Assembly (NCBI RefSeq): GCF_025770765.1
Contig: NZ_JANZKY010000016.1
Span: forward strand, 62,001 to 126,000
Direction of reading: 5' to 3'
Length of the DNA: 64,000 nucleotides
Source: Propionivibrio soli
GTDB lineage: Bacteria; Pseudomonadota; Gammaproteobacteria; Burkholderiales; Rhodocyclaceae
Part shown: positions 1 to 64,000 of the stretch, piece after piece
How positions within the stretch are numbered: the first letter of the stretch is position 1
How the letters are laid out: each line of letters begins with the position of its first letter
Notes under the pieces: generated by a model
Told to the model about the DNA's origin: nothing
The model's input: only the letters and a program-made list of their open reading frames with translations
Database searches by the model: none
Made by a program: the position numbers and the translations under genes

Positions 1-730
1 CCAAGGACGGCACCCCAAGCCGGTTCCCGAGGAAGGCGCGGCGGAATTATGCGAACTCGCCGAGGCCTTCAATCGCATGTCGGACAGCCTGCAGCGCATC
101 GACGCAGAACGTGCCGAAGTCCTCGCCGGCATCTCGCACGATCTGCGCACCCCGCTCGCGCGATTGCGGCTGGAACTCGAACTGGCCATTTCGGACGACG
201 ACGCCCGCGAAGGAATCGCGCAAGACATCGAGCAGATGGACGCCATCATCCGGCAGTTCCTCATCTACGCGCGCGGCGAAGGCAAGGAGGCGCCGGAACG
301 GCTTGACGTGAATGCGCTGATTACGCAGGTGGCAAGCGCGCAGGAACGAAGTGGTCAGCATCCCCAGCTTAACCTCGGGAAACTGCCGCCCGCGTCGGTG
401 CACCGTCAGGCTCTGACACGCGCGGTCACCAACCTGATGGAAAACGCGCGGAAATACGGCGATGGAGAAATCCGGGTCGAAACGCGCCACGAGCAGGGCG
501 ACATTCTGATCGACGTACTCGATCGGGGTCCCGGGATTCCGGAGGACGAAGTCGAACGCTTGAAGCGACCGTTCACCCGACTTGAAAACGCGCGCTCGAA
601 CGCGAGTGGAACGGGTCTGGGGCTGGCGATCGTCGAACGGATAGCCCGCCTACATGGCGGCCGGCTGGAATTGCTCAATCGGGAAGGCGGCGGACTCATC
701 GCACGCCTGCGTTTTCCTCGCCGTCCGTAG
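1..730 (+). CDS. Sensor histidine kinase, C-terminal part (cut by left edge)
   Basis: The reading frame is open from base 2, so the start and sensor region lie outside the window. What remains is the end of a HAMP-like linker, a HisKA dimerisation helix with the phospho-accepting His in 'GISHDLRTPLARLR', and a HATPase_c domain with an N box ('NLMENARKYG'), a G1 box ('DRGPGIP') and a G2 box ('GTGLGLAIV'). This arrangement is typical of EnvZ/OmpR-type membrane kinases that phosphorylate a response regulator. The partner should be encoded just to the left. The gene converges on ppdK. Family confidence is high; the signal sensed cannot be judged. Confidence 0.9.
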   Translation, partial: QGRHPKPVPEEGAAELCELAEAFNRMSDSLQRIDAERAEVLAGISHDLRTPLARLRLELELAISDDDAREGIAQDIEQMDAIIRQFLIYARGEGKEAPERLDVNALITQVASAQERSGQHPQLNLGKLPPASVHRQALTRAVTNLMENARKYGDGEIRVETRHEQGDILIDVLDRGPGIPEDEVERLKRPFTRLENARSNASGTGLGLAIVERIARLHGGRLELLNREGGGLIARLRFPRRP

Positions 731-745
731 AGATAGCCTAAGCGC

Positions 746-780
746 AAAAAAAAATCCGCCGACCGAAACGGCCGACGGAT
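746..780 (-). terminator. Intrinsic terminator of ppdK
   Basis: An imperfect GC-rich stem (754-780, loop around gaaa, two mismatches) is followed, reading on the minus strand, by a run of nine T (A-run at 746-754). It lies 55 nt past the ppdK stop codon. Confidence 0.65.
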
Positions 781-795
781 CTGCTGCCCCACAAC

Positions 796-823
796 GTCCA
801 GCGCCTATCAGATGGCACTGGAC
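796..823 (+). terminator. Hairpin between convergent kinase and ppdK genes
   Basis: GTCCAG (796-801) pairs with CTGGAC (818-823), and the stem is extended by GCC/GGC after one mismatch, with an 8-nt loop. T-rich sequence follows on the plus strand. It may end transcription of the kinase gene; the U-tract is poor, so this is a moderate call. Confidence 0.4.
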
Positions 824-834
824 GCCTTATTTGC

Positions 835-3558
835 TTACTTGTTGCTGATCGCTGCTTGCGCCGCCGCCAGACGCGCGATCGGCACACGGAACGGCGAGCA
901 GCTCACGTAGTCGAGACCGACGCGATGGAAGAAATCGATCGACGCCGGGTCGCCGCCATGTTCGCCGCAGACACCGAGCTTGATGTTCGCACGCACCGAG
1001 CGGCCCTTCTGGGCAGCCATCTGTACCAACTGGCCGACGCCCTTCTGGTCGATCGACTGGAACGGGTCCTGCTCGTACATGCCGTCCTTCAGATACACCG
1101 GCAGGAACTTGCCAATGTCATCACGCGAGAAGCCGAGGGTCATCTGCGTCAGGTCGTTGGTACCGAACGAGAAGAACTCGGCCTGCTTGCCGATGCTGTC
1201 GGCGACGAGTGCGCCGCGCGGAGTTTCGATCATCGTGCCGACCATGAAGTCGATCGTCGCCTTACGCTCGGCAAATACCGCTTCCGCTGTACTCCGGATC
1301 ACTTTTGCCTGGGCGTTGAATTCGCGCACCGTACCGACGAGCGGGATCATGATCTCGACCTTCGGGTTGATACCCTGGGCCTTGCAGTTGAGCGCGGCTT
1401 CGATAATTGCGCGAGCCTGCATTTCGGTGATTTCCGGATAGGTGATACCGAGGCGGCAGCCACGGTGTCCCATCATCGGATTGGCTTCGTGCAGATCATC
1501 GACGCGATTCTTGATCTCCTCGTACGAGAGGCCCATTTCCTTGGCCATCTCGCGCTGGTTGGTCTCATCATGCGGCAGGAATTCATGCAACGGCGGATCA
1601 AGCAGGCGAATGGTGACGGGCAGCCCGTCCATCGCCTTGAAGATGCCTTCGAAGTCGCCACGCTGCATCGGCAGCAGCTTGGCGAGCGCCTTGCGGCGCC
1701 CTGCTTCGTCTTGAGCAAGGATCATTTCGCGTACCGACTTGATCCGATCGCCCTCGAAGAACATGTGTTCGGTCCGGCAGAGGCCGATGCCCACGGCGCC
1801 GAAATTGCGTGCGACGCGCGCATCTTCAGGCGTATCCGCATTGGCGCGAACAGCGAGGCGCTTGTAACGCTCGGCGAGTTCCATCAGCTTGCCGAAGTCG
1901 CCCGAGAGATCCGCGTCCTTGGTCGGAACCTGGCCTTCGTAGACCTGTCCCGTCGACCCGTCGAGTGAAACCCAGTCGCCTTCCTTGTAGACCTTGCCGC
2001 CGACCGTCATCGTGCGCGCCTTAGGATCGACGCGTACCGAACCCGCACCGGAGACGCAGCACTTACCCATGCCGCGCGCGACAACCGCCGCGTGCGAAGT
2101 CATGCCACCACGCGCCGTCAGGATGCCTTTGGCGACCGCCATACCGCGCAGGTCTTCCGGAGAAGTTTCCTGGCGGACGAGAATCACGGTCTTGCCCTTG
2201 GCTACCCATTCTTCGGCTTCATCGGCGAAGAATACGATCTGGCCCGTGGCCGCGCCGGGAGAAGCCGGCAGTCCGTGCGCGATGCTGCGCGCGCTCTTCA
2301 CGGCCTGGCGATCGAACACCGGATGCAGAAGCTCGTTCAAGCGATCCGGCGTAACACGCAGCAGCGCGGTCTTCTCGTCAATCAATCCCTGCTGCAGCAT
2401 TTCCATCGCGGCACGCACCATGGCGGCGCCCGTGCGCTTCGCGGAGCGCGTCTGCAGCATCCAGAGCTTGCCTTCCTGGATCGTGAACTCGATGTCCTGC
2501 ATGTCCTTGTAGTGATTTTCCAGCGCCGTCTCGGTCTTCAAGAGTTGCTGGTAAATCTCGGGCATCAGTTCTTCGAGCGAGGGGAACTTGCTGCGGCGGT
2601 CCTCTTCGCTGACCTGCGCCAGTTGCGCCCAGCGGCGTGATCCTTCGAGCGTAATCTGCTGCGGCGTGCGGATACCGGCGACGACGTCCTCGCCCTGAGC
2701 GTTGACCAGGAATTCACCATTGAAGATATCTTCGCCCGACGCCGCGTCGCGTGTGAAGGCAACGCCGGTACCGCTGTGGTCGCCCAGGTTGCCGAAGACC
2801 ATCGACTGAACGTTGACGGCCGTTCCCCAGGAATCGGGGATATCGTTCATCTTGCGATAGAGCTTGGCACGATCGTTGTCCCAGCTCTGGAACACCGCCA
2901 TGATGGCGCCCCACAGCTGGTCCCACGGATTGTTGGGGAACTCGCGGCCCAAGCGATTGCGGATCAGCGCCTTGAATTCGCTGACCATGTGCTTGAGATC
3001 GGCGACCTCGAGTTGAGTGTCGAGCTCAACGCCTTTCTTCTCCTTGATCTCGTCGATGATGACTTCGAACGGATCGTGGTCTTCCTTCGACTCCGGCTTC
3101 AAGCCCATGACCACGTCGCCGTACATCTGGATGAAACGGCGGTAGGAATCCCACGCAAAACGCTCGTTGCCAGACTTGTTCGTCAAACCGACGACCGCCT
3201 CGTCATTGAGACCGAGGTTGAGGATGGTGTCCATCATTCCAGGCATCGATGCACGCGAGCCTGAACGTACAGAAACCAGCAGCGGATCGGCCGCGTCGCC
3301 GAACTTCTTGCCCATTTCTTTCTCGACAAAGGCGACGCCCTGCAGCACTTCAGATTCGATCAGCTTGCGGACGGCATCGGCGCCTTGTTCGGTATATACC
3401 GTACACACCTCGGCGCTGATGGTGAGGCCTGGCGGCACCGAAATGCCCAGGCGACACATTTCGGCGAGGTTTGCGCCCTTGCCGCCCAGCCGGTCTTTCA
3501 TATCGGCCGCGCCTTCAGTCTTCGAGGGGCCAAAGACATAAACGAATTTATTCGACAT
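835..3558 (-). CDS. ppdK: Pyruvate, phosphate dikinase
   Basis: A 907-aa protein, close to the usual length of about 880 aa. It catalyses the reversible reaction pyruvate + ATP + Pi to PEP + AMP + PPi, in the cytosol, at the pyruvate/PEP node. The N-terminal ATP-grasp half carries 'GGKGANLAEM' (residues 25-34). The central swivelling domain carries the catalytic phosphohistidine, His489, in 'GGMTSHAAVVARGMGKCC'. The C-terminal PEP/pyruvate barrel ends with 'GTNDLTQMTLG' and 'GVCGEHGGDP'. The ATG at 3558 begins the conserved 'KFVYVFG' N-terminus. It is transcribed alone, ends at a terminator near 750, and has 284 bp upstream for its promoter. No regulatory protein gene is adjacent. Confidence 0.97.
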   Translation of the reverse strand: MSNKFVYVFGPSKTEGAADMKDRLGGKGANLAEMCRLGISVPPGLTISAEVCTVYTEQGADAVRKLIESEVLQGVAFVEKEMGKKFGDAADPLLVSVRSGSRASMPGMMDTILNLGLNDEAVVGLTNKSGNERFAWDSYRRFIQMYGDVVMGLKPESKEDHDPFEVIIDEIKEKKGVELDTQLEVADLKHMVSEFKALIRNRLGREFPNNPWDQLWGAIMAVFQSWDNDRAKLYRKMNDIPDSWGTAVNVQSMVFGNLGDHSGTGVAFTRDAASGEDIFNGEFLVNAQGEDVVAGIRTPQQITLEGSRRWAQLAQVSEEDRRSKFPSLEELMPEIYQQLLKTETALENHYKDMQDIEFTIQEGKLWMLQTRSAKRTGAAMVRAAMEMLQQGLIDEKTALLRVTPDRLNELLHPVFDRQAVKSARSIAHGLPASPGAATGQIVFFADEAEEWVAKGKTVILVRQETSPEDLRGMAVAKGILTARGGMTSHAAVVARGMGKCCVSGAGSVRVDPKARTMTVGGKVYKEGDWVSLDGSTGQVYEGQVPTKDADLSGDFGKLMELAERYKRLAVRANADTPEDARVARNFGAVGIGLCRTEHMFFEGDRIKSVREMILAQDEAGRRKALAKLLPMQRGDFEGIFKAMDGLPVTIRLLDPPLHEFLPHDETNQREMAKEMGLSYEEIKNRVDDLHEANPMMGHRGCRLGITYPEITEMQARAIIEAALNCKAQGINPKVEIMIPLVGTVREFNAQAKVIRSTAEAVFAERKATIDFMVGTMIETPRGALVADSIGKQAEFFSFGTNDLTQMTLGFSRDDIGKFLPVYLKDGMYEQDPFQSIDQKGVGQLVQMAAQKGRSVRANIKLGVCGEHGGDPASIDFFHRVGLDYVSCSPFRVPIARLAAAQAAISNK

Positions 3559-3842
3559 TTCTACCCCAATCTACGGTCAACAATCATAAAAACGGCAATA
3601 CCGGGGGCCCTCCGCGAAGCGGCGCCCACCCGTCTTGCCAGCGGTCACTTCGTTCTTTTTTTGAGCCCGCGATTCTAGCAGAAAAACCCTGTGCCAGCCG
3701 GCCGCCTTGCCGTGTACCGCTTTGATTTGATTAGAAATTGGATAAGTGGCCAGACCAATTTTCACCTGCCGCTCGACTGATAACGGCTCGCAACAAGGAG
3801 AGAAGAAGTGCCTTACCGTATGCAGCGAAGCCGCCAGGAAGG

Positions 3843-4331
3843 TCAGCGATCGGGAAGCCCGCCTTCGATCAATGCCACGGCATCGCAGGAAATGCCCTCT
3901 TCACGACCAACGAAACCCAGGCGTTCGCCAGTTTTGGCTTTGATATTCACGCACCCATACGGAATGCCGAGATCCGCCGCGATGATCTCCACCATGGCGG
4001 GGATATGGGGCGCCATCTTCGGGCGCTGGGCATTGATCGTCGCGTCAAGATTGACCACATGCCAGCCCGCCTGTGCGAGCTTCTCACGCGTTGTACGCAA
4101 GAGCACGCGACTGTCGGCACCGCGATAACGTTCGTCGGTATCGGGAAAATGACGGCCGATGTCGCCTAGCCCAGCCGCCCCCAGCAAGGCATCGATGATC
4201 GCATGCAGCAGGACGTCTGCGTCCGAATGGCCGAGCAAGCCTTTCTCGTGGGCAATCTCGACACCGCCGATGATCAGTTTGCGCCCAGTCACCAGGGCGT
4301 GGATGTCCGAACCCTGCCCAACACGAATCAT
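3843..4331 (-). CDS. ispF: 2-C-methyl-D-erythritol 2,4-cyclodiphosphate synthase
   Basis: 162 aa, the normal length for IspF. It closes CDP-ME-2-phosphate to the cyclodiphosphate, releasing CMP, in the non-mevalonate isoprenoid pathway. The zinc ligands Asp9, His11 and His43 are present ('GSDIHAL' and '[10 protein letters not shown]'), as is the C-terminal '[12 protein letters not shown]' motif. The start codon overlaps the stop of ispD by 4 nt, so the two genes are translationally coupled in the standard ispD-ispF order. The functional trimer is cytosolic. Confidence 0.97.
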
Positions 4332-5017
4332 CGGCTTCTCCCGAGAAGGATCAGTTCTGCGAGCCGCAGATCTGCAGCGAAGGTTACCTTGAGGTTGGTG
4401 GCATCCGCACGTACGAGCTTCGGTCGAAACCCGGCCGACTCGACCGCGGACGCCTCATCGGTCACGCCGAGGTGCCCGGCCAGAGCATCACAAAGGAGGC
4501 CGTAGCGAAACATCTGCGGCGTTTGCGCCTGCCAGAGTCCTTCCCTGGGCTCGGTGGCAACGACGCGCCGCTCTTCGTCGCCACGCTTCAACGTGTCGGC
4601 AACCGGAACGGCAAGAAGTCCTCCGATTGGATCGTCGGCCAACTCATCGCACAGAGTATCGAGCATCTCCTGTGTCAAGCATGGGCGGGCCGCGTCGTGC
4701 ACCAACACCCAGTCGTCATCGGATAGCGCTTCCCGTGCCGCGCACAAGCCGTTCACCACACTCTCCGCGCGCGTCATGCCGCCGCAGCGGACGGGATGCA
4801 GTTTGGGACCGAGGTCGTTCCAATCAAAGGTCTCCCACCACTCGTCGCCCCGCGAAAGAACCACCCAGACGCTGTCGATGCGGCGAGATGCGCAGAGAGT
4901 TGCCAGCGCGTGATGGATCAACGGCCGCCCCGCGACGGCGAGATACTGTTTGGGGATGTCGGCTCCGAAACGAGCGCCGCTACCTGCGGCGGGAACAATG
5001 GCGATATGACGGCGCAT
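4328..5017 (-). CDS. ispD: 2-C-methyl-D-erythritol 4-phosphate cytidylyltransferase
   Basis: 229 aa. It transfers CMP from CTP to MEP in the non-mevalonate pathway. The N-terminal nucleotide-binding signature '[18 protein letters not shown]' (from residue 8) and the '[10 protein letters not shown]' motif mark the IspD family. The first gene of the ispD-ispF pair. A TAGAAT hexamer lies on the minus strand at 5024-5029, only 7 nt from the ATG, which would give a very short or absent 5' leader if it is the real -10 box. No good -35 accompanies it. Confidence 0.96.
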
Positions 5018-5054
5018 CGCGCCATTCTAGCGGAAACGATCCCAGGCGCGGCTC

Positions 5055-5082
5055 TTGCATTTGCTGGGTCCGTTCCCATAAT
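5055..5082 (+). promoter_or_regulatory. Predicted sigma-70 promoter of the AmmeMemoRadiSam operon
   Basis: TTGCAT (5055-5060), a 16-bp spacer and CATAAT (5077-5082) match the -35 and -10 consensus well. Transcription would start near 5089, just ahead of the strong ribosome binding site (aggagg-like, about 5091-5096) of the gene at 5104. Confidence 0.6.
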
Positions 5083-5103
5083 GGACAGAAGGAGGAAACA
5101 GCC

Positions 5104-5913
5104 ATGAGCCACACTGTTCGCCCCGCCGCCGTCGCCGGCAGCTTCTATCCGGATTCCGCGTCGGCACTCGACAGCCTCGTTTCCCACATGCTTGCCGAGG
5201 CACCCCGTAGCGCCTCCGCGATGCCCAAGGCGGTTATCGTTCCGCACGCCGGGTACATTTACTCGGGCCCCATCGCCGCGTCGATCTACGCCCCGCTACG
5301 GCGCCTTGAGGACATGGTGCGACGGGTCGTGCTCCTTGGTCCGACGCACCGTGTCGCCGTCGACGGCATCGCCGTACCGGCCAGCCGCGCGTTCGCAACG
5401 CCGCTCGGCGTAGTGCCCGTAGACGCCGAGGCGATTGCCGCCATCGCCGATCTGCCGCAAATCGTGGTGAGCGAGGCGGCTCATGAACAGGAGCATTCGC
5501 TGGAGGTCCAGCTTCCCTTCCTGCAAGTGGCGCTTGGCGACTTTGCGCTGGTGCCACTGGCCGTCGGACGCGTCTCGCCCGAGGCCGTCGCAGAAGTCAT
5601 CGAGCGTCTGTGGGGCGGCGATGAGACGCTGATCGTCGTCAGTTCGGACCTGTCGCATTACCTGCCTTACAGCGAGGCACGGAGCGTAGACGCGCGTACC
5701 GCACAGGAAATCGTCGCCATGCGGCCGGACATCGAGCACCACGAGGCCTGCGGGGCGACACCAGTCAACGGCTTGTTGATCGCCGCCGCCCATCATGGCT
5801 TGCATGCAAGGTTGCTCGATCTACGCAATTCGGGCGATACGGCGGGCAACAAGACCCGTGTAGTGGGGTATGGCGCCTTTGCCTTCGACGAGGATGAAAA
5901 GCATGCCCATTGA
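5104..5913 (+). CDS. amrB: AmmeMemoRadiSam system protein B (MEMO family)
   Basis: A 269-aa MEMO-family protein, structurally related to non-haem-iron extradiol dioxygenases. Characteristic segments are the N-terminal 'RPAAVAGSFYP', 'VPHAGYIYSGP', 'LLGPTHRVAVDG', 'EHSLEVQLPFLQ' and 'SSDLSHY'; the histidines in these are the likely metal or active-site residues. The ATG at 5104 sits 8 nt after an aggagg-type ribosome site. First gene of a four-gene operon in which every junction overlaps. The biological role of the AmmeMemoRadiSam set is not established, so only the family is certain. Confidence 0.9.
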   Translation: MSHTVRPAAVAGSFYPDSASALDSLVSHMLAEAPRSASAMPKAVIVPHAGYIYSGPIAASIYAPLRRLEDMVRRVVLLGPTHRVAVDGIAVPASRAFATPLGVVPVDAEAIAAIADLPQIVVSEAAHEQEHSLEVQLPFLQVALGDFALVPLAVGRVSPEAVAEVIERLWGGDETLIVVSSDLSHYLPYSEARSVDARTAQEIVAMRPDIEHHEACGATPVNGLLIAAAHHGLHARLLDLRNSGDTAGNKTRVVGYGAFAFDEDEKHAH

Positions 5914-6454
5914 TCCACTTGGCTATGCCCTGTTGACGATCGCGCGCAAAGCAATCGAGAAGCGGTTCGGTGCTGCCGTACAGCAGAACGTGGCCTCGCA
6001 CCCGGACCTCGCGCGCCCCGGTGCAACCTTTGTCACGCTGACGCAGGACGGTCAACTGCGCGGCTGCATCGGCAGCCTGGAAGCGCATCGCCCACTCGCT
6101 GCCGACGTCGCCGAGAACGCTGTGGCGGCGGCATTTCGCGACCCGCGCTTCCCACCGCTGCAGGCGGACGAACTGTCGCGGACCCGGGTCGAGGTCTCCC
6201 TGCTCGGGGTTTCGGAACCGATGGAATTCGTCGACGAAGCCGACGCGATCGGCCAGCTTCAACCGGGCGTTGATGGGCTGATCCTGTCGCACGGCAGCCG
6301 GCGCGCGACCTTTCTGCCGCAAGTTTGGGAATCGCTCCCCGATCCCCGGAACTTCGTCGCCAACCTCAAAGTCAAGGCCGGATTACCTGCCGATTTCTGG
6401 GACGACGACATTCGTCTCGCCCGTTACGGCGTTCAGAAATGGAAAGAGAAGTGA
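5903..6454 (+). CDS. amrA: AmmeMemoRadiSam system protein A (AMMECR1 domain)
   Basis: 183 aa, almost entirely one AMMECR1 domain, with the family core 'FVTLTQDGQLRGCIGSLEA' and 'ADVAENAVAAAFRDPRF'. I chose the ATG at 5903 because GAGGA (5890-5894) lies 8 nt upstream; an ATG at 5894 is the alternative. The gene overlaps the end of the MEMO gene by 11 nt and the start of the radical SAM gene by 4 nt, implying coupled translation. The function is unknown; AMMECR1 is conserved from archaea to humans. Confidence 0.9.
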   Translation: MPIDPLGYALLTIARKAIEKRFGAAVQQNVASHPDLARPGATFVTLTQDGQLRGCIGSLEAHRPLAADVAENAVAAAFRDPRFPPLQADELSRTRVEVSLLGVSEPMEFVDEADAIGQLQPGVDGLILSHGSRRATFLPQVWESLPDPRNFVANLKVKAGLPADFWDDDIRLARYGVQKWKEK

Positions 6455-7551
6455 AAACCCCCGAATCGATCCATCCCGCGCAGTGGTGGCATACCTTGCC
6501 GGCAGAATCGGGCAAGGCGGAACGCATCCAATGCGATCTCTGCCCGCGCGACTGCAAGCTGCATGCGGGACAGCGCGGCGCCTGCTTCGTGCGCCAGAAC
6601 CTCGGCGGTCATATGGTGCTGACCACGTACGGCCGCTCGTCCGGTTTTTGCATCGACCCGATCGAGAAGAAGCCCCTCAATCACTTCTATCCCGGCTCAT
6701 CGGTCCTCTCATTCGGAACGGCGGGCTGCAATCTCGCTTGCAAGTTCTGTCAGAACTGGGACATCTCGAAGTCGAAGGACATGGACCGCCTGATGGACGC
6801 GGCAAGTCCCGACGGCATTGCCGCGGCGGCGGCGGCTTACGGAGCGGAATCGGTCGCCTTCACATACAACGACCCTGTGGTCTTTGCCGAGTATGCGATC
6901 GATACCGCGCTCGCCTGCCGTAAGCAGGGAGTGAAGACCGTGGCCGTGACGGCCGGGTACATTCATCCCGAACCGGCCAAGGTATTCTATGCCGCCATGG
7001 ACGCCGCCAACGTCGACCTGAAGGGCTTCACCGACGATTTCTACGTCAAGCTTTGTGGCGGCCACCTTCGCCCGGTGCTCGACACACTGGTCTACATCCA
7101 CCATGAAACGTCGTGCTGGCTGGAAATCACGACCCTGCTGATTCCCGGGCAGAACGACTCCACTGCCGAGATCAAGGCACTCTCCGACTGGGTCCGGCGC
7201 GAACTCGGCCCCGACGTCCCGCTACATTTCACCGCCTTCCACCCCGATTGGAAGATGGACGATTTGCCGAGTACGCCGGCCTCGACGCTCAGCCACGCCC
7301 GACGCATCGCCCTCGACGCAGGTCTGCACTATGTCTATACCGGCAATGTGCATGATTCCGAGGGAGGAACGACCTTCTGCCCCGCCTGCCACGCGGCGCT
7401 GATCGAACGGGATTGGCATACCATCCGGCATTACGACCTGCCCAATGATGGCCGCTGTCCGCATTGCCGGACCGTGATTGCCGGCCACTTCGGGCGTTTC
7501 GGCAAGCCGTTCGGCGCTCGCCGGATCCCGGTGCGGCTGGCGCGCCGATGA
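6451..7551 (+). CDS. amrS: AmmeMemoRadiSam system radical SAM enzyme
   Basis: 366 aa. The radical SAM CxxxCxxC cluster motif is Cys93, Cys97 and Cys100 in 'GCNLACKFCQNWDISK'. An N-terminal 'CDLCPRDCKL' and a C-terminal pair of CxxC sites ('FCPACH', 'RCPHCRTV') suggest extra Fe-S or zinc binding. It resembles pyruvate-formate-lyase-activating enzymes but belongs to the AmmeMemoRadiSam group. I prefer the GTG at 6451, which overlaps the preceding stop as GTGA and has GGAAAGAG upstream; an ATG at 6439 is the alternative. The substrate is not known. Confidence 0.92.
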   Translation: MKTPESIHPAQWWHTLPAESGKAERIQCDLCPRDCKLHAGQRGACFVRQNLGGHMVLTTYGRSSGFCIDPIEKKPLNHFYPGSSVLSFGTAGCNLACKFCQNWDISKSKDMDRLMDAASPDGIAAAAAAYGAESVAFTYNDPVVFAEYAIDTALACRKQGVKTVAVTAGYIHPEPAKVFYAAMDAANVDLKGFTDDFYVKLCGGHLRPVLDTLVYIHHETSCWLEITTLLIPGQNDSTAEIKALSDWVRRELGPDVPLHFTAFHPDWKMDDLPSTPASTLSHARRIALDAGLHYVYTGNVHDSEGGTTFCPACHAALIERDWHTIRHYDLPNDGRCPHCRTVIAGHFGRFGKPFGARRIPVRLARR

Positions 7552-8228
7552 TCGACTTCGCGTCGGACACGTTCGGCATCCCGCTTTCGGTCTCGTCCGA
7601 GCACGGCTTGCTGCATGGACGGCTGACCCTGATACCGGGTGCCCCAGGCCTTGTGGTGCTCGTCCATGCGGCATTGGCTCTCGACAAGCGCGACGAGAGG
7701 CTGGCGCACATTCTGCGCGATGCCGGACTGTCCACGCTGAACGTCGATCTGCTTGCCCATCAGGAAGAACATTTTCCCGACACGCACAACAACGTCCCAC
7801 TGCTCGCCAAACGGCTGCTCGACTTCCTCGGACTCATCAAGACCCGCATGATCCTCGGCGAAATCCAGCCGCAACCGCTTGGCCTCTGCGCCGCCAATGC
7901 TACGTCCCCGGTCGCCGTGCGGGTGGCCGCATTGCGCGATCATGACATCGCCGGCGTGGTATGCCGAGGCGGGTTGATCGACCTTGCCGGTGTGCTGTAT
8001 CTGCGTTCCCTCGAATCGCCGCTGCTCATGGTGGCGGAGGAGAACGACTTGCACCAGGTGGCAGCGAGCCGGCGCGCACTGCACGAGATCCCGGGTCTGA
8101 CCGAGTTCCGCACAATCCCGGAAATCGGTTTGGACTACGCTACATCAGAAGGCTTCGACATCTTCGCTCACGAAGCCGCGCGTTGGTTCCTGAAACGCTT
8201 CGCTGCGGCCGCTTCAGGCATTCCGTAA
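7548..8228 (+). CDS. Alpha/beta-hydrolase fold protein (dienelactone-hydrolase-like), probably non-catalytic
   Basis: 226 aa, overlapping the radical SAM gene by ATGA, so it is the fourth member of this operon. The fold pattern matches the dienelactone hydrolase-like family ('GVVCRGGLIDLAG', 'SPLLMVAEEND', C-terminal 'WFLKRF'). The oxyanion segment that family members usually carry as HGSG reads 'VHAALAL'. The nucleophile elbow (normally GxSxG) reads 'CAANATS', with Asn in place of Ser. The usual His near the C-terminus is missing ('IGLDYATS'). It is probably a pseudo-enzyme or scaffold. The fold call is fairly firm; loss of activity is inferred. Confidence 0.7.
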   Translation: MIDFASDTFGIPLSVSSEHGLLHGRLTLIPGAPGLVVLVHAALALDKRDERLAHILRDAGLSTLNVDLLAHQEEHFPDTHNNVPLLAKRLLDFLGLIKTRMILGEIQPQPLGLCAANATSPVAVRVAALRDHDIAGVVCRGGLIDLAGVLYLRSLESPLLMVAEENDLHQVAASRRALHEIPGLTEFRTIPEIGLDYATSEGFDIFAHEAARWFLKRFAAAASGIP

Positions 8229-8291
8229 TCCAAGGTACTCGCCGGGCAATCTCCGCAACCCGCGTATGACCGAGACGGCCCGGCATTCCGC

Positions 8292-8297
8292 TATAAT
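8292..8297 (+). promoter_or_regulatory. Consensus -10 box upstream of mfd
   Basis: A perfect TATAAT lies 36 nt before the GTG start of mfd. I see no convincing -35 at the right distance, so only the -10 element is reported. Confidence 0.5.
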
Positions 8298-8332
8298 CGA
8301 CTGTTTCCCCGAACCACTCCGAAACACTGCTC

Positions 8333-11300
8333 GTGCCTCAAAATACGCCCGTTTCAGAGCCCGCCGTCCTCGATGCATTAGCCGCCCTCCAGCATGGACT
8401 GCGGCTGCCGATACCGAAGTTCAGAAACGGCGAGCGCACCCAACTCCCTCCATTCGCGGGGTCCGCCGACGCGCTGTACATCGCGCAAATGGCGGACTCT
8501 CTCGGTGGACACATGCTGGCCGTACTCACCGCCACCGCCGGCGATGCGCAACGGCTGCTCGACGAGATTCCCTGGTTCGCACCGGGTCTGCGCGTCCGTC
8601 AGCTCCCCGACTGGGAAACCCTGCCGTACGATAGCTTCTCGCCCCACCACGACCTCATCTCCGAGCGGCTCGCAACCCTCTACGCCGTCACGCGCGGCGA
8701 GTGCGACGTACTGCTCGTGCCGGCGTCGACGGCCATGTACCGGATGGCGCCGCCGGCCTACCTCGCGGCCTACACCTTTTTCCTCAAGAACGGCGAGACA
8801 CTGGACGCCGAGCGCTTTCGAGCGCAATTGACGCTCGCCGGGTATACGCATGTCACGCAGGTCGTTTCGCCGGGCGAGTACTCGATCCGCGGCGGACTCG
8901 TGGATTTGTTCCCGATGGGCTCGGCGCTGCCCTTCCGCCTCGATCTTTTCGGCGACGAAATCGAGAGTATCAAAACGTTCGACGTCGACACGCAGCGCAC
9001 GCTCTATCCCGTGCCGGAAATCCGGCTGTTGCCAGCACGGGAGTTTCCGCTCGACGACAAAGGACGGGCGCGCTTCCGGCAACGCTTCCGCGAGCGCTTC
9101 GAGGGCGACCCGGCAAAGTCCGGGATCTACAAGGACATCTCCGCCGGCATCCCATCGGCGGGTATCGAATACTGGTTGCCGCTCTTCTTCGAAGAAACGG
9201 CGACGCTGTTCGATTACTTGCCGCCGGAGACCGTGCTCTGTCTCCATAACGACGTACCGGAGGCGATTCGCGCCTTCTGGAACGACGCCCGATCACGCTA
9301 CGACATGCTCTCCGGGGAGCGCAGCCGGCCCTTGCTCTCCCCGGCCGAACTCTTTCTCGCGGAAGAACCGTTCTTCGTTGCCGCCAAGCCCTATACGCGG
9401 CTAGCCATCGGCGAAGGGGTCGGAGGAGCCACGGTGCCGATACCGGCGATCGCCGTCGACCGCCGCGCCGAAGATCCGTTGGCACGCTTGAAGAGCTTCA
9501 TCGATACCTTTGATGGGCGAATACTTCTTCTTGCCGAATCGGCGGGTCGCCGCGAAACACTGGCCGAGCTGTTTTCCGAGTATGGCGTCAAAGCCGCGCC
9601 CAGCGCCGACATCGGCGGATTCATCGCCAGCGACGCGAAAATCGCCCTGGGTGTCGGTCCGTTGCATCGCGGTTTCGTGTTCGGCAACTTGGCGTTCGTC
9701 ACCGAGGCCGAGCTGTATGCCGGTAGCCCGACCCGGCGCAGCCGCCAGGCGGCACAACGCAGAGCATCGCTCGACAATTGGCTGCGCGACCTTACCGAAC
9801 TCAAGATCGGCGACCCGGTCGTCCACGAACAGCATGGCATCGCCCGCTACCAGGGGCTCGTCCACCTCGATCTTGGCGAAGGCGATATGGAGTTTCTCGA
9901 ACTCCATTATGCAAACGAGGCCAAGCTTTACGTCCCGGTATCGCAGCTTCACGTCATCTCGCGCTATTCGGGCGCCGACCCTGAGGCCGCGCCGCTCCAT
10001 GCGCTGGGGAGCCAGCAATGGGAGAAGGCCAAGCGCAAAGCCGCGCTGCAGGCGCGCGACACCGCGGCCGAATTGCTCTCCCTGTACGCCATGCGCGCCG
10101 CGCGTGAGGGGCATTCTTTCCAGTTCAAAACGCACGATTACGAAGCATTCGCCGACGGCTTCGGCTTTGAGGAAACGCCCGACCAGGCGGCAGCGATCGA
10201 AGCCGTAATCAACGACATGAAGTCCGGCAAGCCGATGGACCGCCTTGTGTGCGGCGACGTCGGCTTCGGCAAGACCGAGGTTGCCTTGCGTGCGGCGTTC
10301 TGTGCCGTGGCCGGCGGCAAGCAGGTGGCAGTGCTGTGCCCGACGACGCTGCTTTGCGAACAACACTTTCAGACCTTCAGCGATCGCTTTGCGCAGATCG
10401 CGCATGTGTGGCCGGTGAGGATCGTCGAGTTGTCGCGTTTCAAGACGGGCAAGGAGACGACGCAGGCACTGAAGGAACTCGCCGAGGGCAAGGTCGACAT
10501 CGCGATCGGCACGCACAAGCTGCTGCAGAAGGATGTCGAATTCCCCCGCCTTGGGCTCGTCATCATCGATGAGGAACACCGTTTCGGCGTACGTCAGAAG
10601 GAGACGCTGAAGGCGCTACGCGCCGAGGTGGACGTGCTTACCCTGACGGCAACGCCGATCCCGCGCACGCTCGGCATGTCGCTCGAAGGCCTGCGCGACT
10701 TTTCAGTGATCGCTACGGCTCCGCAGAAGCGGCTGGCGATCAAGACCTTCGTTTCCGGGTACTCGGACGGCATTATCCGCGAGGCGCTGCTGCGCGAATT
10801 CAAGCGCGGCGGCCAGGTCTACTTCCTGCATAACGAAGTCGAGACCATCGAGAACATGCGTGACAAGCTCACCAAGTTGCTACCGGAGGCGCGCATCGTC
10901 GTCGGTCACGGCCAGATGAGCGAACGGGAGCTCGAGCGCGTGATGCGTGACTTCACGCAGCAGCGCGCCAACTTGCTGTTATGTACGACGATCATCGAAA
11001 CCGGCATCGACAATCCGCACGCCAACACCATCGTCATCAACCGCGCCGACAAGTTCGGTCTTGCGCAGTTGCATCAGCTGCGCGGGCGCGTCGGGCGTTC
11101 GCACCACCAGGCCTACGCCTATCTCCTGACGCCGGGCGGTACCGAAGCCACCGCCGGCCTGAGCAAGCAGGCTCGCCAACGTCTCGATGCCATCCAAATG
11201 ATGGATGAACTCGGGGCCGGCTTCTACCTCGCCATGCACGATCTCGAGATTCGTGGCGCCGGGGAAGTGCTCGGAGAAAACCAGTCGGGCGAGATGCAGG

Positions 11301-11827
11301 AAGTCGGCTTCAACCTCTATACCGAGATGCTCAACCGCGCCGTCTCCGCCCTGAAGCAGGGCAAGGAACCGGACCTCACGCAGCCGCTCGGCATTGCCAC
11401 GGAAATCAATCTGCACATCCCGGCTCTGCTTCCCGACGCCTACGTGCCGGATGTGCACGAGCGGCTGACGCTCTACAAGCGTCTCGCCAATAGCGAGACG
11501 ATGGACGACATCGCCGCGATGCAAGAGGAATTCGTCGACCGTTTCGGCGACCTGCCGCCGCAGGCGCAATCGCTGCTCGAGAGCCACCGTCTGCGCCTGC
11601 TCTGCAAGCCGCTCGGCATCGTCAAGATCGACGCCGGCCTTGAGAATATTCACCTACAGTTCGAACCGAATCCGCCGATCGAGCCGATCCGCATCATCAA
11701 CCTAATTCAGAAAAACCGGAACTACCGGCTGGCTGGGCAAGATAAGCTCTCGCTCAAACGGCCCACCGCTACGTTGGCCGACCGGGTGGCGGCCATCAAG
11801 GATCTGATGCGCCAGCTAAAGGGATGA
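8333..11827 (+). CDS. mfd: Transcription-repair coupling factor
   Basis: 1164 aa, the usual length for Mfd. It removes RNA polymerase stalled at DNA lesions and recruits UvrA. Domains in order: UvrB-like N-terminal region; the RNA-polymerase-interaction (CarD-like) domain at about 480-560 ('IGDPVVHEQHGIARYQGL'); a RecG-like helicase with Walker A 'GDVGFGKT' (641-648) and DEEH (746-749), then 'GRVGRSHHQAYAYLL'; and the C-terminal TRCF domain. The GTG at 8333 follows a TATAAT. It stands alone between the AmmeMemoRadiSam operon and aroG. Confidence 0.97.
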   Translation: MPQNTPVSEPAVLDALAALQHGLRLPIPKFRNGERTQLPPFAGSADALYIAQMADSLGGHMLAVLTATAGDAQRLLDEIPWFAPGLRVRQLPDWETLPYDSFSPHHDLISERLATLYAVTRGECDVLLVPASTAMYRMAPPAYLAAYTFFLKNGETLDAERFRAQLTLAGYTHVTQVVSPGEYSIRGGLVDLFPMGSALPFRLDLFGDEIESIKTFDVDTQRTLYPVPEIRLLPAREFPLDDKGRARFRQRFRERFEGDPAKSGIYKDISAGIPSAGIEYWLPLFFEETATLFDYLPPETVLCLHNDVPEAIRAFWNDARSRYDMLSGERSRPLLSPAELFLAEEPFFVAAKPYTRLAIGEGVGGATVPIPAIAVDRRAEDPLARLKSFIDTFDGRILLLAESAGRRETLAELFSEYGVKAAPSADIGGFIASDAKIALGVGPLHRGFVFGNLAFVTEAELYAGSPTRRSRQAAQRRASLDNWLRDLTELKIGDPVVHEQHGIARYQGLVHLDLGEGDMEFLELHYANEAKLYVPVSQLHVISRYSGADPEAAPLHALGSQQWEKAKRKAALQARDTAAELLSLYAMRAAREGHSFQFKTHDYEAFADGFGFEETPDQAAAIEAVINDMKSGKPMDRLVCGDVGFGKTEVALRAAFCAVAGGKQVAVLCPTTLLCEQHFQTFSDRFAQIAHVWPVRIVELSRFKTGKETTQALKELAEGKVDIAIGTHKLLQKDVEFPRLGLVIIDEEHRFGVRQKETLKALRAEVDVLTLTATPIPRTLGMSLEGLRDFSVIATAPQKRLAIKTFVSGYSDGIIREALLREFKRGGQVYFLHNEVETIENMRDKLTKLLPEARIVVGHGQMSERELERVMRDFTQQRANLLLCTTIIETGIDNPHANTIVINRADKFGLAQLHQLRGRVGRSHHQAYAYLLTPGGTEATAGLSKQARQRLDAIQMMDELGAGFYLAMHDLEIRGAGEVLGENQSGEMQEVGFNLYTEMLNRAVSALKQGKEPDLTQPLGIATEINLHIPALLPDAYVPDVHERLTLYKRLANSETMDDIAAMQEEFVDRFGDLPPQAQSLLESHRLRLLCKPLGIVKIDAGLENIHLQFEPNPPIEPIRIINLIQKNRNYRLAGQDKLSLKRPTATLADRVAAIKDLMRQLKG

Positions 11828-11975
11828 CCCGCGCTCAAGCGGCCCTTGCCGTCGCTTTCCGCAGCATGTCCTTTGTTCCCACATCGCCCGCCGCACTCAA
11901 CCACGGCGAGCGATGTAAAATCGTTTTCCTTCCACTGCCGACGACAGTCGGCCCCGCACTTTTCGAGGTTGACGC

Positions 11976-13073
11976 ATGAACCATCCGGACAAGACGAACC
12001 TGGCCACACCCGATATCGAAAACGTCAACGTCATCGATTTCGAAGTGATGCCATCGCCGGAGGAAATCCACGAACGCGTTCCATTGACGTCCGAGGCCAC
12101 CCGTACGGTGATGGCGGCACGCGAGACCCTGCGCAACATTCTAGACCGCCGGGACAACCGGCTCTTCGTCGTTCTGGGCCCCTGCTCGATCCACGACCCG
12201 GTGGCCGGCCTCGATTATGCGCGACGTTTGAAGAAGCTCGCGGAACAGGTCAGCGATACGCTCTTCCTCGTCATGCGCGTCTACTTCGAAAAGCCGCGCA
12301 CGACAACGGGATGGAAGGGGTTTATCAACGATCCGGACATGGACGATTCGTTCCGCATCGACAAGGGCATGCAACAGGCGCGGCGCTTCCTGCGCGACGT
12401 GGCCGAACTCGGACTAGCCGCAGGCACCGAGGCCCTGGACCCCATCTCGCCGCAGTACCTGGGTGACCTGATCGCGTGGACCGCGATCGGTGCACGCACG
12501 ACCGAATCGCAAACGCACCGGGAGATTTCGTCGGGACTCTCGACGCCGGTCGGCTTCAAGAACGGCACCAACGGTGACGTCGCGATCGCCATCAACGCGA
12601 TTCTTTCGGCATCGCAACCGCACAGTTTCCTCGGCATCAACGGCCAGGGACACAGCGCCATCGTGCGCACGCGCGGCAACCGCTATGGACATCTCGTGCT
12701 GCGCGGCGGGGATGGACGGCCCAACTACGACACGGTAAGCGTCCAGATGGCCGAGCAGGCGCTGCGCAAAGCCGGGCTGACGCCGAACATCGTCGTCGAT
12801 TGTTCGCACGCCAACAGTTACAAGAACCCCGAACTGCAGCCCCTCGTGATGGCTGACGTGGTCAACCAGGTGCGCTTCGGTAACCGCTCGCTGATCGGCA
12901 TGATGATCGAATCGAACATCGTCGCCGGCAATCAAGCGATTCCGCAAGACCGCTCCCAGCTCAAATACGGCTGTTCGGTGACCGACGCTTGCATCGACTG
13001 GGATTCGACCGAAGCGATGATACGCAATGCGGCCGAGATCCTGCGCGCGGTCTTGCCGACACGGAACGCGTAA
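11976..13073 (+). CDS. aroG: 3-deoxy-7-phosphoheptulonate synthase (class I, AroFGH type)
   Basis: 365 aa. It condenses PEP and erythrose-4-phosphate, the first committed step of aromatic amino-acid synthesis. Family signatures are 'LFVVLGPCSIHDPVAG', 'RVYFEKPRTTTGWKG', 'GTEALDPISPQY', 'GFKNGTNGD' and 'VVDCSHANS'. The ATG at 11976 is preceded by a GAGG-type ribosome site. Which aromatic amino acid inhibits it cannot be told from the sequence, so the symbol marks the family only. A TAAAAT hexamer at about 11915 could be part of its promoter. Confidence 0.94.
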   Translation: MNHPDKTNLATPDIENVNVIDFEVMPSPEEIHERVPLTSEATRTVMAARETLRNILDRRDNRLFVVLGPCSIHDPVAGLDYARRLKKLAEQVSDTLFLVMRVYFEKPRTTTGWKGFINDPDMDDSFRIDKGMQQARRFLRDVAELGLAAGTEALDPISPQYLGDLIAWTAIGARTTESQTHREISSGLSTPVGFKNGTNGDVAIAINAILSASQPHSFLGINGQGHSAIVRTRGNRYGHLVLRGGDGRPNYDTVSVQMAEQALRKAGLTPNIVVDCSHANSYKNPELQPLVMADVVNQVRFGNRSLIGMMIESNIVAGNQAIPQDRSQLKYGCSVTDACIDWDSTEAMIRNAAEILRAVLPTRNA

Positions 13074-13135
13074 GAGTCACGGGCGGTCTGCCGTAGCTCG
13101 ATAATCGATTATCACAACACTGCAAGGAGACTCGC

Positions 13136-14377
13136 TTGACTGCCGCCACCCCTCTGATCCGCCCCTTCACCGGCCTGCGGCCTCGTCCAGAACACGCGAA
13201 CGCCGTCGCTGCTCCGCCCTACGATGTGCTCTCCAGCGACGAAGCGCGGCAGCGCGCCGCCGGCAAACCGTATTCTTTCCTGCATATTTCCAAGGCGGAA
13301 ATCGACCTGCCGCCCGATGTCGACCATTACTCGCCCGAGGTGTACGCCAAATCGGCCGAGAACCTGAAAAAGATGATCGCCGGCGGTATCCTTATTCGCG
13401 ATGCGAAGCCGTGCTATTACGCGTACCGTCTCGTCATGGGATCGCATACGCAGACCGGCCTGATCGCTGCCGCGTCGGTTGCCGCCTACGACGCCAACCG
13501 CATTCGCAAACACGAATTCACCCGCCCGGATAAGGAAGACGACCGTGTGCGCCAGATCGAGGCGCTGAATGCGCAAACGGGCCCGGTCCTGCTCGCTCAT
13601 CCCGATAGCGACGAGGCGGAGCGCTTGATCGCCGCGGCCACGGCCGGCGAACCGATTGCCGATGTCACGGCCGACGACGGTATCCGACACACCGTGTGGC
13701 TGATCGACGACGCGACGAGTATCGATCGCATCAGTGTCGTGATCGGCGCCATGCCCAGCCTGTACATCGCTGACGGGCATCACCGCTCTGCCGCGGCCTC
13801 GCGGGTCGCTGCCGCCCGGCGCGGCAAAGGACGCCCGGACTCCGCGGAGTACTTCCTGGCCGTCATCTTCCCCGCCCGGCAAATGCGGATCATGGACTAC
13901 AACCGGGTCGTCCGCGATCTCAATGGCCATAGCGTCGACTCCTTCCTCAAGGCCGTCGCCGAACGTTGCACCGTGACGCCGGCGGCGGATGCGGTCAGGC
14001 CCGAGCGAACGGGCACCTTCGGCATGTATCTCGACAAGCGCTGGTACCACCTAGCGATCCGGCCGGAACTCGTGCCAGCGCAAGACCCGGTACGCCGGCT
14101 TGATGTCTCGGTCCTCTCCGAACAGGTCCTTGGACCTGTCCTCGGCATCGCCGACCTGCGCCGCGATACGCGGATCGACTTCGTGGGCGGTATTCGCGGT
14201 CTCACCGAGCTCGAACGGCGTGTGAACAGCGGCGAGATGGCCGTCGCTTTCGCCATGTTCCCGACGCAAATGTCAGAGCTGATGTCGGTCGCCGACGCCG
14301 GGGAAGTCATGCCGCCGAAGTCGACCTGGTTCGAGCCGAAACTCGCCGACGGCATGGCTTCGCACGTACTCGACTGA
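13136..14377 (+). CDS. DUF1015 family protein
   Basis: 413 aa and matching DUF1015 throughout: the N-terminal 'IRPFTGLRPRPE' and 'APPYDVLSSDEAR', the mid-protein 'HEFTRPDKEDDR', and the signature 'LYIADGHHRSAAA'. The start is a TTG at 13136 after AGGAGA; no upstream ATG is in frame with a ribosome site. The GHHR motif resembles that of Spo0J/ParB-like nuclease-fold proteins, but the biochemical role of DUF1015 is not settled. It ends just before a strong terminator at 14431. Confidence 0.88.
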   Translation: MTAATPLIRPFTGLRPRPEHANAVAAPPYDVLSSDEARQRAAGKPYSFLHISKAEIDLPPDVDHYSPEVYAKSAENLKKMIAGGILIRDAKPCYYAYRLVMGSHTQTGLIAAASVAAYDANRIRKHEFTRPDKEDDRVRQIEALNAQTGPVLLAHPDSDEAERLIAAATAGEPIADVTADDGIRHTVWLIDDATSIDRISVVIGAMPSLYIADGHHRSAAASRVAAARRGKGRPDSAEYFLAVIFPARQMRIMDYNRVVRDLNGHSVDSFLKAVAERCTVTPAADAVRPERTGTFGMYLDKRWYHLAIRPELVPAQDPVRRLDVSVLSEQVLGPVLGIADLRRDTRIDFVGGIRGLTELERRVNSGEMAVAFAMFPTQMSELMSVADAGEVMPPKSTWFEPKLADGMASHVLD

Positions 14378-14430
14378 TCCTCGTTTTCTCAGGACGCTTC
14401 GGCGCCCTGCTCGATGCCGCGCCCACGCAG

Positions 14431-14460
14431 AACACCGCGCCGGCGCGGTGTTTGTATTTG
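14431..14460 (+). terminator. Strong intrinsic terminator after the DUF1015 gene
   Basis: A perfect 22-bp palindrome (14431-14452, arms AACACCGCGCC and GGCGCGGTGTT) is followed by a T-rich tail, tttgtattt. Confidence 0.75.
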
Positions 14461-14591
14461 CGGTGGCTGTCCTGAATTCGGCAGAACTTTGCCCCATCCG
14501 CTCGGTCGATGTTGGTTGCCAACCCATTCGCCGACGCACGACGCCCCTTGCTACGCGAGGCCCTTCCCGAACCGCGCGTGCGATCCTTACT

Positions 14592-15236
14592 ATGCAAAAA
14601 GAGGCTACACGCGAAGTTCTGCGCCGTTACACCGACCTCCCGGCGTTGCTCTACATGCTGCGCCACAAAAAGCTGACCCTCGTCGATCCCAAGGACTGGG
14701 ACGATACCAACGACTCCTACTATCTGCTCACGTACAAGGAGAAGCGGCAGTTGAAGTCTGTCCTCGCCTTGTGCCTGACCGAGTCCGAAGAGACCTACCA
14801 TCACTGGCGCATCTTTGCGCCCGGGTCCGCGGGCGTCTGCGTGCATTTCGATCGCCCATCGCTCATCAAGGCGCTGGGCAGGGTGCGTGGCATCACGGTG
14901 CGTGCCGTCGATTATCAGAAGGTGCATGAGGCACGCCGGCGTCCGCGCCCCCCGAGGATCGACGAGCTGCCGTTTCTCAAGCGCGCCGGTTTCGTCGCCG
15001 AAGCCGAATACCGGGCCATCTATGCTTCTGAGGAACGCGAAGCTTCCTATCTCGACGTCCCGATTGCGATCGATTCCATTCTCAAGGTCACGTTGAGCCC
15101 CTGGCTCAATCGACGCCTGTCGACGTCTGTGCGCGAGGCGATCGCGGCCATTCCCGGGTGCGAGGATTTGACGGTCGTCCGCTCGACGATCGTCGGCAAT
15201 GTGGAATGGAAAAAGCTCGGCGATGAGGCAACATAG
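14592..15236 (+). CDS. DUF2971 domain protein
   Basis: 214 aa from the ATG at 14592. The open frame runs further upstream, but there it crosses the terminator and lacks family similarity. The pattern 'YTDLPALLYMLRHKKLTL', 'WDDTNDSYYL', 'HHWRIFAPGSAGVCVHFD' and a C-terminal 'FVAEAEYRAIY' fits DUF2971. The function is unknown; such genes are often accessory and are sometimes found near defence loci. It stands alone after a terminator, without an obvious ribosome site, so it may have arrived independently of its neighbours. Confidence 0.65.
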   Translation: MQKEATREVLRRYTDLPALLYMLRHKKLTLVDPKDWDDTNDSYYLLTYKEKRQLKSVLALCLTESEETYHHWRIFAPGSAGVCVHFDRPSLIKALGRVRGITVRAVDYQKVHEARRRPRPPRIDELPFLKRAGFVAEAEYRAIYASEEREASYLDVPIAIDSILKVTLSPWLNRRLSTSVREAIAAIPGCEDLTVVRSTIVGNVEWKKLGDEAT

Positions 15237-15570
15237 GCGGCTCGCCGAGAAGACGTCCACAACCTCCCGGCAGTGTTTCCCTCCGCCACATGCTTGGAAG
15301 GAGTACGGTAAGTCGATGCCCCCCTATCGAGAGATCGGCCGAAATCCTAGCGACGATCTGCGGCTGAATGCACTTTGCCGCGCGCATCGCTAGCGACCAG
15401 TTCGCCGTCGGTACCGCCAGCCTGCTCCTGATTGGTTGGACCACGAACGCCTGATCATCCCTACGCCACTGATGTTGAACTTGCGGTGTAGACTGCGCGT
15501 TTTTCCATCCCACTTCTCCATCCCACCTTGGCGTCAGTTGCAGCCAAGGCCGCTAACGACGAGCAAGCAA
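15237..15570. other. Intergenic region, no gene seen
   Basis: 334 bp between the DUF2971 gene and the carbonic-anhydrase gene. I see no credible ORF, RNA gene or repeat. The promoter of the downstream gene should be here, but no well-spaced -35/-10 pair stands out; TTGAAC (15475-15480) and TAGACT (15489-15494) are too close together. Confidence 0.5.
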
Positions 15571-16122
15571 ATGGCGCTATCCCCCTTTCGTTCCGTCATG
15601 CCCCGTTTAGGCGACGGGGTTTTTGTCCATACGTCGGCGCAGGTCATCGGCGAGGTTGAGATCGGCGACGACAGTTCGGTTTGGTGCAACGCGGTGCTGC
15701 GCGGCGACGTCAATCACATTACGGTCGGGCGCTGTACGAACATTCAGGACCTCACCATGGGCCACGTGACGCACAAGAGCCCGAAGAAGCCCGCTGGATC
15801 ACCGCTCGTCATCGGCAACTACGTGACCATCGGTCATTCGGTCGTCCTGCATGGATGCTCGATCGGGGACGAGTGTCTGGTCGGGATGGGATCGATCATC
15901 ATGGACGACGTTGTCGTCGAAGACCACGTGATGATCGGCGCGGGAACGCTCGTACCGCCGGGCAAGCGCCTTGAAAGCGGCTTTCTGTACGTGGGGCAGC
16001 CCGCTCAGCCGCTGCGCCCGCTGACGGAGGCCGAACGCGCCTTTCTGCGCTACTCGGCCGAGCACTATGTGACGCTCAAGAAAGCCTATCTCGAAGCCGA
16101 CGCCGACGACGTTTTGCCCTAA
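15571..16122 (+). CDS. Gamma-class carbonic anhydrase-like hexapeptide protein
   Basis: 183 aa, a left-handed beta-helix built from hexapeptide repeats (such as 'IGEVEIGDDSSVWCNAVLRG' and later strands). The three metal-ligand histidine contexts of gamma carbonic anhydrases are present: 'TMGHVTHKS' and the two His in 'IGHSVVLHGCSIG'. The C-terminal alpha helix ('ERAFLRYSAEHYVTLKKAY') matches the YrdA/PaaY-like group. Expected role is CO2 hydration or a related zinc-dependent reaction as a cytosolic trimer. The open frame extends to 15436, but homology begins at the ATG at 15571. Confidence 0.88.
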   Translation: MALSPFRSVMPRLGDGVFVHTSAQVIGEVEIGDDSSVWCNAVLRGDVNHITVGRCTNIQDLTMGHVTHKSPKKPAGSPLVIGNYVTIGHSVVLHGCSIGDECLVGMGSIIMDDVVVEDHVMIGAGTLVPPGKRLESGFLYVGQPAQPLRPLTEAERAFLRYSAEHYVTLKKAYLEADADDVLP

Positions 16123-16151
16123 AACGTCTAGAGCATCACAAGGAGATGCGA

Positions 16152-16556
16152 ATGAGTCACCCCTTCGACGAGAAGGTTGCAGCCGAACTTTGGGCTACCG
16201 TACGCGCCATGAACGACGCTTGGACCAAAGGCGATCCGGATCGTCTTCGCGACTATTTCCACGACGCCATGGTGGCCGTGACGCCCGTCGACCGGAACCG
16301 GCTCGAGGGCGGTGAGGCGTGCGTAGCCGGCTGGAAAAGATTCTGCGACGCGGCGCGCATTCACTACTGGCGGGAAATCGAGCCGTCGATCCAGATCTAT
16401 GAGGACGCCGCCGTCGTCACCTATTACTTTGATATGTCGTTCGATATGGGCGGCAAGACGGTTCATAGCGAAGGGCGCGAGATGTACTTTTTCGTCCGGG
16501 AGAACGGTCGGTGGTGGGCCGTGGCCAACCAGTTCTCGCCCTACCCGGCAAAGTAA
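16152..16556 (+). CDS. NTF2-like (SnoaL/DUF4440-type) small protein
   Basis: 134 aa with the cone-shaped NTF2-like pattern: an N-terminal helix, 'WTKGDPDRLRDYFHDAMVAV', then strands ending 'GREMYFFVRENGRWWAVANQ'. The ATG at 16152 is chosen over 16146 because AAGGAG (16140-16145) abuts the earlier codon and is correctly spaced from the later one. The family includes enzymes and ligand-binding proteins, so no substrate is assigned. It lies 29 nt after the carbonic-anhydrase gene and probably shares its transcript. Confidence 0.75.
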   Translation: MSHPFDEKVAAELWATVRAMNDAWTKGDPDRLRDYFHDAMVAVTPVDRNRLEGGEACVAGWKRFCDAARIHYWREIEPSIQIYEDAAVVTYYFDMSFDMGGKTVHSEGREMYFFVRENGRWWAVANQFSPYPAK

Positions 16557-16684
16557 GGGCGAAGCAACTCCGTTCGATCCGCGATAGAGAAATCGGAGTA
16601 TCCTCCCGCAACACTCGGCGACCGCCCCGTGCGGCGCCCATTTCTATTCGAAACGCGGCGTCTGCCGCCAATGGGGGGAAACGA

Positions 16685-18043
16685 ATGGCATCAACAGCCC
16701 GTGACGGCTTTACCAGCACCTTCGGCGTCTTTCTTGCCACCGTGGGTTCCGCGGTCGGACTCGGCAACATCTGGAAATTCCCCTCCCTCACCGGCACTAA
16801 CGGCGGCGCGGGGTTTCTCTTGGTTTATCTGCTCGCCACGCTGCTCGTCGGCCTGCCGGTGATGATCGTCGAGACAATGCTCGGGCGCGCGGCGCGCGCC
16901 AACGCGATCACGACCTTCGAACGCGAGGCCCCGAAAGGGCAATGGTGGTGGAAATCGATCGGCTGGATGGGCTTTGCCGCCGCCTTGTTCATCCTCGCCT
17001 TCTACTCCGACGTCGCAGGCTGGGTGTACGCCTACGTATTCAAGGCCGCATTCGGAGAGTTGACGACGACCGACCCGAAGGCGGCCGCGAGCATTTTCGG
17101 CGGCCTTGTGTCGAGCCCCGGTACCTCGGTGTTCTGGCAAGCGGTGGTGCTCGTGGTGACTGGGGCCATCATCATGCTCGGCGTCGCGCGCGGCATCGAA
17201 GCCGTCGCACGCAAACTGATGCCCCTGCTCTTCCTGCTTCTCCTCGTGCTCTGCGTGCGCAGCCTGACGCTGCCCGGCTCGGCCGAAGGACTCGCCTTCC
17301 TGTTCAGGCCGGATTTCTCGAAAATCACCCCCGGCGTCATCCTCACGGCACTCGGCCTCGCCTTCTTCAAATTGTCGGTCGGCATGGGGACGATGCTCAC
17401 CTACGGCAGCTACTTCCGCGAAAACCAGAACATTCCCGGAACGACGGCTCGCGTCATGCTCGCCGACCTGTCGATCTCACTCCTGGCCGGGATTGCGATC
17501 TTCCCGGCCGTGTTCGCTTTCGGCTTCGAGCCCGCGTCCGGCCCATCGCTCGTCTTCATGACGATTCCCGCCGTATTCACCTCGATGCCCGGCGGCACGC
17601 TGTTCATGACCATCTTTTTCTTCCTGACGGCGATCGCCAGCGTCGGTGCCATGCTTTCACTGCTCGAGGTACCGGTAGCGATCCTCGCCGAACGTTATGG
17701 ATTCGGCCGCAAGCAGGCCGCCTTATGCACGATTCTCGCGGTAGCCGTGTTCGGTATCCCGGCCGCGCTTTCGAACAGCGTCACCGCCGACCTGAAGCTG
17801 TTCGGCCTCAATCCGTTCGACCTCTTCGATTTCCTGAGTTCGAACGTGCTGCTTCCGCTCGGCGGCATCCTCATCTGTCTTTTCGTCGGCTGGATATACG
17901 GGCTGCCGCAACTCCGCGATCAGTTGAGCAACCACGGCGACCTCTCCAATGCCCCGGTGATCAACGCGGTTTTCTTCCTCGTCCGCTACGTCACGCCGCT
18001 TTCCATCGCCGTCGTCCTGCTGCATGGTTTGAAGGTCTTCTGA
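16685..18043 (+). CDS. Sodium-dependent transporter, NSS/SNF family
   Basis: 452 aa with about 11-12 hydrophobic helices. The first helix carries the NSS signature with its unwound Na+/substrate site ('GSAVGLGNIWKFPSLTGTNG'), and TM6-like 'KLSVGMGTMLTYGSYF' follows. It should import an amino acid or related solute with Na+ across the inner membrane. The ATG at 16685 follows a purine-rich gggggaaa site; the frame is open further upstream without support. The substrate is not predictable. The minus strand shows only shadow ORFs. Confidence 0.9.
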   Translation: MASTARDGFTSTFGVFLATVGSAVGLGNIWKFPSLTGTNGGAGFLLVYLLATLLVGLPVMIVETMLGRAARANAITTFEREAPKGQWWWKSIGWMGFAAALFILAFYSDVAGWVYAYVFKAAFGELTTTDPKAAASIFGGLVSSPGTSVFWQAVVLVVTGAIIMLGVARGIEAVARKLMPLLFLLLLVLCVRSLTLPGSAEGLAFLFRPDFSKITPGVILTALGLAFFKLSVGMGTMLTYGSYFRENQNIPGTTARVMLADLSISLLAGIAIFPAVFAFGFEPASGPSLVFMTIPAVFTSMPGGTLFMTIFFFLTAIASVGAMLSLLEVPVAILAERYGFGRKQAALCTILAVAVFGIPAALSNSVTADLKLFGLNPFDLFDFLSSNVLLPLGGILICLFVGWIYGLPQLRDQLSNHGDLSNAPVINAVFFLVRYVTPLSIAVVLLHGLKVF

Positions 18044-18110
18044 AGCGGCGAAATCGTCCCGACGGCGCGGCAGTTTTTGCCGCTTGCCGGCGGGGCCGAC
18101 GGGTACTGAA

Positions 18111-18185
18111 GTCCCTTGCACGGACGGCTCACCGACTCCTCTCGTGGCGAAACGCAAGTCGGCTGGACGAGAGGTGTTTCTACAC
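18111..18185 (+). promoter_or_regulatory. Structured leader with interlocking stems (possible pseudoknot)
   Basis: CCGACT (18132-18137) pairs with AGTCGG (18157-18162). The directly adjacent CCTCTCGT (18138-18145) pairs with ACGAGAGG (18167-18174). The stems interlock, so they form either an H-type pseudoknot or two alternative folds. A GCG-AAA-CGC mini-hairpin lies in the central loop (18147-18155). Flanking short hairpins are GTCC/GGAC (18111-18125) and GTGT/ACAC (18174-18185). It sits about 80 nt before the FliD-like gene. It matches no riboswitch class I know. Confidence 0.4.
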
Positions 18186-18254
18186 GGCTTCTGGCGCAGA
18201 TATTGCAGATGAACGAAAGCCGGCAACTGCCGATAGCGCTTTCGGAGTTTCATC

Positions 18255-19235
18255 ATGAATCTGACCTCTGCCCTGGGAATTGCGAGCACCTTATGGAAGC
18301 TGCTGCCGTCCGGCGATAGCACCACCGCCAGCCAGTCCAGCAGCGCCGCAAAATCCGCCGGTGACGGACAAAGCACGGATTTCTCGACCTCATTGGCCGT
18401 GCGCATGGCGGCACTTCAGGCGCAATCGGTCAACGCACTGCTGGGCTCGGTGGGCCAAACGGGGGCGGCCAATAGTTTCGATTTTCTGGGCAGTACTCAG
18501 AACGCGGCCAGTGGGTTGTCCGGCCTGAGCGGCCTGTCCGGTGGACGCAATCTCTCGTTGTTCGACCCCGAGTCGGCTTACCGCATGATGACCGTCGTCA
18601 ACAACCGGGAAGTGAACTACAAGGCCCAGTACGCCGAGTTGACGGCCATGGGGCAAGGCGTCGCCACCATGGAAGATGCTGGCGAAGCGCTCAACGCGGC
18701 GGCCGGAACTGCAACCGTGGACGGCGCCACGATCAAGACTCAACTGCAATCCTTCGTCGATCAGTACAACGCCTGGATCAACCGCTTCGACAAGACAGTG
18801 CAAACCGGTGGCGTCCTGGACGGCACGCAGGCAGCGGAAGTGTCGCTCTACGAACTGGAGCAAAGCGTCAAGAACATCTTCAACGGCGCCAAGGACGGTT
18901 TTCACGGGCTGGCCGATCTCGGCGTGACAATCGACGACAGCACCAACCTGGCCTCGTTCGACGCCGCGAAATTCGACGCCGCCTTGAGCAAGAACTTCAA
19001 CGGCGTGGTGAACACGGTCAAGGAGTTCAGCGCCAATTTCGACAAATCCGCCGAACTGCTCAACGCCGACAACAACTTCATCACGAACCGTCTGGCAAAC
19101 CTCGACCGCGTGATCGATTACATTGGCGACAACAAGGCATCGCTGCAAAGCGAGTTTGGTATGGGGGACCAGGCGGCGATGAACTCGCAAGTACGGCTCG
19201 CTCTCGCCGCTTACGCGAAAATGGCCAAAGCCTGA
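18255..19235 (+). CDS. Orphan protein with a flagellar-cap (FliD C-terminal)-like region
   Basis: 326 aa. The N-terminal third is low-complexity, rich in Ser, Ala and Gly ('SGLSGLSGLSGG'). From about residue 140 the sequence resembles the FliD/HAP2 C-terminal part: 'LQSFVDQYNAWINRFDKT', 'GGVLDGTQAAEVSLYELEQ', 'GLADLGVTIDDS' and 'LASFDAAKFDAALSKNFNGV', with coiled-coil-like helices at the end. There is no N-terminal FliD domain or signal peptide, and no flagellar gene nearby. It may be a flagellum-associated or secreted accessory protein. A GGAG site (18244-18247) precedes the ATG. Function uncertain. Confidence 0.6.
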   Translation: MNLTSALGIASTLWKLLPSGDSTTASQSSSAAKSAGDGQSTDFSTSLAVRMAALQAQSVNALLGSVGQTGAANSFDFLGSTQNAASGLSGLSGLSGGRNLSLFDPESAYRMMTVVNNREVNYKAQYAELTAMGQGVATMEDAGEALNAAAGTATVDGATIKTQLQSFVDQYNAWINRFDKTVQTGGVLDGTQAAEVSLYELEQSVKNIFNGAKDGFHGLADLGVTIDDSTNLASFDAAKFDAALSKNFNGVVNTVKEFSANFDKSAELLNADNNFITNRLANLDRVIDYIGDNKASLQSEFGMGDQAAMNSQVRLALAAYAKMAKA

Positions 19236-19616
19236 CGACGCGAACTTCCTTTACAGAGGCCGAACGCTGACTCCATAGCGTTCCAAACGCCTCGGAACAT
19301 CGGTTTTCTGTCTGTTCCTTTTCCGCCTTTAGCCGCACGTCGGCCGGCGCTGATTTGCCCCTTGTGCCGGCTTCGCTGCAGCTTATAATCGCTCTCACAA
19401 AAACAAAGGGAGCATTCCACGCCACCGGCCACCAAGAGCTGAGGCACGGGATATATCGCGGCCATTGTCAATGCTATCGGCGTATGGCGCGACTGCGGGC
19501 AAGAACGAATCCGATGAACGCCCGCAGACAAGTTTCCGACTGAGTAAACGTCCGCATCGGCCACCCGATGAACACGCGGTGGTCATGTTGAAGAAGACCT
19601 TTTTCGGAGCCTGACC
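19236..19616. other. Intergenic region with a predicted promoter
   Basis: 381 bp without a credible gene. It contains TTGTGC (19362-19367), a 16-bp spacer and TATAAT (19384-19389), a plausible sigma-70 promoter. That leaves a leader of roughly 220 nt before the MaoC-Pta gene. I do not recognise a riboswitch in it. Confidence 0.5.
19362..19389 (+). promoter_or_regulatory. Predicted sigma-70 promoter for the MaoC-Pta gene
   Basis: TTGTGC-N16-TATAAT. The -10 box is perfect and the -35 is weak (3 of 6). The only plus-strand gene downstream is the MaoC-phosphotransacetylase fusion. Confidence 0.5.
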
Positions 19617-21038
19617 ATGCGCACAGAGAGCCAGCCGGCCTTTCTCGAAAGCCGAACCTTCGACGAGATCAACATCGGCGAAAGCGCGACCCTGACACGA
19701 ACGCTCGGGGCCGAAGACATTCAGCTGTTCGCCATCATGTCGGGCGACATCAACCCGGCGATCGTCGACCATGAATACGCGACGAGCGGCATGTTCAAGG
19801 AAGTCGTTGCTCACGGCATGTGGAGCGCGTCGCTGATCTCCACGACGCTCGGTACGCAGTATCCCGGCCCCGGCACCATTCTCGTTAGTCAGTCCCTGCG
19901 CTTCGTCAAACCAGTGACCGTGGGTGACACCATCACGATACGCGTCACCGCTAAAGAAAAGATTCCGCACAACCGGCACATCGTTTTCGATTGCGCCTGT
20001 ACGAACCAGGCCGGTCAGGACGTTGTTCTCGGCACCGTCGAAGTGCTCGCGCCCAACGAGAAATCGAGAACCCGCCGCATGCAGCTTCCGAACGTGACGA
20101 TCTCCGACAAGTATGGACGGCTACAGGCGCTCGTGGCACGCGCCAAGGGCTTGGCCGCGATCGACATGGCCGTCGTTCATCCCTGCGACAAGGAGTCGCT
20201 GCGTGGCGCGCTGATGGCCGCCGAGAGCAAGCTCATCGACCCGATTCTCATCGGACCGGAGGTGAAAATCCGCTCGGTCGCGGAAGAGAACAATTTCGAC
20301 ATTTCGAAATACCGCATCGTCAACGTCAAGCATAGCCACGAGTCGGCCGCCATGGCCGTTACGCTGATCCGCAACGGCGACGCCGAGGCGATCATGAAAG
20401 GCAGCCTGCATACCGACGAACTGATGGCCGAAGTCGTCTCGCGCGCAGCGGGTCTGCGCACCTCTCGCCGCATCAGCCACGTGTTCCTGATGGACGTGCC
20501 CACCTATCCGCGTCCGATCATGATTACCGACGCGGCGATCAATATCGCCCCGACGCTTGAAGAGAAAGCCGACATCATTCAGAACGCGATCGATCTCGCA
20601 CACATCATCGGCATACCACAGCCGAAGGTAGCCATTCTCTCCGCCGTCGAGACGATCAACCCGAAGATCCAGTCCACGCTGGACGCCGCCGCGCTCTGCA
20701 AGATGGCCGACCGGCGCCAGATCAAAGGGGGCGTACTCGACGGCCCGCTCGCCTTCGACAATGCCGTGTCGATGGTGGCGGCCACGACAAAGGGAATCGA
20801 CTCGCCGGTCGCGGGCCGCGCAGAAATCCTGGTTGTTCCGGATCTTGAGTCGGGGAACATGCTGGCCAAGCAGCTGGAGTACTTGGCGAACGCGCTGACA
20901 GCCGGCATCGTGCTCGGTGCCAAGGTGCCAATTGTCCTCACGAGCCGTGCGGATACCGCCGAAACACGTCTCGCGTCGTGCGTCATCGCCACGCTGATCG
21001 CGCACTACAACCGAACCCACGCGCCAGATTCGGAGTAA
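19617..21038 (+). CDS. Bifunctional enoyl-CoA hydratase (MaoC) / phosphate acetyltransferase
   Basis: 473 aa, a fusion of two domains. Residues 10-140 are a MaoC-like hot-dog hydratase with the catalytic context 'FAIMSGDINPAIVDHEYA' and 'FKEVVAHGMWSASL'. Residues 160-473 are a phosphotransacetylase ('AIMKGSLHTDELMAEV', 'ITDAAINIAPTLEEKADI', 'GVLDGPLAFDNAVS'). The known family is 'bifunctional enoyl-CoA hydratase/phosphate acetyltransferase', and likely chemistry is acyl-CoA + Pi to acyl-phosphate. It converges on ackA, which would turn acyl-phosphate into ATP and acid; the pair likely works in one pathway though transcribed separately. Confidence 0.92.
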   Translation: MRTESQPAFLESRTFDEINIGESATLTRTLGAEDIQLFAIMSGDINPAIVDHEYATSGMFKEVVAHGMWSASLISTTLGTQYPGPGTILVSQSLRFVKPVTVGDTITIRVTAKEKIPHNRHIVFDCACTNQAGQDVVLGTVEVLAPNEKSRTRRMQLPNVTISDKYGRLQALVARAKGLAAIDMAVVHPCDKESLRGALMAAESKLIDPILIGPEVKIRSVAEENNFDISKYRIVNVKHSHESAAMAVTLIRNGDAEAIMKGSLHTDELMAEVVSRAAGLRTSRRISHVFLMDVPTYPRPIMITDAAINIAPTLEEKADIIQNAIDLAHIIGIPQPKVAILSAVETINPKIQSTLDAAALCKMADRRQIKGGVLDGPLAFDNAVSMVAATTKGIDSPVAGRAEILVVPDLESGNMLAKQLEYLANALTAGIVLGAKVPIVLTSRADTAETRLASCVIATLIAHYNRTHAPDSE

Positions 21039-21064
21039 GAGCAAGCAACGGCAAAGCCAAAGAA

Positions 21065-21090
21065 ACAAAGGCAGCCGCGGCCGCCTTTGT
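21065..21090. terminator. Bidirectional terminator between MaoC-Pta and ackA
   Basis: ACAAAGGC (21065-21072) pairs with GCCTTTGT (21083-21090) around a GC-rich inner stem. A-rich and T-rich flanks serve either direction, so it can end both convergent genes. Confidence 0.7.
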
Positions 21091-21107
21091 CATTGGAACC
21101 GCCTGAA

Positions 21108-22304
21108 TTATTTGCCGACGATCTCTTTGGTATCGCGTGCGATCACGAGTTCTTCGTTGGTGGGGACAACGAGCACTTTGATCGCCGAATCCGCGGTCGA
21201 GATAATGGCCTCTTCTCCGCGCACGTTGTTCGCCGTGGCATTGAGCTTGATGCCAAGCGCGGTGAGGCGTTCGACCACCGAAGCGCGGAAGTCGATATCG
21301 TTCTCCCCGATACCGCCCGTGAAGACGATGGCATCGACCCGCCCCAGCTCAATGGCATAGGCTCCGATGTACTTGAGAACGCGGTGGCGCAGAACGTCGA
21401 CCGCCAACTGAGCCCGCGCGTTGCCCTCGCTTGCCGCCTTGCGGATATCGCGCATGTCGGAGCTGATGCCGGAGATACCGAGCAGGCCGGACTTCTTGTT
21501 CAACGCATTATCGATATCCGCGAACGACATATTGACGTTGGCGGCGAGAAAGTTGGGGATGCCGGCGTCGATGTCGCCGCAACGCGTGCCCATGACGATT
21601 CCTTCGAGCGGCGTCATGCCCATGCTGGTGTCGTACGACTTGCCATCCTTCACCGCAGTAAACGACGACCCGTTGCCCATGTGGCACGTCACGCAATTGA
21701 AGCGGTCTTTTTGGATACCGAGAATCTGCGCCGCGCGCTCCGAGACAAAGCGATGCGACGTGCCGTGGAAGCCGTAGCGCCGCACATGGTGTTTCTCGTA
21801 CCACTCGTAGGGGACGGCATAGATATACGATTCCGCTGGCATGGTGGCGTGGAACGCGGTGTCGAAAACGCCGACGTTCGGCACGCCAGGCATTGCCTTC
21901 ATCATCGCCTCGATCCCCGTGATATTGGGCGGGTTGTGCAATGGCGCCAGCGGAATATTTTCCTTGAGCGCAGCAATCACTGCATCGGTGATCAGGACCG
22001 AGCCCGAAAACTTCTCCGCGCCGTGAACGACGCGGTGGCCGATCGCCGCGATATCGGAAAGCGACTTGATGACACCGACCTTGGCATCGACAAGCTTGCC
22101 GAGAACGCGCTTGATCGCCTCCTCGTGATTGGCAATATCCGCGGTCTCCTTGAGCTTTTCTCCACCAGCCGGCTCATAAGCGAGAACCGAGTCCTTCATG
22201 CCAATGCGTTCGACGAGGCCGACGGCCACACGACGTTCATTGGACATGTCAAGCAATTGGTATTTAAACGAGGAGCTGCCGCAATTCAGTACGAAGACAA
22301 ACAT
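21108..22304 (-). CDS. ackA: Acetate kinase
   Basis: 398 aa, full length. It interconverts acetyl-phosphate + ADP with acetate + ATP in the cytosol. Signatures are the N-terminal 'VFVLNCGSSSFKYQLLD', 'GHRVVHGAEKF', 'GVFDTAFHATMP', 'YGFHGTSHRFV' and 'VFTGGIGENDIDFR', which hold the phosphate- and acetate-binding residues of the ASKHA fold. It faces the MaoC-phosphotransacetylase gene across a shared terminator. Propionate or butyrate could also be substrates. Confidence 0.97.
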   Translation of the reverse strand: MFVFVLNCGSSSFKYQLLDMSNERRVAVGLVERIGMKDSVLAYEPAGGEKLKETADIANHEEAIKRVLGKLVDAKVGVIKSLSDIAAIGHRVVHGAEKFSGSVLITDAVIAALKENIPLAPLHNPPNITGIEAMMKAMPGVPNVGVFDTAFHATMPAESYIYAVPYEWYEKHHVRRYGFHGTSHRFVSERAAQILGIQKDRFNCVTCHMGNGSSFTAVKDGKSYDTSMGMTPLEGIVMGTRCGDIDAGIPNFLAANVNMSFADIDNALNKKSGLLGISGISSDMRDIRKAASEGNARAQLAVDVLRHRVLKYIGAYAIELGRVDAIVFTGGIGENDIDFRASVVERLTALGIKLNATANNVRGEEAIISTADSAIKVLVVPTNEELVIARDTKEIVGK

Positions 22305-22749
22305 GTTTATTCCTTGTATTCCTTATTTTGTGTTCGCGTCGCCTGCCACGCACTCACTTGTCATGAGTTCTCTCCCGCAGTATCGGCCGTCCGAGGACGG
22401 ATTCCGGCAACGCCTCCGTCGGTACGTGGCGTCTGCCACGTCTTTGTTTCCGAACCCGCTCATTCTACCAGATCGGGCGCCAGCGGCCCGGAAACAATGC
22501 TAAATCGGTATTTTCGCTGCACGATCGATGCAAATCGACGATTTTAGCGACAAAAGAGAGGTTTTTCGCGTGTTTTATTGTTATCCGATGCGCCCTTCAC
22601 CGCACCATACGGCTTGATCAAAGGAGCGGGAGAGAGGAAACAAGGGGAGTTGCCTGCCCGCGTCCAGCGCCGGTACGGGATTTTTCATCCTCGGCGCCAA
22701 GGCGGTGATTCCAAAGTGTTTTTTCGCCCTTAACCACAATGCGAAAACA
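22305..22749. other. Intergenic region upstream of ackA and nrdJ
   Basis: About 445 bp between divergent ackA and the nrdJ control region. I see no credible ORF. The part near 22500-22600 is AT-richer than the surroundings and may hold the ackA promoter. No B12-box-like sequence was found, so a cobalamin riboswitch is not supported. Confidence 0.5.
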
Positions 22750-22792
22750 ACTATATATAGTAATCGGGTTGCCTACGACCACTATATGTAGT
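22750..22792 (+). promoter_or_regulatory. Tandem NrdR boxes upstream of nrdJ
   Basis: ACTATATATAGT (22750-22761) and ACTATATGTAGT (22781-22792) both match the core of the NrdR box (ACnATATnTnGT-like). They are 31 bp apart centre to centre, about three helical turns, which is the usual arrangement of NrdR sites upstream of ribonucleotide reductase genes. Repression when dATP/ATP is high is the established role. Confidence 0.9.
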
Positions 22793-22947
22793 AGCTTAGA
22801 GCCTGATTCGCCGGTAAACGCCGGGCACGATCCATGCATTCCTTGCTGTCCGCGGCGCTCCCCAAAAGAGGTGTCGAAACCCCGGAACTTGCCGCCACGC
22901 AGCAACGTCACATCATCAGCAACCGCAACCGAATTGAAAGGCAGAAC

Positions 22948-25827
22948 ATGAGCCAGAACGCGCAACAGCTTTCCCTGACCGCCATCGCCGAAGTACCAGA
23001 CGTGGTCCCGCTCTCCGAGCAGGAAATTTCCACCGAAGTGCTGGTGGAAAAATATGCCAAGGGAGCCGAAACCAACGTTCACGACGTGCGGCGGCGCGTC
23101 GCCCGCGCCTTGGCGGCGACCGAAGAGGAAAAGCTGCGCCCGAAATGGGAGGAACGTTTTCTCTGGGCTCAGGAAAACGGCTTCGTCCCGGCTGGGCGCA
23201 TCAATTCGGCTGCCGGCACGCCGCTCGCTGCGACCCTGATCAACTGCTTCGTGCAACCCGTCGGCGACTCGATCGTGGAAACGGTCGATGGCAAGCCGGG
23301 CATTTACACGGCCCTCGCGCAAGCGGCCGAGACAATGCGCCGCGGTGGCGGAGTTGGCTACGATTTCTCGTCGATCCGTCCGGTCGGCGCGCTCGTCAAG
23401 GGCACGCAGTCGCGTGCATCAGGACCCGTCTCCTACATGCGCGTTTTCGATCGGTCGTGCGAAACCGTGGAATCGGCTGGCGCCCGCCGCGGTGCCCAGA
23501 TGGGCGTGCTGCGCTGCGACCACCCGGACATCGAGGACTTCATCCACGCCAAGGATCACGGCGACCTCACAAACTTCAATATCTCGATCGGCGTAACCGA
23601 CGCTTTCATGCAAGCCGTTGACGCCAACGAAGACGTCGAGCTCGTACATCGCGCCGAGCCGAACGCTGACATGAAGGCAAGCGGTGCCTATCAGCGCGAC
23701 GATGGGCTTTGGGTCTACCGCAAGGTGCACGCCCGCGACCTGTGGGATCAGGTCATGAAATCCACCTACGACCATGCGGAGCCGGGCATCCTGTTCCTTG
23801 ACCGCATGAATCGGGACAACAACCTCAACTACTGCGAGTTGATTGAGGCTACCAATCCGTGCGCCGAGCAACCCCTGCCGCCGTACGGTTGCTGCTGCCT
23901 TGGGTCGATCAACCTGACCCTGTTTGTCAAGCATCCGTTCACCGACCAAACCGAGTTCGACTTCGACGCTTTCGCTGAAGTGATCAAGGTTTCGGTGCGC
24001 ATGCTGGACAACGTGCTCGACGTTACGGCGTGGCCGCTCGATCGCCAGAAGGAAGAAGCCGCCAACAAGCGTCGCGTCGGACTCGGTTACACCGGTCTCG
24101 GGGATGCCTTGTGCATGCTTCGCCTGCGTTACGACCGCCCAGAAGCGCGTGCGATGGCCGCCCGCATTTCGGAATTCATGCGTGACACCGCGTATCTGGC
24201 ATCCTCGGAATTGGCCAAGGAACGCGGCGCGTTCCCGCTGTTCAACGCCGAACTGTATCTTTCCGGCGGCAACTTCGCATCGCGCCTGCCGGCAGACGTC
24301 AAGGCCGAGATTCGCAAGAACGGGCTGCGCAACTCGCACCTACTCTCCATCGCGCCTACCGGCACGATTTCGCTCGCCTTCGCCGACAACGCCAGCAACG
24401 GCATCGAGCCACCGTTCTCCTGGACCTACAGCCGTAAGAAGCGCATGGTCGACGGCACGATCAAGGAATACGCCGTCGAAGACTACGCTTGGCGGTTGTA
24501 CAAGCACATGGGCGGTAACGTCGAGAACCTGCCTGACTACTTCGTCACCGCGCTCGAGATTTCCGCCCAGGCGCACAAAGACATGGTCGCCGCCGTCGCG
24601 CCCTACATCGACACATCGATCTCGAAGACGGTCAACGTCCCGGCCGACTATCCGTACGAAGACTTCCAGGGCCTCTATATGAGCGCCTGGAAATCCGGTC
24701 TGAAGGGACTGGCGACCTATCGTCCGAACAACGTGCTCGGCGCTGTGCTCTCCGTCGAACCGGCAAAGACAGAAACCAAGACGCCGCAAGACTTCGTGAA
24801 CGGCGACGCCAACCGGCGGCTGTCGATCAAGAATCTGCCGGCGCCTGTGCTCTCGAGCCTGCGCTGGCCAGGCCGCCCGAACCTGCCCGAAGGCAATATG
24901 GCCTGGACCTACATGATCGAGCATGAGCTCGGCAAGTTCGCCCTGTTCGTCGGCCACGTCGACCAGGAAGGTCGTTCCTGGCCGTTCGAAGCCTGGGTCA
25001 ATGGGCCCGCGCAGCCGCGCGGTCTCGGCGCCGTCGCCAAGACACTGTCAATGGATATGCGCGCCAACGATCACGGCTGGCTCAAGCTCAAGCTCGAATC
25101 GCTGGCCAAGACACCCGATGGCGAAGGTTTCGACATGCCCTTCCCGCCCCACGGCGAACGCAAGCGCATGCCGTCGGTCGTCTCCGCGATGGCACGCCTG
25201 ATCGAATACCGGGTGGAACAGTTGGGCGCCTTCAAGAATGAAGGCCCGACCCCGGTGCTCGATGCGCTGTTCAGCCTCAAGGAGCCGAAGACCGGCACCG
25301 ATGGGACGCTTTCCTGGACTGTCGACGTTTTCAACCCGGCAACCAACGAGGACTTCGTGCTCGGGCTCAAGGAAATCACTCTGCCGGACGGCGTCACGCG
25401 TCCGTATTCGGTATGGCTCTCGGGCAATTACCCGCGCGCTCTCGACGGCTTGACCAAGCTGCTCTCGCTCGATATGCGCGTGCTTGATCCGGCGTGGATC
25501 GGCATGAAGTTGCGGAAACTGCTCGATTATCCCGAGCCGCTCGGGGACTTCATGGCCTTCGTGCCCGGAACGCGCAAGCAGCAGACCTATCCCTCGACGG
25601 TCGCCTACATCGCCAATCTGATCATCCACCGCTACGCGATGCTGGGTATCCTCGACGAAAACGGCATGCCGCTGCAGCAGATGGGCATCCTCGAGCCGCC
25701 GGCCGGCAGCAAATCGGCCAAGCCGACCCCGGGCAAGCTCTGCAGCGAGTGCGGCAATTACACGATGATCCGGAAGGACGGCTGCGACTTCTGCACGGCC
25801 TGCGGGGCAGTCGGCACCTGCGGCTAA
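22948..25827 (+). CDS. nrdJ: Adenosylcobalamin-dependent (class II) ribonucleoside-diphosphate reductase
   Basis: 959 aa. It reduces ribonucleotides to deoxyribonucleotides with a coenzyme B12 radical, independent of oxygen. The barrel has '[12 protein letters not shown]', the glycine-rich '[16 protein letters not shown]' and the catalytic 'NPCAEQ' (Cys305, Glu307). Two tandem TSCPD-like repeats (about 640-760 and 780-900) precede a C-terminal zinc-ribbon with '[12 protein letters not shown]' and '[14 protein letters not shown]'. The ATG at 22948 follows AAAGG; the frame opens earlier at 22834, downstream of the NrdR boxes, without a good ribosome site. Regulated by NrdR on sequence grounds. 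Confidence 0.95.
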
Positions 25828-25876
25828 GCGGCAAACACGAGCGCATACGTTGGCCGGTGAAACCGAGCTGACTAAC

Positions 25877-25914
25877 AAAGGCGTGTGTTGAGCAATCAAC
25901 GCACGCCTTTTGTC
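25877..25914 (+). terminator. Strong intrinsic terminator after nrdJ
   Basis: AAAGGCGTG...CACGCCTTT with an inner GTTGA/TCAAC stem and a gcaa loop (25877-25910), then a T-run. It lies about 50 nt past the nrdJ stop. Confidence 0.85.
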
Positions 25915-26238
25915 TAGCTAACTGCACTTCCGGCGATCCAACAACCTCGCGCATTGGCCTTAACTTGCCAACAGCGCTCCAGTTATTTGATGTTAAAAAA
26001 GGCGTTCCTTTATCCGGCCCACCGTTCACTCACCCGACGACTTCCAAGACAGCAAGAAATACAAGGCCTGCCTAGGAGAACAACGCTTTAGAAACGCCTG
26101 ACGAATCTCTAGAGACACAAGCCGACCCTTCAGGCTTGGCTGTGCACGATCAGTCGTTCCGTCATTTCCTTCAATGATTTCTGCCACGCCGATGCTGCTA
26201 TGCGCCTTGGCCCTGCCCTCGCAGACGCGTGGCCATCC
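25915..26238. other. Intergenic region, nothing recognised
   Basis: 324 bp between the nrdJ terminator and the 3' end of the LysR gene. I see no gene, RNA or repeat. Open frames in it are extensions of shadow ORFs of the LysR gene. Confidence 0.5.
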
Positions 26239-27135
26239 TCAGCGCAAATCCGAGCAGACCTCTCGCACATGCCGCCGAAGCCAGCGGTGCGCCGGGTCGG
26301 CGTCCTGCCTCGGATGCCACAACATGGATATCGTGAGTTCGGGGGTCTTGACCGGCAAAGTGAAACTGAACATACCGTCGCGTAGATTACCGGTGTGGCG
26401 TTCAGGGACGGAGGCAACCAAGTCGGAAGCACGCGCCAAAGCCAGTGCGGTCGAAAAGCCACCGACGATGGTAACCACTTTGCGCACCAGCCCAAGAGAT
26501 TCGAGCGCTTCGTCGATCGGCCCGCGGTCCCGGCCGCGTCGCGAAACGTAGATATGCTTGCCGCCTGCATATCGAGCGGGCGTAATCTTGCCACGACTCA
26601 GTGGATGACCTGCGCGTACGGCGCCGATGAAGCGGTCGCGGAACAGGGACTGCGCGCGCAGCTCGGGCGCAGTCGATTGCTCCACAACGCCGGTTTCCAG
26701 ATCGATGAGGCCGTCGCGCAGCGGCGCGCTGTCCTTGTCCGGTTTCTGCACGAAACAGAGCCGAACGCCCGGCGCTTCCTGGCCGATGCGAGCGATGAGC
26801 GGCGGGCCGAAGTTCTCGACGAATCCTTCGCTGGTACGCAAGGTAAAAGTCCGCACCAGGCGTCCGGGGTCGAGCACTTCCACCGGGCGTAGCACGGCTT
26901 TCCCTTCTTGAACGAGTTGGCCGACCCGCTCGCGCAGTTCGATGGCGCGCGGCGTCGGTACCAACCCGCGACCGGCTCGGACCAAGAGCGGATCGCCGGT
27001 CGTTTCCCGTAGCCGAGCCAACGCGCGGCTCATCGCCGAGGGGCTGAGGCGCAGGCGCCGTGCGGCACGAGCGACACTGCCTTCGGCGAGCAGCACGTCG
27101 AGCGTAACGAGCAGATTCAGATCGGGCATCGACAT
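26239..27135 (-). CDS. LysR family transcriptional regulator
   Basis: 298 aa. The N-terminal winged helix-turn-helix (residues 5-64: 'LNLLVTLDVLLAEGSVARAA', then 'LSPSAMSRALARLRETTGD') is followed by a LysR substrate-binding domain. The form 'LVRAGRGLVPTPRAIELRER' resembles the NodD/SyrM/LinR-like branch. It is divergent from the MFS exporter gene with 142 bp between them, the usual layout when a LysR protein controls its neighbour. The inducer is unknown. Confidence 0.92.
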   Translation of the reverse strand: MSMPDLNLLVTLDVLLAEGSVARAARRLRLSPSAMSRALARLRETTGDPLLVRAGRGLVPTPRAIELRERVGQLVQEGKAVLRPVEVLDPGRLVRTFTLRTSEGFVENFGPPLIARIGQEAPGVRLCFVQKPDKDSAPLRDGLIDLETGVVEQSTAPELRAQSLFRDRFIGAVRAGHPLSRGKITPARYAGGKHIYVSRRGRDRGPIDEALESLGLVRKVVTIVGGFSTALALARASDLVASVPERHTGNLRDGMFSFTLPVKTPELTISMLWHPRQDADPAHRWLRRHVREVCSDLR

Positions 27136-27277
27136 GTTTCCACCTTAGCACGCGGGGTTGAGATATGGCGTCAAACGCACGGATAAAGTGCAAACGTAGC
27201 GCCTTCCGCCATATTGCTGAGGCCCCTATGCTCTAGATGACGCTCGATTCGCGAGCCTTCTGATCAAGGAGTCTGAG

Positions 27278-28735
27278 TTGAACACCGAACTGAGCCAACC
27301 ACCGACTTCCGTCCGTTGGGCCTTGTCCAGCCTGTCGTTGTGCATCCTGCTGGCTTCGCTGGGTATCAGCATCGCCAGCGTTGCTTTGCCTGAATTGATG
27401 TCGGCGTTCGACGCCACCTTTGCCGATGTGCAGTGGATCGTTCTGGCCTATCTGCTGGCTATCACTACCGTAATCATCAGCGTCGGACGGCTCGGCGACC
27501 TCGTCGGCCGGCGACGCCTGTTGTTGGCCGGGATCACGGTGTTCGCCGCCGCATCGACCCTGTGCGGGCTTGCCCCCTCGCTCGGCGTATTGATCGCCGC
27601 ACGCGCGTTGCAGGGCGTCGGGGCGGCTAGCATGATGACTCTGGCCATGGCGGTGGTCGGTGAAACGGTCCCCAAGGAACGGACAGGCAGCGCGATCGGC
27701 CTGCTCGGGACGATGTCGGCGATCGGCACCGCGCTCGGTCCAACGCTGGGAGGCTTGCTGATCTCAGGGTTCGGCTGGCAGGCTATCTTCCTGATCAAAG
27801 TACCGTTAGGTGCGGCGGCATTGTTCCTGGTCCTGCGCTTTCTTCCGGCCACCCCGAATGGTGCCCCGTTGCGACACATTCGTTTCGACTACGCCGGCAC
27901 GCTGCTGCTCGCGCTCAGTCTGGCCGCCTATGCGCTTGCGATGACTTTGGGGCACGGCCAATTCAGTACGGTCAACGGATTACTGTTGTTGGCTGCCGCC
28001 GGCGGCGCAGTGGTCTTCATGCGCGTCGAGGCAAAGGCGGTTTCGCCGCTGGTCCAACCCAAGATCTTCGCCGACCGCGCCTTGCGTTCAAACCTGGTGA
28101 CAAACGCTTTAGTATCGACCGTGATCATGGCGACGTTGGTGGTCGGCCCGTTCTATCTGTCGCGTTCGCTTGGTCTGGACAGTGCGGCGACCGGTTTGGT
28201 CCTCTCGGTCGGTCCTCTGATGGCGGCGTTGACCGCTTTCCCAGCCGGGCGGCTGGTTGACCGAGTCGGCGCACCCCGCATGACGTTGATCGGCCTTGCC
28301 GGAATAACGAGCGGCTTTACCGCGCTGGCGGCGCTACCTACGGCCGCGGGGCTCGCGGGCTACCTCGCCCCCCTCGTTGTCGTCACCTCAAGCTACGCCT
28401 TGTTCCAGACGGCCAACAACACCGCCGTCATGAGCGGCGTCGAGACAGACCGGCGGGGCCTAGTCTCAGGCATGCTCAATCTTTCACGCAATCTAGGCTT
28501 GATCTCCGGAGCATCGTTCATGGGCACGGTATTCGCGCTGGCGTCCGCGAGCAGCGACTTTGCCAGCGCACCACCCGAAGCCGTGGCCGGGGGGATGCGG
28601 CTCACGTTCGCTGTCGCGGCGGCCTTAATCGTCATAGCCCTGAGCACGGTGGCGATTGCAGCCCGCACATGTCACGAGATAGCGAAGCGATCGCCGGCAA
28701 CGGCGTCGGTACAGGAACCGATAAGTGAGCCATAG
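27278..28735 (+). CDS. MFS transporter, DHA2 (EmrB/QacA) drug-efflux type
   Basis: 485 aa with about 14 predicted transmembrane helices. Motif A is 'GRLGDLVGRRRLLL', the motif-C region is 'GTALGPTLGGLLI', and motif-D-like 'VLAYLLAITTVI' is also present. Proton-driven export of drugs or small organics across the inner membrane is expected. The start is a TTG at 27278 with AAGGAG (27266-27271) 6 nt upstream. It is probably regulated by the divergent LysR protein. No membrane-fusion partner (EmrA-like) is encoded nearby, so it may act alone. Confidence 0.9.
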   Translation: MNTELSQPPTSVRWALSSLSLCILLASLGISIASVALPELMSAFDATFADVQWIVLAYLLAITTVIISVGRLGDLVGRRRLLLAGITVFAAASTLCGLAPSLGVLIAARALQGVGAASMMTLAMAVVGETVPKERTGSAIGLLGTMSAIGTALGPTLGGLLISGFGWQAIFLIKVPLGAAALFLVLRFLPATPNGAPLRHIRFDYAGTLLLALSLAAYALAMTLGHGQFSTVNGLLLLAAAGGAVVFMRVEAKAVSPLVQPKIFADRALRSNLVTNALVSTVIMATLVVGPFYLSRSLGLDSAATGLVLSVGPLMAALTAFPAGRLVDRVGAPRMTLIGLAGITSGFTALAALPTAAGLAGYLAPLVVVTSSYALFQTANNTAVMSGVETDRRGLVSGMLNLSRNLGLISGASFMGTVFALASASSDFASAPPEAVAGGMRLTFAVAAALIVIALSTVAIAARTCHEIAKRSPATASVQEPISEP

Positions 28736-29270
28736 AGCGCGCTTGGGCATGATTAAGCGATTAGCATCTCGCATCGTCGCTACGTATCTGGTGCGGATCG
28801 ACCACGTGCGCCAATTCCTCCGCCGATCGCCAAAAAAACAGGCAGGCTGGAGATCTCTTTTACCGACATCGGCTTAGCGAGCTTATCCAGGTCTTATCCA
28901 CAGGAATGGCCCCAGATTCTGTGGGTAGCAATCGATACCACGGGCACCGTTCAGCGCCCAGACCACATATCAGAGCACCTCGCCCGCCGCCCACAAACGA
29001 AGCGTGTCGGCCGAATGACGCCGTACAGTGTAGAGCAAAGGCCGGATCCCGGCCTTGGGCTCACGCGGCCTCTGTGTGCCATCGCCCCATCGAGTAAACG
29101 GTGATGCCATCGGGAAGAAAGGCGCCGGTTGGTCCCATCGGCACGATAGGGTCACGTAGCCGTCCGGTTGCCTTCGTGCTATCGGTTACTCAACCTACAC
29201 CGCGCCATGCAGCCTTCTCATCGAAAGCGAGGCCGGGCCACCGATTTGCAGCAACAAAACGATGTTGGCA
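28736..29270. other. Gene-free region with two DnaA-box-like sites and a hairpin
   Basis: 535 bp without a credible gene. It contains TTATCCAGG (28883-28891) and TTATCCACA (28894-28902), DnaA-box-like nonamers in tandem; the second is a perfect match to the consensus. A perfect 8-bp hairpin, AAGGCCGG/CCGGCCTT with a 3-nt loop, lies at 29038-29056. No replication genes are near, so an origin is not claimed. The region marks the left border of an accessory-looking segment. Confidence 0.4.
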
Positions 29271-30245
29271 TCAGCTGCCGAAGCGACAACAACCACAAGG
29301 GGGCTTCAGCCGGTAGGTCTTCTTGACCTGTTTTTTTCCTCTGGGCGACGACAGGCGGCTCGGGTCGCGGTAGATGATTGCTTCGCTGATTCCTGCCCAA
29401 CGACGTGCTTCGTCGCCAACCAAAGGCTCGGTCTCGTAGCCAAGTTTCTCGGACAATGCCGGAAGGAATACGTCGAAGGCCGCCTTCACCGTTTGCCCCC
29501 ATTCGGAAGTGGCACCCAAGGCAAAGTAGTAGAACAAGATGGATAACAGCAGTCCGCTCGTCGGCAACCAGACCTCGCGGACATATCCGTGGTAAGCGCA
29601 CAGCAAAGCGGCGGCATCGGCGAGGAGCAGCGATAACACCGAGAGATTCAGCCAAAGGTCGGCCCCTGTTTTCGCCGTTTCAATAACCTCCGCGTAGTCT
29701 TTGGGCAGGATGCACACGAGCCGGCTCCAACCTGGGATGCCGTCAAGACCGTACATGACGCGCGGGTACACCTCGAACGCGCGGATCCGGTTTCCCAGGC
29801 TTGTCGGGAGAAGGAAGCGCTCCGAATCAGGAAACTGCTCGGCCAGCTTAAGGTTAAGCGCGCTCCAGGTTCGCTGTTGTTCGTCGGTGAACTGTTCGCC
29901 TTGCCGCTCATAGGCTTCAGCAAGGGCCTTAACGGCCGTGTGGGTCGCCTCGAATCGGTATGTCTCTATGCGCTTCAATACCGACCAGGAAGCGATGCCG
30001 ATGTACCCCTCGAAAAGCCGATAGATGAATCGATTGAAAGCAACCAGGATCGTCCCTACCAGCCACGAGAACAACGCGGCCATGCCTCCGAGCGTCGCGA
30101 GATCCTTGGTAATTGAATCCCAGCCAGGCAGGGTGAGGTGCAATACGTTCGTCGTCAGTGTGGCGGCCAAGCAGAACGCGAATCCCGGTAGCAGGAAGCC
30201 GACGACGAAGTTCTTGCCGAAGAGCTTTGGTATCTCGTTGAGCAC
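29271..30245 (-). CDS. Integral membrane protein of unknown function
   Basis: 324 aa, not recognised. Hydrophobic segments lie near residues 12-32 ('FVVGFLLPGFAFCLAATL'), 50-70 ('LGGMAALFSWLVGTILVAF') and two in tandem at about 200-245 ('LLADAAALLCAYHGYV', 'LLLSILFYYFALGATSEW'). A soluble helical stretch of about 120 residues lies between the second and third, and the tail is basic, ending with two nearby cysteine residues ('PPCGCCRFGS'). The start is a GTG at 30245, 14 nt after the stop of the HU-like gene, so the two are probably co-transcribed. No enzymatic motif is visible. Confidence 0.6.
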   Translation of the reverse strand: MLNEIPKLFGKNFVVGFLLPGFAFCLAATLTTNVLHLTLPGWDSITKDLATLGGMAALFSWLVGTILVAFNRFIYRLFEGYIGIASWSVLKRIETYRFEATHTAVKALAEAYERQGEQFTDEQQRTWSALNLKLAEQFPDSERFLLPTSLGNRIRAFEVYPRVMYGLDGIPGWSRLVCILPKDYAEVIETAKTGADLWLNLSVLSLLLADAAALLCAYHGYVREVWLPTSGLLLSILFYYFALGATSEWGQTVKAAFDVFLPALSEKLGYETEPLVGDEARRWAGISEAIIYRDPSRLSSPRGKKQVKKTYRLKPPCGCCRFGS

Positions 30246-30259
30246 GTTGGCTGCCCGTT

Positions 30260-30610
30260 CTAGCTCTTCACCGGTTTCATTTTGCGCGGCGGCGGCGCGT
30301 CGGTGGTTGGGTCCCCCGGTAGGCTGGCGTTGAGCAACTTCACCTCAAACGTTTTGCTCGGAGTGAATTGCACGATTCGCGGGGAGGCGGCTTTAGCACG
30401 CAGCCCGAAGTGCGGATCAAGAAGCAGGCGCAATCCGCGCTTCCTAACGGTAAAGGTACCGTACTCTTTCAACGTCACGGAACCCGTTTGAGTCAGCTGC
30501 TCAGCGACCGTCCCGAGGAGATCATCGAGGGGACCACCGGGTTCAATCCCCGTCAGCCTGATCTTCTTGCGCATCGCGCTGGCCACATGCTTCTTCGTAA
30601 TCCTACTCAT
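30260..30610 (-). CDS. Divergent HU/IHF-like DNA-binding protein
   Basis: 116 aa, slightly longer than HU (about 90). The pattern matches HU/IHF: N-terminal helices 'ITKKHVASAMRKKI' and 'LLGTVAEQLTQTGSVTL', then 'KEYGTFTVRKR' (the GxF(x)6 region of the family), a variable beta-arm and the C-terminal 'RIVQFTPSKTFEVKL'. The arm lacks the usual GRNPxTG text ('LLLDPHFGLRAKAASPR'), and the tail is Pro/Lys-rich. The ATG at 30610 follows a strong AAGGAGG site. It is first in a two-gene unit with the membrane protein. It is likely an accessory nucleoid-type protein; the role is unknown. Confidence 0.65.
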   Translation of the reverse strand: MSRITKKHVASAMRKKIRLTGIEPGGPLDDLLGTVAEQLTQTGSVTLKEYGTFTVRKRGLRLLLDPHFGLRAKAASPRIVQFTPSKTFEVKLLNASLPGDPTTDAPPPRKMKPVKS

Positions 30611-30979
30611 AGAGCCTCCTTCATCCGACTCCGTCGTCGCTCAATCTGGTCAGGAGACTCCTGGATAAGCGACTGCTTCAGACTACCCTTCCGAGGGCAT
30701 CACACAACAAGCGAAAGGCGAAGTCAACACGCTGGCACACGACGTGTTCTTGAGCGGAGCTGGCGGACCGATCGCCGCCGACAGGCATACCCAAAGAACA
30801 GCATACGGAATGAAGTCGTGGAGGGCTTCAGAACGGGCCACAGTCTTTACAAAGAGTTTTCAGCAAAATCGAGATCATGGGACCGGAATTTACGAAATCT
30901 TGATGCACGCGCCTCGAGTCTTTCCAACGTTTTGACGCGCGTGTTCTTAGCATGATGGTGTCAATCAAGGAGAACCATC
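30611..30979. other. Intergenic region with first copy of the kdp-type regulatory block
   Basis: 369 bp between the divergent HU-like gene and the 68-aa ORF. It holds a perfect CAGGAG-A-CTCCTG palindrome near 30649 and, at 30889-30937, a block repeated upstream of kdp. No other gene is supported. Confidence 0.5.
30889..30937 (+). promoter_or_regulatory. Regulatory block, copy A (upstream of the 68-aa membrane ORF)
   Basis: TTTACG (30889-30894), N3, TCTTGAT (30898-30904), N15, CTTTC (30920-30924), N5, TTTTGACG (30930-30937). All four words and all three spacings are repeated at 31204-31252 upstream of the kdp operon. It is probably a binding array for one regulator, most simply KdpE, plus promoter sequence. 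The identity of the regulator is inferred. Confidence 0.55.
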
Positions 30980-31186
30980 ATGACAATCCGAAGCTACCTG
31001 ATCCTCATTGCCACACACCCGCTGTTGTTGCGTCTGGCGATAGCAGCGCTAGCCGTTATGGCGATTGCCGTCGTCCACACCGTGGCCAAACGCCTGCTCA
31101 CGCCTCCTCGGACACGCCGCGCCGAACGCGCAGCCTCCTCGGTACAAAACGAGCCTCGTCGAGTCATCGCGACGGTCTTTTTCTGA
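30980..31186 (+). CDS. Small single-span membrane protein upstream of kdp
   Basis: 68 aa. The ATG at 30980 has a strong AAGGAG site 7-8 nt upstream. An N-terminal hydrophobic helix of about 28 residues ('SYLILIATHPLLLRLAIAAL' and on) is followed by a basic, Arg-rich tail ('PPRTRRAERAASS'). I recognise no family. Because its upstream region repeats the block in front of kdp, it may be expressed under potassium limitation. The strong ribosome site and membrane pattern favour a real gene, but with no homology evidence this is moderate. Confidence 0.5.
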   Translation: MTIRSYLILIATHPLLLRLAIAALAVMAIAVVHTVAKRLLTPPRTRRAERAASSVQNEPRRVIATVFF

Positions 31187-31203
31187 TGCGACGCCCCCCG
31201 ATT

Positions 31204-31252
31204 TTTACGGTTTCTTGATACGGGTAGCGCACATCTTTCGATCATTTTGACG
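31204..31252 (+). promoter_or_regulatory. kdpp: Regulatory block, copy B (kdp operon promoter region)
   Basis: TTTACG (31204-31209), N3, TCTTGAT (31213-31219), N15, CTTTC (31235-31239), N5, TTTTGACG (31245-31252), followed by TATACGAT (31261-31268), a possible -10 region. It lies 50 bp before the first ORF of the kdp operon. KdpE, encoded by the last gene, is the expected activator of kdp at low K+ or high osmolarity. Confidence 0.6.
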
Positions 31253-31301
31253 ACCAGCTTTATACGATGAATCCGTCGAAATAAAACAATGGAGTTCGCT
31301 C

Positions 31302-31394
31302 ATGGATATCGCCTTTCTCGCGCTCATCGGACTGTTCTTCGTCCTGATGATCGGCTTTGCCGCCGGCTGTGCCCGGTTGGGAGGTGGCAGATGA
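31302..31394 (+). CDS. Small membrane peptide at the head of the kdp operon
   Basis: 30 aa: one hydrophobic helix ('[18 protein letters not shown]') ending in 'CARLGGGR'. The stop overlaps the start of kdpF as ATGA, so it is coupled to the operon. GGAG (31291-31294) precedes the ATG. Short ORFs of this kind before kdpF occur in other Proteobacteria as far as I recall; the function is unknown. It could be an extra small Kdp subunit. Confidence 0.55.
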
Positions 31395-31483
31395 CCTGGC
31401 TTTACGTTCTCAGCGGCATCGTCGCCGCCGGCCTGCTCGTCTATCTGGTTGCAGCGCTGCTCAACCCGGAGGACTTTTCATGA
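31391..31483 (+). CDS. kdpF: Potassium-transporting ATPase subunit KdpF
   Basis: 30 aa, normal for KdpF: one transmembrane helix ('[19 protein letters not shown]') with the typical 'NPEDF' C-terminus. It stabilises the KdpFABC complex in the inner membrane. It overlaps kdpA by ATGA at 31480-31483 and carries its own GGAGG site for kdpA within its 3' end. Confidence 0.88.
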
Positions 31484-33258
31484 CCACGCATGCCTGGACG
31501 CTTCTTGGACTTTTCCTGGCCATCCTGTTGGTGACCGTCAAACCGATGGGTCTCTATCTCGCCAAGGTGATGGCAGGCGATTATGGATTCGTCCGCAAGA
31601 CCGAAAGCCCCCTCTATCGGCTGTGTGGCGTGCAGGCGGACGAGGAGATGGTCTGGCTGAAATACGCCTTCGCCATCCTTCTGTTCAATGCGCTCGGCGT
31701 TCTTGCCGTGTACGCGCTGCAGCGCCTGCAGGCGTGGCTGCCGCTCAACCCGCAGGGCATGGCTAACGTCAGTCCGGACTCGGCGTTCAACACAGCGATC
31801 AGCTTCGTCTCGAACACCAACTGGCAGGGCTACGGCGGCGAGTCGACGATGAGCTACCTGACGCAGATGCTGGCGCTCACCGTGCAGAACTTCCTGTCCG
31901 CCGCCACCGGCATCGTCGTCGTCATCGCACTGATCCGCGGCTTCGCCCGCCACACCGCAGCGACGGTAGGCAATGCCTGGGTCGATCTCACGCGCGTCAC
32001 ACTGTACGTCCTGTTGCCGATCTCCATCGTCTATGCCGTCTTCCTGGTAGGCCAAGGGTCGATCCAGAACCTCGATGCGTACAAGGAAGTCACGACGCTG
32101 GAAGTCACCAAGTACGACGCACCCAAACTCGACGCCGACGGCCAGCCGGTCAAGGATGAAAAAGGCGCCGTGGTCAACGAACCCGCTGAAACGGCGACCC
32201 AGACGCTGGCCATGGGGCCGGTCGCCTCGCAGGAGGCGATCAAGATGCTCGGCACCAACGGCGGCGGCTTCTTCAACGCCAACTCGGCGCATCCCTACGA
32301 GAATCCGACGCCGCTGTCGAACTTCATCCAGATGCTGTCGATCTTCCTGATCCCCGGTGCGCTGTGCTTCACCTTCGGACGCATGGTCGGCGACACCCGC
32401 CAGGGCTGGGCCGTACTCGCCGTGATGACGGTGATGTTCGCCGGACTGGCAATCGCCGCCATGTATTTTGAACAGCAGGCCAACCCTCTGCTGACGCAAC
32501 TCGGCGTCGATCCGACGTTCGGCAACATGGAAGGCAAGGAGACGCGTTTCGGTATCGCCGATTCCGGACTGTTCGCCACAATCACCACCGCCGCGTCCTG
32601 CGGCGCGGTAATCGCCATGCACGACTCGTTCATGCCGCTCGGCGGCCTGGTGCCGCTGGTCGACATGCAACTCGGAGAAGTGGTCTTCGGCGGCGTCGGC
32701 TCGGGCCTTTACGGCATGCTGGTGTTCGCCATCCTGGCGGTCTTCATTTCCGGCCTGATGATCGGCCGCACGCCGGAGTATCTCGGCAAGAAGATCGAGA
32801 CCTACGAGATGAAGATGACCTCCATCGCCATCCTGGTCACTCCGCTGCTGGTGCTGGTCGGCACGGCCGTCGCCGTGATCACCGGCGACGGCCGTGCCGG
32901 CATCGCCAACCCCGGCGCGCACGGTTTCTCCGAGATCCTCTACGCCTTCTCCTCGGCGGCCAACAACAACGGCAGCGCGTTTGCCGGGCTTTCCGCCAAT
33001 ACGCCGTTCTACAACACCATGCTGGGGATCGCGATGTGGTTCGGACGCTTCGGCGTGATCGTGCCAGTGCTGGCCATGGCCGGCTCGCTGGCCGCCAAGA
33101 AGCGCCTGGCCGTCACCGAAGGCACGCTGCCGACCCATGGGCCGTTGTTCGTCGTCCTGCTGATCGGCGTCGTGTTGCTGGTCGGCCTGCTGAACTACGT
33201 TCCTGCGCTGGCACTTGGTCCGGTCATCGAGCAGTTGATGCTCTTCGCCACGTACTGA
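31480..33258 (+). CDS. kdpA: Potassium-transporting ATPase, K+-binding subunit A
   Basis: 592 aa, about 10-12 membrane helices. KdpA is the channel-like K+-selecting subunit of the high-affinity KdpFABC pump. Pore/selectivity segments include '[17 protein letters not shown]', '[16 protein letters not shown]', '[19 protein letters not shown]' and '[17 protein letters not shown]'. The ATG at 31480 is coupled to kdpF, and 13 nt separate it from kdpB. A very long minus-strand open frame across this gene is a composition artefact. Confidence 0.97.
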
Positions 33259-33271
33259 TTGGAGAACAACA

Positions 33272-35350
33272 ATGACCCGCAAGACATTTACGCTGTTCGA
33301 CCCGACCCTGGCCGTTCCTGCCATAGCCGAATCGTTCAGGAAACTGAACCCGGCTGTGCAATGGCGCAACCCGGTGATGTTCGTCGTATATATCGGCAGC
33401 ATCCTGACCACCATCCTCTGGGTGCAAGCCCTGGGTGGCCAGGGCGAAGCGCCGACCGGATTCATCCTGGCCGTGGCCCTGTGGTTGTGGTTCACCGTGC
33501 TCTTCGCCAACTTCGCAGAAGCACTGGCCGAAGGACGCAGCAAGGCGCAGGCGGCTTCGCTGCGCGGCCTGAAAAAGGAAACCTGGGCCAAGAAACTGTA
33601 TGAGCCGCACATCAATGCCAAATGGCAGATGATTCCGGCCACCGACCTGCGCAAGGGCGACGTCATCCTGGTCGCCGCGCAAGAGTTCATTCCGGCCGAC
33701 GGCGAGGTCATCGAAGGCGTCGCGTCGGTGGACGAGTCGGCGATCACCGGCGAATCGGCGCCGGTCATCCGCGAATCCGGCGGCGACTTTTCCTCGGTCA
33801 CCGGCGGCACACGCGTGCTGTCCGACTGGATCATCGCGCGCGTCACGGTGAACCCCGGCGAGACCTTCGTCGACCGCATGATCGCCATGGTTGAAAACGC
33901 CAAGCGCCAGAAGACGCCGAACGAGATCGCACTGACCATCCTGCTCGTCGCGCTGACCATCGTCTTCCTGGCCGTGACGGTGACGCTGCTGCCGTACTCG
34001 TTGTTCAGTGTCGACGTTGCACAGTCGGGCACCCCGGTCAGCATCACCGTGCTAATCGCGCTGCTCGTCTGCCTGATCCCGACCACGATCGCCGGCCTCC
34101 TCTCGGCCATCGGCGTCGCCGGCATGAGCCGCATGATGCAAGCCAACGTCATCGCCACCTCCGGGCGCGCGGTCGAGGCGGCCGGCGACGTCGATGTGCT
34201 GCTGCTCGACAAGACCGGAACGATCACCCTCGGTAACCGTCAGGCCTCGACCTTCCTGCCGGCCGACGGGATCACCGAAGCCGAACTCGCCGACGCCGCG
34301 CAACTTGCCTCGCTGGCCGACGAGACGCCGGAAGGCCGCAGCATCGTCGTCCTCGCCAAGCAGCGCTTCAAACTGCGCGAACGCGACATCCATGCGCTCG
34401 ACGCCCACTTCGTGCACTTCACCGCGCAGACGCGCATGAGCGGCGTCAACCTGGGCGAGCGGCAGATCCGCAAGGGCGCGGCGGAAGCCATCAAGGCCTT
34501 CGTCGAAGCCGAGGGCGGCCACTTTCCAAAGTCGGTGAGCGGCAAGGTCGACGACGTCGCCCGCCGCGGCAGCACGCCGCTGGTGGTCGCTGAAAGCGCA
34601 GGCGGCAAGGTACGCGTCCTCGGCGTGATCGAACTCAAGGACATCGTCAAGGGCGGCATCAAGGAACGCTTCGCCGAACTGCGCCAGATGGGCATCAAGA
34701 CGGTGATGGTCACCGGCGACAACCGCGTGACGGCCGCGGCGATCGCCGCCGAAGCGGGCGTCGACGACTTCCTGGCCGAAGCCACGCCAGAAGCCAAACT
34801 CAAGCTGATCCGCCAGTACCAAACGGAGGGCCGTCTGGTGGCGATGACCGGCGACGGCACCAACGACGCCCCGGCGCTGGCCCAGGCCGACGTGGCCGTG
34901 GCCATGAACACCGGCACGCAGGCGGCCAAGGAGGCCGGCAACATGGTCGACCTCGACTCCAACCCGACCAAACTGATCGAGGTCGTCGAGACCGGCAAGC
35001 AAATGCTGATGACGCGCGGGTCGCTGACCACGTTTTCCATCGCCAACGACATCGCCAAGTACTTCGCCATCATCCCGGCAGCCTTCGTCAGCACCTACCC
35101 GCAGCTTTCGGCGCTCAACGTCATGGGCCTTGCGAGTCCGTCGTCGGCGATCCTCTCGGCGGTGATCTTCAACGCCCTGATCATCGTCTTCCTGATCCCG
35201 CTGGCCTTGAAGGGCGTCAAGTACCGCCCGCTCGGCGCGGCCACGCTGCTGCGCCAGAACCTGGCGGTCTACGGCCTCGGCGGCATCGTCGCCCCCTTCC
35301 TCGGCATCAAGCTGATCGACGTGCTGATCGCTGCGGCTGGTCTAGCCTGA
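33272..35350 (+). CDS. kdpB: Potassium-transporting P-type ATPase, catalytic subunit B
   Basis: 692 aa. This subunit hydrolyses ATP and drives K+ uptake. The phosphorylated Asp313 is in '[10 protein letters not shown]'; 'ITGESAPV' is the actuator loop; '[20 protein letters not shown]' marks the P domain hinge. The membrane motif '[17 protein letters not shown]' is typical of KdpB. An AGAAC-rich spacer with GGAG precedes the ATG. It lies in the normal kdpFABC order. Confidence 0.98.
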
Positions 35351-35365
35351 ACACAGGAGAACTCA

Positions 35366-35938
35366 ATGAAAACCCTGCTACGCCCCGCCCTCAGCCTGTT
35401 CGTGCTGTTGAGCGTCATCACCGGCCTCGCCTATCCACTCCTCGTGACCGGCATTGCCAAGACCACCTTCCCGGTGGAAGCGGGCGGCAGCCTGATCGTC
35501 AAGGACGGCAAGACGATCGGCTCGCGCCTTATCGGGCAGAACTTCAGCGATCCTAGATACTTCTGGGGCCGCCCGTCGGCCACCACGCCGATGCCGTACA
35601 ACGCGTCCGCGTCGGGCGGTTCGAATCTAGGGCCGCTCAATCCCGCCCTCATGGACGTGGTCAAAGGCCGAATAGACACGCTAAGGGCTGCCGATCCGGG
35701 CAATACATTACCGATACCCGCCGATCTGGTCACCGCCTCGGCCAGCGGCCTTGATCCGCACATCGGCATAGCGGCGGCGGCGTACCAAGCCGGCCGCATC
35801 GCCCGCGTGCGGGGGATCGAGCTCGCTGTCGTGGAAGGTCTCGTCGCTCAATACACAGAGAGCCGTCAATGGGGTATCTTCGGAGAGCCACGGGTCAACG
35901 TGCTGGCACTGAACTTGGCGCTCGATGGTTTACGCTAG
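35366..35938 (+). CDS. kdpC: Potassium-transporting ATPase subunit KdpC
   Basis: 190 aa with one N-terminal membrane helix ('[18 protein letters not shown]') and a periplasmic domain carrying the family motifs '[20 protein letters not shown]', '[12 protein letters not shown]' and '[10 protein letters not shown]'. KdpC assists assembly and substrate affinity of the Kdp pump. It follows kdpB by 15 nt with its own GGAG site. Confidence 0.97.
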
Positions 35939-35959
35939 GAAAGACAAGGAACAATAACG

Positions 35960-38659
35960 ATGGACAGCGAGCGGCCTGACCCAGACAAGTTGCTGAGCCA
36001 GGTCCAGGCCGACGAGGCCAAGGCAAGGCGCGGCAAGCTGAAGATATTCTTCGGCGCCTCTGCCGGGGTCGGCAAGACCTACGCGATGCTCGGCGACGCC
36101 CGCCAGCAGTTGCTACAGGGCACCGATGTGGTAATCGGCGTGGTCGAGACACACGGACGCATGGAAACCGAGGTCATGGCCGACGGCATGGAACGGCTGC
36201 CTTTGCGCGACGTCCCTTACCGCCACCGCATCCTCAAGGAGTTCGATATCGACGGCGCGCTGGCGCGCAAGCCGGCGACCATTCTGATGGACGAACTAGC
36301 GCACTCGAACGTCGCCGGTTCGCGCCATCCGAAACGCTGGCAGGATGTGCAGGAACTGCTTGACGCCGGTATCGACGTCTATTCCACCATCAACGTGCAG
36401 CACCTTGAAAGCCTCAACGATATCGTCAGCGGCATCACCGGCATCCGTGTCTGGGAGACAGTGCCTGATCGCCTATTCGACGAGGCCGACGAGGTGGTCG
36501 TCGTCGACTTCCCGCCCGACGAACTAATCGAGCGCTTGCGCCAGGGCAAGGTTTATCTCCCCGAACAGGCAAAGCTCGCGTCGAAGAATTTCTTCCGAAA
36601 AGGTAATCTGCTGGCTCTGCGCGAATTGTCTCTGCGACGCGCGGCTAACCGCGTCGACGACGAGATGCAGGCTTACCGCAAACGTAGTTCGACAGCCCCC
36701 GTGTGGCCGACACGCGAATCGCTGCTGGCCTGTGTGGAGGGAGGTAAAGGCGGCGGCGAACGTGGCGAGAAGATCGTGCGCAGTTGCGCGCGCCTGGCGG
36801 CGCAATTCGACGTACCGTGGCATGCGGTGCATGTAGAAACCCGAAATTATGCGGATGAGCAACAGCACCAGGAGATGCTACGGGTGCTCAAGCTCGCACA
36901 GGATCTCGGCGCGACGACGGCCACCCTATCCGCACCGGCCATTGCCCCGGCGCTGGTGCGCTATGCCCGCGAACATAACCTGTCGCGCCTCGTGATGGGG
37001 CGCTCGCACCGGCGCTGGCGCTGGCCGTGGCAACAGACGATCGGTGAGGCCATTGAGGGCGAGGCCGGTGATCTGGACATCCTGCGCGTCGCGTTGCCGC
37101 GCAAAACAAGGGGGGGTAACGAAGGAGGGGGAAAATCGCGGCGAGGCGCCGCGCCGGTGCACTGGAAAGGCTATGCCGCTGCCATTGCCATATGCGGCGC
37201 CACCACGCTAGCGGCCACGCCGCTGCTGGGCCGCATCGAGCTGACCAACATCGTCATGCTGTTCCTGCTCGCCATCGTCGGCGTGGCGCTGGCGTTCGGA
37301 CGTGGCCCGGCCGTGCTCGCTGCCTTCGTCGGCGTCGGGCTCTTCGACTTCTTCTTCGTCCCGCCGCGCTTCTCGTTCGCCGTCAGCGACATCCAATACC
37401 TGATCACCTTCGCCGTTATGCTCGTCGTCGCCCTCGTCGTCGGCCAGTTGACGGCCGGCCTGCGCGTGCAGGTGGCGGCAGTCACTGAGCGCGAGCGGCG
37501 CATCAGCGGGTTGTATGAAATGTCGCGCGAGCTGTCCGCGACACTGTTGCCCGAGCAGGTCGCCGAAATCGGCATCCGCTTCCTAGCCACGGAATTCGGC
37601 TTCAAGTCGGTGCTGCTCTTCGCCGACGACGAGGACAAGCTCCAGATCATGCCGGGAGCGACCACCGACGTCGACATGGGGGTCGCATCATGGGCCTTCG
37701 AGCGTGGCGTGGCCGCCGGACGCGGTACCGACACGCTGCCCGCCAGCAAATGCCTGGTGCTGCCGCTCAAGGCCACGATGCGCTTGCGCGGCGTGCTGGC
37801 CGTCGAACCAGGCGGCAGCGGCCTGCTCGATCCCGAACTGCGCCGCGTACTCGATACCTGCGCCTCCCTGCTCGCCATCTCGGTCGAACGCATCCATTAC
37901 ATCGACATCGCGCAGAAGACCACCGTGCAGATGGAATCGGAACGCCTGCGCAACTCGCTGCTCTCGGCGATCTCGCACGACCTGCGCACGCCGCTCGCTT
38001 CACTGGTCGGACTAGCTGATACCCTGCAGATGACCCGGCCGGTGCCGACCGGACAGCAGCTCGAAGTGATCCAGTCGATGCGCAACTCTGCGACGCGCAT
38101 GAACACGCTGGTCGGCAACCTGCTCGACATGGCGCGGCTGGAATCGGGTGCAGTACAGCTCAATCGGCAGTGGCAACCGCTTGAGGAAGTGATCGGCACC
38201 GCGCTCGGCGCGTGCGCCTCGTTGCTGAATGGACGGCCGATCCGGACCGACCTGGCGGCGGACCTGCCGTTGCTGCATTTCGACGCAGTTCTGATCGAGC
38301 GCGTGCTGGTCAACGTGCTGGAGAACGCGAGCAAGTACACGCCGGCTGGCACGCCGATCGAAATTCGCGCACATGCGGAAACCGACGACGTGGTGCTGCG
38401 TATAGACGACCATGGCCCAGGTCTGCCACGCGGGCGTGAAGAGGCGATCTTCGAAAAATTCGAACGTGGCCGCCGCGAAAGCGCAACGCCCGGAGTTGGC
38501 TTAGGCCTTACCATCTGCCGCGCGATAATGCAGGCCCACGGCGGCACGATCCGTGGCGAAACACGCAAGGAAGGCGGCGCAAGTTTCGTCGTCACCCTGC
38601 CGCGCGGCAAACCGCCGGCCGACGATGGCGGCGAGGAACTGCCGGATACGCAATCATGA
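35960..38659 (+). CDS. kdpD: Osmosensitive K+ channel sensor histidine kinase KdpD
   Basis: 899 aa, matching E. coli KdpD closely in layout. The N-terminal KdpD domain has Walker A 'GASAGVGKT' (residues 32-40) and 'LMDELAHSN'. A USP-like domain (about 250-370) and a four-helix DUF4118 membrane module (about 395-500) follow, then a GAF-type region. The HisKA domain has His673 in 'SAISHDLRTPLAS', the same number as the phosphorylated His of E. coli KdpD, and a HATPase_c domain is C-terminal. It phosphorylates KdpE under K+ limitation. It overlaps kdpE by ATGA. Confidence 0.97.
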   Translation: MDSERPDPDKLLSQVQADEAKARRGKLKIFFGASAGVGKTYAMLGDARQQLLQGTDVVIGVVETHGRMETEVMADGMERLPLRDVPYRHRILKEFDIDGALARKPATILMDELAHSNVAGSRHPKRWQDVQELLDAGIDVYSTINVQHLESLNDIVSGITGIRVWETVPDRLFDEADEVVVVDFPPDELIERLRQGKVYLPEQAKLASKNFFRKGNLLALRELSLRRAANRVDDEMQAYRKRSSTAPVWPTRESLLACVEGGKGGGERGEKIVRSCARLAAQFDVPWHAVHVETRNYADEQQHQEMLRVLKLAQDLGATTATLSAPAIAPALVRYAREHNLSRLVMGRSHRRWRWPWQQTIGEAIEGEAGDLDILRVALPRKTRGGNEGGGKSRRGAAPVHWKGYAAAIAICGATTLAATPLLGRIELTNIVMLFLLAIVGVALAFGRGPAVLAAFVGVGLFDFFFVPPRFSFAVSDIQYLITFAVMLVVALVVGQLTAGLRVQVAAVTERERRISGLYEMSRELSATLLPEQVAEIGIRFLATEFGFKSVLLFADDEDKLQIMPGATTDVDMGVASWAFERGVAAGRGTDTLPASKCLVLPLKATMRLRGVLAVEPGGSGLLDPELRRVLDTCASLLAISVERIHYIDIAQKTTVQMESERLRNSLLSAISHDLRTPLASLVGLADTLQMTRPVPTGQQLEVIQSMRNSATRMNTLVGNLLDMARLESGAVQLNRQWQPLEEVIGTALGACASLLNGRPIRTDLAADLPLLHFDAVLIERVLVNVLENASKYTPAGTPIEIRAHAETDDVVLRIDDHGPGLPRGREEAIFEKFERGRRESATPGVGLGLTICRAIMQAHGGTIRGETRKEGGASFVVTLPRGKPPADDGGEELPDTQS

Positions 38660-39345
38660 GTGAAAACAAGCCTCGAGTACTGATCGTCGAGGACGAAAGT
38701 GACATCCGCCGTTTTGTCCGTATGGCGCTGGAAAGCGAAGGGTATGAAGCTTATGAAGCCGACACGCTCAAAAGGGGCTTGATCGAAGCGGGCACCCGGC
38801 GGCCGGAACTCGTCATGCTCGACCTTGGTCTTCCCGATGGTGACGGCGTGGACTTCATCCGCGAACTGCGGGCCTGGACGGGAATTCCTGTCATCGTTCT
38901 CTCAGCGCGTGGCGCGGAGAGCGACAAGATCGGAGCGCTGGATGCTGGCGCCGACGACTATCTCGTGAAACCGTTCGGGGCCGGCGAACTGCTCGCCCGC
39001 GTGCGAGCTCAGTTCCGACGTCATGCTTACGCGGATTCGGGAGAATCTCTCGTCAGTTTCGGCGATGTCCGCATCGATCTGGCTCGCCGCTTGGTTGAAC
39101 GGAATGGCCAACCGTTGCATCTCACGCCAATCGAATATCGCCTACTCACCTTTCTGGTCGCTCAACCGGACCGTGTCATCACCCATCGCCAACTGCTCAC
39201 GAAGGTCTGGGGGCCGAGCCACCTGGAGGACTTGCACTATGTTCGGGTGCATATGGCCAACTTGCGCAAGAAGATCGAACGCGATCCTTCGATGCCGAAG
39301 CACGTTCTCACCGAATCAGGAATTGGTTATCGATTCGTGCTTTGA
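38656..39345 (+). CDS. kdpE: Two-component response regulator KdpE
   Basis: 229 aa. The receiver domain has the acidic pair at 12-14, phospho-acceptor Asp56 in 'LVMLDLGLPDGDG' and Lys in 'DDYLVKPFG'. The OmpR/PhoB winged helix ends in 'RKKIERDPSMPKHVLTE'. It activates kdp transcription and should bind the 31204-31252 block, and perhaps its copy at 30889-30937. Its gene is the last of the operon, followed by a terminator at 39472. Confidence 0.96.
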   Translation: MSENKPRVLIVEDESDIRRFVRMALESEGYEAYEADTLKRGLIEAGTRRPELVMLDLGLPDGDGVDFIRELRAWTGIPVIVLSARGAESDKIGALDAGADDYLVKPFGAGELLARVRAQFRRHAYADSGESLVSFGDVRIDLARRLVERNGQPLHLTPIEYRLLTFLVAQPDRVITHRQLLTKVWGPSHLEDLHYVRVHMANLRKKIERDPSMPKHVLTESGIGYRFVL

Positions 39346-39682
39346 GCGCCGCCCCGAAAGGAAGAACGTCAGCCGCCGGTTTGGTGGACACGACCGGAAG
39401 GATACTTTTTGGGACGGAACGAGAAACTGCCATTTCCTCTTTGCATCAAGCGTCAAGAAGGACCGAATGGTCCCCTGGCTTTAGGGGGTTTTTCGATGGC
39501 CGGTTCCGCTGCGGAACGGAGATTACCTAATCGGTTTATGCCGTCGACAAGATGTGAATTGCCGGAAAACTTATCCGCCATTAATTCGGTAATCAACAGC
39601 CCCCCAATACCTAGGCTTGTCGCTATATTGCAGGGTTCAGTGACAGCAGCAGGTTCGTCCAACAGGAGGAGCTCCGCCCGCC
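39346..39682. other. Intergenic region with terminator and hairpin
   Basis: 337 bp between kdpE and the TSUP gene. It holds a terminator (39472-39493) and a second hairpin, CCGgTTCCGC/GCGGAACGG, at about 39500-39519. The promoter of the TSUP gene should be here; TATATT at 39625-39630 is a candidate -10 without a clear -35. No gene is seen. Confidence 0.5.
39472..39493 (+). terminator. Intrinsic terminator of the kdp operon
   Basis: CCCCT (39472-39476), a 6-nt loop and AGGGG (39483-39487), followed by G and TTTTT. Confidence 0.6.
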
Positions 39683-40456
39683 ATGAGCACATTGATCATT
39701 GCCGTCGCCGCCCTGCTGGCCTCCGCGCTTACGCTTTTCTCTGGCTTCGGACTCGGCACGTTGCTGATGCCGGTCGTCGCCTTGTTTTTCCCGGTTGACG
39801 TCGCGATCGCCATGACGGCGGTCGTGCATTTCGCCAACAACATCTTCAAACTCGGACTCGTCGGCCTGCACGCCGATCGCGGTGTCGTATTACGCTTCGG
39901 AATTCCGGCCGTGATCGCAGCGCTTCTCGGTGCACTGCTTCTCGGCGAGTTGACCCAACTCGCGCCTCTCGCCGAATACACCCTCGCCGGGATGACGATG
40001 CAAATGATGCCGGTCAAGCTGGTGGTCGGCATCGTCATCATCCTTTTCGTCGCACTCGAGTTTTCACCGCGTTTTTCGGCTATGACCTTCGAGCCGAAGT
40101 ACCTGCCCTTTGGCGGCCTGATCAGCGGTTTTTTCGGTGGCCTCTCCGGACACCAAGGCGCTTTCCGCAGCTTATTCCTGATCAAGGCCGGCATCAGCAA
40201 GGAGCAATTCATCGCCACCGGCGTCGTCCTCGCCGTTCTCGTCGACCTGACGCGGATGGCGATCTATGGTTGGGAAGCGAGCCTGCAGCCGAAGAACGTC
40301 GACTGGATGCCCGTCGGCATTGCGACCCTCGCCGCCTTCGCCGGGGCGTTTATCGGCGCACGGATGATCAAGAAGCTGACGATCCGCTCGATCCAGATCA
40401 TCGTTTCGGTACTGCTCGTCGTAGTAGGCGCTGGGCTGATCGCCGGCGTAATCTGA
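39683..40456 (+). CDS. TSUP family (TauE/SafE-type) membrane exporter
   Basis: 257 aa with about eight hydrophobic helices in two homologous halves, each starting with a family motif ('FSGFGLGTLLMPVVALFFP' in the first and 'GFFGGLSGHQGAFRSLFLI' in the second). TSUP proteins move sulfite, sulfoacetate or other small organosulfur anions across the inner membrane. GGAGGAG lies about 12 nt before the ATG. It converges on selD with only 32 bp between stops. The substrate is unknown. Confidence 0.88.
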   Translation: MSTLIIAVAALLASALTLFSGFGLGTLLMPVVALFFPVDVAIAMTAVVHFANNIFKLGLVGLHADRGVVLRFGIPAVIAALLGALLLGELTQLAPLAEYTLAGMTMQMMPVKLVVGIVIILFVALEFSPRFSAMTFEPKYLPFGGLISGFFGGLSGHQGAFRSLFLIKAGISKEQFIATGVVLAVLVDLTRMAIYGWEASLQPKNVDWMPVGIATLAAFAGAFIGARMIKKLTIRSIQIIVSVLLVVVGAGLIAGVI

Positions 40457-40488
40457 GCGTTGGCTTCGCCGACCCGTGCACCGCCGGT

Positions 40489-41571
40489 TCATGGCGCGAA
40501 AATAACGCGCGCCTTGCCTTCGACCATTTCGCCGATTACGGCTGCCTGAGCGAATCCTTCGGCTCCGAAAATGGCAAGCACGTCGTTGACGGCCTCGGAG
40601 GCGCAGGCAACGAGCAAACCGCCGCTCGTCTGCGGATCAGTCAGTAGGGCTTTCTCAGCGTCGTTGAAGCGCCCCTTGCCGAGTACAACGCGCTTACCGT
40701 AGCCCGCCCAGTTACGTGCCGAGGCGCCGGTCACACATCCCGTCGCAGCATAGTCGAGCCCGCGCGGGAGCACCGGCAGTGCACCGTAGTCGAGCACCGC
40801 CGTGGCGTTCGACGCCTTGCAGATCTCGACCAGATGGCCAAGCAGACCGAAGCCTGTAACATCCGTCATCGCGTGAACCGCCGCCACCCGGCCCAGTGCG
40901 GCACCGGGAGTGTTCAACTGCGTCGTCGTCTCGATCATTGCCGCATAATCCCGCCGCGCCAGCTTGCCCTTGCGTAGCGCAGCGCTATACAAGCCGACAC
41001 CAAGCGGTTTGCCGAGGACGAGTTTGTCGCCCGGGTGCGCGCCGGCATTGCGCTTGAGGTTCTTTGGATCGACGAGCCCGATGGCGACGAGCCCGTAGAT
41101 CGGCTCGGTGGAGTCGATCGTGTGCCCGCCCGCGATCGGGATGCCCGCCTTGGCGCACACGGCTTCTCCGCCCTTCAGGATGCGCCGGATCGTCGCCATC
41201 GGCAACGTGTTCACCGGCATACCGACGATCGCCAGCGCGAAGAGCGGCGTGCCGCCCATCGCGTAGACGTCGGAAAGCGCGTTGGTCGCCGCGATGCGTC
41301 CGAAGTCGAACGGGTCGTCGACGATCGGCATGAAAAAATCGGTCGTCGCAACGATCGCTTGGTGGTCGTTGATCTGATAAACCGCCGCGTCGTCACTCGT
41401 TTCGATACCGACGAGGAGCTGCGATGGAATCAGCGCGGGCGCGGACTTCGCCAGAATGCGTTCGAGAACGCCGGGCGCGATCTTGCAGCCACAACCCCCT
41501 CCGTGCGAGAGCGAGGTCAGCTTGACAGCGCCAGCTTGTCCCACCGATACCGCAGCTTTCACATCATTCAT
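40489..41571 (-). CDS. selD: Selenide, water dikinase
   Basis: 360 aa. It makes selenophosphate from selenide and ATP for selenocysteine and selenouridine. The N-terminal active site 'SHGGGCGCK' has Cys27 and Lys30 (equivalent to E. coli Cys17 and Lys20); it is an ordinary Cys codon, not UGA. Other signatures are 'TSDDAAVYQINDHQAIVATT', 'NALSDVYAMGG', 'GGHTIDSTEPIYG' and 'LTDPQTSGGLL'. The usual partners (selA, selB, selenouridine synthase) are not in the window. It lies 35 nt behind a copper-chaperone gene on the same strand. Confidence 0.96.
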   Translation of the reverse strand: MNDVKAAVSVGQAGAVKLTSLSHGGGCGCKIAPGVLERILAKSAPALIPSQLLVGIETSDDAAVYQINDHQAIVATTDFFMPIVDDPFDFGRIAATNALSDVYAMGGTPLFALAIVGMPVNTLPMATIRRILKGGEAVCAKAGIPIAGGHTIDSTEPIYGLVAIGLVDPKNLKRNAGAHPGDKLVLGKPLGVGLYSAALRKGKLARRDYAAMIETTTQLNTPGAALGRVAAVHAMTDVTGFGLLGHLVEICKASNATAVLDYGALPVLPRGLDYAATGCVTGASARNWAGYGKRVVLGKGRFNDAEKALLTDPQTSGGLLVACASEAVNDVLAIFGAEGFAQAAVIGEMVEGKARVIFAP

Positions 41572-41606
41572 GGTTCATATCCCGTCGGCGGTCCGCCCGT
41601 GCCCAA

Positions 41607-41816
41607 TTAAAGCGCGGCGTCGAATCCCGCGTCCTCGATCGCCTTCTTGAACCGCTCAGGTTCTACAAGCGTCTCGTCATAAACGACGCTGGCATTTCCC
41701 GAATCGAGCGACACATTGAGCTGTACGACGCCGGGCAGCTCCTGCAGCACGTCGCCGACGCTCTTCGCACATCCCTGACACGTCATGCCGCCGACACCGA
41801 TGACCAGGCTCTTCAC
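41607..41816 (-). CDS. Heavy-metal-associated (copper chaperone-like) protein
   Basis: 69 aa, a single HMA domain with the metal-binding MxCxxC motif 'GMTCQGCAKSV' (Cys13, Cys16), the length of CopZ/Atx1. Cytosolic Cu(I) transfer is the usual role. Only 3 nt separate it from the stop of the upstream GGDEF-EAL gene, and selD follows 35 nt downstream. No copper ATPase gene is near, so its partner is elsewhere. Confidence 0.9.
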   Translation of the reverse strand: MKSLVIGVGGMTCQGCAKSVGDVLQELPGVVQLNVSLDSGNASVVYDETLVEPERFKKAIEDAGFDAAL

Positions 41817-41819
41817 TCG

Positions 41820-44681
41820 TCAATCCTCGTTCAAGAAACGCTGCTGTCGCAACAACTCGGCGAAACCCTCCGCCGGCAGCGGCGCGCTGAAGTAATAACC
41901 CTGAACCTCGTCGCACCCTTGGCTTTCCAGCATCTCGAGTTGCTCGGCGTGCTCGACACCCTCCGCGATTACGCTCAGACGCAGGCTGTGCCCCATGCTG
42001 ATCACCGCGGTAGCGATGGCCCAGTCGTCCGGATCGCCCACGATATCGCGCACGAACGATTGGTCGATCTTCAGCTTGTCGATCGGGAAACGCTTGAGGT
42101 ACGACAAGCTCGAATAACCGGTGCCGAAATCGTCGATCGCCAGTTTGACACCGATCGAAGAAAGCCGTTGCAAGGTGTCGATCGTCTCGTTCGCCCCGCC
42201 CATGACGATGCCCTCGGTAAGCTCGAGTTCGAGCCATTCAGCCGCCAATGCCGTGTCGGCGAGGACGGTACGTACTGACTTCTCCAACTGCCCGCCCCGG
42301 AACTGCACGGAGGAGATGTTCACAGCGATGCGTATCGGCGGCAATCCTTCGTCCTGCCAGGCCTTGTTCTGCCGACAAGCTTCCCGCAAAACCCAGTCGC
42401 CGATAACGACAATGAGCCCGGACACCTCGGCTACGGGAATGAACTTGCCGGGCGGGACCATGCCGATCATCGGGTGTCGCCAACGCACGAGCGCCTCGGC
42501 GCCGACGATGCGGCCACTGCTCACCTCGACTTGTGGTTGATAGTAAAGCAGGAATTCGCCGCGCTCGATGCCTTGGCGCAGGCTGTTTTCCAGCGTCAGT
42601 CGTTCCAGTGCGGCGGCATTCATCTCGCTGGTAAAGAACTGGTACGCGTTCCGCCCCGACTCCTTGGCCCGATACATCGCCGCGTCGGCGTGTTTGAGCA
42701 GTGTCTCGAAATCAGTGCCATCCTGGGGGAAAACGCTGATGCCGACCGACGGTGTCACGCCCAATTCATGCTGATCAACCGGGTACGGCCGGGCCACCAC
42801 GTCGAGGATCTTGCGCGCCACCTCCGCCGTTCCTTCGAGTGTTGCCTCGGTCAGCAGCACGACGAACTCGTCGCCGCCCAGCCGCGCCACGGTGTCCATG
42901 CGGCGCACCGAGGCACTCAGCCGGCGTGCCACTTCCCTCAAAAGCCGATCGCCGGCCGAATGCCCCAGCGAATCGTTGATCGTCTTGAAATGGTCGAGGT
43001 CGAGGAAAAGCAGAGCGAGTTGCTTGTGTTCCCGTTCGGCACTTGCCAGCGCCTGCTGCGCGCGGTCTTGCAGCATGCGCCGGTTCGGCAGGTTGGTGAG
43101 CGGGTCGAAATAGGCGAGTTGCCGGATTCGCTCCTGCGCCGCGAGACGTTCCGAGATATCGGTGGCCGTGCCGACATAATTGCGCACCTTGCCGCTCGCG
43201 TCCCGGTAAACACTGATGCGCAGCCAGACAGGGAACACCTCGCCGTTACGCCGCTGGTTCCACACCTCGCCTTGCCAATGGCCCGTGGCGTTGATCGTCT
43301 CCCACATCGCCGCGTAGAACTCGGGCGAGTGCCGGCCGGAACGCAGAATGCGCGGGGTCTGGCCGATGAGTTCGGCCGCCGAGTACCCGTTCATCTCCTG
43401 GCACACCCCGTTGACCGAGATGATGTTGCCGCGGGCATCGGTGACGAGAATTGATTCCTGGCTTGTTTCAAAAACCAGGGCAGCGAGTTTCTGTTCCTGC
43501 TCCGCCTGCTTTCGCTGCTGAATGTCGTGAAACACGCACTGCACCAAGTGCTGTCCCTTCGACGTTTCCATGGCATTGGCACCGGCCTCGACGGCGATCA
43601 GCGAGCCCTCCGCCGTCAGCACCTCCATTTCCAGAGGCGCTCCGTGTCCGTGCAAGGCACGCTCCAAGAGCGCCCTACGGAAAGCCTCCGATCGCTCGGG
43701 CGGGAATAGGCCAGATAATCGCCGCCCGACCATTTCCTCGTGCGGATGCCGGAACAGGAGTTCCGCCCCGACATTCGCGTCAATAAGCAGGTCGCTCTCG
43801 ACATCAACGACGATGATCGCTTCATGCGCCCCCTCGAACAGCACCGAATAACGCTCCGTCGCGTCTTTGAGCGCCTGTTCGACGCTGCGCTGAACGCTCA
43901 TGTCGATCACCGTCCCGACGGAGCCCGGTTGGCCGTCGAGCTCACTCGGCTCGCCAAGTATCATGATCGGGAATCGCGTCCCATCCTTACGTACGCCCGT
44001 GCTTTCGTATGGCCCTTCCCGCTCACCGGCGGCGCGGCGGCGAATCTTCTCGGCGGTGATGGCACGAAGTTCTGGCGCAACGGTGTCCGCCGGCTCCATA
44101 CCGGAAAGCAGCTCGGCCTCGCTATAGCCGAACATCTCGCAGAGTTTCGGATTGACGAAGCAGAACTTGCCGTCCTGGATCATGAACACGCCGACCTGCA
44201 AGGCATCCATCGTTGCGCGGTATTTGCGCTCGCTTTCACGCAAGGCAAGTTCCGACTTGCGCCGTGCCGAAACATCGACCACGACGCCGCTGGCCAGCGT
44301 AGGTCTTCCGTCAGGACCGGAGACGACTGTCATCGAGTTCCGATACCAAACGATCTCTCCATATCGGTCGAACAGGCGATGGTCCAGGGCAACACGTACC
44401 GTTTGACCAGGCGTGCGGCGGCACAACTCTCGCACCCGCTGCCGGAAGGGTGCCACGTCGTCCGGGTGGAAATGCTTTTCGAGCAACAGCGCAAGACCGT
44501 GGTCCCGCAGGTCTTCCTCGCTGACGCCGAACGTCGTCGCGGCGATCGGGCTGATGTAGTCGAATCCGCCACGCACGAGGTCGAGCCGATAAAGGATGTG
44601 CTCGGGCGCGTCGAGCAGATCTCTCAGAAAGGCCTCACCTTGCGATGAACCCGTCGCCCCGATATCGTTTTCTGCAGGCAC
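41820..44681 (-). CDS. PAS-GGDEF-EAL cyclic-di-GMP turnover protein
   Basis: 953 aa, predicted cytosolic because no membrane helix is visible. About four PAS domains occupy residues 20-510. The GGDEF domain (about 515-680) has an intact active site ('RLGGDEFVVLL') and an I-site RxxD ('RRMD') exactly five residues before it. The EAL domain (about 690-945) keeps 'GAEALVRW', 'ELTEGIVM' and 'DDFGTGYSSLSYL'. Both synthesis and breakdown of c-di-GMP are thus possible. It is first in a run with the copper chaperone and selD. Confidence 0.95.
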   Translation of the reverse strand: MPAENDIGATGSSQGEAFLRDLLDAPEHILYRLDLVRGGFDYISPIAATTFGVSEEDLRDHGLALLLEKHFHPDDVAPFRQRVRELCRRTPGQTVRVALDHRLFDRYGEIVWYRNSMTVVSGPDGRPTLASGVVVDVSARRKSELALRESERKYRATMDALQVGVFMIQDGKFCFVNPKLCEMFGYSEAELLSGMEPADTVAPELRAITAEKIRRRAAGEREGPYESTGVRKDGTRFPIMILGEPSELDGQPGSVGTVIDMSVQRSVEQALKDATERYSVLFEGAHEAIIVVDVESDLLIDANVGAELLFRHPHEEMVGRRLSGLFPPERSEAFRRALLERALHGHGAPLEMEVLTAEGSLIAVEAGANAMETSKGQHLVQCVFHDIQQRKQAEQEQKLAALVFETSQESILVTDARGNIISVNGVCQEMNGYSAAELIGQTPRILRSGRHSPEFYAAMWETINATGHWQGEVWNQRRNGEVFPVWLRISVYRDASGKVRNYVGTATDISERLAAQERIRQLAYFDPLTNLPNRRMLQDRAQQALASAEREHKQLALLFLDLDHFKTINDSLGHSAGDRLLREVARRLSASVRRMDTVARLGGDEFVVLLTEATLEGTAEVARKILDVVARPYPVDQHELGVTPSVGISVFPQDGTDFETLLKHADAAMYRAKESGRNAYQFFTSEMNAAALERLTLENSLRQGIERGEFLLYYQPQVEVSSGRIVGAEALVRWRHPMIGMVPPGKFIPVAEVSGLIVVIGDWVLREACRQNKAWQDEGLPPIRIAVNISSVQFRGGQLEKSVRTVLADTALAAEWLELELTEGIVMGGANETIDTLQRLSSIGVKLAIDDFGTGYSSLSYLKRFPIDKLKIDQSFVRDIVGDPDDWAIATAVISMGHSLRLSVIAEGVEHAEQLEMLESQGCDEVQGYYFSAPLPAEGFAELLRQQRFLNED

Positions 44682-45136
44682 CCTCTCTCCCTCACCCGAT
44701 ACTGCACCTTACTGATCCAGTTTCCCCAAGACAGCCAACAGCGCGACGCTCCCTGTACCCAGCGAAAACACTCGGCGCCAGGGCATCTCAGTGCACACGC
44801 GAGACCTCTCCATGCATTGTAAACGATGGAAAACCAGTGGCTTGCGGCGAAAGAGGCTCCCATGCCATTTTGAAACTCCGGCGGCGAGTCCGCGCTTCTG
44901 TCGGGGGAAAGTTGCTGCCGAGAGTCCGCTGATTTCCTCTCTTTCAGGCCCTTTCAGCGGTACTCGCACTGGCACCGTTTGCCGTCCCCGGCGTTTTCCG
45001 GGAGGCCGTCACCATGGCATCGCTAATGCCGTTCATGCTCGCGTGCGCGTTTTCTCTTAAGCGACCTCGTTTCCGGAGGCAAAAGCGCTCCAGGAAAGCC
45101 AGTTCTGAGCAACCATGAAAAAGCCGGAGGGCTAAG
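44682..45136. other. Intergenic region, no gene recognised
   Basis: 455 bp upstream of the GGDEF-EAL gene and downstream of the TauE/SafE-like gene. It holds a CCCGG/CCGGG hairpin near 44981-44996 and a weak terminator at 45118-45133. I see no coding region or known RNA; the GGDEF-EAL promoter should be here. Confidence 0.5.
45118..45133 (-). terminator. Weak terminator after the TauE/SafE-like gene
   Basis: On the minus strand AGCC-CTCC-GGCT is followed by a T-run (A-tract at 45118-45122). The stem is short, so confidence is limited. Confidence 0.4.
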
Positions 45137-45808
45137 CTAAAAACCCATCACCGTCCGCGTCACCCCGAGTAGTCCCCATACGCCAAACCCCGCGACGAGC
45201 AGCCCAGCCGCGAGGCGTACAGCAGGCTTGCCGGCATAAGCCCGTAACCGTGTAACAAGCAACCCGGCAAGAAGCAGGTTCGGCAGCGTGCCCGCCCCAA
45301 ACGCGAGCATCAGCGCGGCCCCGCGCGCCGCCGAACCGCTGGTTAGCGCTGTAACGAGTGCGCTATACACCAACCCACACGGCAACCAGCCCCACAGCAA
45401 GCCCAGCGGGAACGCCTGCGAAACGTTCCGTGCAGGCAGAAAACGCCCGCCCAAAGGCTGCACATGCTTCCATAGCCGCTGGCCCGCCCGCTCGGCAAAC
45501 GCGAGCACCTGCGTCGCTCCCATCAGGTACAGGCCAAGCGCTACGAGCATCAGGTTCGCCGCTGCGTAAAGAGCAAGGCGCATCGGCAACTGGTTGGCGA
45601 GAACAAGACTCGCTCCCCCGAGGGCTCCCGCGATGGCGCCGGCCACTCCATAACTCGCGATTCGTCCCGCGTTGTAGGCTAAATGCAGTGACAATCGTGC
45701 GCGACCGCCGAATGAGAGAGCACCGACGATCCCCCCGCACATGCCGACGCAATGTGTCCCGCCAAGCAGTCCGACGACGAACAGCGCTAGGAGACTGGAT
45801 TCGGGCAT
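45137..45808 (-). CDS. Sulfite exporter TauE/SafE family (DsbD-like) membrane protein
   Basis: 223 aa from the ATG at 45808; the frame opens earlier at 45901 but that part is not membrane-like. It has six hydrophobic helices. The first carries 'GGTHCVGMCGGIVGAL' with two Cys, and a second 'GLLWGWLPCGLVYSAL' adds a Pro-Cys pair. This matches the TauE/SafE or UreH-like proteins often found with cbb3 oxidase and hemN genes and thought to act in metal or thiol transfer during cytochrome assembly. It lies 192 nt downstream of hemN, consistent with that context. The exact role is not proven. Confidence 0.82.
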   Translation of the reverse strand: MPESSLLALFVVGLLGGTHCVGMCGGIVGALSFGGRARLSLHLAYNAGRIASYGVAGAIAGALGGASLVLANQLPMRLALYAAANLMLVALGLYLMGATQVLAFAERAGQRLWKHVQPLGGRFLPARNVSQAFPLGLLWGWLPCGLVYSALVTALTSGSAARGAALMLAFGAGTLPNLLLAGLLVTRLRAYAGKPAVRLAAGLLVAGFGVWGLLGVTRTVMGF

Positions 45809-46000
45809 TTGGTGGGGGCAAGATCCTGGGGAATGATGTAGCGGACGCAACGGGATGCGGCAGTCTAGCGCATGGGGACAATCGACGCCAAAGCAGGACA
45901 CACAGCGTATAGCGGTTCGCGGTTGTCTGAAAGCGGCGGGGGAAACAACGGAGGGGGCCGCAGCCTTCTGGGTATGCTTTTTGGCTACAACACCGCCGCG

Positions 46001-47416
46001 TCAAATCACCTTCGAATAGCGTTTGTTTTCGCGGTCGGCACGCAGCCGCCGATCAAAGGCCATCGCGATCGCGCGCACGATCATGCGCCCCTTGGGCAGG
46101 ACGATGATGCGCCGGTCCTCGACTCGAAGCAGGCCGGCCTCGCCCATTTCCCCAAGTGCAATAAGCTCGGGGGCGAAATAGCGTTTGAAGTCGATCCCGT
46201 ACGTCGTTTCGACGGCATCCATCGAAAGCTCGAAATGGCACATGAGCGCCTGGATGATTGCGCGCCGGAGAACGTCGTCCGCATCGAGCCTGATGCCGCG
46301 AAAGGCCGGCAGGATACTGTCGTCCAGCCGTGCGTAGTACTCGTCGAGCGTTTTCACGTTCTGGTAATAGCTCGCCCCGACCTTGCTGATCGAAGAGATG
46401 CCGAAGGCAAGCATGTCGCAATCGGCATGCGTCGAGTAGCCCTGGAAATTGCGATGCAAGCGCCCTTCCCTCTGCGCGATCGCCAACTCGTCGTCCGGCT
46501 TGGCGAAGTGGTCCATGCCGATAAAGACATAACCGGCCTCGGTCAGCTTGGCGATGGCCATCGCCAATATCTGCAGGCGAGCGTCGGCGGTCGGCAGATC
46601 GGAATCGAGGATGCGCCGCTGCGGTTTGAAGAGACCGGGCAGATGCGCGTAGTTGTAGACCGAAAGCCGATCCGGGCTGACCGCGATGACACGCTCGAGC
46701 GTACGTTCGAAACCGCTCACCGTTTGCTTGGGTAAACCGTAGATGAGGTCGATACTGACCGATTTGAAACCGTTGGCACGCGCCGCCTCGATCACATCGA
46801 ACGTTTCCTCCTCGCTCTGGATGCGATTCACCGCGCGCTGCACGTTCTCGTCAAAATCCTGAACGCCGATGCTCATGCGGTTGAAGCCGAGCTCGCCGAG
46901 CAATTGCACCGTCGCGCGGTCCACTTTGCGCGGATCGACCTCGATCGAAAACTCCCCGCCTTCAAGCAACCGGAAGTGCTTGCGCGTCGCCGCCATAAGT
47001 TGGCGCATTTCGTCGTGCGAAAGAAAGGTCGGTGTACCGCCGCCCCAATGTAGTTGCTCGACTTCGTTGTCTTCGGGAGTGAGAAAACCCGTCTGCAACG
47101 CCAACTCCCGCGCCAGGTATTTCAGGTACTTGGCCGAACGACCGTGGTCCTTGGTAATGATCTTGTTGCAGGCGCAGTAGTAGCAGATCGTGTTGCAGAA
47201 CGGCAGATGAAAATACAGCGACAGTTGCCGGCGCCCGGCGCTGCCTGGCCCCGCTGTTTCCGTGCGGCGGTGGCGAAGCCAGTACGCCGCGTCTTGCGGC
47301 CCGAAATCGTCGGCAAAACGGTCGGCCGTCGGATAAGACGTGTAGCGCGGGCCATTGACGTCAAAGCGGCGAACGATCTGCGGGTCGAAAACGAGTGTAT
47401 CGGAGAGTGCGGTCAT
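46001..47416 (-). CDS. hemN: Oxygen-independent coproporphyrinogen III oxidase
   Basis: 471 aa. This radical SAM enzyme makes protoporphyrinogen IX without oxygen in haem synthesis. The cluster ligands are Cys74, Cys78 and Cys81 with Cys83, in 'FHLPFCNTICYYCACNK', the CX3CX2CXC pattern that separates true HemN from HemW. 'GPRYTSYPTADRF' at the N-terminus and 'HWGGGTPTFLS' are also diagnostic. It is positioned after SirB2 in a minus-strand run that begins behind an FNR-type box. Confidence 0.97.
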   Translation of the reverse strand: MTALSDTLVFDPQIVRRFDVNGPRYTSYPTADRFADDFGPQDAAYWLRHRRTETAGPGSAGRRQLSLYFHLPFCNTICYYCACNKIITKDHGRSAKYLKYLARELALQTGFLTPEDNEVEQLHWGGGTPTFLSHDEMRQLMAATRKHFRLLEGGEFSIEVDPRKVDRATVQLLGELGFNRMSIGVQDFDENVQRAVNRIQSEEETFDVIEAARANGFKSVSIDLIYGLPKQTVSGFERTLERVIAVSPDRLSVYNYAHLPGLFKPQRRILDSDLPTADARLQILAMAIAKLTEAGYVFIGMDHFAKPDDELAIAQREGRLHRNFQGYSTHADCDMLAFGISSISKVGASYYQNVKTLDEYYARLDDSILPAFRGIRLDADDVLRRAIIQALMCHFELSMDAVETTYGIDFKRYFAPELIALGEMGEAGLLRVEDRRIIVLPKGRMIVRAIAMAFDRRLRADRENKRYSKVI

Positions 47417-47481
47417 AGCATCTGGGCAAAGCGCGTTGCGGCCTAGTTTAGAGCATTCCTTGGCGGCCCGTGTCGAGCACC

Positions 47482-47865
47482 TCAGGAAAATACGCCGAGC
47501 GGACTACGTGTCAGCGCCACCGAAACGATGTAGCCGAAGGTCAGCAAAGCGGCCACGAAGTAGCCAGCGCGCGCCGACTTGGTTCGTCCACGCCGCAGAG
47601 CCATCGCCCCAAGAATGACGTAGACCACGAGCGCGATTACCTTCGCGGTCAGCCAGTCGAGCGCCAAGGGATATTGATGGGTGAGAAGCGCCAGCCAGAT
47701 TGCGCTGCCAAGGAGCACGGTGTCGACGATATGCGGCACGATACGTACCCAGCGCCGGTTGAGCCATGGAGAATCGGCGAGCATCCCCAAGCCACGGATG
47801 AAGAATCCCGTTCCGCTGAGAATGACGCAGGTGATATGGATATGACGTAGCGCGAGGTAGAGCAT
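47482..47865 (-). CDS. SirB2 family membrane protein
   Basis: 127 aa with four hydrophobic helices and conserved 'HITCVILSGTGFFIRGLGML' near the N-terminus and 'RIVPHIVDTVLLGSAIWLA'. This fits SirB2 ('invasion gene expression up-regulator'), a name from old Salmonella genetics that does not describe the function. The His residues in helices could bind haem, but this is speculation. It sits between the large membrane gene and hemN on the same strand. Confidence 0.85.
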   Translation of the reverse strand: MLYLALRHIHITCVILSGTGFFIRGLGMLADSPWLNRRWVRIVPHIVDTVLLGSAIWLALLTHQYPLALDWLTAKVIALVVYVILGAMALRRGRTKSARAGYFVAALLTFGYIVSVALTRSPLGVFS

Positions 47866-47910
47866 GGGGTTCGTATAGTTTCGACGTGGCCGTGGTGTCG
47901 CGCCCCGGCT

Positions 47911-49200
47911 TCAGGCGCGCAGCGATTCGATGTGGGATACCTGGCTGCGATAGAGCCGCACGGCAGCCGTTAGGTTCCACAAAAGCCAAGCATTGGCGAC
48001 AACGAGACTGGCGCCCGCCGGATACGCAAACGTCGCCGGCCAGAGGGCCGCGAGCGCCACCAGTACGCAAGCAAGGACGTGCGCCGCGGACTGCCGTTCC
48101 ATCGCCGCTTCTGAAATGATCTTCTTCATGTTCGGCGCCACGACCCGTCCCTGTCCAAGATTCTGCAGATGCAGCCAGACGAGGAAGGGAACGATCTTGT
48201 ACAACATGCCGACGATGACCGACATGAACCCACCGGCGAGGACGAGCGCACCGAACAGAACCGGCCACTCCGCGCGCTCGGCGACCGTGGGCACGAACCG
48301 CCCCGCTCCCCACACAGCACAGGCCGCCAGCGCGCTCAGCATCGCGGCACGCCACAGATGCTGGGTCGCATCGAAGCGCGATCGTTTGCTCGTACGCTGT
48401 ACTTTCAGCGTTACACCGGCGAAGCAGGCAACCGCCAAGACCACGACGAGCGCCAAAACGAGGGATATCGCTCCGGCATCCACCCACTCCGATATCGACC
48501 AGACGGCGAGGGCCCCAATCGTCGCGACGGCGAAAAACCGCTCAAAAACACGTGGGTAGGGGCGCGTGATCTGGAACATCGGCACGACCACATAGGCGAC
48601 GGCGGCCAGCAGTACCGTTCCCCAAGCCACGAACCCCCACCCCAAGTGGATGTCCGCGAGTTGCATGAGTGGCCAATCGAGTGACCAGCCGAGGGCTGCG
48701 GTCAAGCCAACGCCAAGGGCCGCGGTGACCGTAAGGCCGGCAAGAGACAGCTTGAGACCGCCCACGGTCGGGCTCGTGGTCGGCACACCGCTGAATGCGC
48801 GTAGGGCGGAGACGATAAAGCACGCGATCCCAACCGTAAACAGCAGTGCCGCCACCTTGAAAGCGGCTGGCGAATAACTGAAAAACGCGGCGACGAGGAA
48901 CACGGTACCGACAGAGATCGCTGCGTGAACAAGACCCGCGACACGCAAGGGCGAACCGATATTGGCTCCGGCGACCACGGGCAGAATCTGGATCAGCGCA
49001 CCGAGCATCACCTGCAACATGAAGCCAACGGTTATGAGGTGAGTAAGCGCCAGGGTCGCCGGCGTCCAGCGCGAGGCGAATACCTCGGGATAGCAGAGAA
49101 TCAACACGCCGCCGAGAATGCCGAACACCGGCGCGGTAAGAAAGAAACGAAACGGAGCCGCCAGCGGCGGCGATTGATCATAAGAGAGCAGCGTCTGCAT
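47911..49200 (-). CDS. Large polytopic membrane protein, NnrS / haem-copper-oxidase-like
   Basis: 429 aa with about 12 hydrophobic helices. Helix ends carry conserved His in contexts typical of haem-binding proteins: 'LTHLITVGFMLQVMLGAL', 'DIHLGWGFVAWG' and 'FLVWLHLQNLG'. The first motif resembles cbb3-type subunit I and NnrS-like proteins. No copper-site His cluster (HxxxY...HH) is visible, so terminal oxidase activity is unlikely. The DUF2249 and hemerythrin genes upstream suggest a role in nitric oxide or oxygen stress. Annotated as conserved; exact function unknown. Confidence 0.65.
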   Translation of the reverse strand: MQTLLSYDQSPPLAAPFRFFLTAPVFGILGGVLILCYPEVFASRWTPATLALTHLITVGFMLQVMLGALIQILPVVAGANIGSPLRVAGLVHAAISVGTVFLVAAFFSYSPAAFKVAALLFTVGIACFIVSALRAFSGVPTTSPTVGGLKLSLAGLTVTAALGVGLTAALGWSLDWPLMQLADIHLGWGFVAWGTVLLAAVAYVVVPMFQITRPYPRVFERFFAVATIGALAVWSISEWVDAGAISLVLALVVVLAVACFAGVTLKVQRTSKRSRFDATQHLWRAAMLSALAACAVWGAGRFVPTVAERAEWPVLFGALVLAGGFMSVIVGMLYKIVPFLVWLHLQNLGQGRVVAPNMKKIISEAAMERQSAAHVLACVLVALAALWPATFAYPAGASLVVANAWLLWNLTAAVRLYRSQVSHIESLRA

Positions 49201-49288
49201 CAGTCACTCTTGTTCTTGTTCCAGCCTTCGGGCCCACCCGATATGCAAGCGGCGCCGCCCGTGCGTACGGGCCGGAGGCCAACCCCCA

Positions 49289-49525
49289 TTACGCGCTCGG
49301 CTTGTGCCAGATGAGGATTTCGAACGAGCCATCCCGAACCCGTTCGGTCTGCCAGGAGAAACCGTTCAGTTCCAGCGCACGGTAGAGAGGAAAAGGCTCG
49401 CGTCCGATACGCAGCATCACCTTCTGGCCTGGGCTTATCAGATCGATAGCTGCCATCGTGCGTTCGAACGGTTCCGGCGGCTCGAGATCGCGTCCGTCGA
49501 CCACCACAATCTCCTCTGCGCCCAT
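49289..49525 (-). CDS. DUF2249 domain protein
   Basis: 78 aa. Features 'VVDGRDLEPPEPFERTM' and 'SPGQKVMLRIGREPFPLYRA' mark DUF2249, related in fold to TusA/SirA. Its ATG overlaps the stop of the hemerythrin gene as TGATG, indicating translational coupling. DUF2249 genes are commonly linked with hemerythrin and denitrification-type genes. The biochemical role is unknown. Confidence 0.85.
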   Translation of the reverse strand: MGAEEIVVVDGRDLEPPEPFERTMAAIDLISPGQKVMLRIGREPFPLYRALELNGFSWQTERVRDGSFEILIWHKPSA

Positions 49526-49992
49526 CAGACGCCTCCTCCCGCGGAAGCGGTACTCGCAATTCCGGCGCTCAGGATAGTCAGCAATCCGTCCCGATCAGCG
49601 CTCAGGTGTTGGTCGCACATCGGATAAAGGATGTTCTCCTCCTTCATGTTATGTTGTTGCGTCAGGATGAGTAGCGTTTCGGCGTTTCCGAGATACTCGT
49701 CGGCATCCCGCTGGGTCAGCGCCACCCCGGTCAGCGTGAGCAAGTCGCGCATCTGCGCATGTTCGTTGCGCATCACCTGCGTCGGCCCCATGCGCATTCC
49801 GGTCCGGTCTTCGAACGCTGGGAACAACACGTTTTCCTCGATATCCAGATGGCGTAGCACGGCATCCCGAAAACGCAGAAAAGCCGCTTCCGCCTTGTCC
49901 CATTCGCCTTTGCGCACAGCCTGTTCAACCTCGGCAAAGCCGTCGTCGCAGTGACGGTGGTCGTTGGCAAGTAATTCACGGATGCTGTTCAT
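49525..49992 (-). CDS. Hemerythrin-like (HHE cation-binding) protein
   Basis: 155 aa from the ATG at 49992, which has a GAGGG site 6 nt upstream; the frame opens at 50079, past the predicted promoter. Metal-ligand motifs of a four-helix hemerythrin are 'ANDHRHCDD', 'LRHLDIEENVLFPAFE', 'RNEHAQMRDLL' and 'QQHNMKEENILYPMCDQHL'. It likely binds a di-iron site and O2 or NO, as in YtfE-like proteins. It is first in the run with DUF2249, the large membrane protein, SirB2 and hemN. Confidence 0.92.
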   Translation of the reverse strand: MNSIRELLANDHRHCDDGFAEVEQAVRKGEWDKAEAAFLRFRDAVLRHLDIEENVLFPAFEDRTGMRMGPTQVMRNEHAQMRDLLTLTGVALTQRDADEYLGNAETLLILTQQHNMKEENILYPMCDQHLSADRDGLLTILSAGIASTASAGGGV

Positions 49993-50021
49993 TCGAGGCC
50001 CTCGATCAAGAGATTTACCAA

Positions 50022-50070
50022 TGAACCCATTGTGCAGGAACGCCCGCCCAATTCCCTTGACCGAAATCAA
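50022..50070 (-). promoter_or_regulatory. FNR/ANR-type box with class II promoter
   Basis: TTGAC-N4-ATCAA (50057-50070) differs from the FNR consensus TTGAT-N4-ATCAA by one base. On the minus strand CACAAT (50029-50034) fits a -10 box; transcription would start near 50022, so the box centre (50063.5) is at -41.5, the exact class II activator position. It serves the hemerythrin gene at 49992. Confidence 0.7.
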
Positions 50071-50173
50071 ATCGGCCAAGGCCCTGGCGCGTCGCCGCCA
50101 TCCAAAGAAGGATTAGCCGTCCTGTCCCGTGCTCCGGTAGAGTTTTTGACCGCGGGCGAGCAGGCGGATTCCT

Positions 50174-50203
50174 TTGTTCCTCGACCGATTTTGCGTCTAT
50201 AGT
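50174..50203 (+). promoter_or_regulatory. Predicted promoter of the universal stress protein gene
   Basis: TTGTTC (50174-50179), an 18-bp spacer and TATAGT (50198-50203). This gives a leader of about 125 nt before the ATG at 50336. Confidence 0.45.
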
Positions 50204-50335
50204 GAAAGTGGGCTGTTAAGAACCCGCAACAAGAGGCAACGAAGCGCCACGTCAATGAAGCGTCGGCGACCAGCCATACGGCGATGCTCCAACAATGATG
50301 CGGCCTTTGCTCCCGATCGCAAGAAAGGAGTCATC

Positions 50336-50779
50336 ATGTTCAAGCACATTCTGGTTCCGACCGACGGTTCCCCGTTCTCGCAAGAGACGGTTCGGCGTGC
50401 TGTTTCCTTCGCCAAGGAAGCGGGAGCGCGCATTACCGCGTTTTATGCCAAGCCGGAGTACCCCGTGACGTATTACGGCGAAGGCGCCTTGATCGACTCC
50501 ACCTCGCCCGAACACTTCGCGAAGATGACCGAGGAACAGGCGGCACAGATCCTGGATCCGGTCGAGACGCTGTGCGCGAACGAGGGCGTCCCTTGCACGA
50601 AGCTCTCGCTGACCAACGACGTGGTCTATGAGGCAATCATCGAGGCGGCCACAAAGAGCGGTTGCGACCTCATCTTCATGGCGTCCCACGGTCGCCGGGG
50701 CTTCAGCGGGCTCCTGCTCGGCAGCGAAACGAACAAGGTGCTGACGCATACCCGGATTCCGGTGCTTGTGTATCGCTGA
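50336..50779 (+). CDS. Universal stress protein family (UspA-like)
   Basis: 147 aa. The N-terminal 'FKHILVPTDGSPFS' and the ATP-binding loop 'ASHGRRGFSGLLLGSETNKV' with C-terminal 'THTRIPVLVYR' define an ATP-binding-type USP. The ATG at 50336 follows AGGAG; the frame opens at 50174 without support. It lies divergent from the hemerythrin run and converges on the ClpX-like gene. USPs of this kind are induced by growth arrest or oxygen limitation in many Proteobacteria. Confidence 0.92.
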   Translation: MFKHILVPTDGSPFSQETVRRAVSFAKEAGARITAFYAKPEYPVTYYGEGALIDSTSPEHFAKMTEEQAAQILDPVETLCANEGVPCTKLSLTNDVVYEAIIEAATKSGCDLIFMASHGRRGFSGLLLGSETNKVLTHTRIPVLVYR

Positions 50780-50854
50780 AAAGACGGCCGCCGCCCCAGG
50801 CTTGGGCGGGAGCATTCCGAATCGGCAGAGGGGGTCGGTGGTGGGTCGCGTGGT

Positions 50855-50879
50855 GGCCGACGACCGTTAGGCGTCGGCC
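50855..50879. terminator. Hairpin between convergent usp and clpX-like genes
   Basis: GGCCGACG (50855-50862) pairs with CGTCGGCC (50872-50879) with a 9-nt loop, in the 115-bp gap between two stops. No T-run, so possibly an RNA-stabilising or bidirectional end structure. Confidence 0.45.
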
Positions 50880-50894
50880 CACAGCGCGGCTTGT

Positions 50895-51902
50895 TCAGTT
50901 CGCCGAGCGTTTCAGCAGTCGCGGTTCCTCGAAGAGCGAGTTGATCTCGACGCGTCCGATTTCGCGGTTGTCTGGCACGAGATAGAGGACCGGCGTGATC
51001 AGTTCCTCGAAAATGCCGCGCAGGCTGCGGGCTCCAGTCTTATATTCGATGGCGATTTCGGCGATCTGCTCAAAGACGCGCGGTCCCACCGCGAGTTCGA
51101 CGCCTTCTGCGCGGAAAAGCTCGACGTATTGCCGATAGATCGCGTTCTTCGGCACGCTCATGATGCGCACGAGCATGTCCTTGCTCAAATCCTGGAAGTT
51201 GGCGACTACCGGCAGGCGGCCGGTGAATTCGGGAATCAACCCGTATTCGAACAAATCCGTCGGTTTGACCCGCTTGTTCAACCGATCGAGGATGCTCTTG
51301 TCGTCGGCGGCAGCGGTGGCGATGAAGCCGAAGCTATGCGTCTTCGCCATGATCTTGTCGAGCCCCACAAAGGCTCCGCCGCAAATGAAGAGCACGTTCG
51401 TCGTGTCGAGATACTGGCCGCCGGCGAGTCTGACGGGGACGCCTTCCATGATCTTGAGCAACGCGTGTTGAACGCCCTCCCCGGAGGTAACGCGTCCCTC
51501 CGTTCCCGATGCCTTCAGCTTGTCGATCTCGTCGATGAAGACGATGCCGAAACCCGCCCTGCGGGGATCCCCGGCGGCCTTGTCGACGAGGCGCTGCAGG
51601 ATGGCCTCGATTTCCTCGTTGACGTACTTGGTCTGCGCCAGCGACGTCGCATTGCCGGTCGCGAAAGGCACGCCGAGCATCCGTGCCAGCGTTTCGCAGG
51701 TCAGCGTTTTTCCGGTTCCCGATGGCCCGACGAGCAGCACGTTGCTCTTGGTCAGGGCGCCATCTCCCTGCCCCAGCGTCGCGATCTTGCGGTAATGCGC
51801 ATACACGGCGACGGCCAAGGTTTTTTTTGCCTCTTCCTGCCCGATGACATATTGGTCGAGGTAAGCGACGATGCGACTCGGCGTGACTTCCTTGCTCAGC
51901 AC
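50895..51902 (-). CDS. ClpX-like AAA+ ATPase lacking the zinc-binding domain
   Basis: 335 aa from the GTG at 51902, which has AGGAG 6 nt upstream; the frame runs on to 52124 without a ribosome site. Walker A 'GPSGTGKT' (59-66), Walker B 'IVFIDEIDK' (120-128), 'RVTSGEGVQHALLKIMEG' and sensor 2 'TGARSLRGIFEE' are intact. Compared with ClpX, the N-terminal C4 zinc domain is missing, the GYVG pore loop reads KYVN (92-95), and the RKH loop is deleted (about 'GVPVRLAGGQY'). The ClpP-contact IGF loop is FGF (191-193). It stands alone with no clpP. It is probably a specialised unfoldase paralogue. Confidence 0.82.
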   Translation of the reverse strand: MLSKEVTPSRIVAYLDQYVIGQEEAKKTLAVAVYAHYRKIATLGQGDGALTKSNVLLVGPSGTGKTLTCETLARMLGVPFATGNATSLAQTKYVNEEIEAILQRLVDKAAGDPRRAGFGIVFIDEIDKLKASGTEGRVTSGEGVQHALLKIMEGVPVRLAGGQYLDTTNVLFICGGAFVGLDKIMAKTHSFGFIATAAADDKSILDRLNKRVKPTDLFEYGLIPEFTGRLPVVANFQDLSKDMLVRIMSVPKNAIYRQYVELFRAEGVELAVGPRVFEQIAEIAIEYKTGARSLRGIFEELITPVLYLVPDNREIGRVEINSLFEEPRLLKRSAN

Positions 51903-52054
51903 GATGATCTCCTGTGAATGGCCAACGGCGTATACCTGCGCCGTATGGCATGGACGCGCTATGGTAGTCCGATTCAGCTCCTGGGGCGCATGCACTGTGC
52001 GCCGATGATCGGTTATGCTTGTCGCACTCGATTCGCCTTCAGGGAAGAAGAATA

Positions 52055-52495
52055 ATGTTCGAATGGTGGCATTGGATGGTCCTCGGCCTCGTCCTCGCCA
52101 TGGCGGAACTCGCGGTCCCAGCATTCTTCATCATCTGGTTCGGTATCGGCGCCATTGGCGTCGGCTTGGTCCTGCTGTTCGCGCCGGACCTCGCCATCTC
52201 CACGCAGATGCTGCTCTGGGCGGCTTTGTCACTCGCCCTGGTCGCCGTCTGGTTCCGGCATTTCCGGCCGCGCACCGTGACGTCGGTCGGAACTTCGGCG
52301 GCGTCGGTGCCCGGGGAGACGGGCGTCCTCGTGAATGATCTCGCGCCGGAAACGCGCGGCCATGTGCGCTTCCAGCGCCCCATCCTGGGTTCCGACCTCT
52401 GGGAGTGCTACGCGGACACGAAGATCAAGGCGGGCGACCGCGTGCGCGTGGTCGCCGTCGAAGGAAATTTCATGAAAGTGGAGGAAGCGAAATGA
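52055..52495 (+). CDS. NfeD-like membrane protein
   Basis: 146 aa from the ATG at 52055. Three hydrophobic helices ('WHWMVLGLVLAMAELAVPAF' onward) precede a C-terminal OB-fold domain ('GVLVNDLAPETRGHVRFQ', 'DRVRVVAVEGNFMKVEE'). This is the short NfeD type that lacks the protease part. Its stop overlaps the start of the SPFH gene as ATGA, the classical NfeD-SPFH pair, which forms membrane microdomain complexes. Confidence 0.9.
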   Translation: MFEWWHWMVLGLVLAMAELAVPAFFIIWFGIGAIGVGLVLLFAPDLAISTQMLLWAALSLALVAVWFRHFRPRTVTSVGTSAASVPGETGVLVNDLAPETRGHVRFQRPILGSDLWECYADTKIKAGDRVRVVAVEGNFMKVEEAK

Positions 52496-53352
52496 TCGGC
52501 ATGACCGTCACCTCAGTCGTATTTCTCGTTTTCGTCATCGTGACGATCGCCAAAGGCGTCCGTATCGTGCCCCAGGGCGAGGAATGGATCGTGCAGCGGC
52601 TGGGTAAGTACCGCGTGACGCTCATGCCCGGGCTGCGTTTCATCATCCCCTACTTCGACACGGTGTCGTATAAGGTCACGACGAAGGACATCATCCTCGA
52701 CGTTCAGGAGCAGGAAGTGATCACCCGCGACAATGCGGTGATCGTGGTCAACGCCATCGCCTTCATCAAGGTTACAGACCCGGTGAAGGCCGTCTACGGC
52801 GTCGAGAACTACTCCGAGGCGATTCGCAACATGATCATGACTACATTGCGCTCGATCGTCGGTGAAATGGAACTCGACCATGCGCTGTCCTCGCGCGACA
52901 TGATCAAGACACGTTTGAAGGCCGGAGTTGCCGATGAAGCGCTCGACTGGGGACTGACCGTCAAGTCGGTCGAAATTCAGGACATCAAGCCCTCGCAATC
53001 GATGCAACGCGCAATGGAACTGCAGGCGGCCGCCGAGCGGGAACGGAAGGCGATGGTCACCCGCGCCGAGGGCGAGAAGCAATCGATGATTCTCTCCGCC
53101 GAGGCACGCCTGGAATCGGCAAAACGCGACGCCGAAGCGCAAGTCATGCTGGCCGACGCCTCGTCGCAAGCGATCACAAAGATCACGAGCGCTTTCGGCG
53201 AAAACGAATTGCCGATGTTCTACCTGCTCGGCGAGAAATACATTACCAGCCTGGGCAAGCTGGCCGAATCGCAGAACGCCAAGACGGTTCTGCTCCCGGG
53301 GGACCTGCAGGGTGCGCTACGCGGCTTGTTCCAGAAGATGCCCCAACCCTGA
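52492..53352 (+). CDS. SPFH/Band 7 family protein (paraslipin, QmcA-like)
   Basis: 286 aa. One N-terminal membrane helix ('TSVVFLVFVIVTIAKGV') anchors a Band 7 domain ('GLRFIIPYFDTVSYKV', 'VITRDNAVIVVNAIAF'), followed by a long helical coiled coil ('ERERKAMVTRAEGEKQSMIL') and the conserved 'PMFYLLGEKYI'. It likely oligomerises on the inner membrane with the NfeD partner. The start is translationally coupled to the NfeD gene. Confidence 0.94.
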   Translation: MIGMTVTSVVFLVFVIVTIAKGVRIVPQGEEWIVQRLGKYRVTLMPGLRFIIPYFDTVSYKVTTKDIILDVQEQEVITRDNAVIVVNAIAFIKVTDPVKAVYGVENYSEAIRNMIMTTLRSIVGEMELDHALSSRDMIKTRLKAGVADEALDWGLTVKSVEIQDIKPSQSMQRAMELQAAAERERKAMVTRAEGEKQSMILSAEARLESAKRDAEAQVMLADASSQAITKITSAFGENELPMFYLLGEKYITSLGKLAESQNAKTVLLPGDLQGALRGLFQKMPQP

Positions 53353-53376
53353 CCCCGACTTGCCGAAGGACCACGT

Positions 53377-54267
53377 TTGACCGACCGGAAACAGCTCTAC
53401 GAAGGCTATCTGGCTGCGACTGCCACGCTCGTCATGTGGGCGTGCTTTTCCCTCGTCTCCCGGATGGCGGGCAAGAGTCCGCTTACGCCCTACGACGTCT
53501 TCGCGCTGCGCCTGATCACCGCCGGGGTGGTGCTGCTCCCGTTCATCGGCAGCATGCCGAAGGACGCCTGGCGCGACGGCCGGCTGTGGTTGCTCACCTT
53601 CCTGTGCAGTGTGCTCTATTGCCCGTTGGCCTACGCCGGCTTCAAGTACGCGCCGGCGTCACATGGCGCGATCCTGCTTTCGGGCATGCAACCCTTTCTG
53701 GTGACTTTCGTCGCCTGGTTTATCGCGGGGACGCGACCGAACGCGATGCGTTGCCTCGGACTCGTGCTCATTGCCGTCGGCGTGGCTTGTGCCGCCATGC
53801 CGTACTTCAGCGACTGGTCAAGTGCCATGGTGTTCGGCGACCTGCTGATCTTTACCTCATCGGTACTGTGGGCTTTCTACGCGGTTCTCGGCTCTCGCTG
53901 GGGTTACTCGCCGTGGGTTCAGACGCGGGCCGTCGCCTTTGGCTCGTCGCTCGTCTATCTGCCGATCTATTTTTTGTGGCTGCCAAAGGCGCTCAGCGAG
54001 GCTACGATGACGATGATCGCGATCCAGGGGTTCTTCCAAGGCATCGTCGCCACCGTGCTCGCCATGCTCGCCTACCTGCGCGCCATCAAACTGCTCGGGC
54101 CAGAGCGCGCTTCGGCTTTTCTAGCGCTGGTTCCGATCGTTATCGGGGTTGTTGCCGTACCCCTGCTCGATGAGCCGCTCACCGGATGGCTAGCGAGCGG
54201 GATCGTTTTCGTTTCTCTGGGATCGTACGTTGCATCGCGGTATGGTTCCGCTCGTTTGAGGAGTTAA
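53377..54267 (+). CDS. EamA/DMT family transporter
   Basis: 296 aa, ten hydrophobic helices in two EamA repeats. Family features are the N-terminal 'LAATATLVMWACFSLVSRMA', 'ALRLITAGVVLLPF' and, in the second half, 'LLGPERASAFLALVPIVIGV' with 'LDEPLT'. It likely exports an amino acid or metabolite. The start is a TTG at 53377 with a GAAGGA site upstream. It lies 24 nt after the SPFH gene and 3 nt before the dehydrogenase gene, so it may be part of one transcript. Confidence 0.88.
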   Translation: MTDRKQLYEGYLAATATLVMWACFSLVSRMAGKSPLTPYDVFALRLITAGVVLLPFIGSMPKDAWRDGRLWLLTFLCSVLYCPLAYAGFKYAPASHGAILLSGMQPFLVTFVAWFIAGTRPNAMRCLGLVLIAVGVACAAMPYFSDWSSAMVFGDLLIFTSSVLWAFYAVLGSRWGYSPWVQTRAVAFGSSLVYLPIYFLWLPKALSEATMTMIAIQGFFQGIVATVLAMLAYLRAIKLLGPERASAFLALVPIVIGVVAVPLLDEPLTGWLASGIVFVSLGSYVASRYGSARLRS

Positions 54268-54270
54268 TCG

Positions 54271-55425
54271 ATGGAAAATTTCACGTTCTATAACCCCACC
54301 CGCATCCTGTTCGGCGCCGGTCGTATTGCTGATGTTGCCCGCGAAGTGCCAGCAGGCGCGCGGGTGCTCATCACCTACGGCGGCGGCAGCGTAGTCAAAA
54401 CGGGCACGCTGGACGAAGTCAAAGCCGCGTTGAGCGGTTTCACCGTTCTTGAATTCGGCGGCATCGAGCCGAATCCGACTTACGAAACCTTGATGAAGGC
54501 TGTCGAACTGGCGCGTAAGGAAAAGGTGGACTTCCTGCTCGCCGTCGGCGGCGGCTCGGTGATCGACGGCACCAAGTTCATTGCCGGCGCCATCCCCTTC
54601 GACGGCGAGCCATGGGACATCCTCGCCAAACGAGCCCGGATCACGAGCGCCGTGCCGTTCGGCAGCGTGCTGACCCTGCCCGCCACCGGCTCCGAAATGA
54701 ACAGCGGCGCGGTAATCACCAAGCGGGCGACCAATGACAAGTTGGCCTTCTTCAGCAACCTGCTGTACCCCCGCTTCTCGGTACTCGATCCGACCAAGAC
54801 CTACACGTTGCCCGCGCGGCAGGTATCCAACGGCGTTGTTGACGCCTTCGTACACGTCGTCGAGCAATACCTAACGTACCCGGCCGACGCCAAGGTACAG
54901 GACCGGTTTGCCGAGGGCCTGCTGCTGACGTTGATCGAGGAAGGGCCGAAAGCCCTGCGCGAGCCGGAAAACTACGCCGTGCGCGCCAACCTGATGTGGA
55001 CCGCGACGCTGGCCTTGAACGGCCTGATCGGGGTCGGCGTCCCGACCGACTGGGCGACCCACATGCTGGGACACGAAATCACTGCCTTGCACGGGCTCGA
55101 TCATGCGCAGACGCTGGCCATCGTCCTGCCGGCGATGCTGCAGGTCCGGCGCGAGGAGAAACAGGCGAAGTTGCTGCAGTACGCCGAGCGCGTATGGGGC
55201 CTGACGCAAGGCGACGAAAAAGCGCGCATCGATGAGGCGATCGCCCGCACCCGCCAGTTCTTCGAATCGGTACAGGTAAAGACGCGGCTCTCCGATTACG
55301 GCATCGGCAAGGATGCCGTGCCCCCCCTGGTCGCTCAACTCGAACGCCACGGAATGAAGGCTCTTGGCGAGCATCAGAATCTGACGCTCGAAGGGTCGCG
55401 CCAGGTTTACGAACTGGCCGTCTAG
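54271..55425 (+). CDS. yqhD: Iron-containing alcohol dehydrogenase, YqhD-type
   Basis: 384 aa. It is likely an NADPH-dependent aldehyde reductase or butanol dehydrogenase. The cofactor site is 'LLAVGGGSVIDGTKFIAGA' with 'ATGSEMNSGAVIT', and metal ligands lie in 'VDAFVHVVEQYLT', 'TDWATHMLGHEITALHGLDH' and 'AQTLAIVLPA'. The 'YGGGSVVKTG' motif is YqhD-like. It scavenges reactive aldehydes in E. coli. The ATG at 54271 is 3 nt after the EamA stop; GAGGAG lies at the end of that gene. The symbol marks family similarity. Confidence 0.9.
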   Translation: MENFTFYNPTRILFGAGRIADVAREVPAGARVLITYGGGSVVKTGTLDEVKAALSGFTVLEFGGIEPNPTYETLMKAVELARKEKVDFLLAVGGGSVIDGTKFIAGAIPFDGEPWDILAKRARITSAVPFGSVLTLPATGSEMNSGAVITKRATNDKLAFFSNLLYPRFSVLDPTKTYTLPARQVSNGVVDAFVHVVEQYLTYPADAKVQDRFAEGLLLTLIEEGPKALREPENYAVRANLMWTATLALNGLIGVGVPTDWATHMLGHEITALHGLDHAQTLAIVLPAMLQVRREEKQAKLLQYAERVWGLTQGDEKARIDEAIARTRQFFESVQVKTRLSDYGIGKDAVPPLVAQLERHGMKALGEHQNLTLEGSRQVYELAV

Positions 55426-55464
55426 CGCCAGCCCCTCACTGGACGCTCTGCGCGTCATCATTCA

Positions 55465-55492
55465 CCTCGGCGCACGTAATGGTGTGCCGAGG
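55465..55492. terminator. Hairpin after the yqhD-like gene
   Basis: CCTCGGCGCAC (55465-55475) pairs with GTGTGCCGAGG (55482-55492), 11 bp with one mismatch. No T-run follows, so it may terminate poorly or be a structural element in front of ycaO. Confidence 0.35.
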
Positions 55493-55548
55493 ACCGCCAC
55501 ACCGGAAATCGCAGCCGGCCGAATACTGCGGGCACGTTGAGGAACCGT

Positions 55549-57285
55549 ATGCGCATCGAACATTTCATCGCCGGCAAGGACGCTTCTCTCGAAGCGTCGA
55601 TCAACCGGATGCAGGCCGGACTCGCGCGCATCGGATTCCACGTCGAGGAACGCTCTTGGCTGAATCCGGTCGAGGGCGTCTGGTCGGTACATCTTGCCGA
55701 CCGCGATTGTCCGCTGCTCTACACCAACGGCAAGGGCGGATCGCAGCTCGCGGCGCTCGCGAGCGCCCTCGGTGAGTTTTTCGAACGGTTGGCATGCAAC
55801 CATTTCTGGAGCCATTACTACCTCGGTCCGCAACTGGCAGGCGAGCTTTTCACCCACCATCCGCAGGAACGCTGGTTCGCCATCGATGAGGAGGCCTGGC
55901 CCGCCGACTTGCTCACGCCGGAACTCCAGCAGCTCTACAACCCCGAGGACTCGATCCCGCCCGAGGCACTCGTGGACCGCAACTCCGGCAACTCGGAGCG
56001 CGGCATCTGTACCCTGCCCTTTGTGCGCCTGAGCGATAACGAGACGGTGTGGTTCCCGGTGAATATCATCGGCAATCTCTATGTCAGCAACGGCATGTCG
56101 GCGGGCAACAGCGTCAACGAAGCACGTGCGCAGGCTCTGTCCGAAATTGTCGAGCGCCACGTGAAGTTCCGCATCATTCGGGAAGGGCTCTGCCTGCCTG
56201 CCGTGCCAGCCGAGGTGATCGCGCGCTTTCCCAAGATCGAGGCCGGAATACGCAGCCTGCGCCAAGCCGGTTTCGGCGTCCTCGTGCGCGACGCGTCGCT
56301 TGGCGGGCAATACCCGGTCATGAACGTCACGCTGCTCAACCCTACCGATCAGGGTTGTTTCGCCAGTTTTGGCGCGCATCCGCGTTTCGAAGTCGCCCTC
56401 GAGCGGGCCTTGACCGAACTGCTGCAAGGCCGCGCGCTCGACGCGTTGAATGGGTTCCCCGAGCCGGGCTTCGACCTCGAAGAAGTAGGCAGCGCCCCGA
56501 ACCTTGAAGTCCATTTCGTCGACTCAAGCGGCATCGTCAGCTGGAACTTCCTGGGCGACACGCCGGACTTCGAGTTCTGCGACTGGGATTTCAGCGAAAC
56601 GACAGCCGAGGATTATGCCAGCCTGGTCGACATGATTCAGGGCGACGGCTATGACATCTATGTTGCCGATCGATCCCATCTCGGCGTATACGCATGCCAC
56701 GTACTCGTCCCCGGGATGTCGGAGATCTACCCCATGGACGACCTCGAATACGAGAACAACAGCATGGGCAACGGCATCCGGGAACCGATCCTCTACCTGC
56801 CCGAACTCGACGACGAGGAATGCCGCGATCTGCTCGACGCGCTCAATGAGTCAGGCTTGGCCGACGACCGGCCGGTCGCCGGGATCATCGGGCTTGCGCC
56901 CGACCAAGGCTCGCTTTGGGAAGATCTGCGCGTTGGAGAATTGAAGACTCTGCTTGCACTCGCCATCGGCGACGAGGCGGCGACCCGCGAAGGGTGCGAA
57001 TGGGTGCGTCATTTCGCGCAGATCGACGCCGACCGCCGCCGCGTCTATGGCTGCATCGAGACCTTGCTGCGGCTTGGTGACGACAGCGATTACAGACTCT
57101 ACCGCGACGCGCTGCTCGGACTCTACGGGGGGCTCACCTTGAACCAGGCGGAAGCGCTGCTGAGTCGTGAAGACCGCTTTTTCGGCATGGACGCACCCAG
57201 CCTGGAACTCACGGGTTGCCAGACCCACAAACGCTTGCTCGATGCCTATGCCAAGGTGCGCGCGCAGTTCTCGGCGACCTCCTGA
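55549..57285 (+). CDS. ycaO: YcaO domain protein (S12 methylthiotransferase accessory factor type)
   Basis: 578 aa and colinear with E. coli YcaO (586 aa). Signatures are 'NPVEGVWSVHLADRDC', 'NGKGGSQLAALASALGEFFE', 'IIGNLYVSNGMSAGNSVNEA', 'CFASFGAHPRFEVALER', 'HLGVYACHVLVPGMSEIYP' and a TPR-like C-terminal region. YcaO proteins use ATP to activate backbone amides; this one is implicated in beta-methylthiolation of ribosomal protein S12. The start is the ATG at 55549 with TGAGGA 5 nt upstream; a TTG at 55537 is less likely. rimO is not in the window. Its 3' end overlaps the methyltransferase gene by 40 bp in convergent orientation. Confidence 0.94.
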   Translation: MRIEHFIAGKDASLEASINRMQAGLARIGFHVEERSWLNPVEGVWSVHLADRDCPLLYTNGKGGSQLAALASALGEFFERLACNHFWSHYYLGPQLAGELFTHHPQERWFAIDEEAWPADLLTPELQQLYNPEDSIPPEALVDRNSGNSERGICTLPFVRLSDNETVWFPVNIIGNLYVSNGMSAGNSVNEARAQALSEIVERHVKFRIIREGLCLPAVPAEVIARFPKIEAGIRSLRQAGFGVLVRDASLGGQYPVMNVTLLNPTDQGCFASFGAHPRFEVALERALTELLQGRALDALNGFPEPGFDLEEVGSAPNLEVHFVDSSGIVSWNFLGDTPDFEFCDWDFSETTAEDYASLVDMIQGDGYDIYVADRSHLGVYACHVLVPGMSEIYPMDDLEYENNSMGNGIREPILYLPELDDEECRDLLDALNESGLADDRPVAGIIGLAPDQGSLWEDLRVGELKTLLALAIGDEAATREGCEWVRHFAQIDADRRRVYGCIETLLRLGDDSDYRLYRDALLGLYGGLTLNQAEALLSREDRFFGMDAPSLELTGCQTHKRLLDAYAKVRAQFSATS

Positions 57286-57989
57286 GATTCTCGGGCTACC
57301 GGCTCTACGGCGCGCCTGATCACCAACATCTCGTTCCCGCCGCGCTGAAATTCGTAGGCGACGCGCCGGGTCGAGACGGCAAACCCGCTCCGGCCCAACT
57401 CATCGATCATTGAATCGAGATGCGGCGAGCGGCGGCCGTCGAGCGTAAGCAGAGGAAAGACGCGCACTTCGCGGGCCACGCGCAGCATCTCCTGCAGCGA
57501 CTCCAGATGGAACGTTTCGGATAAATGGTCACTGTACAGAAAGAGGAAGTGCGACGAGAGCGCGAGGTCGAAGGTGTCACTTGCAAACGGCAGCCGCGGT
57601 AATTCGCCGGCTACGTAACGGCCATCGCGCTTCCCGGCGGAGAAGTCCGCGAGAAAGTTCTCCATGGCCGACAAGCGCACGCGCCCGACCTCCTCGACCG
57701 ATCTCATCATCCCCCAGACATAGTCCGCCTGATTCTGCCGCAATTGTTCGAGGACCTTTTCGTAGGTATCCGCAATCCGGCCACGAATCTGTGCTGCGTC
57801 GAACGCATAGACTGGATCAAATGAGACGACCCGCCCGCTTCGTTGCGTTAGCGTCGCGTTGAACGAAGCAGGGCTATCGCCGCAGCCGAGAATACTCTGT
57901 TCGAGATCCCTGGGTGAAAGATCGAACATGCCGACGTACTCGTCGTATGAGCGGCCCCACGGCACGACCTTGTCGAGTGTAAATCCCAC
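57246..57989 (-). CDS. SAM-dependent methyltransferase-like protein
   Basis: 247 aa from the GTG at 57989, preceded by AGGAT; a TTG at 58046 opens the frame but lacks a ribosome site. 'ILGCGDSPASFNATLTQRSG' is a Rossmann-like GxGxxxx loop with 'VVSFDPVYAF' as the second strand, and 'LPFASDTFDLALSSHFLFLY' as motif IV. It is a class I methyltransferase of unknown substrate. The last 40 bp overlap the end of ycaO in the opposite orientation. Confidence 0.75.
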   Translation of the reverse strand: MGFTLDKVVPWGRSYDEYVGMFDLSPRDLEQSILGCGDSPASFNATLTQRSGRVVSFDPVYAFDAAQIRGRIADTYEKVLEQLRQNQADYVWGMMRSVEEVGRVRLSAMENFLADFSAGKRDGRYVAGELPRLPFASDTFDLALSSHFLFLYSDHLSETFHLESLQEMLRVAREVRVFPLLTLDGRRSPHLDSMIDELGRSGFAVSTRRVAYEFQRGGNEMLVIRRAVEPVARESQEVAENCARTLA

Positions 57990-58067
57990 ATTAACATCCT
58001 GCGTCGAATACTTTCCATGCTGTATTGGAGATCGGACTTGCCCCAACGGCTAGCGGGTTGCCGCGCG

Positions 58068-58409
58068 TCATTCATGGGGCTTGCCGTAAGCCCGCTCAAC
58101 GCGTGCCACCCTGACTTCGTAGTGTTCGTACCAGCGCTGTTTCCCGAGATCCTGTGCCGCGACATGGGACAGGTCCGCTTTCCACGCAGCAATCGCTTCC
58201 GTGGTTTCCCAATAGGAAATCGTGATGCCGAAACCTTCCGCATCGCGTGCACTCTCAATGCCCAGGAACCCCGGGCGTCCGGTGGCTAACGTTTCCATCC
58301 TGTCCGCCATCTTCCCATAGCCATAGTCGTCCTCCGTGCGGCGCGACGTGAATATGACCGCGTAATACGGCGGTTCTGGCGTCTTGGCAAAATGAGTTGA
58401 ATTGCTCAT
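58068..58409 (-). CDS. Antibiotic biosynthesis monooxygenase (ABM) family protein
   Basis: 113 aa with the small dimeric ferredoxin-like ABM pattern: 'PPYYAVIFTSRRTEDDYGY', 'MADRMETLATGRPGFLGIES' and 'GITISYWETTEAIAAWK', ending 'RWYEHYEVRVARVERAYG'. Such proteins can be cofactor-free oxygenases or quinone-related enzymes. The ATG at 58409 lacks a strong ribosome site. Confidence 0.82.
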   Translation of the reverse strand: MSNSTHFAKTPEPPYYAVIFTSRRTEDDYGYGKMADRMETLATGRPGFLGIESARDAEGFGITISYWETTEAIAAWKADLSHVAAQDLGKQRWYEHYEVRVARVERAYGKPHE

Positions 58410-58481
58410 CAGTCTGCTTTCAGAAAACCGGGGAGCCGTTTCGACGGCGAGCGTTCAGGCACATCACGGAGACCGCTCGGC

Positions 58482-58805
58482 TCACCGCTCGAGAACAACG
58501 GCGGTTCCGCTCGTGCACACCATCAGCATGCCGTTGTCCCGCCCGAGCACCTCGTAGTCCAAATCCACACCGACCACAGCGTCTGCCCCGAGCGCGGCGG
58601 CGCGTTCCTCAAGTTCCTTCATCGCGATATCGCGTGCCCGCTGCAGCTCACGTTCGTAGGTGGCGGAACGACCGCCGACGAAATCGCGAATCCCCGCAAA
58701 GAAATCCTTGATCACGTTGGCGCCCAGAATCGCTTCTCCGGCAACGATTCCACAGTACTTGGCGATACGACGGCCTTCGATGCCCGGTGTGGTAGTAATG
58801 ATCAT
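58482..58805 (-). CDS. YbjQ family protein (UPF0145)
   Basis: 107 aa, the length of YbjQ. Features are '[20 protein letters not shown]', '[20 protein letters not shown]' and '[17 protein letters not shown]'. It forms pentamers in known structures; the function is unknown and heavy-metal binding has been suggested. GAGAAGG precedes the ATG. Confidence 0.92.
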
Positions 58806-58831
58806 CCTTCTCTCCCCTGTTCTTCGGTTTT

Positions 58832-59179
58832 CTAGAGCGCCCTTCCGTCGAATTGCTTGACCGGAAGCGACGAGAAATCGACATCCTCAAGGCAGCGTAC
58901 GTTGACGGCCGCCATGCGGTTTCCCGCCGGGTCGACGCCTTCGCCGAACGGGTGGATTCCGCATTTCGGGCAGAAGTGATGCTGGATAACGTGCTTGCCG
59001 AAGGTATAGGTGGCCATATCCGATTCTGGAGTAAGCAGGCGCAGGCTATCGCGCGGCACGAACCACATCAACGCTCCTTTGCGCGAACAGATAGAACAAT
59101 TGCAGGCCATCACCTGCGTGAGTTCGCCGCTGACCTCGAATCTGATCTGCCCGCAGTGGCAACTGCCTTTGTAGTCCAT
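58832..59179 (-). CDS. GFA family (glutathione-dependent formaldehyde-activating-like) protein
   Basis: 115 aa. Zinc-ligand cysteines appear in '[16 protein letters not shown]', '[17 protein letters not shown]' and '[15 protein letters not shown]', the CENP-V/Gfa pattern. The family was named for reported glutathione-formaldehyde activity, which is disputed. It lies in a minus-strand series of small genes. Confidence 0.92.
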
Positions 59180-59468
59180 GGCTGTCCTTTCATTGCTGTA
59201 GAGTTGAACGTCGGCAACGATCTATCTATTGGTCGTTTGAACAGCACGACCGTCACATTGCTTGGGCCGCGCGTGCTCCATCGTGGAATGACAGGAGATT
59301 TGAGTCTAGCCGTCAACGAGCCGGTCTGTAAATCGCTGCAGCAAGCAGGAGATACGTCGCGCCCCTCTCCCGCCCGAGTCCCCGCGCGCAAACCGCCCAG
59401 GGCACTCCGGGATGGAATCGGCGCAAGAACGCCCCGCATCCGCGTCGAGGCCGCGCACACTTGCTGTA

Positions 59469-59918
59469 TCAGCCTGGCCTCTTCTCACAGAGTCCCTTGA
59501 GCCGCTGCAGCGCTTTCGGGAAGGCGTCCTGCATGTATTTCTCGAACTCCGGGGTCACGTCGATTGACACGATCAACTCGGTTCCATTCGGTGCCTGATT
59601 GAACCGGTAGTTCTCATAGGCAGGAGTCCAGGCTTTGACGGCATCGCTCATCGTGTCTTCCTTGCCCGCGACGATCATCCCGAGGTGCCGGATCGACACG
59701 TATTCATGCAGGCGGTTCTCGGCGATCTCCGAAATCAGGCCGTCGCCGCTCGGCGACATGAAGCGGATCTTTTCGCCCTGATGCCAGCTTCCCTCGAAAA
59801 ACGACCCTTCGCAGAACTCGGCCGTCCATAACTTGTAGGTATCGGGACCGAGCATCGTGTCCCAAACCACTTTGCGGGGAGCCTCGATCAGAATCGGAAA
59901 CTGAAGCGTCTTCTTCAT
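59469..59918 (-). CDS. SRPBCC (AHSA1/START-like) domain protein
   Basis: 149 aa from the ATG at 59918, which has GAGG upstream; the open frame to 60167 overlaps the next gene and is not used. 'FPILIEAPRKVVWDTMLGPD', 'YKLWTAEFCEGSFFEGSW' and 'GTELIVSIDVTPEFEKYMQD' fit the AHSA1-type SRPBCC fold, which binds hydrophobic ligands. The function is unknown. Confidence 0.85.
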   Translation of the reverse strand: MKKTLQFPILIEAPRKVVWDTMLGPDTYKLWTAEFCEGSFFEGSWHQGEKIRFMSPSGDGLISEIAENRLHEYVSIRHLGMIVAGKEDTMSDAVKAWTPAYENYRFNQAPNGTELIVSIDVTPEFEKYMQDAFPKALQRLKGLCEKRPG

Positions 59919-60051
59919 GGCGGCCTCGTTCGACAGGATGGTGGGAATGTGGAAATGCGAGACGAGCGGCAATTCTGCCGCTCGCACCCAATAGACTGTC
60001 CGGCCGCCGTTTCGTTGCTTCTCGTAACCCAGGGGCGGGTCCCGGGTACCG

Positions 60052-60456
60052 TCACATCGTCGCGTCGCGCTCGGCAAACACGTCCTTGGCCGCAAACAGC
60101 CCGTTGAGTGCGGCGGGGAACCCGGCATACACGGCCATTTGCATGATGATCTCGACCACTTCCTCACGCGTGCAGCCCACGTTCAACGCTCCGTGAATAT
60201 GCACCTTCAACTGCGGTGCGGCATTGCCCAATGCCGTCAAAGCGGCGACGACTCCGATCTCCCGGGTCTTGAGGTCAAGCTGTGGTCGCGAGTAGATGTC
60301 CCCGAACGGAAACTCGATCACGTATTTCGCGAAATCCGGGGCAATGTCGGCCAGTGAGGCAACAACGGCCTCTCCGGCACGGCCGTCGACCTCCTGAAGT
60401 TTTGCCCAACCGCGAGCGTAGCGGGTATTGTCGGTGGAGGACTGTGTCTGGTTCAT
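60052..60456 (-). CDS. Carboxymuconolactone decarboxylase family protein
   Basis: 134 aa with the CMD fold helices: '[20 protein letters not shown]', '[20 protein letters not shown]', '[20 protein letters not shown]' and '[12 protein letters not shown]'. The GCTREE Cys is single, without the CxxC of AhpD, so it is closer to decarboxylase-like members. Its ATG overlaps the MerR stop by 4 nt, so it is a direct target of MerR expression. Confidence 0.92.
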
Positions 60457-60863
60457 TTGGTCACCTTTGCACGAGGCGCCCGCGCTTTGACGATCATCTT
60501 TCGATAGGTCGCAATCTTCTCGTCAAGCGCGCCGACGCATTTTGAAAGCTCGTCGATGCGTGTGACCAGGTGCTCACGATGGAGCTTGAGCATCGTCAGC
60601 CGCGGTTGCAACGTCACGTCCCCTTGCGCACGAAGGTCGGCGTACTGCCGGATCTCGGCGAGCGGCATCCCGGTGAGCTTCAGGCGAAGAACGAATTCAA
60701 GCCAAAGAACGTCTTCCCGGTTGTATTGGCGGTGGCCGCTATTGGCACGACCGGCCGGCCGCAGGATGCCTTGCTTTTCGTAAAAGCGCAGCGTGTGCGT
60801 CGACAAGCCGCACAACCGGGAAAGTTCTCCGATGGAAATAACGTTGCTGGTCACGGAACCCAT
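60453..60863 (-). CDS. MerR family transcriptional regulator
   Basis: 136 aa: a winged HTH ('[20 protein letters not shown]', 'EKQGILRP', '[17 protein letters not shown]') followed by a coiled-coil ('[20 protein letters not shown]'). No metal-binding C-terminal motif of MerR or CueR is present, so an organic or aldehyde-type effector is likely. It is the first gene of a unit with the carboxymuconolactone decarboxylase-like gene. The predicted promoter overlaps the ATG at 60863; the true start may be the GTG at 60854. Confidence 0.9.
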
Positions 60864-60892
60864 GCTAGGACTTGAAGTGCACTCTAAGTCAA
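60862..60892 (-). promoter_or_regulatory. MerR-type promoter/operator with 19-bp spacer
   Basis: Minus-strand TTGACT (60887-60892), a 19-bp spacer and TAGCAT (60862-60867). The spacer holds a dyad with ACTT...AAGT arms around a perfect AGTGCACT core, the standard MerR operator layout. Autoregulation is likely. Confidence 0.75.
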
Positions 60893-60925
60893 GAAGAGAA
60901 TTGAGCCCCTTCGAGGACGAGTTGC

Positions 60926-61327
60926 TCAGGCGGTGCGTTGAAGCTCGCGCAAGACGTCGATGGCGCGTTCAGCCTGCGTTTCGGGCACAAATAGATGGTC
61001 ATGATGCGCGCCGGCGACGACGTTACAGCTGATACCCGCCGCCCCCAAGGCGCCAGCAAATGCCGCCGTCAAACCGACGGCCTGCAAATCCGAATGAACC
61101 TGAAGCGTAATCCAACGCGCGCGAAAAACGGCGGTAAGCCCCGCACGTTGCGCTTCATCGGCCGCGAGGATAAGCGTCGTGCCTTCGCTTTCTCTTACCG
61201 TAGCGACAGGGGAAAGCTGCCCGAGGATAACGTCGTCAGCGACGACGCAATAGACATAAACGCCTTCATGAAGCAGAGGTTCCATCGAACGCAGCAGCTC
61301 GTTCAAATCTGAAACGGCGGGTACCAT
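60926..61327 (-). CDS. ACT domain-containing protein
   Basis: 133 aa. Two ACT-like halves: 'EGVYVYCVVADDVILGQL' with 'RESEGTTLILAADEAQRAGL', then 'WITLQVHSDLQAVGLTAAFA' and 'LGAAGISCNVVAGAHHDHLF'. This is the stand-alone ACT_7-type family, likely an amino-acid-binding regulator or chaperone-like protein. It has AAGGAT before the ATG at 61327. Confidence 0.88.
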   Translation of the reverse strand: MVPAVSDLNELLRSMEPLLHEGVYVYCVVADDVILGQLSPVATVRESEGTTLILAADEAQRAGLTAVFRARWITLQVHSDLQAVGLTAAFAGALGAAGISCNVVAGAHHDHLFVPETQAERAIDVLRELQRTA

Positions 61328-61362
61328 CGCTATCCTTCAGAAAAGAGGTTTGCTGTCTTACT

Positions 61363-61791
61363 TCAGTCGCCCTTCGTGGGCAGCGAGAATAGAGCGAGTT
61401 CCGTCCGTTCCTCGGCGGCGACAGCACGCCAGAATGCAGTACCTTCAGCATTGGCACGGAAGACAAACAGATGGCACTTGTCGATGCCGCGTGCGCGCAG
61501 CGCCCGCAGACCGGACTGCAGCAGCACCGTGGCAATACCCCGGCGACGATACGAGTCTGCCGTCGCGAGATGGTGGATCAGGCCGCGACGGCCATCATGG
61601 CCGCAGAGAACGGTACCAACGACGATGCGAGCGTCGGTCGCCACAAACGACGTCCCCGGATTGCGTTCCAGGTAGGTACGGATTCCCTCGGGTGAATCGG
61701 CGTCGCTGAGTCCGACGCCCGATGCTCTTTCCCAAAGCGCACGTGCCTGCGCATAGTCCTCGTACCCGAATACTCGATAGTTTATTGTCAT
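61363..61791 (-). CDS. GNAT family N-acetyltransferase
   Basis: 142 aa with the acetyl-CoA site in 'LATADSYRRRGIATVLL' (R/QxxGxG/A-type) and a C-terminal 'KCHLFVFRANAEGTAFWRAV'. 'GVGLSDADSPEGIRTYLERN' is typical of a YpeA/PhnO-like subgroup. The substrate is unknown. It lies 35 nt upstream of the ACT gene and may share its transcript. Confidence 0.9.
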   Translation of the reverse strand: MTINYRVFGYEDYAQARALWERASGVGLSDADSPEGIRTYLERNPGTSFVATDARIVVGTVLCGHDGRRGLIHHLATADSYRRRGIATVLLQSGLRALRARGIDKCHLFVFRANAEGTAFWRAVAAEERTELALFSLPTKGD

Positions 61792-61931
61792 TTCTTGGAA
61801 CCACGAACGGCTGCAACTTCTCGGTAGTTATTCACATCCGAGTCCTGTTCATTTTTCTGTAATCTCAAAGTCATAAAATTGCAACATTCAAAATGCACCG
61901 AGCGCTTCATCGCCGACCGGGCGTTTTTTCC

Positions 61932-62270
61932 TTATTTCGCAGGGACTTTGCTTACAACTTCCCGCAGGTCTTCATCCGCAAGCGCGGCAAGCAGAATCAG
62001 TCCGGCGCGGACCAACTGGCTCTTCTTCACGGCGAGGCCCTGGTCGGCAAGGCGCCCCTTGAGGGCTTCGAGCCGGGCATATTCCGCTTTCGGCAGCGAG
62101 AATTTTTCGCGCACCACGCGTTCTTTTTTCCTCTGCTCATCAAGCGGGAGTGGGAAAGCCTTGGCCAGGCGCTTGCGCTTGATCGGCAGCGTGCCGCTCA
62201 CACCGCTGGAGACTTTTGCACCTTCTACAGGCTTTGCCTTCGCTTCGGCAGAAACAGTCTTCGTCGCCAT
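61932..62270 (-). CDS. Small basic protein of unknown function
   Basis: 112 aa from the ATG at 62270, with AAGGAG 6 nt upstream; the earlier ATG at 62288 would place that ribosome site inside the gene. The N-terminal half is Lys/Ala-rich and probably disordered. The C-terminal half ('KFSLPKAEYARLEALKGRLA', 'VKKSQLVRAGLILLAALADE') is helical and resembles ribbon-helix-helix or replication-accessory small proteins, but I do not assign it. It stands alone between GNAT and the GGDEF-EAL gene. Confidence 0.6.
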   Translation of the reverse strand: MATKTVSAEAKAKPVEGAKVSSGVSGTLPIKRKRLAKAFPLPLDEQRKKERVVREKFSLPKAEYARLEALKGRLADQGLAVKKSQLVRAGLILLAALADEDLREVVSKVPAK

Positions 62271-62413
62271 ATTCTTCTCCTTCGTCATTGCAATTGCTTC
62301 GTCCGAAGTGTAGCCGAAGAACCGCTACGTCAACTACCGCGGAAACCCGGAAATGGAGGTAACTTACCAAATCAAATACGCATTGTCGGGTCGTTAACTG
62401 AAGGCCCCTCAGC

Positions 62414-64000
62414 CTAAGCGGAAACTCCCGCCTGGTCTTTGCATAGGGGAACGGCGTTTATGTCCCGCCCCGTATCTGAAGCGCTGAATATCCGCCCAAG
62501 GGTCCGCCCCCGAGCCGGAACCTCACCGGCAGCCAAAGGCTTACTGAAATAAAACCCCTGCAGCTCATCGCACCCAGCGGCCGCCAGTGCTTTCTCCTGC
62601 TCGGCGCTCTCAACGCCTTCGGCGACGACGCGCAAGCCGAGCGCGTGCCCAAGGCCGATGATCGCCTGCGTGATCGCCAGATCCTTTGGATCGTCGAGCA
62701 TGTCACAGACGAACGACTGATCGATCTTGAGCCGGTCGATGGGAAAGCGATACAGATAATTGAGGCTCGAGTAGCCGGTTCCGAAGTCGTCGACGGAGAG
62801 AGAAATGCCGATGTCCTTGATCGCCTGCAGCAAGTCGATGGTATTGCTCATGTCTTCCATCAACAACGACTCGGTCAGCTCGAACTCGATATGCCGAGGA
62901 TCGATCGCATGTACCTGCAGTGTCGTACGTACCGCTTCGAGCAAGCCGGCATCGCGAAACTGTGCCGGCGAGAGATTGACAGAAACCGGAACGACGCCGC
63001 TCCCTGCTTCCCGCCACTCGGCCTGCTGGCGACAGGCTTCGCCGAATATCCAATAGCCGATCGGCACGATCAGTCCGGTCTCCTCCGCCACCGGAATGAA
63101 GCGGCCTGGCGAAACCACGCCCCATTCCGGATGATTCCACCGTACGAGCGCCTCAACGCCGATGAGCCGGCCACTGCGGACATCGACACGCGGTTGATAA
63201 AGCAGAAACAGCTCGCCGCGTTCGGCAGCGCCGCGCAGGTCGCGTTCGATCTCCATACGTTCGCGAGCGTTGCGGTCGAGCTCGGCGGTAAAGAACTGTG
63301 CATTGTTACGGCCGGCCTGTTTGGCTTGATACATCGCTGCATCAGCATTCCTCATCAGCGTATCGACATCCCGACCATCTTCGGGATAAAGCGCGATGCC
63401 GACGCTGCACGAAACGCACAATTCCGCGCCGTCGACATCGTGCGGCCGGCGGATCGGTGGAATCAGCCGACGTTCGACGATGTGGCGCACCTCGTCGACA
63501 TCCTTCACACCATTGAAGATGACGACGAACTCGTCACCTCCGTGACGGCTGACGGTATCTCCGGCTCGCACCGCATCGAGCAGGCGGCGCGCCACGGAAC
63601 GTAGAAGCCCGTCGCCGATGTGGTGACCGAGCGAATCGTTGATGTTCTTGAAGCGGTCGAGGTCGATGAACAACACGCCAACGCGTTTGTTGTTGCGGTC
63701 AGCCTGTTGGATTGCCATGTTGAGGCGATCCAAACAGAGCGCCCGGTTGGGCAAATCGGTCAGCGTGTCGTGATGCGCGAGGTGACGAATGCGCCGCTCG
63801 TTCTCCTTGCGTTCACTGACATCGAGAAACGCCGCCACGTAATGAGTGATCAGCCCCTCGGCATCGCGCACCGCATTAAGCACAGCCCAGACGGGGAAGA
63901 CCTCACCCGTCTTGCGCCGCAACCACAATTCGCCCTGCCAGGACCCACGCGCCGTCGCCGCCTTCCAGACTTGGTCAAAGTGTCCGTCGGAATAGTGGTC
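62414..64000 (-). CDS. PAS-GGDEF-EAL cyclic-di-GMP turnover protein (cut by right edge)
   Basis: At least 528 codons are inside the window. The frame stays open to the right edge (the TTG at 63928 is not the real start), so the N-terminus is missing. It begins in a PAS domain ('GSWQGELWLRRKTGEVFPVW'), followed by GGDEF ('RHGGDEFVVIF') with an I-site RxxD ('RAGD') five residues earlier, then an EAL domain with 'GVEALVRW', 'ELTESLLM' and 'DDFGTGYSSLNYL'. Both domains appear intact. It is a second, distinct homologue of the protein encoded at 41820-44681. Confidence 0.94.
   Translation of the reverse strand, partial: DHYSDGHFDQVWKAATARGSWQGELWLRRKTGEVFPVWAVLNAVRDAEGLITHYVAAFLDVSERKENERRIRHLAHHDTLTDLPNRALCLDRLNMAIQQADRNNKRVGVLFIDLDRFKNINDSLGHHIGDGLLRSVARRLLDAVRAGDTVSRHGGDEFVVIFNGVKDVDEVRHIVERRLIPPIRRPHDVDGAELCVSCSVGIALYPEDGRDVDTLMRNADAAMYQAKQAGRNNAQFFTAELDRNARERMEIERDLRGAAERGELFLLYQPRVDVRSGRLIGVEALVRWNHPEWGVVSPGRFIPVAEETGLIVPIGYWIFGEACRQQAEWREAGSGVVPVSVNLSPAQFRDAGLLEAVRTTLQVHAIDPRHIEFELTESLLMEDMSNTIDLLQAIKDIGISLSVDDFGTGYSSLNYLYRFPIDRLKIDQSFVCDMLDDPKDLAITQAIIGLGHALGLRVVAEGVESAEQEKALAAAGCDELQGFYFSKPLAAGEVPARGRTLGRIFSASDTGRDINAVPLCKDQAGVSA

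Follow-up and report, generated by a model that had tools for sequence, protein, structure and literature searches.

A duplicated KdpE-type promoter with two predicted boxes upstream of kdp in Propionivibrio soli, one copy preceding a conserved gene for a putative small membrane protein

KdpD and KdpE form the textbook potassium switch. In the Propionivibrio soli DNA analyzed here (the window, a stretch of 64,000 nucleotides), a block of sequence directly upstream of the kdp operon recurs a short distance away, in front of an open reading frame (ORF) of 68 codons. This arrangement raises the question of whether the block is a KdpE-type promoter, and whether the small ORF belongs to the same regulon as the potassium pump.

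Two copies of one block upstream of kdp

Direct comparison of the two blocks, copy A (30889-30937) and copy B (31204-31252), reveals identity at 33 of 49 positions, with the shared words equally spaced. When both upstream regions were shuffled 2,000 times with dinucleotides preserved, the best ungapped 49-mer match never exceeded 30, and local alignment of the same regions scores 17, whereas 1,000 shuffles reach at most 16. Thus, the duplicated 49-bp block with identical spacing that had been claimed from a sequence-only reading stands, at a level above all 2,000 shuffles. A general repeat search did not list the A/B pair, which direct comparison showed. The likeness extends past the 49 bp, with a −10-like hexamer at +59 in each copy and GTC(A/G) at a matching offset downstream of that hexamer. 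The promoter elements predicted from the letters, and the genes around them, are as follows.

30889..30905, + strand: copy A distal KdpE-type box, half-sites TTTACG (30889-30894) and TTGATG (30900-30905)
30921..30937, + strand: copy A proximal box, half-sites TTTCCA (30921-30926) and TTGACG (30932-30937)
30948..30953, + strand: copy A −10-like hexamer TAGCAT at +59, predicted
30980..31186, + strand: 68-aa ORF, predicted single-pass membrane protein, with AAGGAG at 30967-30972
31204..31220, + strand: copy B distal KdpE-type box, half-sites TTTACG (31204-31209) and TTGATA (31215-31220)
31236..31252, + strand: copy B proximal box, half-sites TTTCGA (31236-31241) and TTGACG (31247-31252)
31263..31268, + strand: copy B −10-like hexamer TACGAT at +59, predicted
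31302..31394, + strand: 30-aa hydrophobic ORF, first of the kdp operon; the pattern occurs in other kdp leaders as well
31391..31483, + strand: kdpF (PF09604, TIGR02115)
31480..33258, + strand: kdpA (PF03814, TIGR00680)
35960..38659, + strand: kdpD; best NCBIfam match PRK10490 KdpD at 1063.7 bits, just below the cut-off of 1123
38656..39345, + strand: kdpE, last gene of the cluster; PRK10529 above cut-off, 60% identical to E. coli KdpE

The gene order first read from the sequence is correct in placing kdpE last in the cluster, but the first ORF 3' of copy B is the 30-aa ORF and not kdpF. This short ORF, which matches no Pfam or NCBIfam family, ends in GCARLGGGR and overlaps kdpF by 4 bp; a hand-made pattern finds ORFs of its type before kdpF in 49 of 83 kdp leaders. 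At a Rhodoferax locus (L060), a KdpE-type site (1783-1834) lies approximately 2.9 kb 5' of the kdp promoter, in front of an isolated 30-aa ORF that resembles the first kdp ORF. On the other side of copy A, the − strand carries a gene for an HU/IHF-type DNA-binding protein (PF00216, 30260-30610) and, beside it, a 324-aa ORF with no Pfam match (29271-30245).

The window holds both kdpD and kdpE. Residues R193, R200 and T215 of E. coli KdpE matter for DNA binding, according to the accessible portion of one study (PMC3264566), and the KdpE encoded here keeps all three, as R197, R204 and T219.

Half-site layout of the promoter

On an 11-bp ruler, the four words shared by the blocks become half-sites: TTTACG at 0, TTGAT(A/G) at +11, TTTC at +32 and TTGACG at +43. 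Read in this way, the words are predicted half-sites of two OmpR-type direct-repeat boxes (0/+11 and +32/+43), the second of which ends beside the −10-like hexamer. The distal pair of both copies consists of two TTTA-type half-sites 11 bp apart; base 3 of the second half-site is G and its base 5 is T or C, as in many relatives. The footprinted KdpE site of the E. coli kdpFABC promoter comprises, in the part of the report available, S1 TTTATA and S2 TTTACA separated by 5 bp, spanning −72 to −50 (PMC3264566). Judged by its match to these half-sites (TTTATA-5-TTTACA), the 0/+11 pair in the window corresponds to the known KdpE site.

The E. coli K-12 kdp promoter itself reads TTTATA, TTTACA, TTTGCG, TTTGCA and TACCCT at 0, +11, +32, +43 and +59. 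It thus resembles the promoters in the window in half-site sequence, in the 11-bp period and in the distance to the −10 hexamer, and has TTTGCG/TTTGCA at +32/+43 as well. It differs in that a single box is described there, in the text available to us, whereas the window has two conserved boxes and the whole promoter is present twice. The open-licence literature that we could consult in part yielded no description of the proximal (+32/+43) box, and the conservation of a further box at the core promoter is apparently new. The earlier proposal that the shared words are the KdpE elements of this lineage accords with the E. coli half-site match; the restriction to the lineage does not hold, since E. 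coli and the relatives carry them too.

To place this layout among relatives, 95 loci were entered, 15 with the genus set and 80 named loci that are the best 80 of 587 relatives. Loci L023 and L025-L027 never entered (split kdpA matches, G053 and G037), and removal of three duplicates (L032, L035 and L037) and of L064, which is too short, left 91. The four-half-site layout beats all 30 of a locus's own shuffles in 87 of these 91 kdp loci; L024, L041, L043 and L054 do not. This count is descriptive, because the half-site score was devised after the first loci had been read. The expectation that related kdp operons carry the block is thereby borne out, in E. coli K-12 as well as in these loci.

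Among the 83 loci that score at least 34, columns with more than 1.5 bits carry T (0, 1, 9, 11, 12, 32, 43, 44 and 64) or A (3, 14, 46 and 60). Half-site 3 (+32) is weak apart from its initial T and a C at +36. Base 3 of the half-sites shows covariation from one box to the other: the T/G table for columns 13 and 45 is 27, 17, 2 and 35 (Fisher p 9e-8 over the 83 loci, uncorrected for shared descent), and after background correction this pair ranks third among those separated by more than 4 columns. Such covariation would be expected if a single protein reads both boxes; shared descent may also contribute to it.

The core promoter shows no −35 hexamer 15-19 bp from the −10 hexamer, where the mean is 0.6 to 2.1 matches of 6. 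Half-site +43 averages 4.2 matches to the −35 hexamer, yet lies only 10 bp from the −10. A sigma70 consensus scan found no promoter, which agrees with an activator-dependent promoter lacking a −35 element. PhoB, of the OmpR/PhoB family, acts at pho boxes that are 11-bp direct repeats, the last ending approximately 10 bp before the −10 hexamer and replacing the −35 element. The repeats in the window likewise have an 11-bp period and end approximately 10 bp before the −10 in the place of the −35, but their half-site sequence is another one and there are two boxes 32 bp apart. The KdpE motif of Mycobacterium smegmatis is reported to be dissimilar, as far as the consulted part of that work goes (PMC5401905), and the two-box rule therefore need not apply outside Proteobacteria.

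Distribution of KdpE-type sites among genomes

A 16-bp pattern with 3 mismatches was dropped as a search tool, as it occurs at 525/472 places against 349/370 for the reversed control. Because so short a pattern is too unspecific, we used a sequence-only model of 67 positions, R1, built from 56 kdp promoters of other loci, none with a KdpA more than 79% identical to that of the window. Excluded from training were the nearest relatives (L031-L038), 10 loci scoring below 35 and, by hand, five of the remaining 61 (L053, L057, L085, L095 and L100), leaving the 56 that were aligned. None of these 56 sequences occurs in the genus loci L009-L017 and L112-L128 or in 29 loci of the order scan.

In the window's own genome (4.76 Mb, 36 contigs), R1 ranks copy A first (45.7 bits, E 2.9e-11) and copy B second (24.5 bits, E 1.3e-4), and finds nothing else under E 0.36 among the 150 of 952 first-look candidates that were scored; its E-values are rough because calibration was shortened. 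The model also finds the E. coli K-12 kdp promoter, at 26.9 bits. Over the 28 genomes of the genus scan (E <= 0.01), a match is present in 8 of 8 with kdpA and in 0 of 20 without it, a set that includes several incomplete assemblies (Fisher p 3e-7); in one of the eight (G018) the match is an internal site and the kdp promoter is missed. The 200 genomes of the order scan (E <= 0.001) give 42 of 69 with kdpA versus 3 of 131 without (Fisher p 3e-21). The association of R1 matches with kdp-bearing genomes is thus strong, and the 27 kdpA-positive order genomes that R1 misses at E <= 0.001 show its limited sensitivity under the stricter filters of that scan. The three exceptions have their site before kup (G038, PF02705) or before KdpD-like DUF4118 histidine kinases (G048 and G050). 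The site in G038, which has no kdpA match, is a KdpE-type promoter at G038:C1:3572114-3572174 (L181), hinting that a KdpE-like regulator may control another potassium transporter there. Plasmids searched with the block and its surroundings (461 bp) gave no match.

At least two R1 sites occur in 13 of the 42 R1-positive kdpA-bearing order genomes, and we inspected the genes downstream of 14 second sites in loci and of 19 further genome stretches. By family search, sites precede kdpD in G429 and G408 (in the latter with a hydrophobic ORF of 60 aa in between), a DUF4118 kinase in G112, a PTS_EIIA_2 (PtsN-like) protein in G054, an outer-membrane protein of the Gcw_chp type in G448 and a GATase-like protein in G449. 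Proteins of approximately 100-127 aa outside any Pfam family follow the sites in G480, G041 and G463. Assigned by eye only are kdpD (L047), DapA-like (L091 and L099), GATase-like (L073) and Gcw_chp-like (L104) genes. Other sites lie between kdpC and kdpD (L036), between a PtsN-like gene and kdpD (G018) or after a PtsN-like gene (G013). An evident link to K+ is absent from the site before a ferredoxin/ETF gene set in G391, and nothing clear follows the sites in G368 and G427 and one site in G041. In L036 (10013-10077), L128 and L125, a second KdpE-type promoter stands inside the kdp cluster after a PtsN-like gene; downstream of it come an ORF of 99-103 aa and a small one bearing the motif CPVCGxxHEVxA.

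Of the sources available in part, one lists E. coli KdpE as a single-target regulator (PMC8249747), another names kdpFABC as its sole target yet reports 31 ChIP-exo peaks (PMC7657598), and a further one describes KdpE binding to rsd and rmf probes (PMC10003395).

The 68-aa ORF and its place in the Kdp system

Orthologues of the 68-aa ORF lie upstream of kdp behind a KdpE-type promoter in G026 (44% identity), G008 (32-33%) and L031 (UBA703), so that ORF and promoter co-occur in four genomes, the window's genome included. All four copies have 68 or 69 codons and no internal indels; pS exceeds pN in 6 of 6 orthologue pairs, and third codon positions are the most variable. The ORF is conserved and tied to this promoter type, and from its pattern of change it looks like a real gene. 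Its range is narrow, comprising three of the eight kdpA-bearing genus genomes plus L031. A profile of three copies searched against 297 family genomes gave no additional convincing copy: six genomes had a match, namely the three known copies and three weak matches (E 0.0016-0.0085) within frames of 245-547 aa, which we dismissed. A second match in G026 was dismissed for an internal stop.

Hydropathy points to one membrane stretch at approximately residues 14-33, after which come 3 to 8 basic residues; the best 19-residue Kyte-Doolittle mean is 2.19-3.15 across the four orthologues, and the single-pass topology is a prediction from hydropathy. The ORF matches no Pfam family at E <= 0.1, its three orthologues match none at E <= 1, and its single NCBIfam match is far below the cut-off. 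E. coli K-12 also has a gene for a 68-aa protein adjoining kdp, ybfA (DUF2517). That gene is divergent from kdp, whereas the ORF in the window has the opposite orientation, and the ORF does not match the DUF2517 Pfam profile. No regulatory link between ybfA and kdp appeared in the portions of the literature on both that were accessible. Searches on KdpZ/KdpN, and on KdpE with RNA polymerase structures, turned up nothing of use.

Over 75 bp, promoter identity averages 69% among the four A copies and 66% among the four B copies, compared with 58% for A-B within genomes and 59% between genomes. As A copies are closer to one another than to the B copy of their own genome, the duplication is old and predates the split of these genomes. 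In G026, copy A deviates at half-sites 1 and 4 (TTTTCA and TTAACA). The suggestion that the small ORF belongs to the kdp regulon is well supported by sequence, since copies A and B are the only R1 sites under E 0.36 among the candidates scored in this genome, and ORF and promoter stay together in four genomes. That KdpE would have a second target, and that this would be a conserved small membrane protein, is apparently new, and the arrangement suggests that the protein is made together with the potassium pump.

We consider it probable (roughly 0.86) that copies A and B are KdpE-dependent two-box promoters, with A driving the gene for the 68-69-aa protein and B driving kdp. Each box would comprise two 6-bp half-sites 11 bp apart, and the two boxes would lie 32 bp, or about three helical turns, apart on the DNA, with the proximal box replacing the −35 element 10 bp before the −10-like hexamer. 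At low K+, or under osmotic stress, phosphorylated KdpE would occupy the two boxes and draw sigma70 RNA polymerase to the promoter, in the way that PhoB acts at pho boxes. Copy B would then switch on the kdp operon and copy A the gene for the single-pass membrane protein, which would be present when the pump is.

How far do other explanations account for these data? Short single words are common, as the frequency of the 16-bp pattern illustrates (525/472 places per strand, 349/370 in the reversed control), and the likeness could in principle reflect chance or common promoter vocabulary. That idea is already contradicted by the whole-block shuffles, which never reached 33, and by the E-value of copy A under a model trained on other loci, and its probability is practically negligible. 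It is also very unlikely that the sites belong to another OmpR/PhoB-family regulator, for example a PhoB-like one, with KdpE a bystander. Such a regulator could be accommodated inasmuch as 11-bp direct repeats are common to the family, R1 as a sequence model does not name a protein, and covariation between boxes suits any single protein; against it, the sites track kdpA in both genus (8/8 vs 0/20) and order (42/69 vs 3/131), in the three exceptions the site has kup or a KdpD-like kinase gene behind it, and the half-sites match the E. coli KdpE site.

Two further explanations concern copy A and the ORF. If copy A were the relic of an old, partial kdp-promoter duplication before a meaningless ORF, then the common promoter origin of A and B, an ORF of few copies outside any Pfam family and the two weakened half-sites in G026 would all be expected. 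A relic is nonetheless highly improbable: copy A scores above B here, it is retained in four genomes at 69% A-A identity, and the ORF has kept both its length and its reading frame, with pS exceeding pN in every pair. Somewhat unlikely, rather than remote, is the explanation that copy A serves kdp as an additional promoter further upstream, with a transcript that crosses the ORF into kdp, making the ORF a mere leader. The orientation is the same, 227 bp lead from the −10-like hexamer of copy A through the end region of the ORF to kdp's own leader, and near the ORF end there is one weak terminator-like site, with 0.7 expected by chance. Conversely, the ORF is conserved as a protein, which is not required of a leader, and kdp has its own complete promoter, B, directly after the ORF. 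Read-through into kdp and a separate role for the protein are compatible and not mutually exclusive.

If copies A and B are indeed two KdpE-dependent promoters, the function of the protein from copy A can be approached by analogy. MgrB is a small membrane protein in the PhoQ/PhoP regulon that inhibits its kinase, as stated in the consulted part of one paper (PMC8404706). The likeness would be that of a small membrane protein inside a two-component regulon, here a putative one with a KdpE-type promoter and a predicted membrane stretch. Tentatively, the leading candidate role for the 68-aa protein may be to tune KdpD or the KdpFABC pump.

A broader picture, which we offer as speculative, is that kdp promoters of Betaproteobacteria and E. 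coli have four half-sites, with a second KdpE dimer on the core promoter, such that the single-footprint picture in E. coli would be incomplete. The module might then have been copied in Betaproteobacteria to genes for small membrane proteins, kdpD, PtsN-like and Gcw_chp proteins and kup, and the 68-aa protein might be a dedicated Kdp feedback subunit of one Rhodocyclaceae lineage.

The proximal box is also visible in E. coli, and the mechanism of activation is thus testable in a standard laboratory strain. R1 is usable for mapping KdpE regulons in unstudied genomes. If the small membrane protein is a second KdpE target, it would give a direct handle on the tuning of the pump or its sensor.
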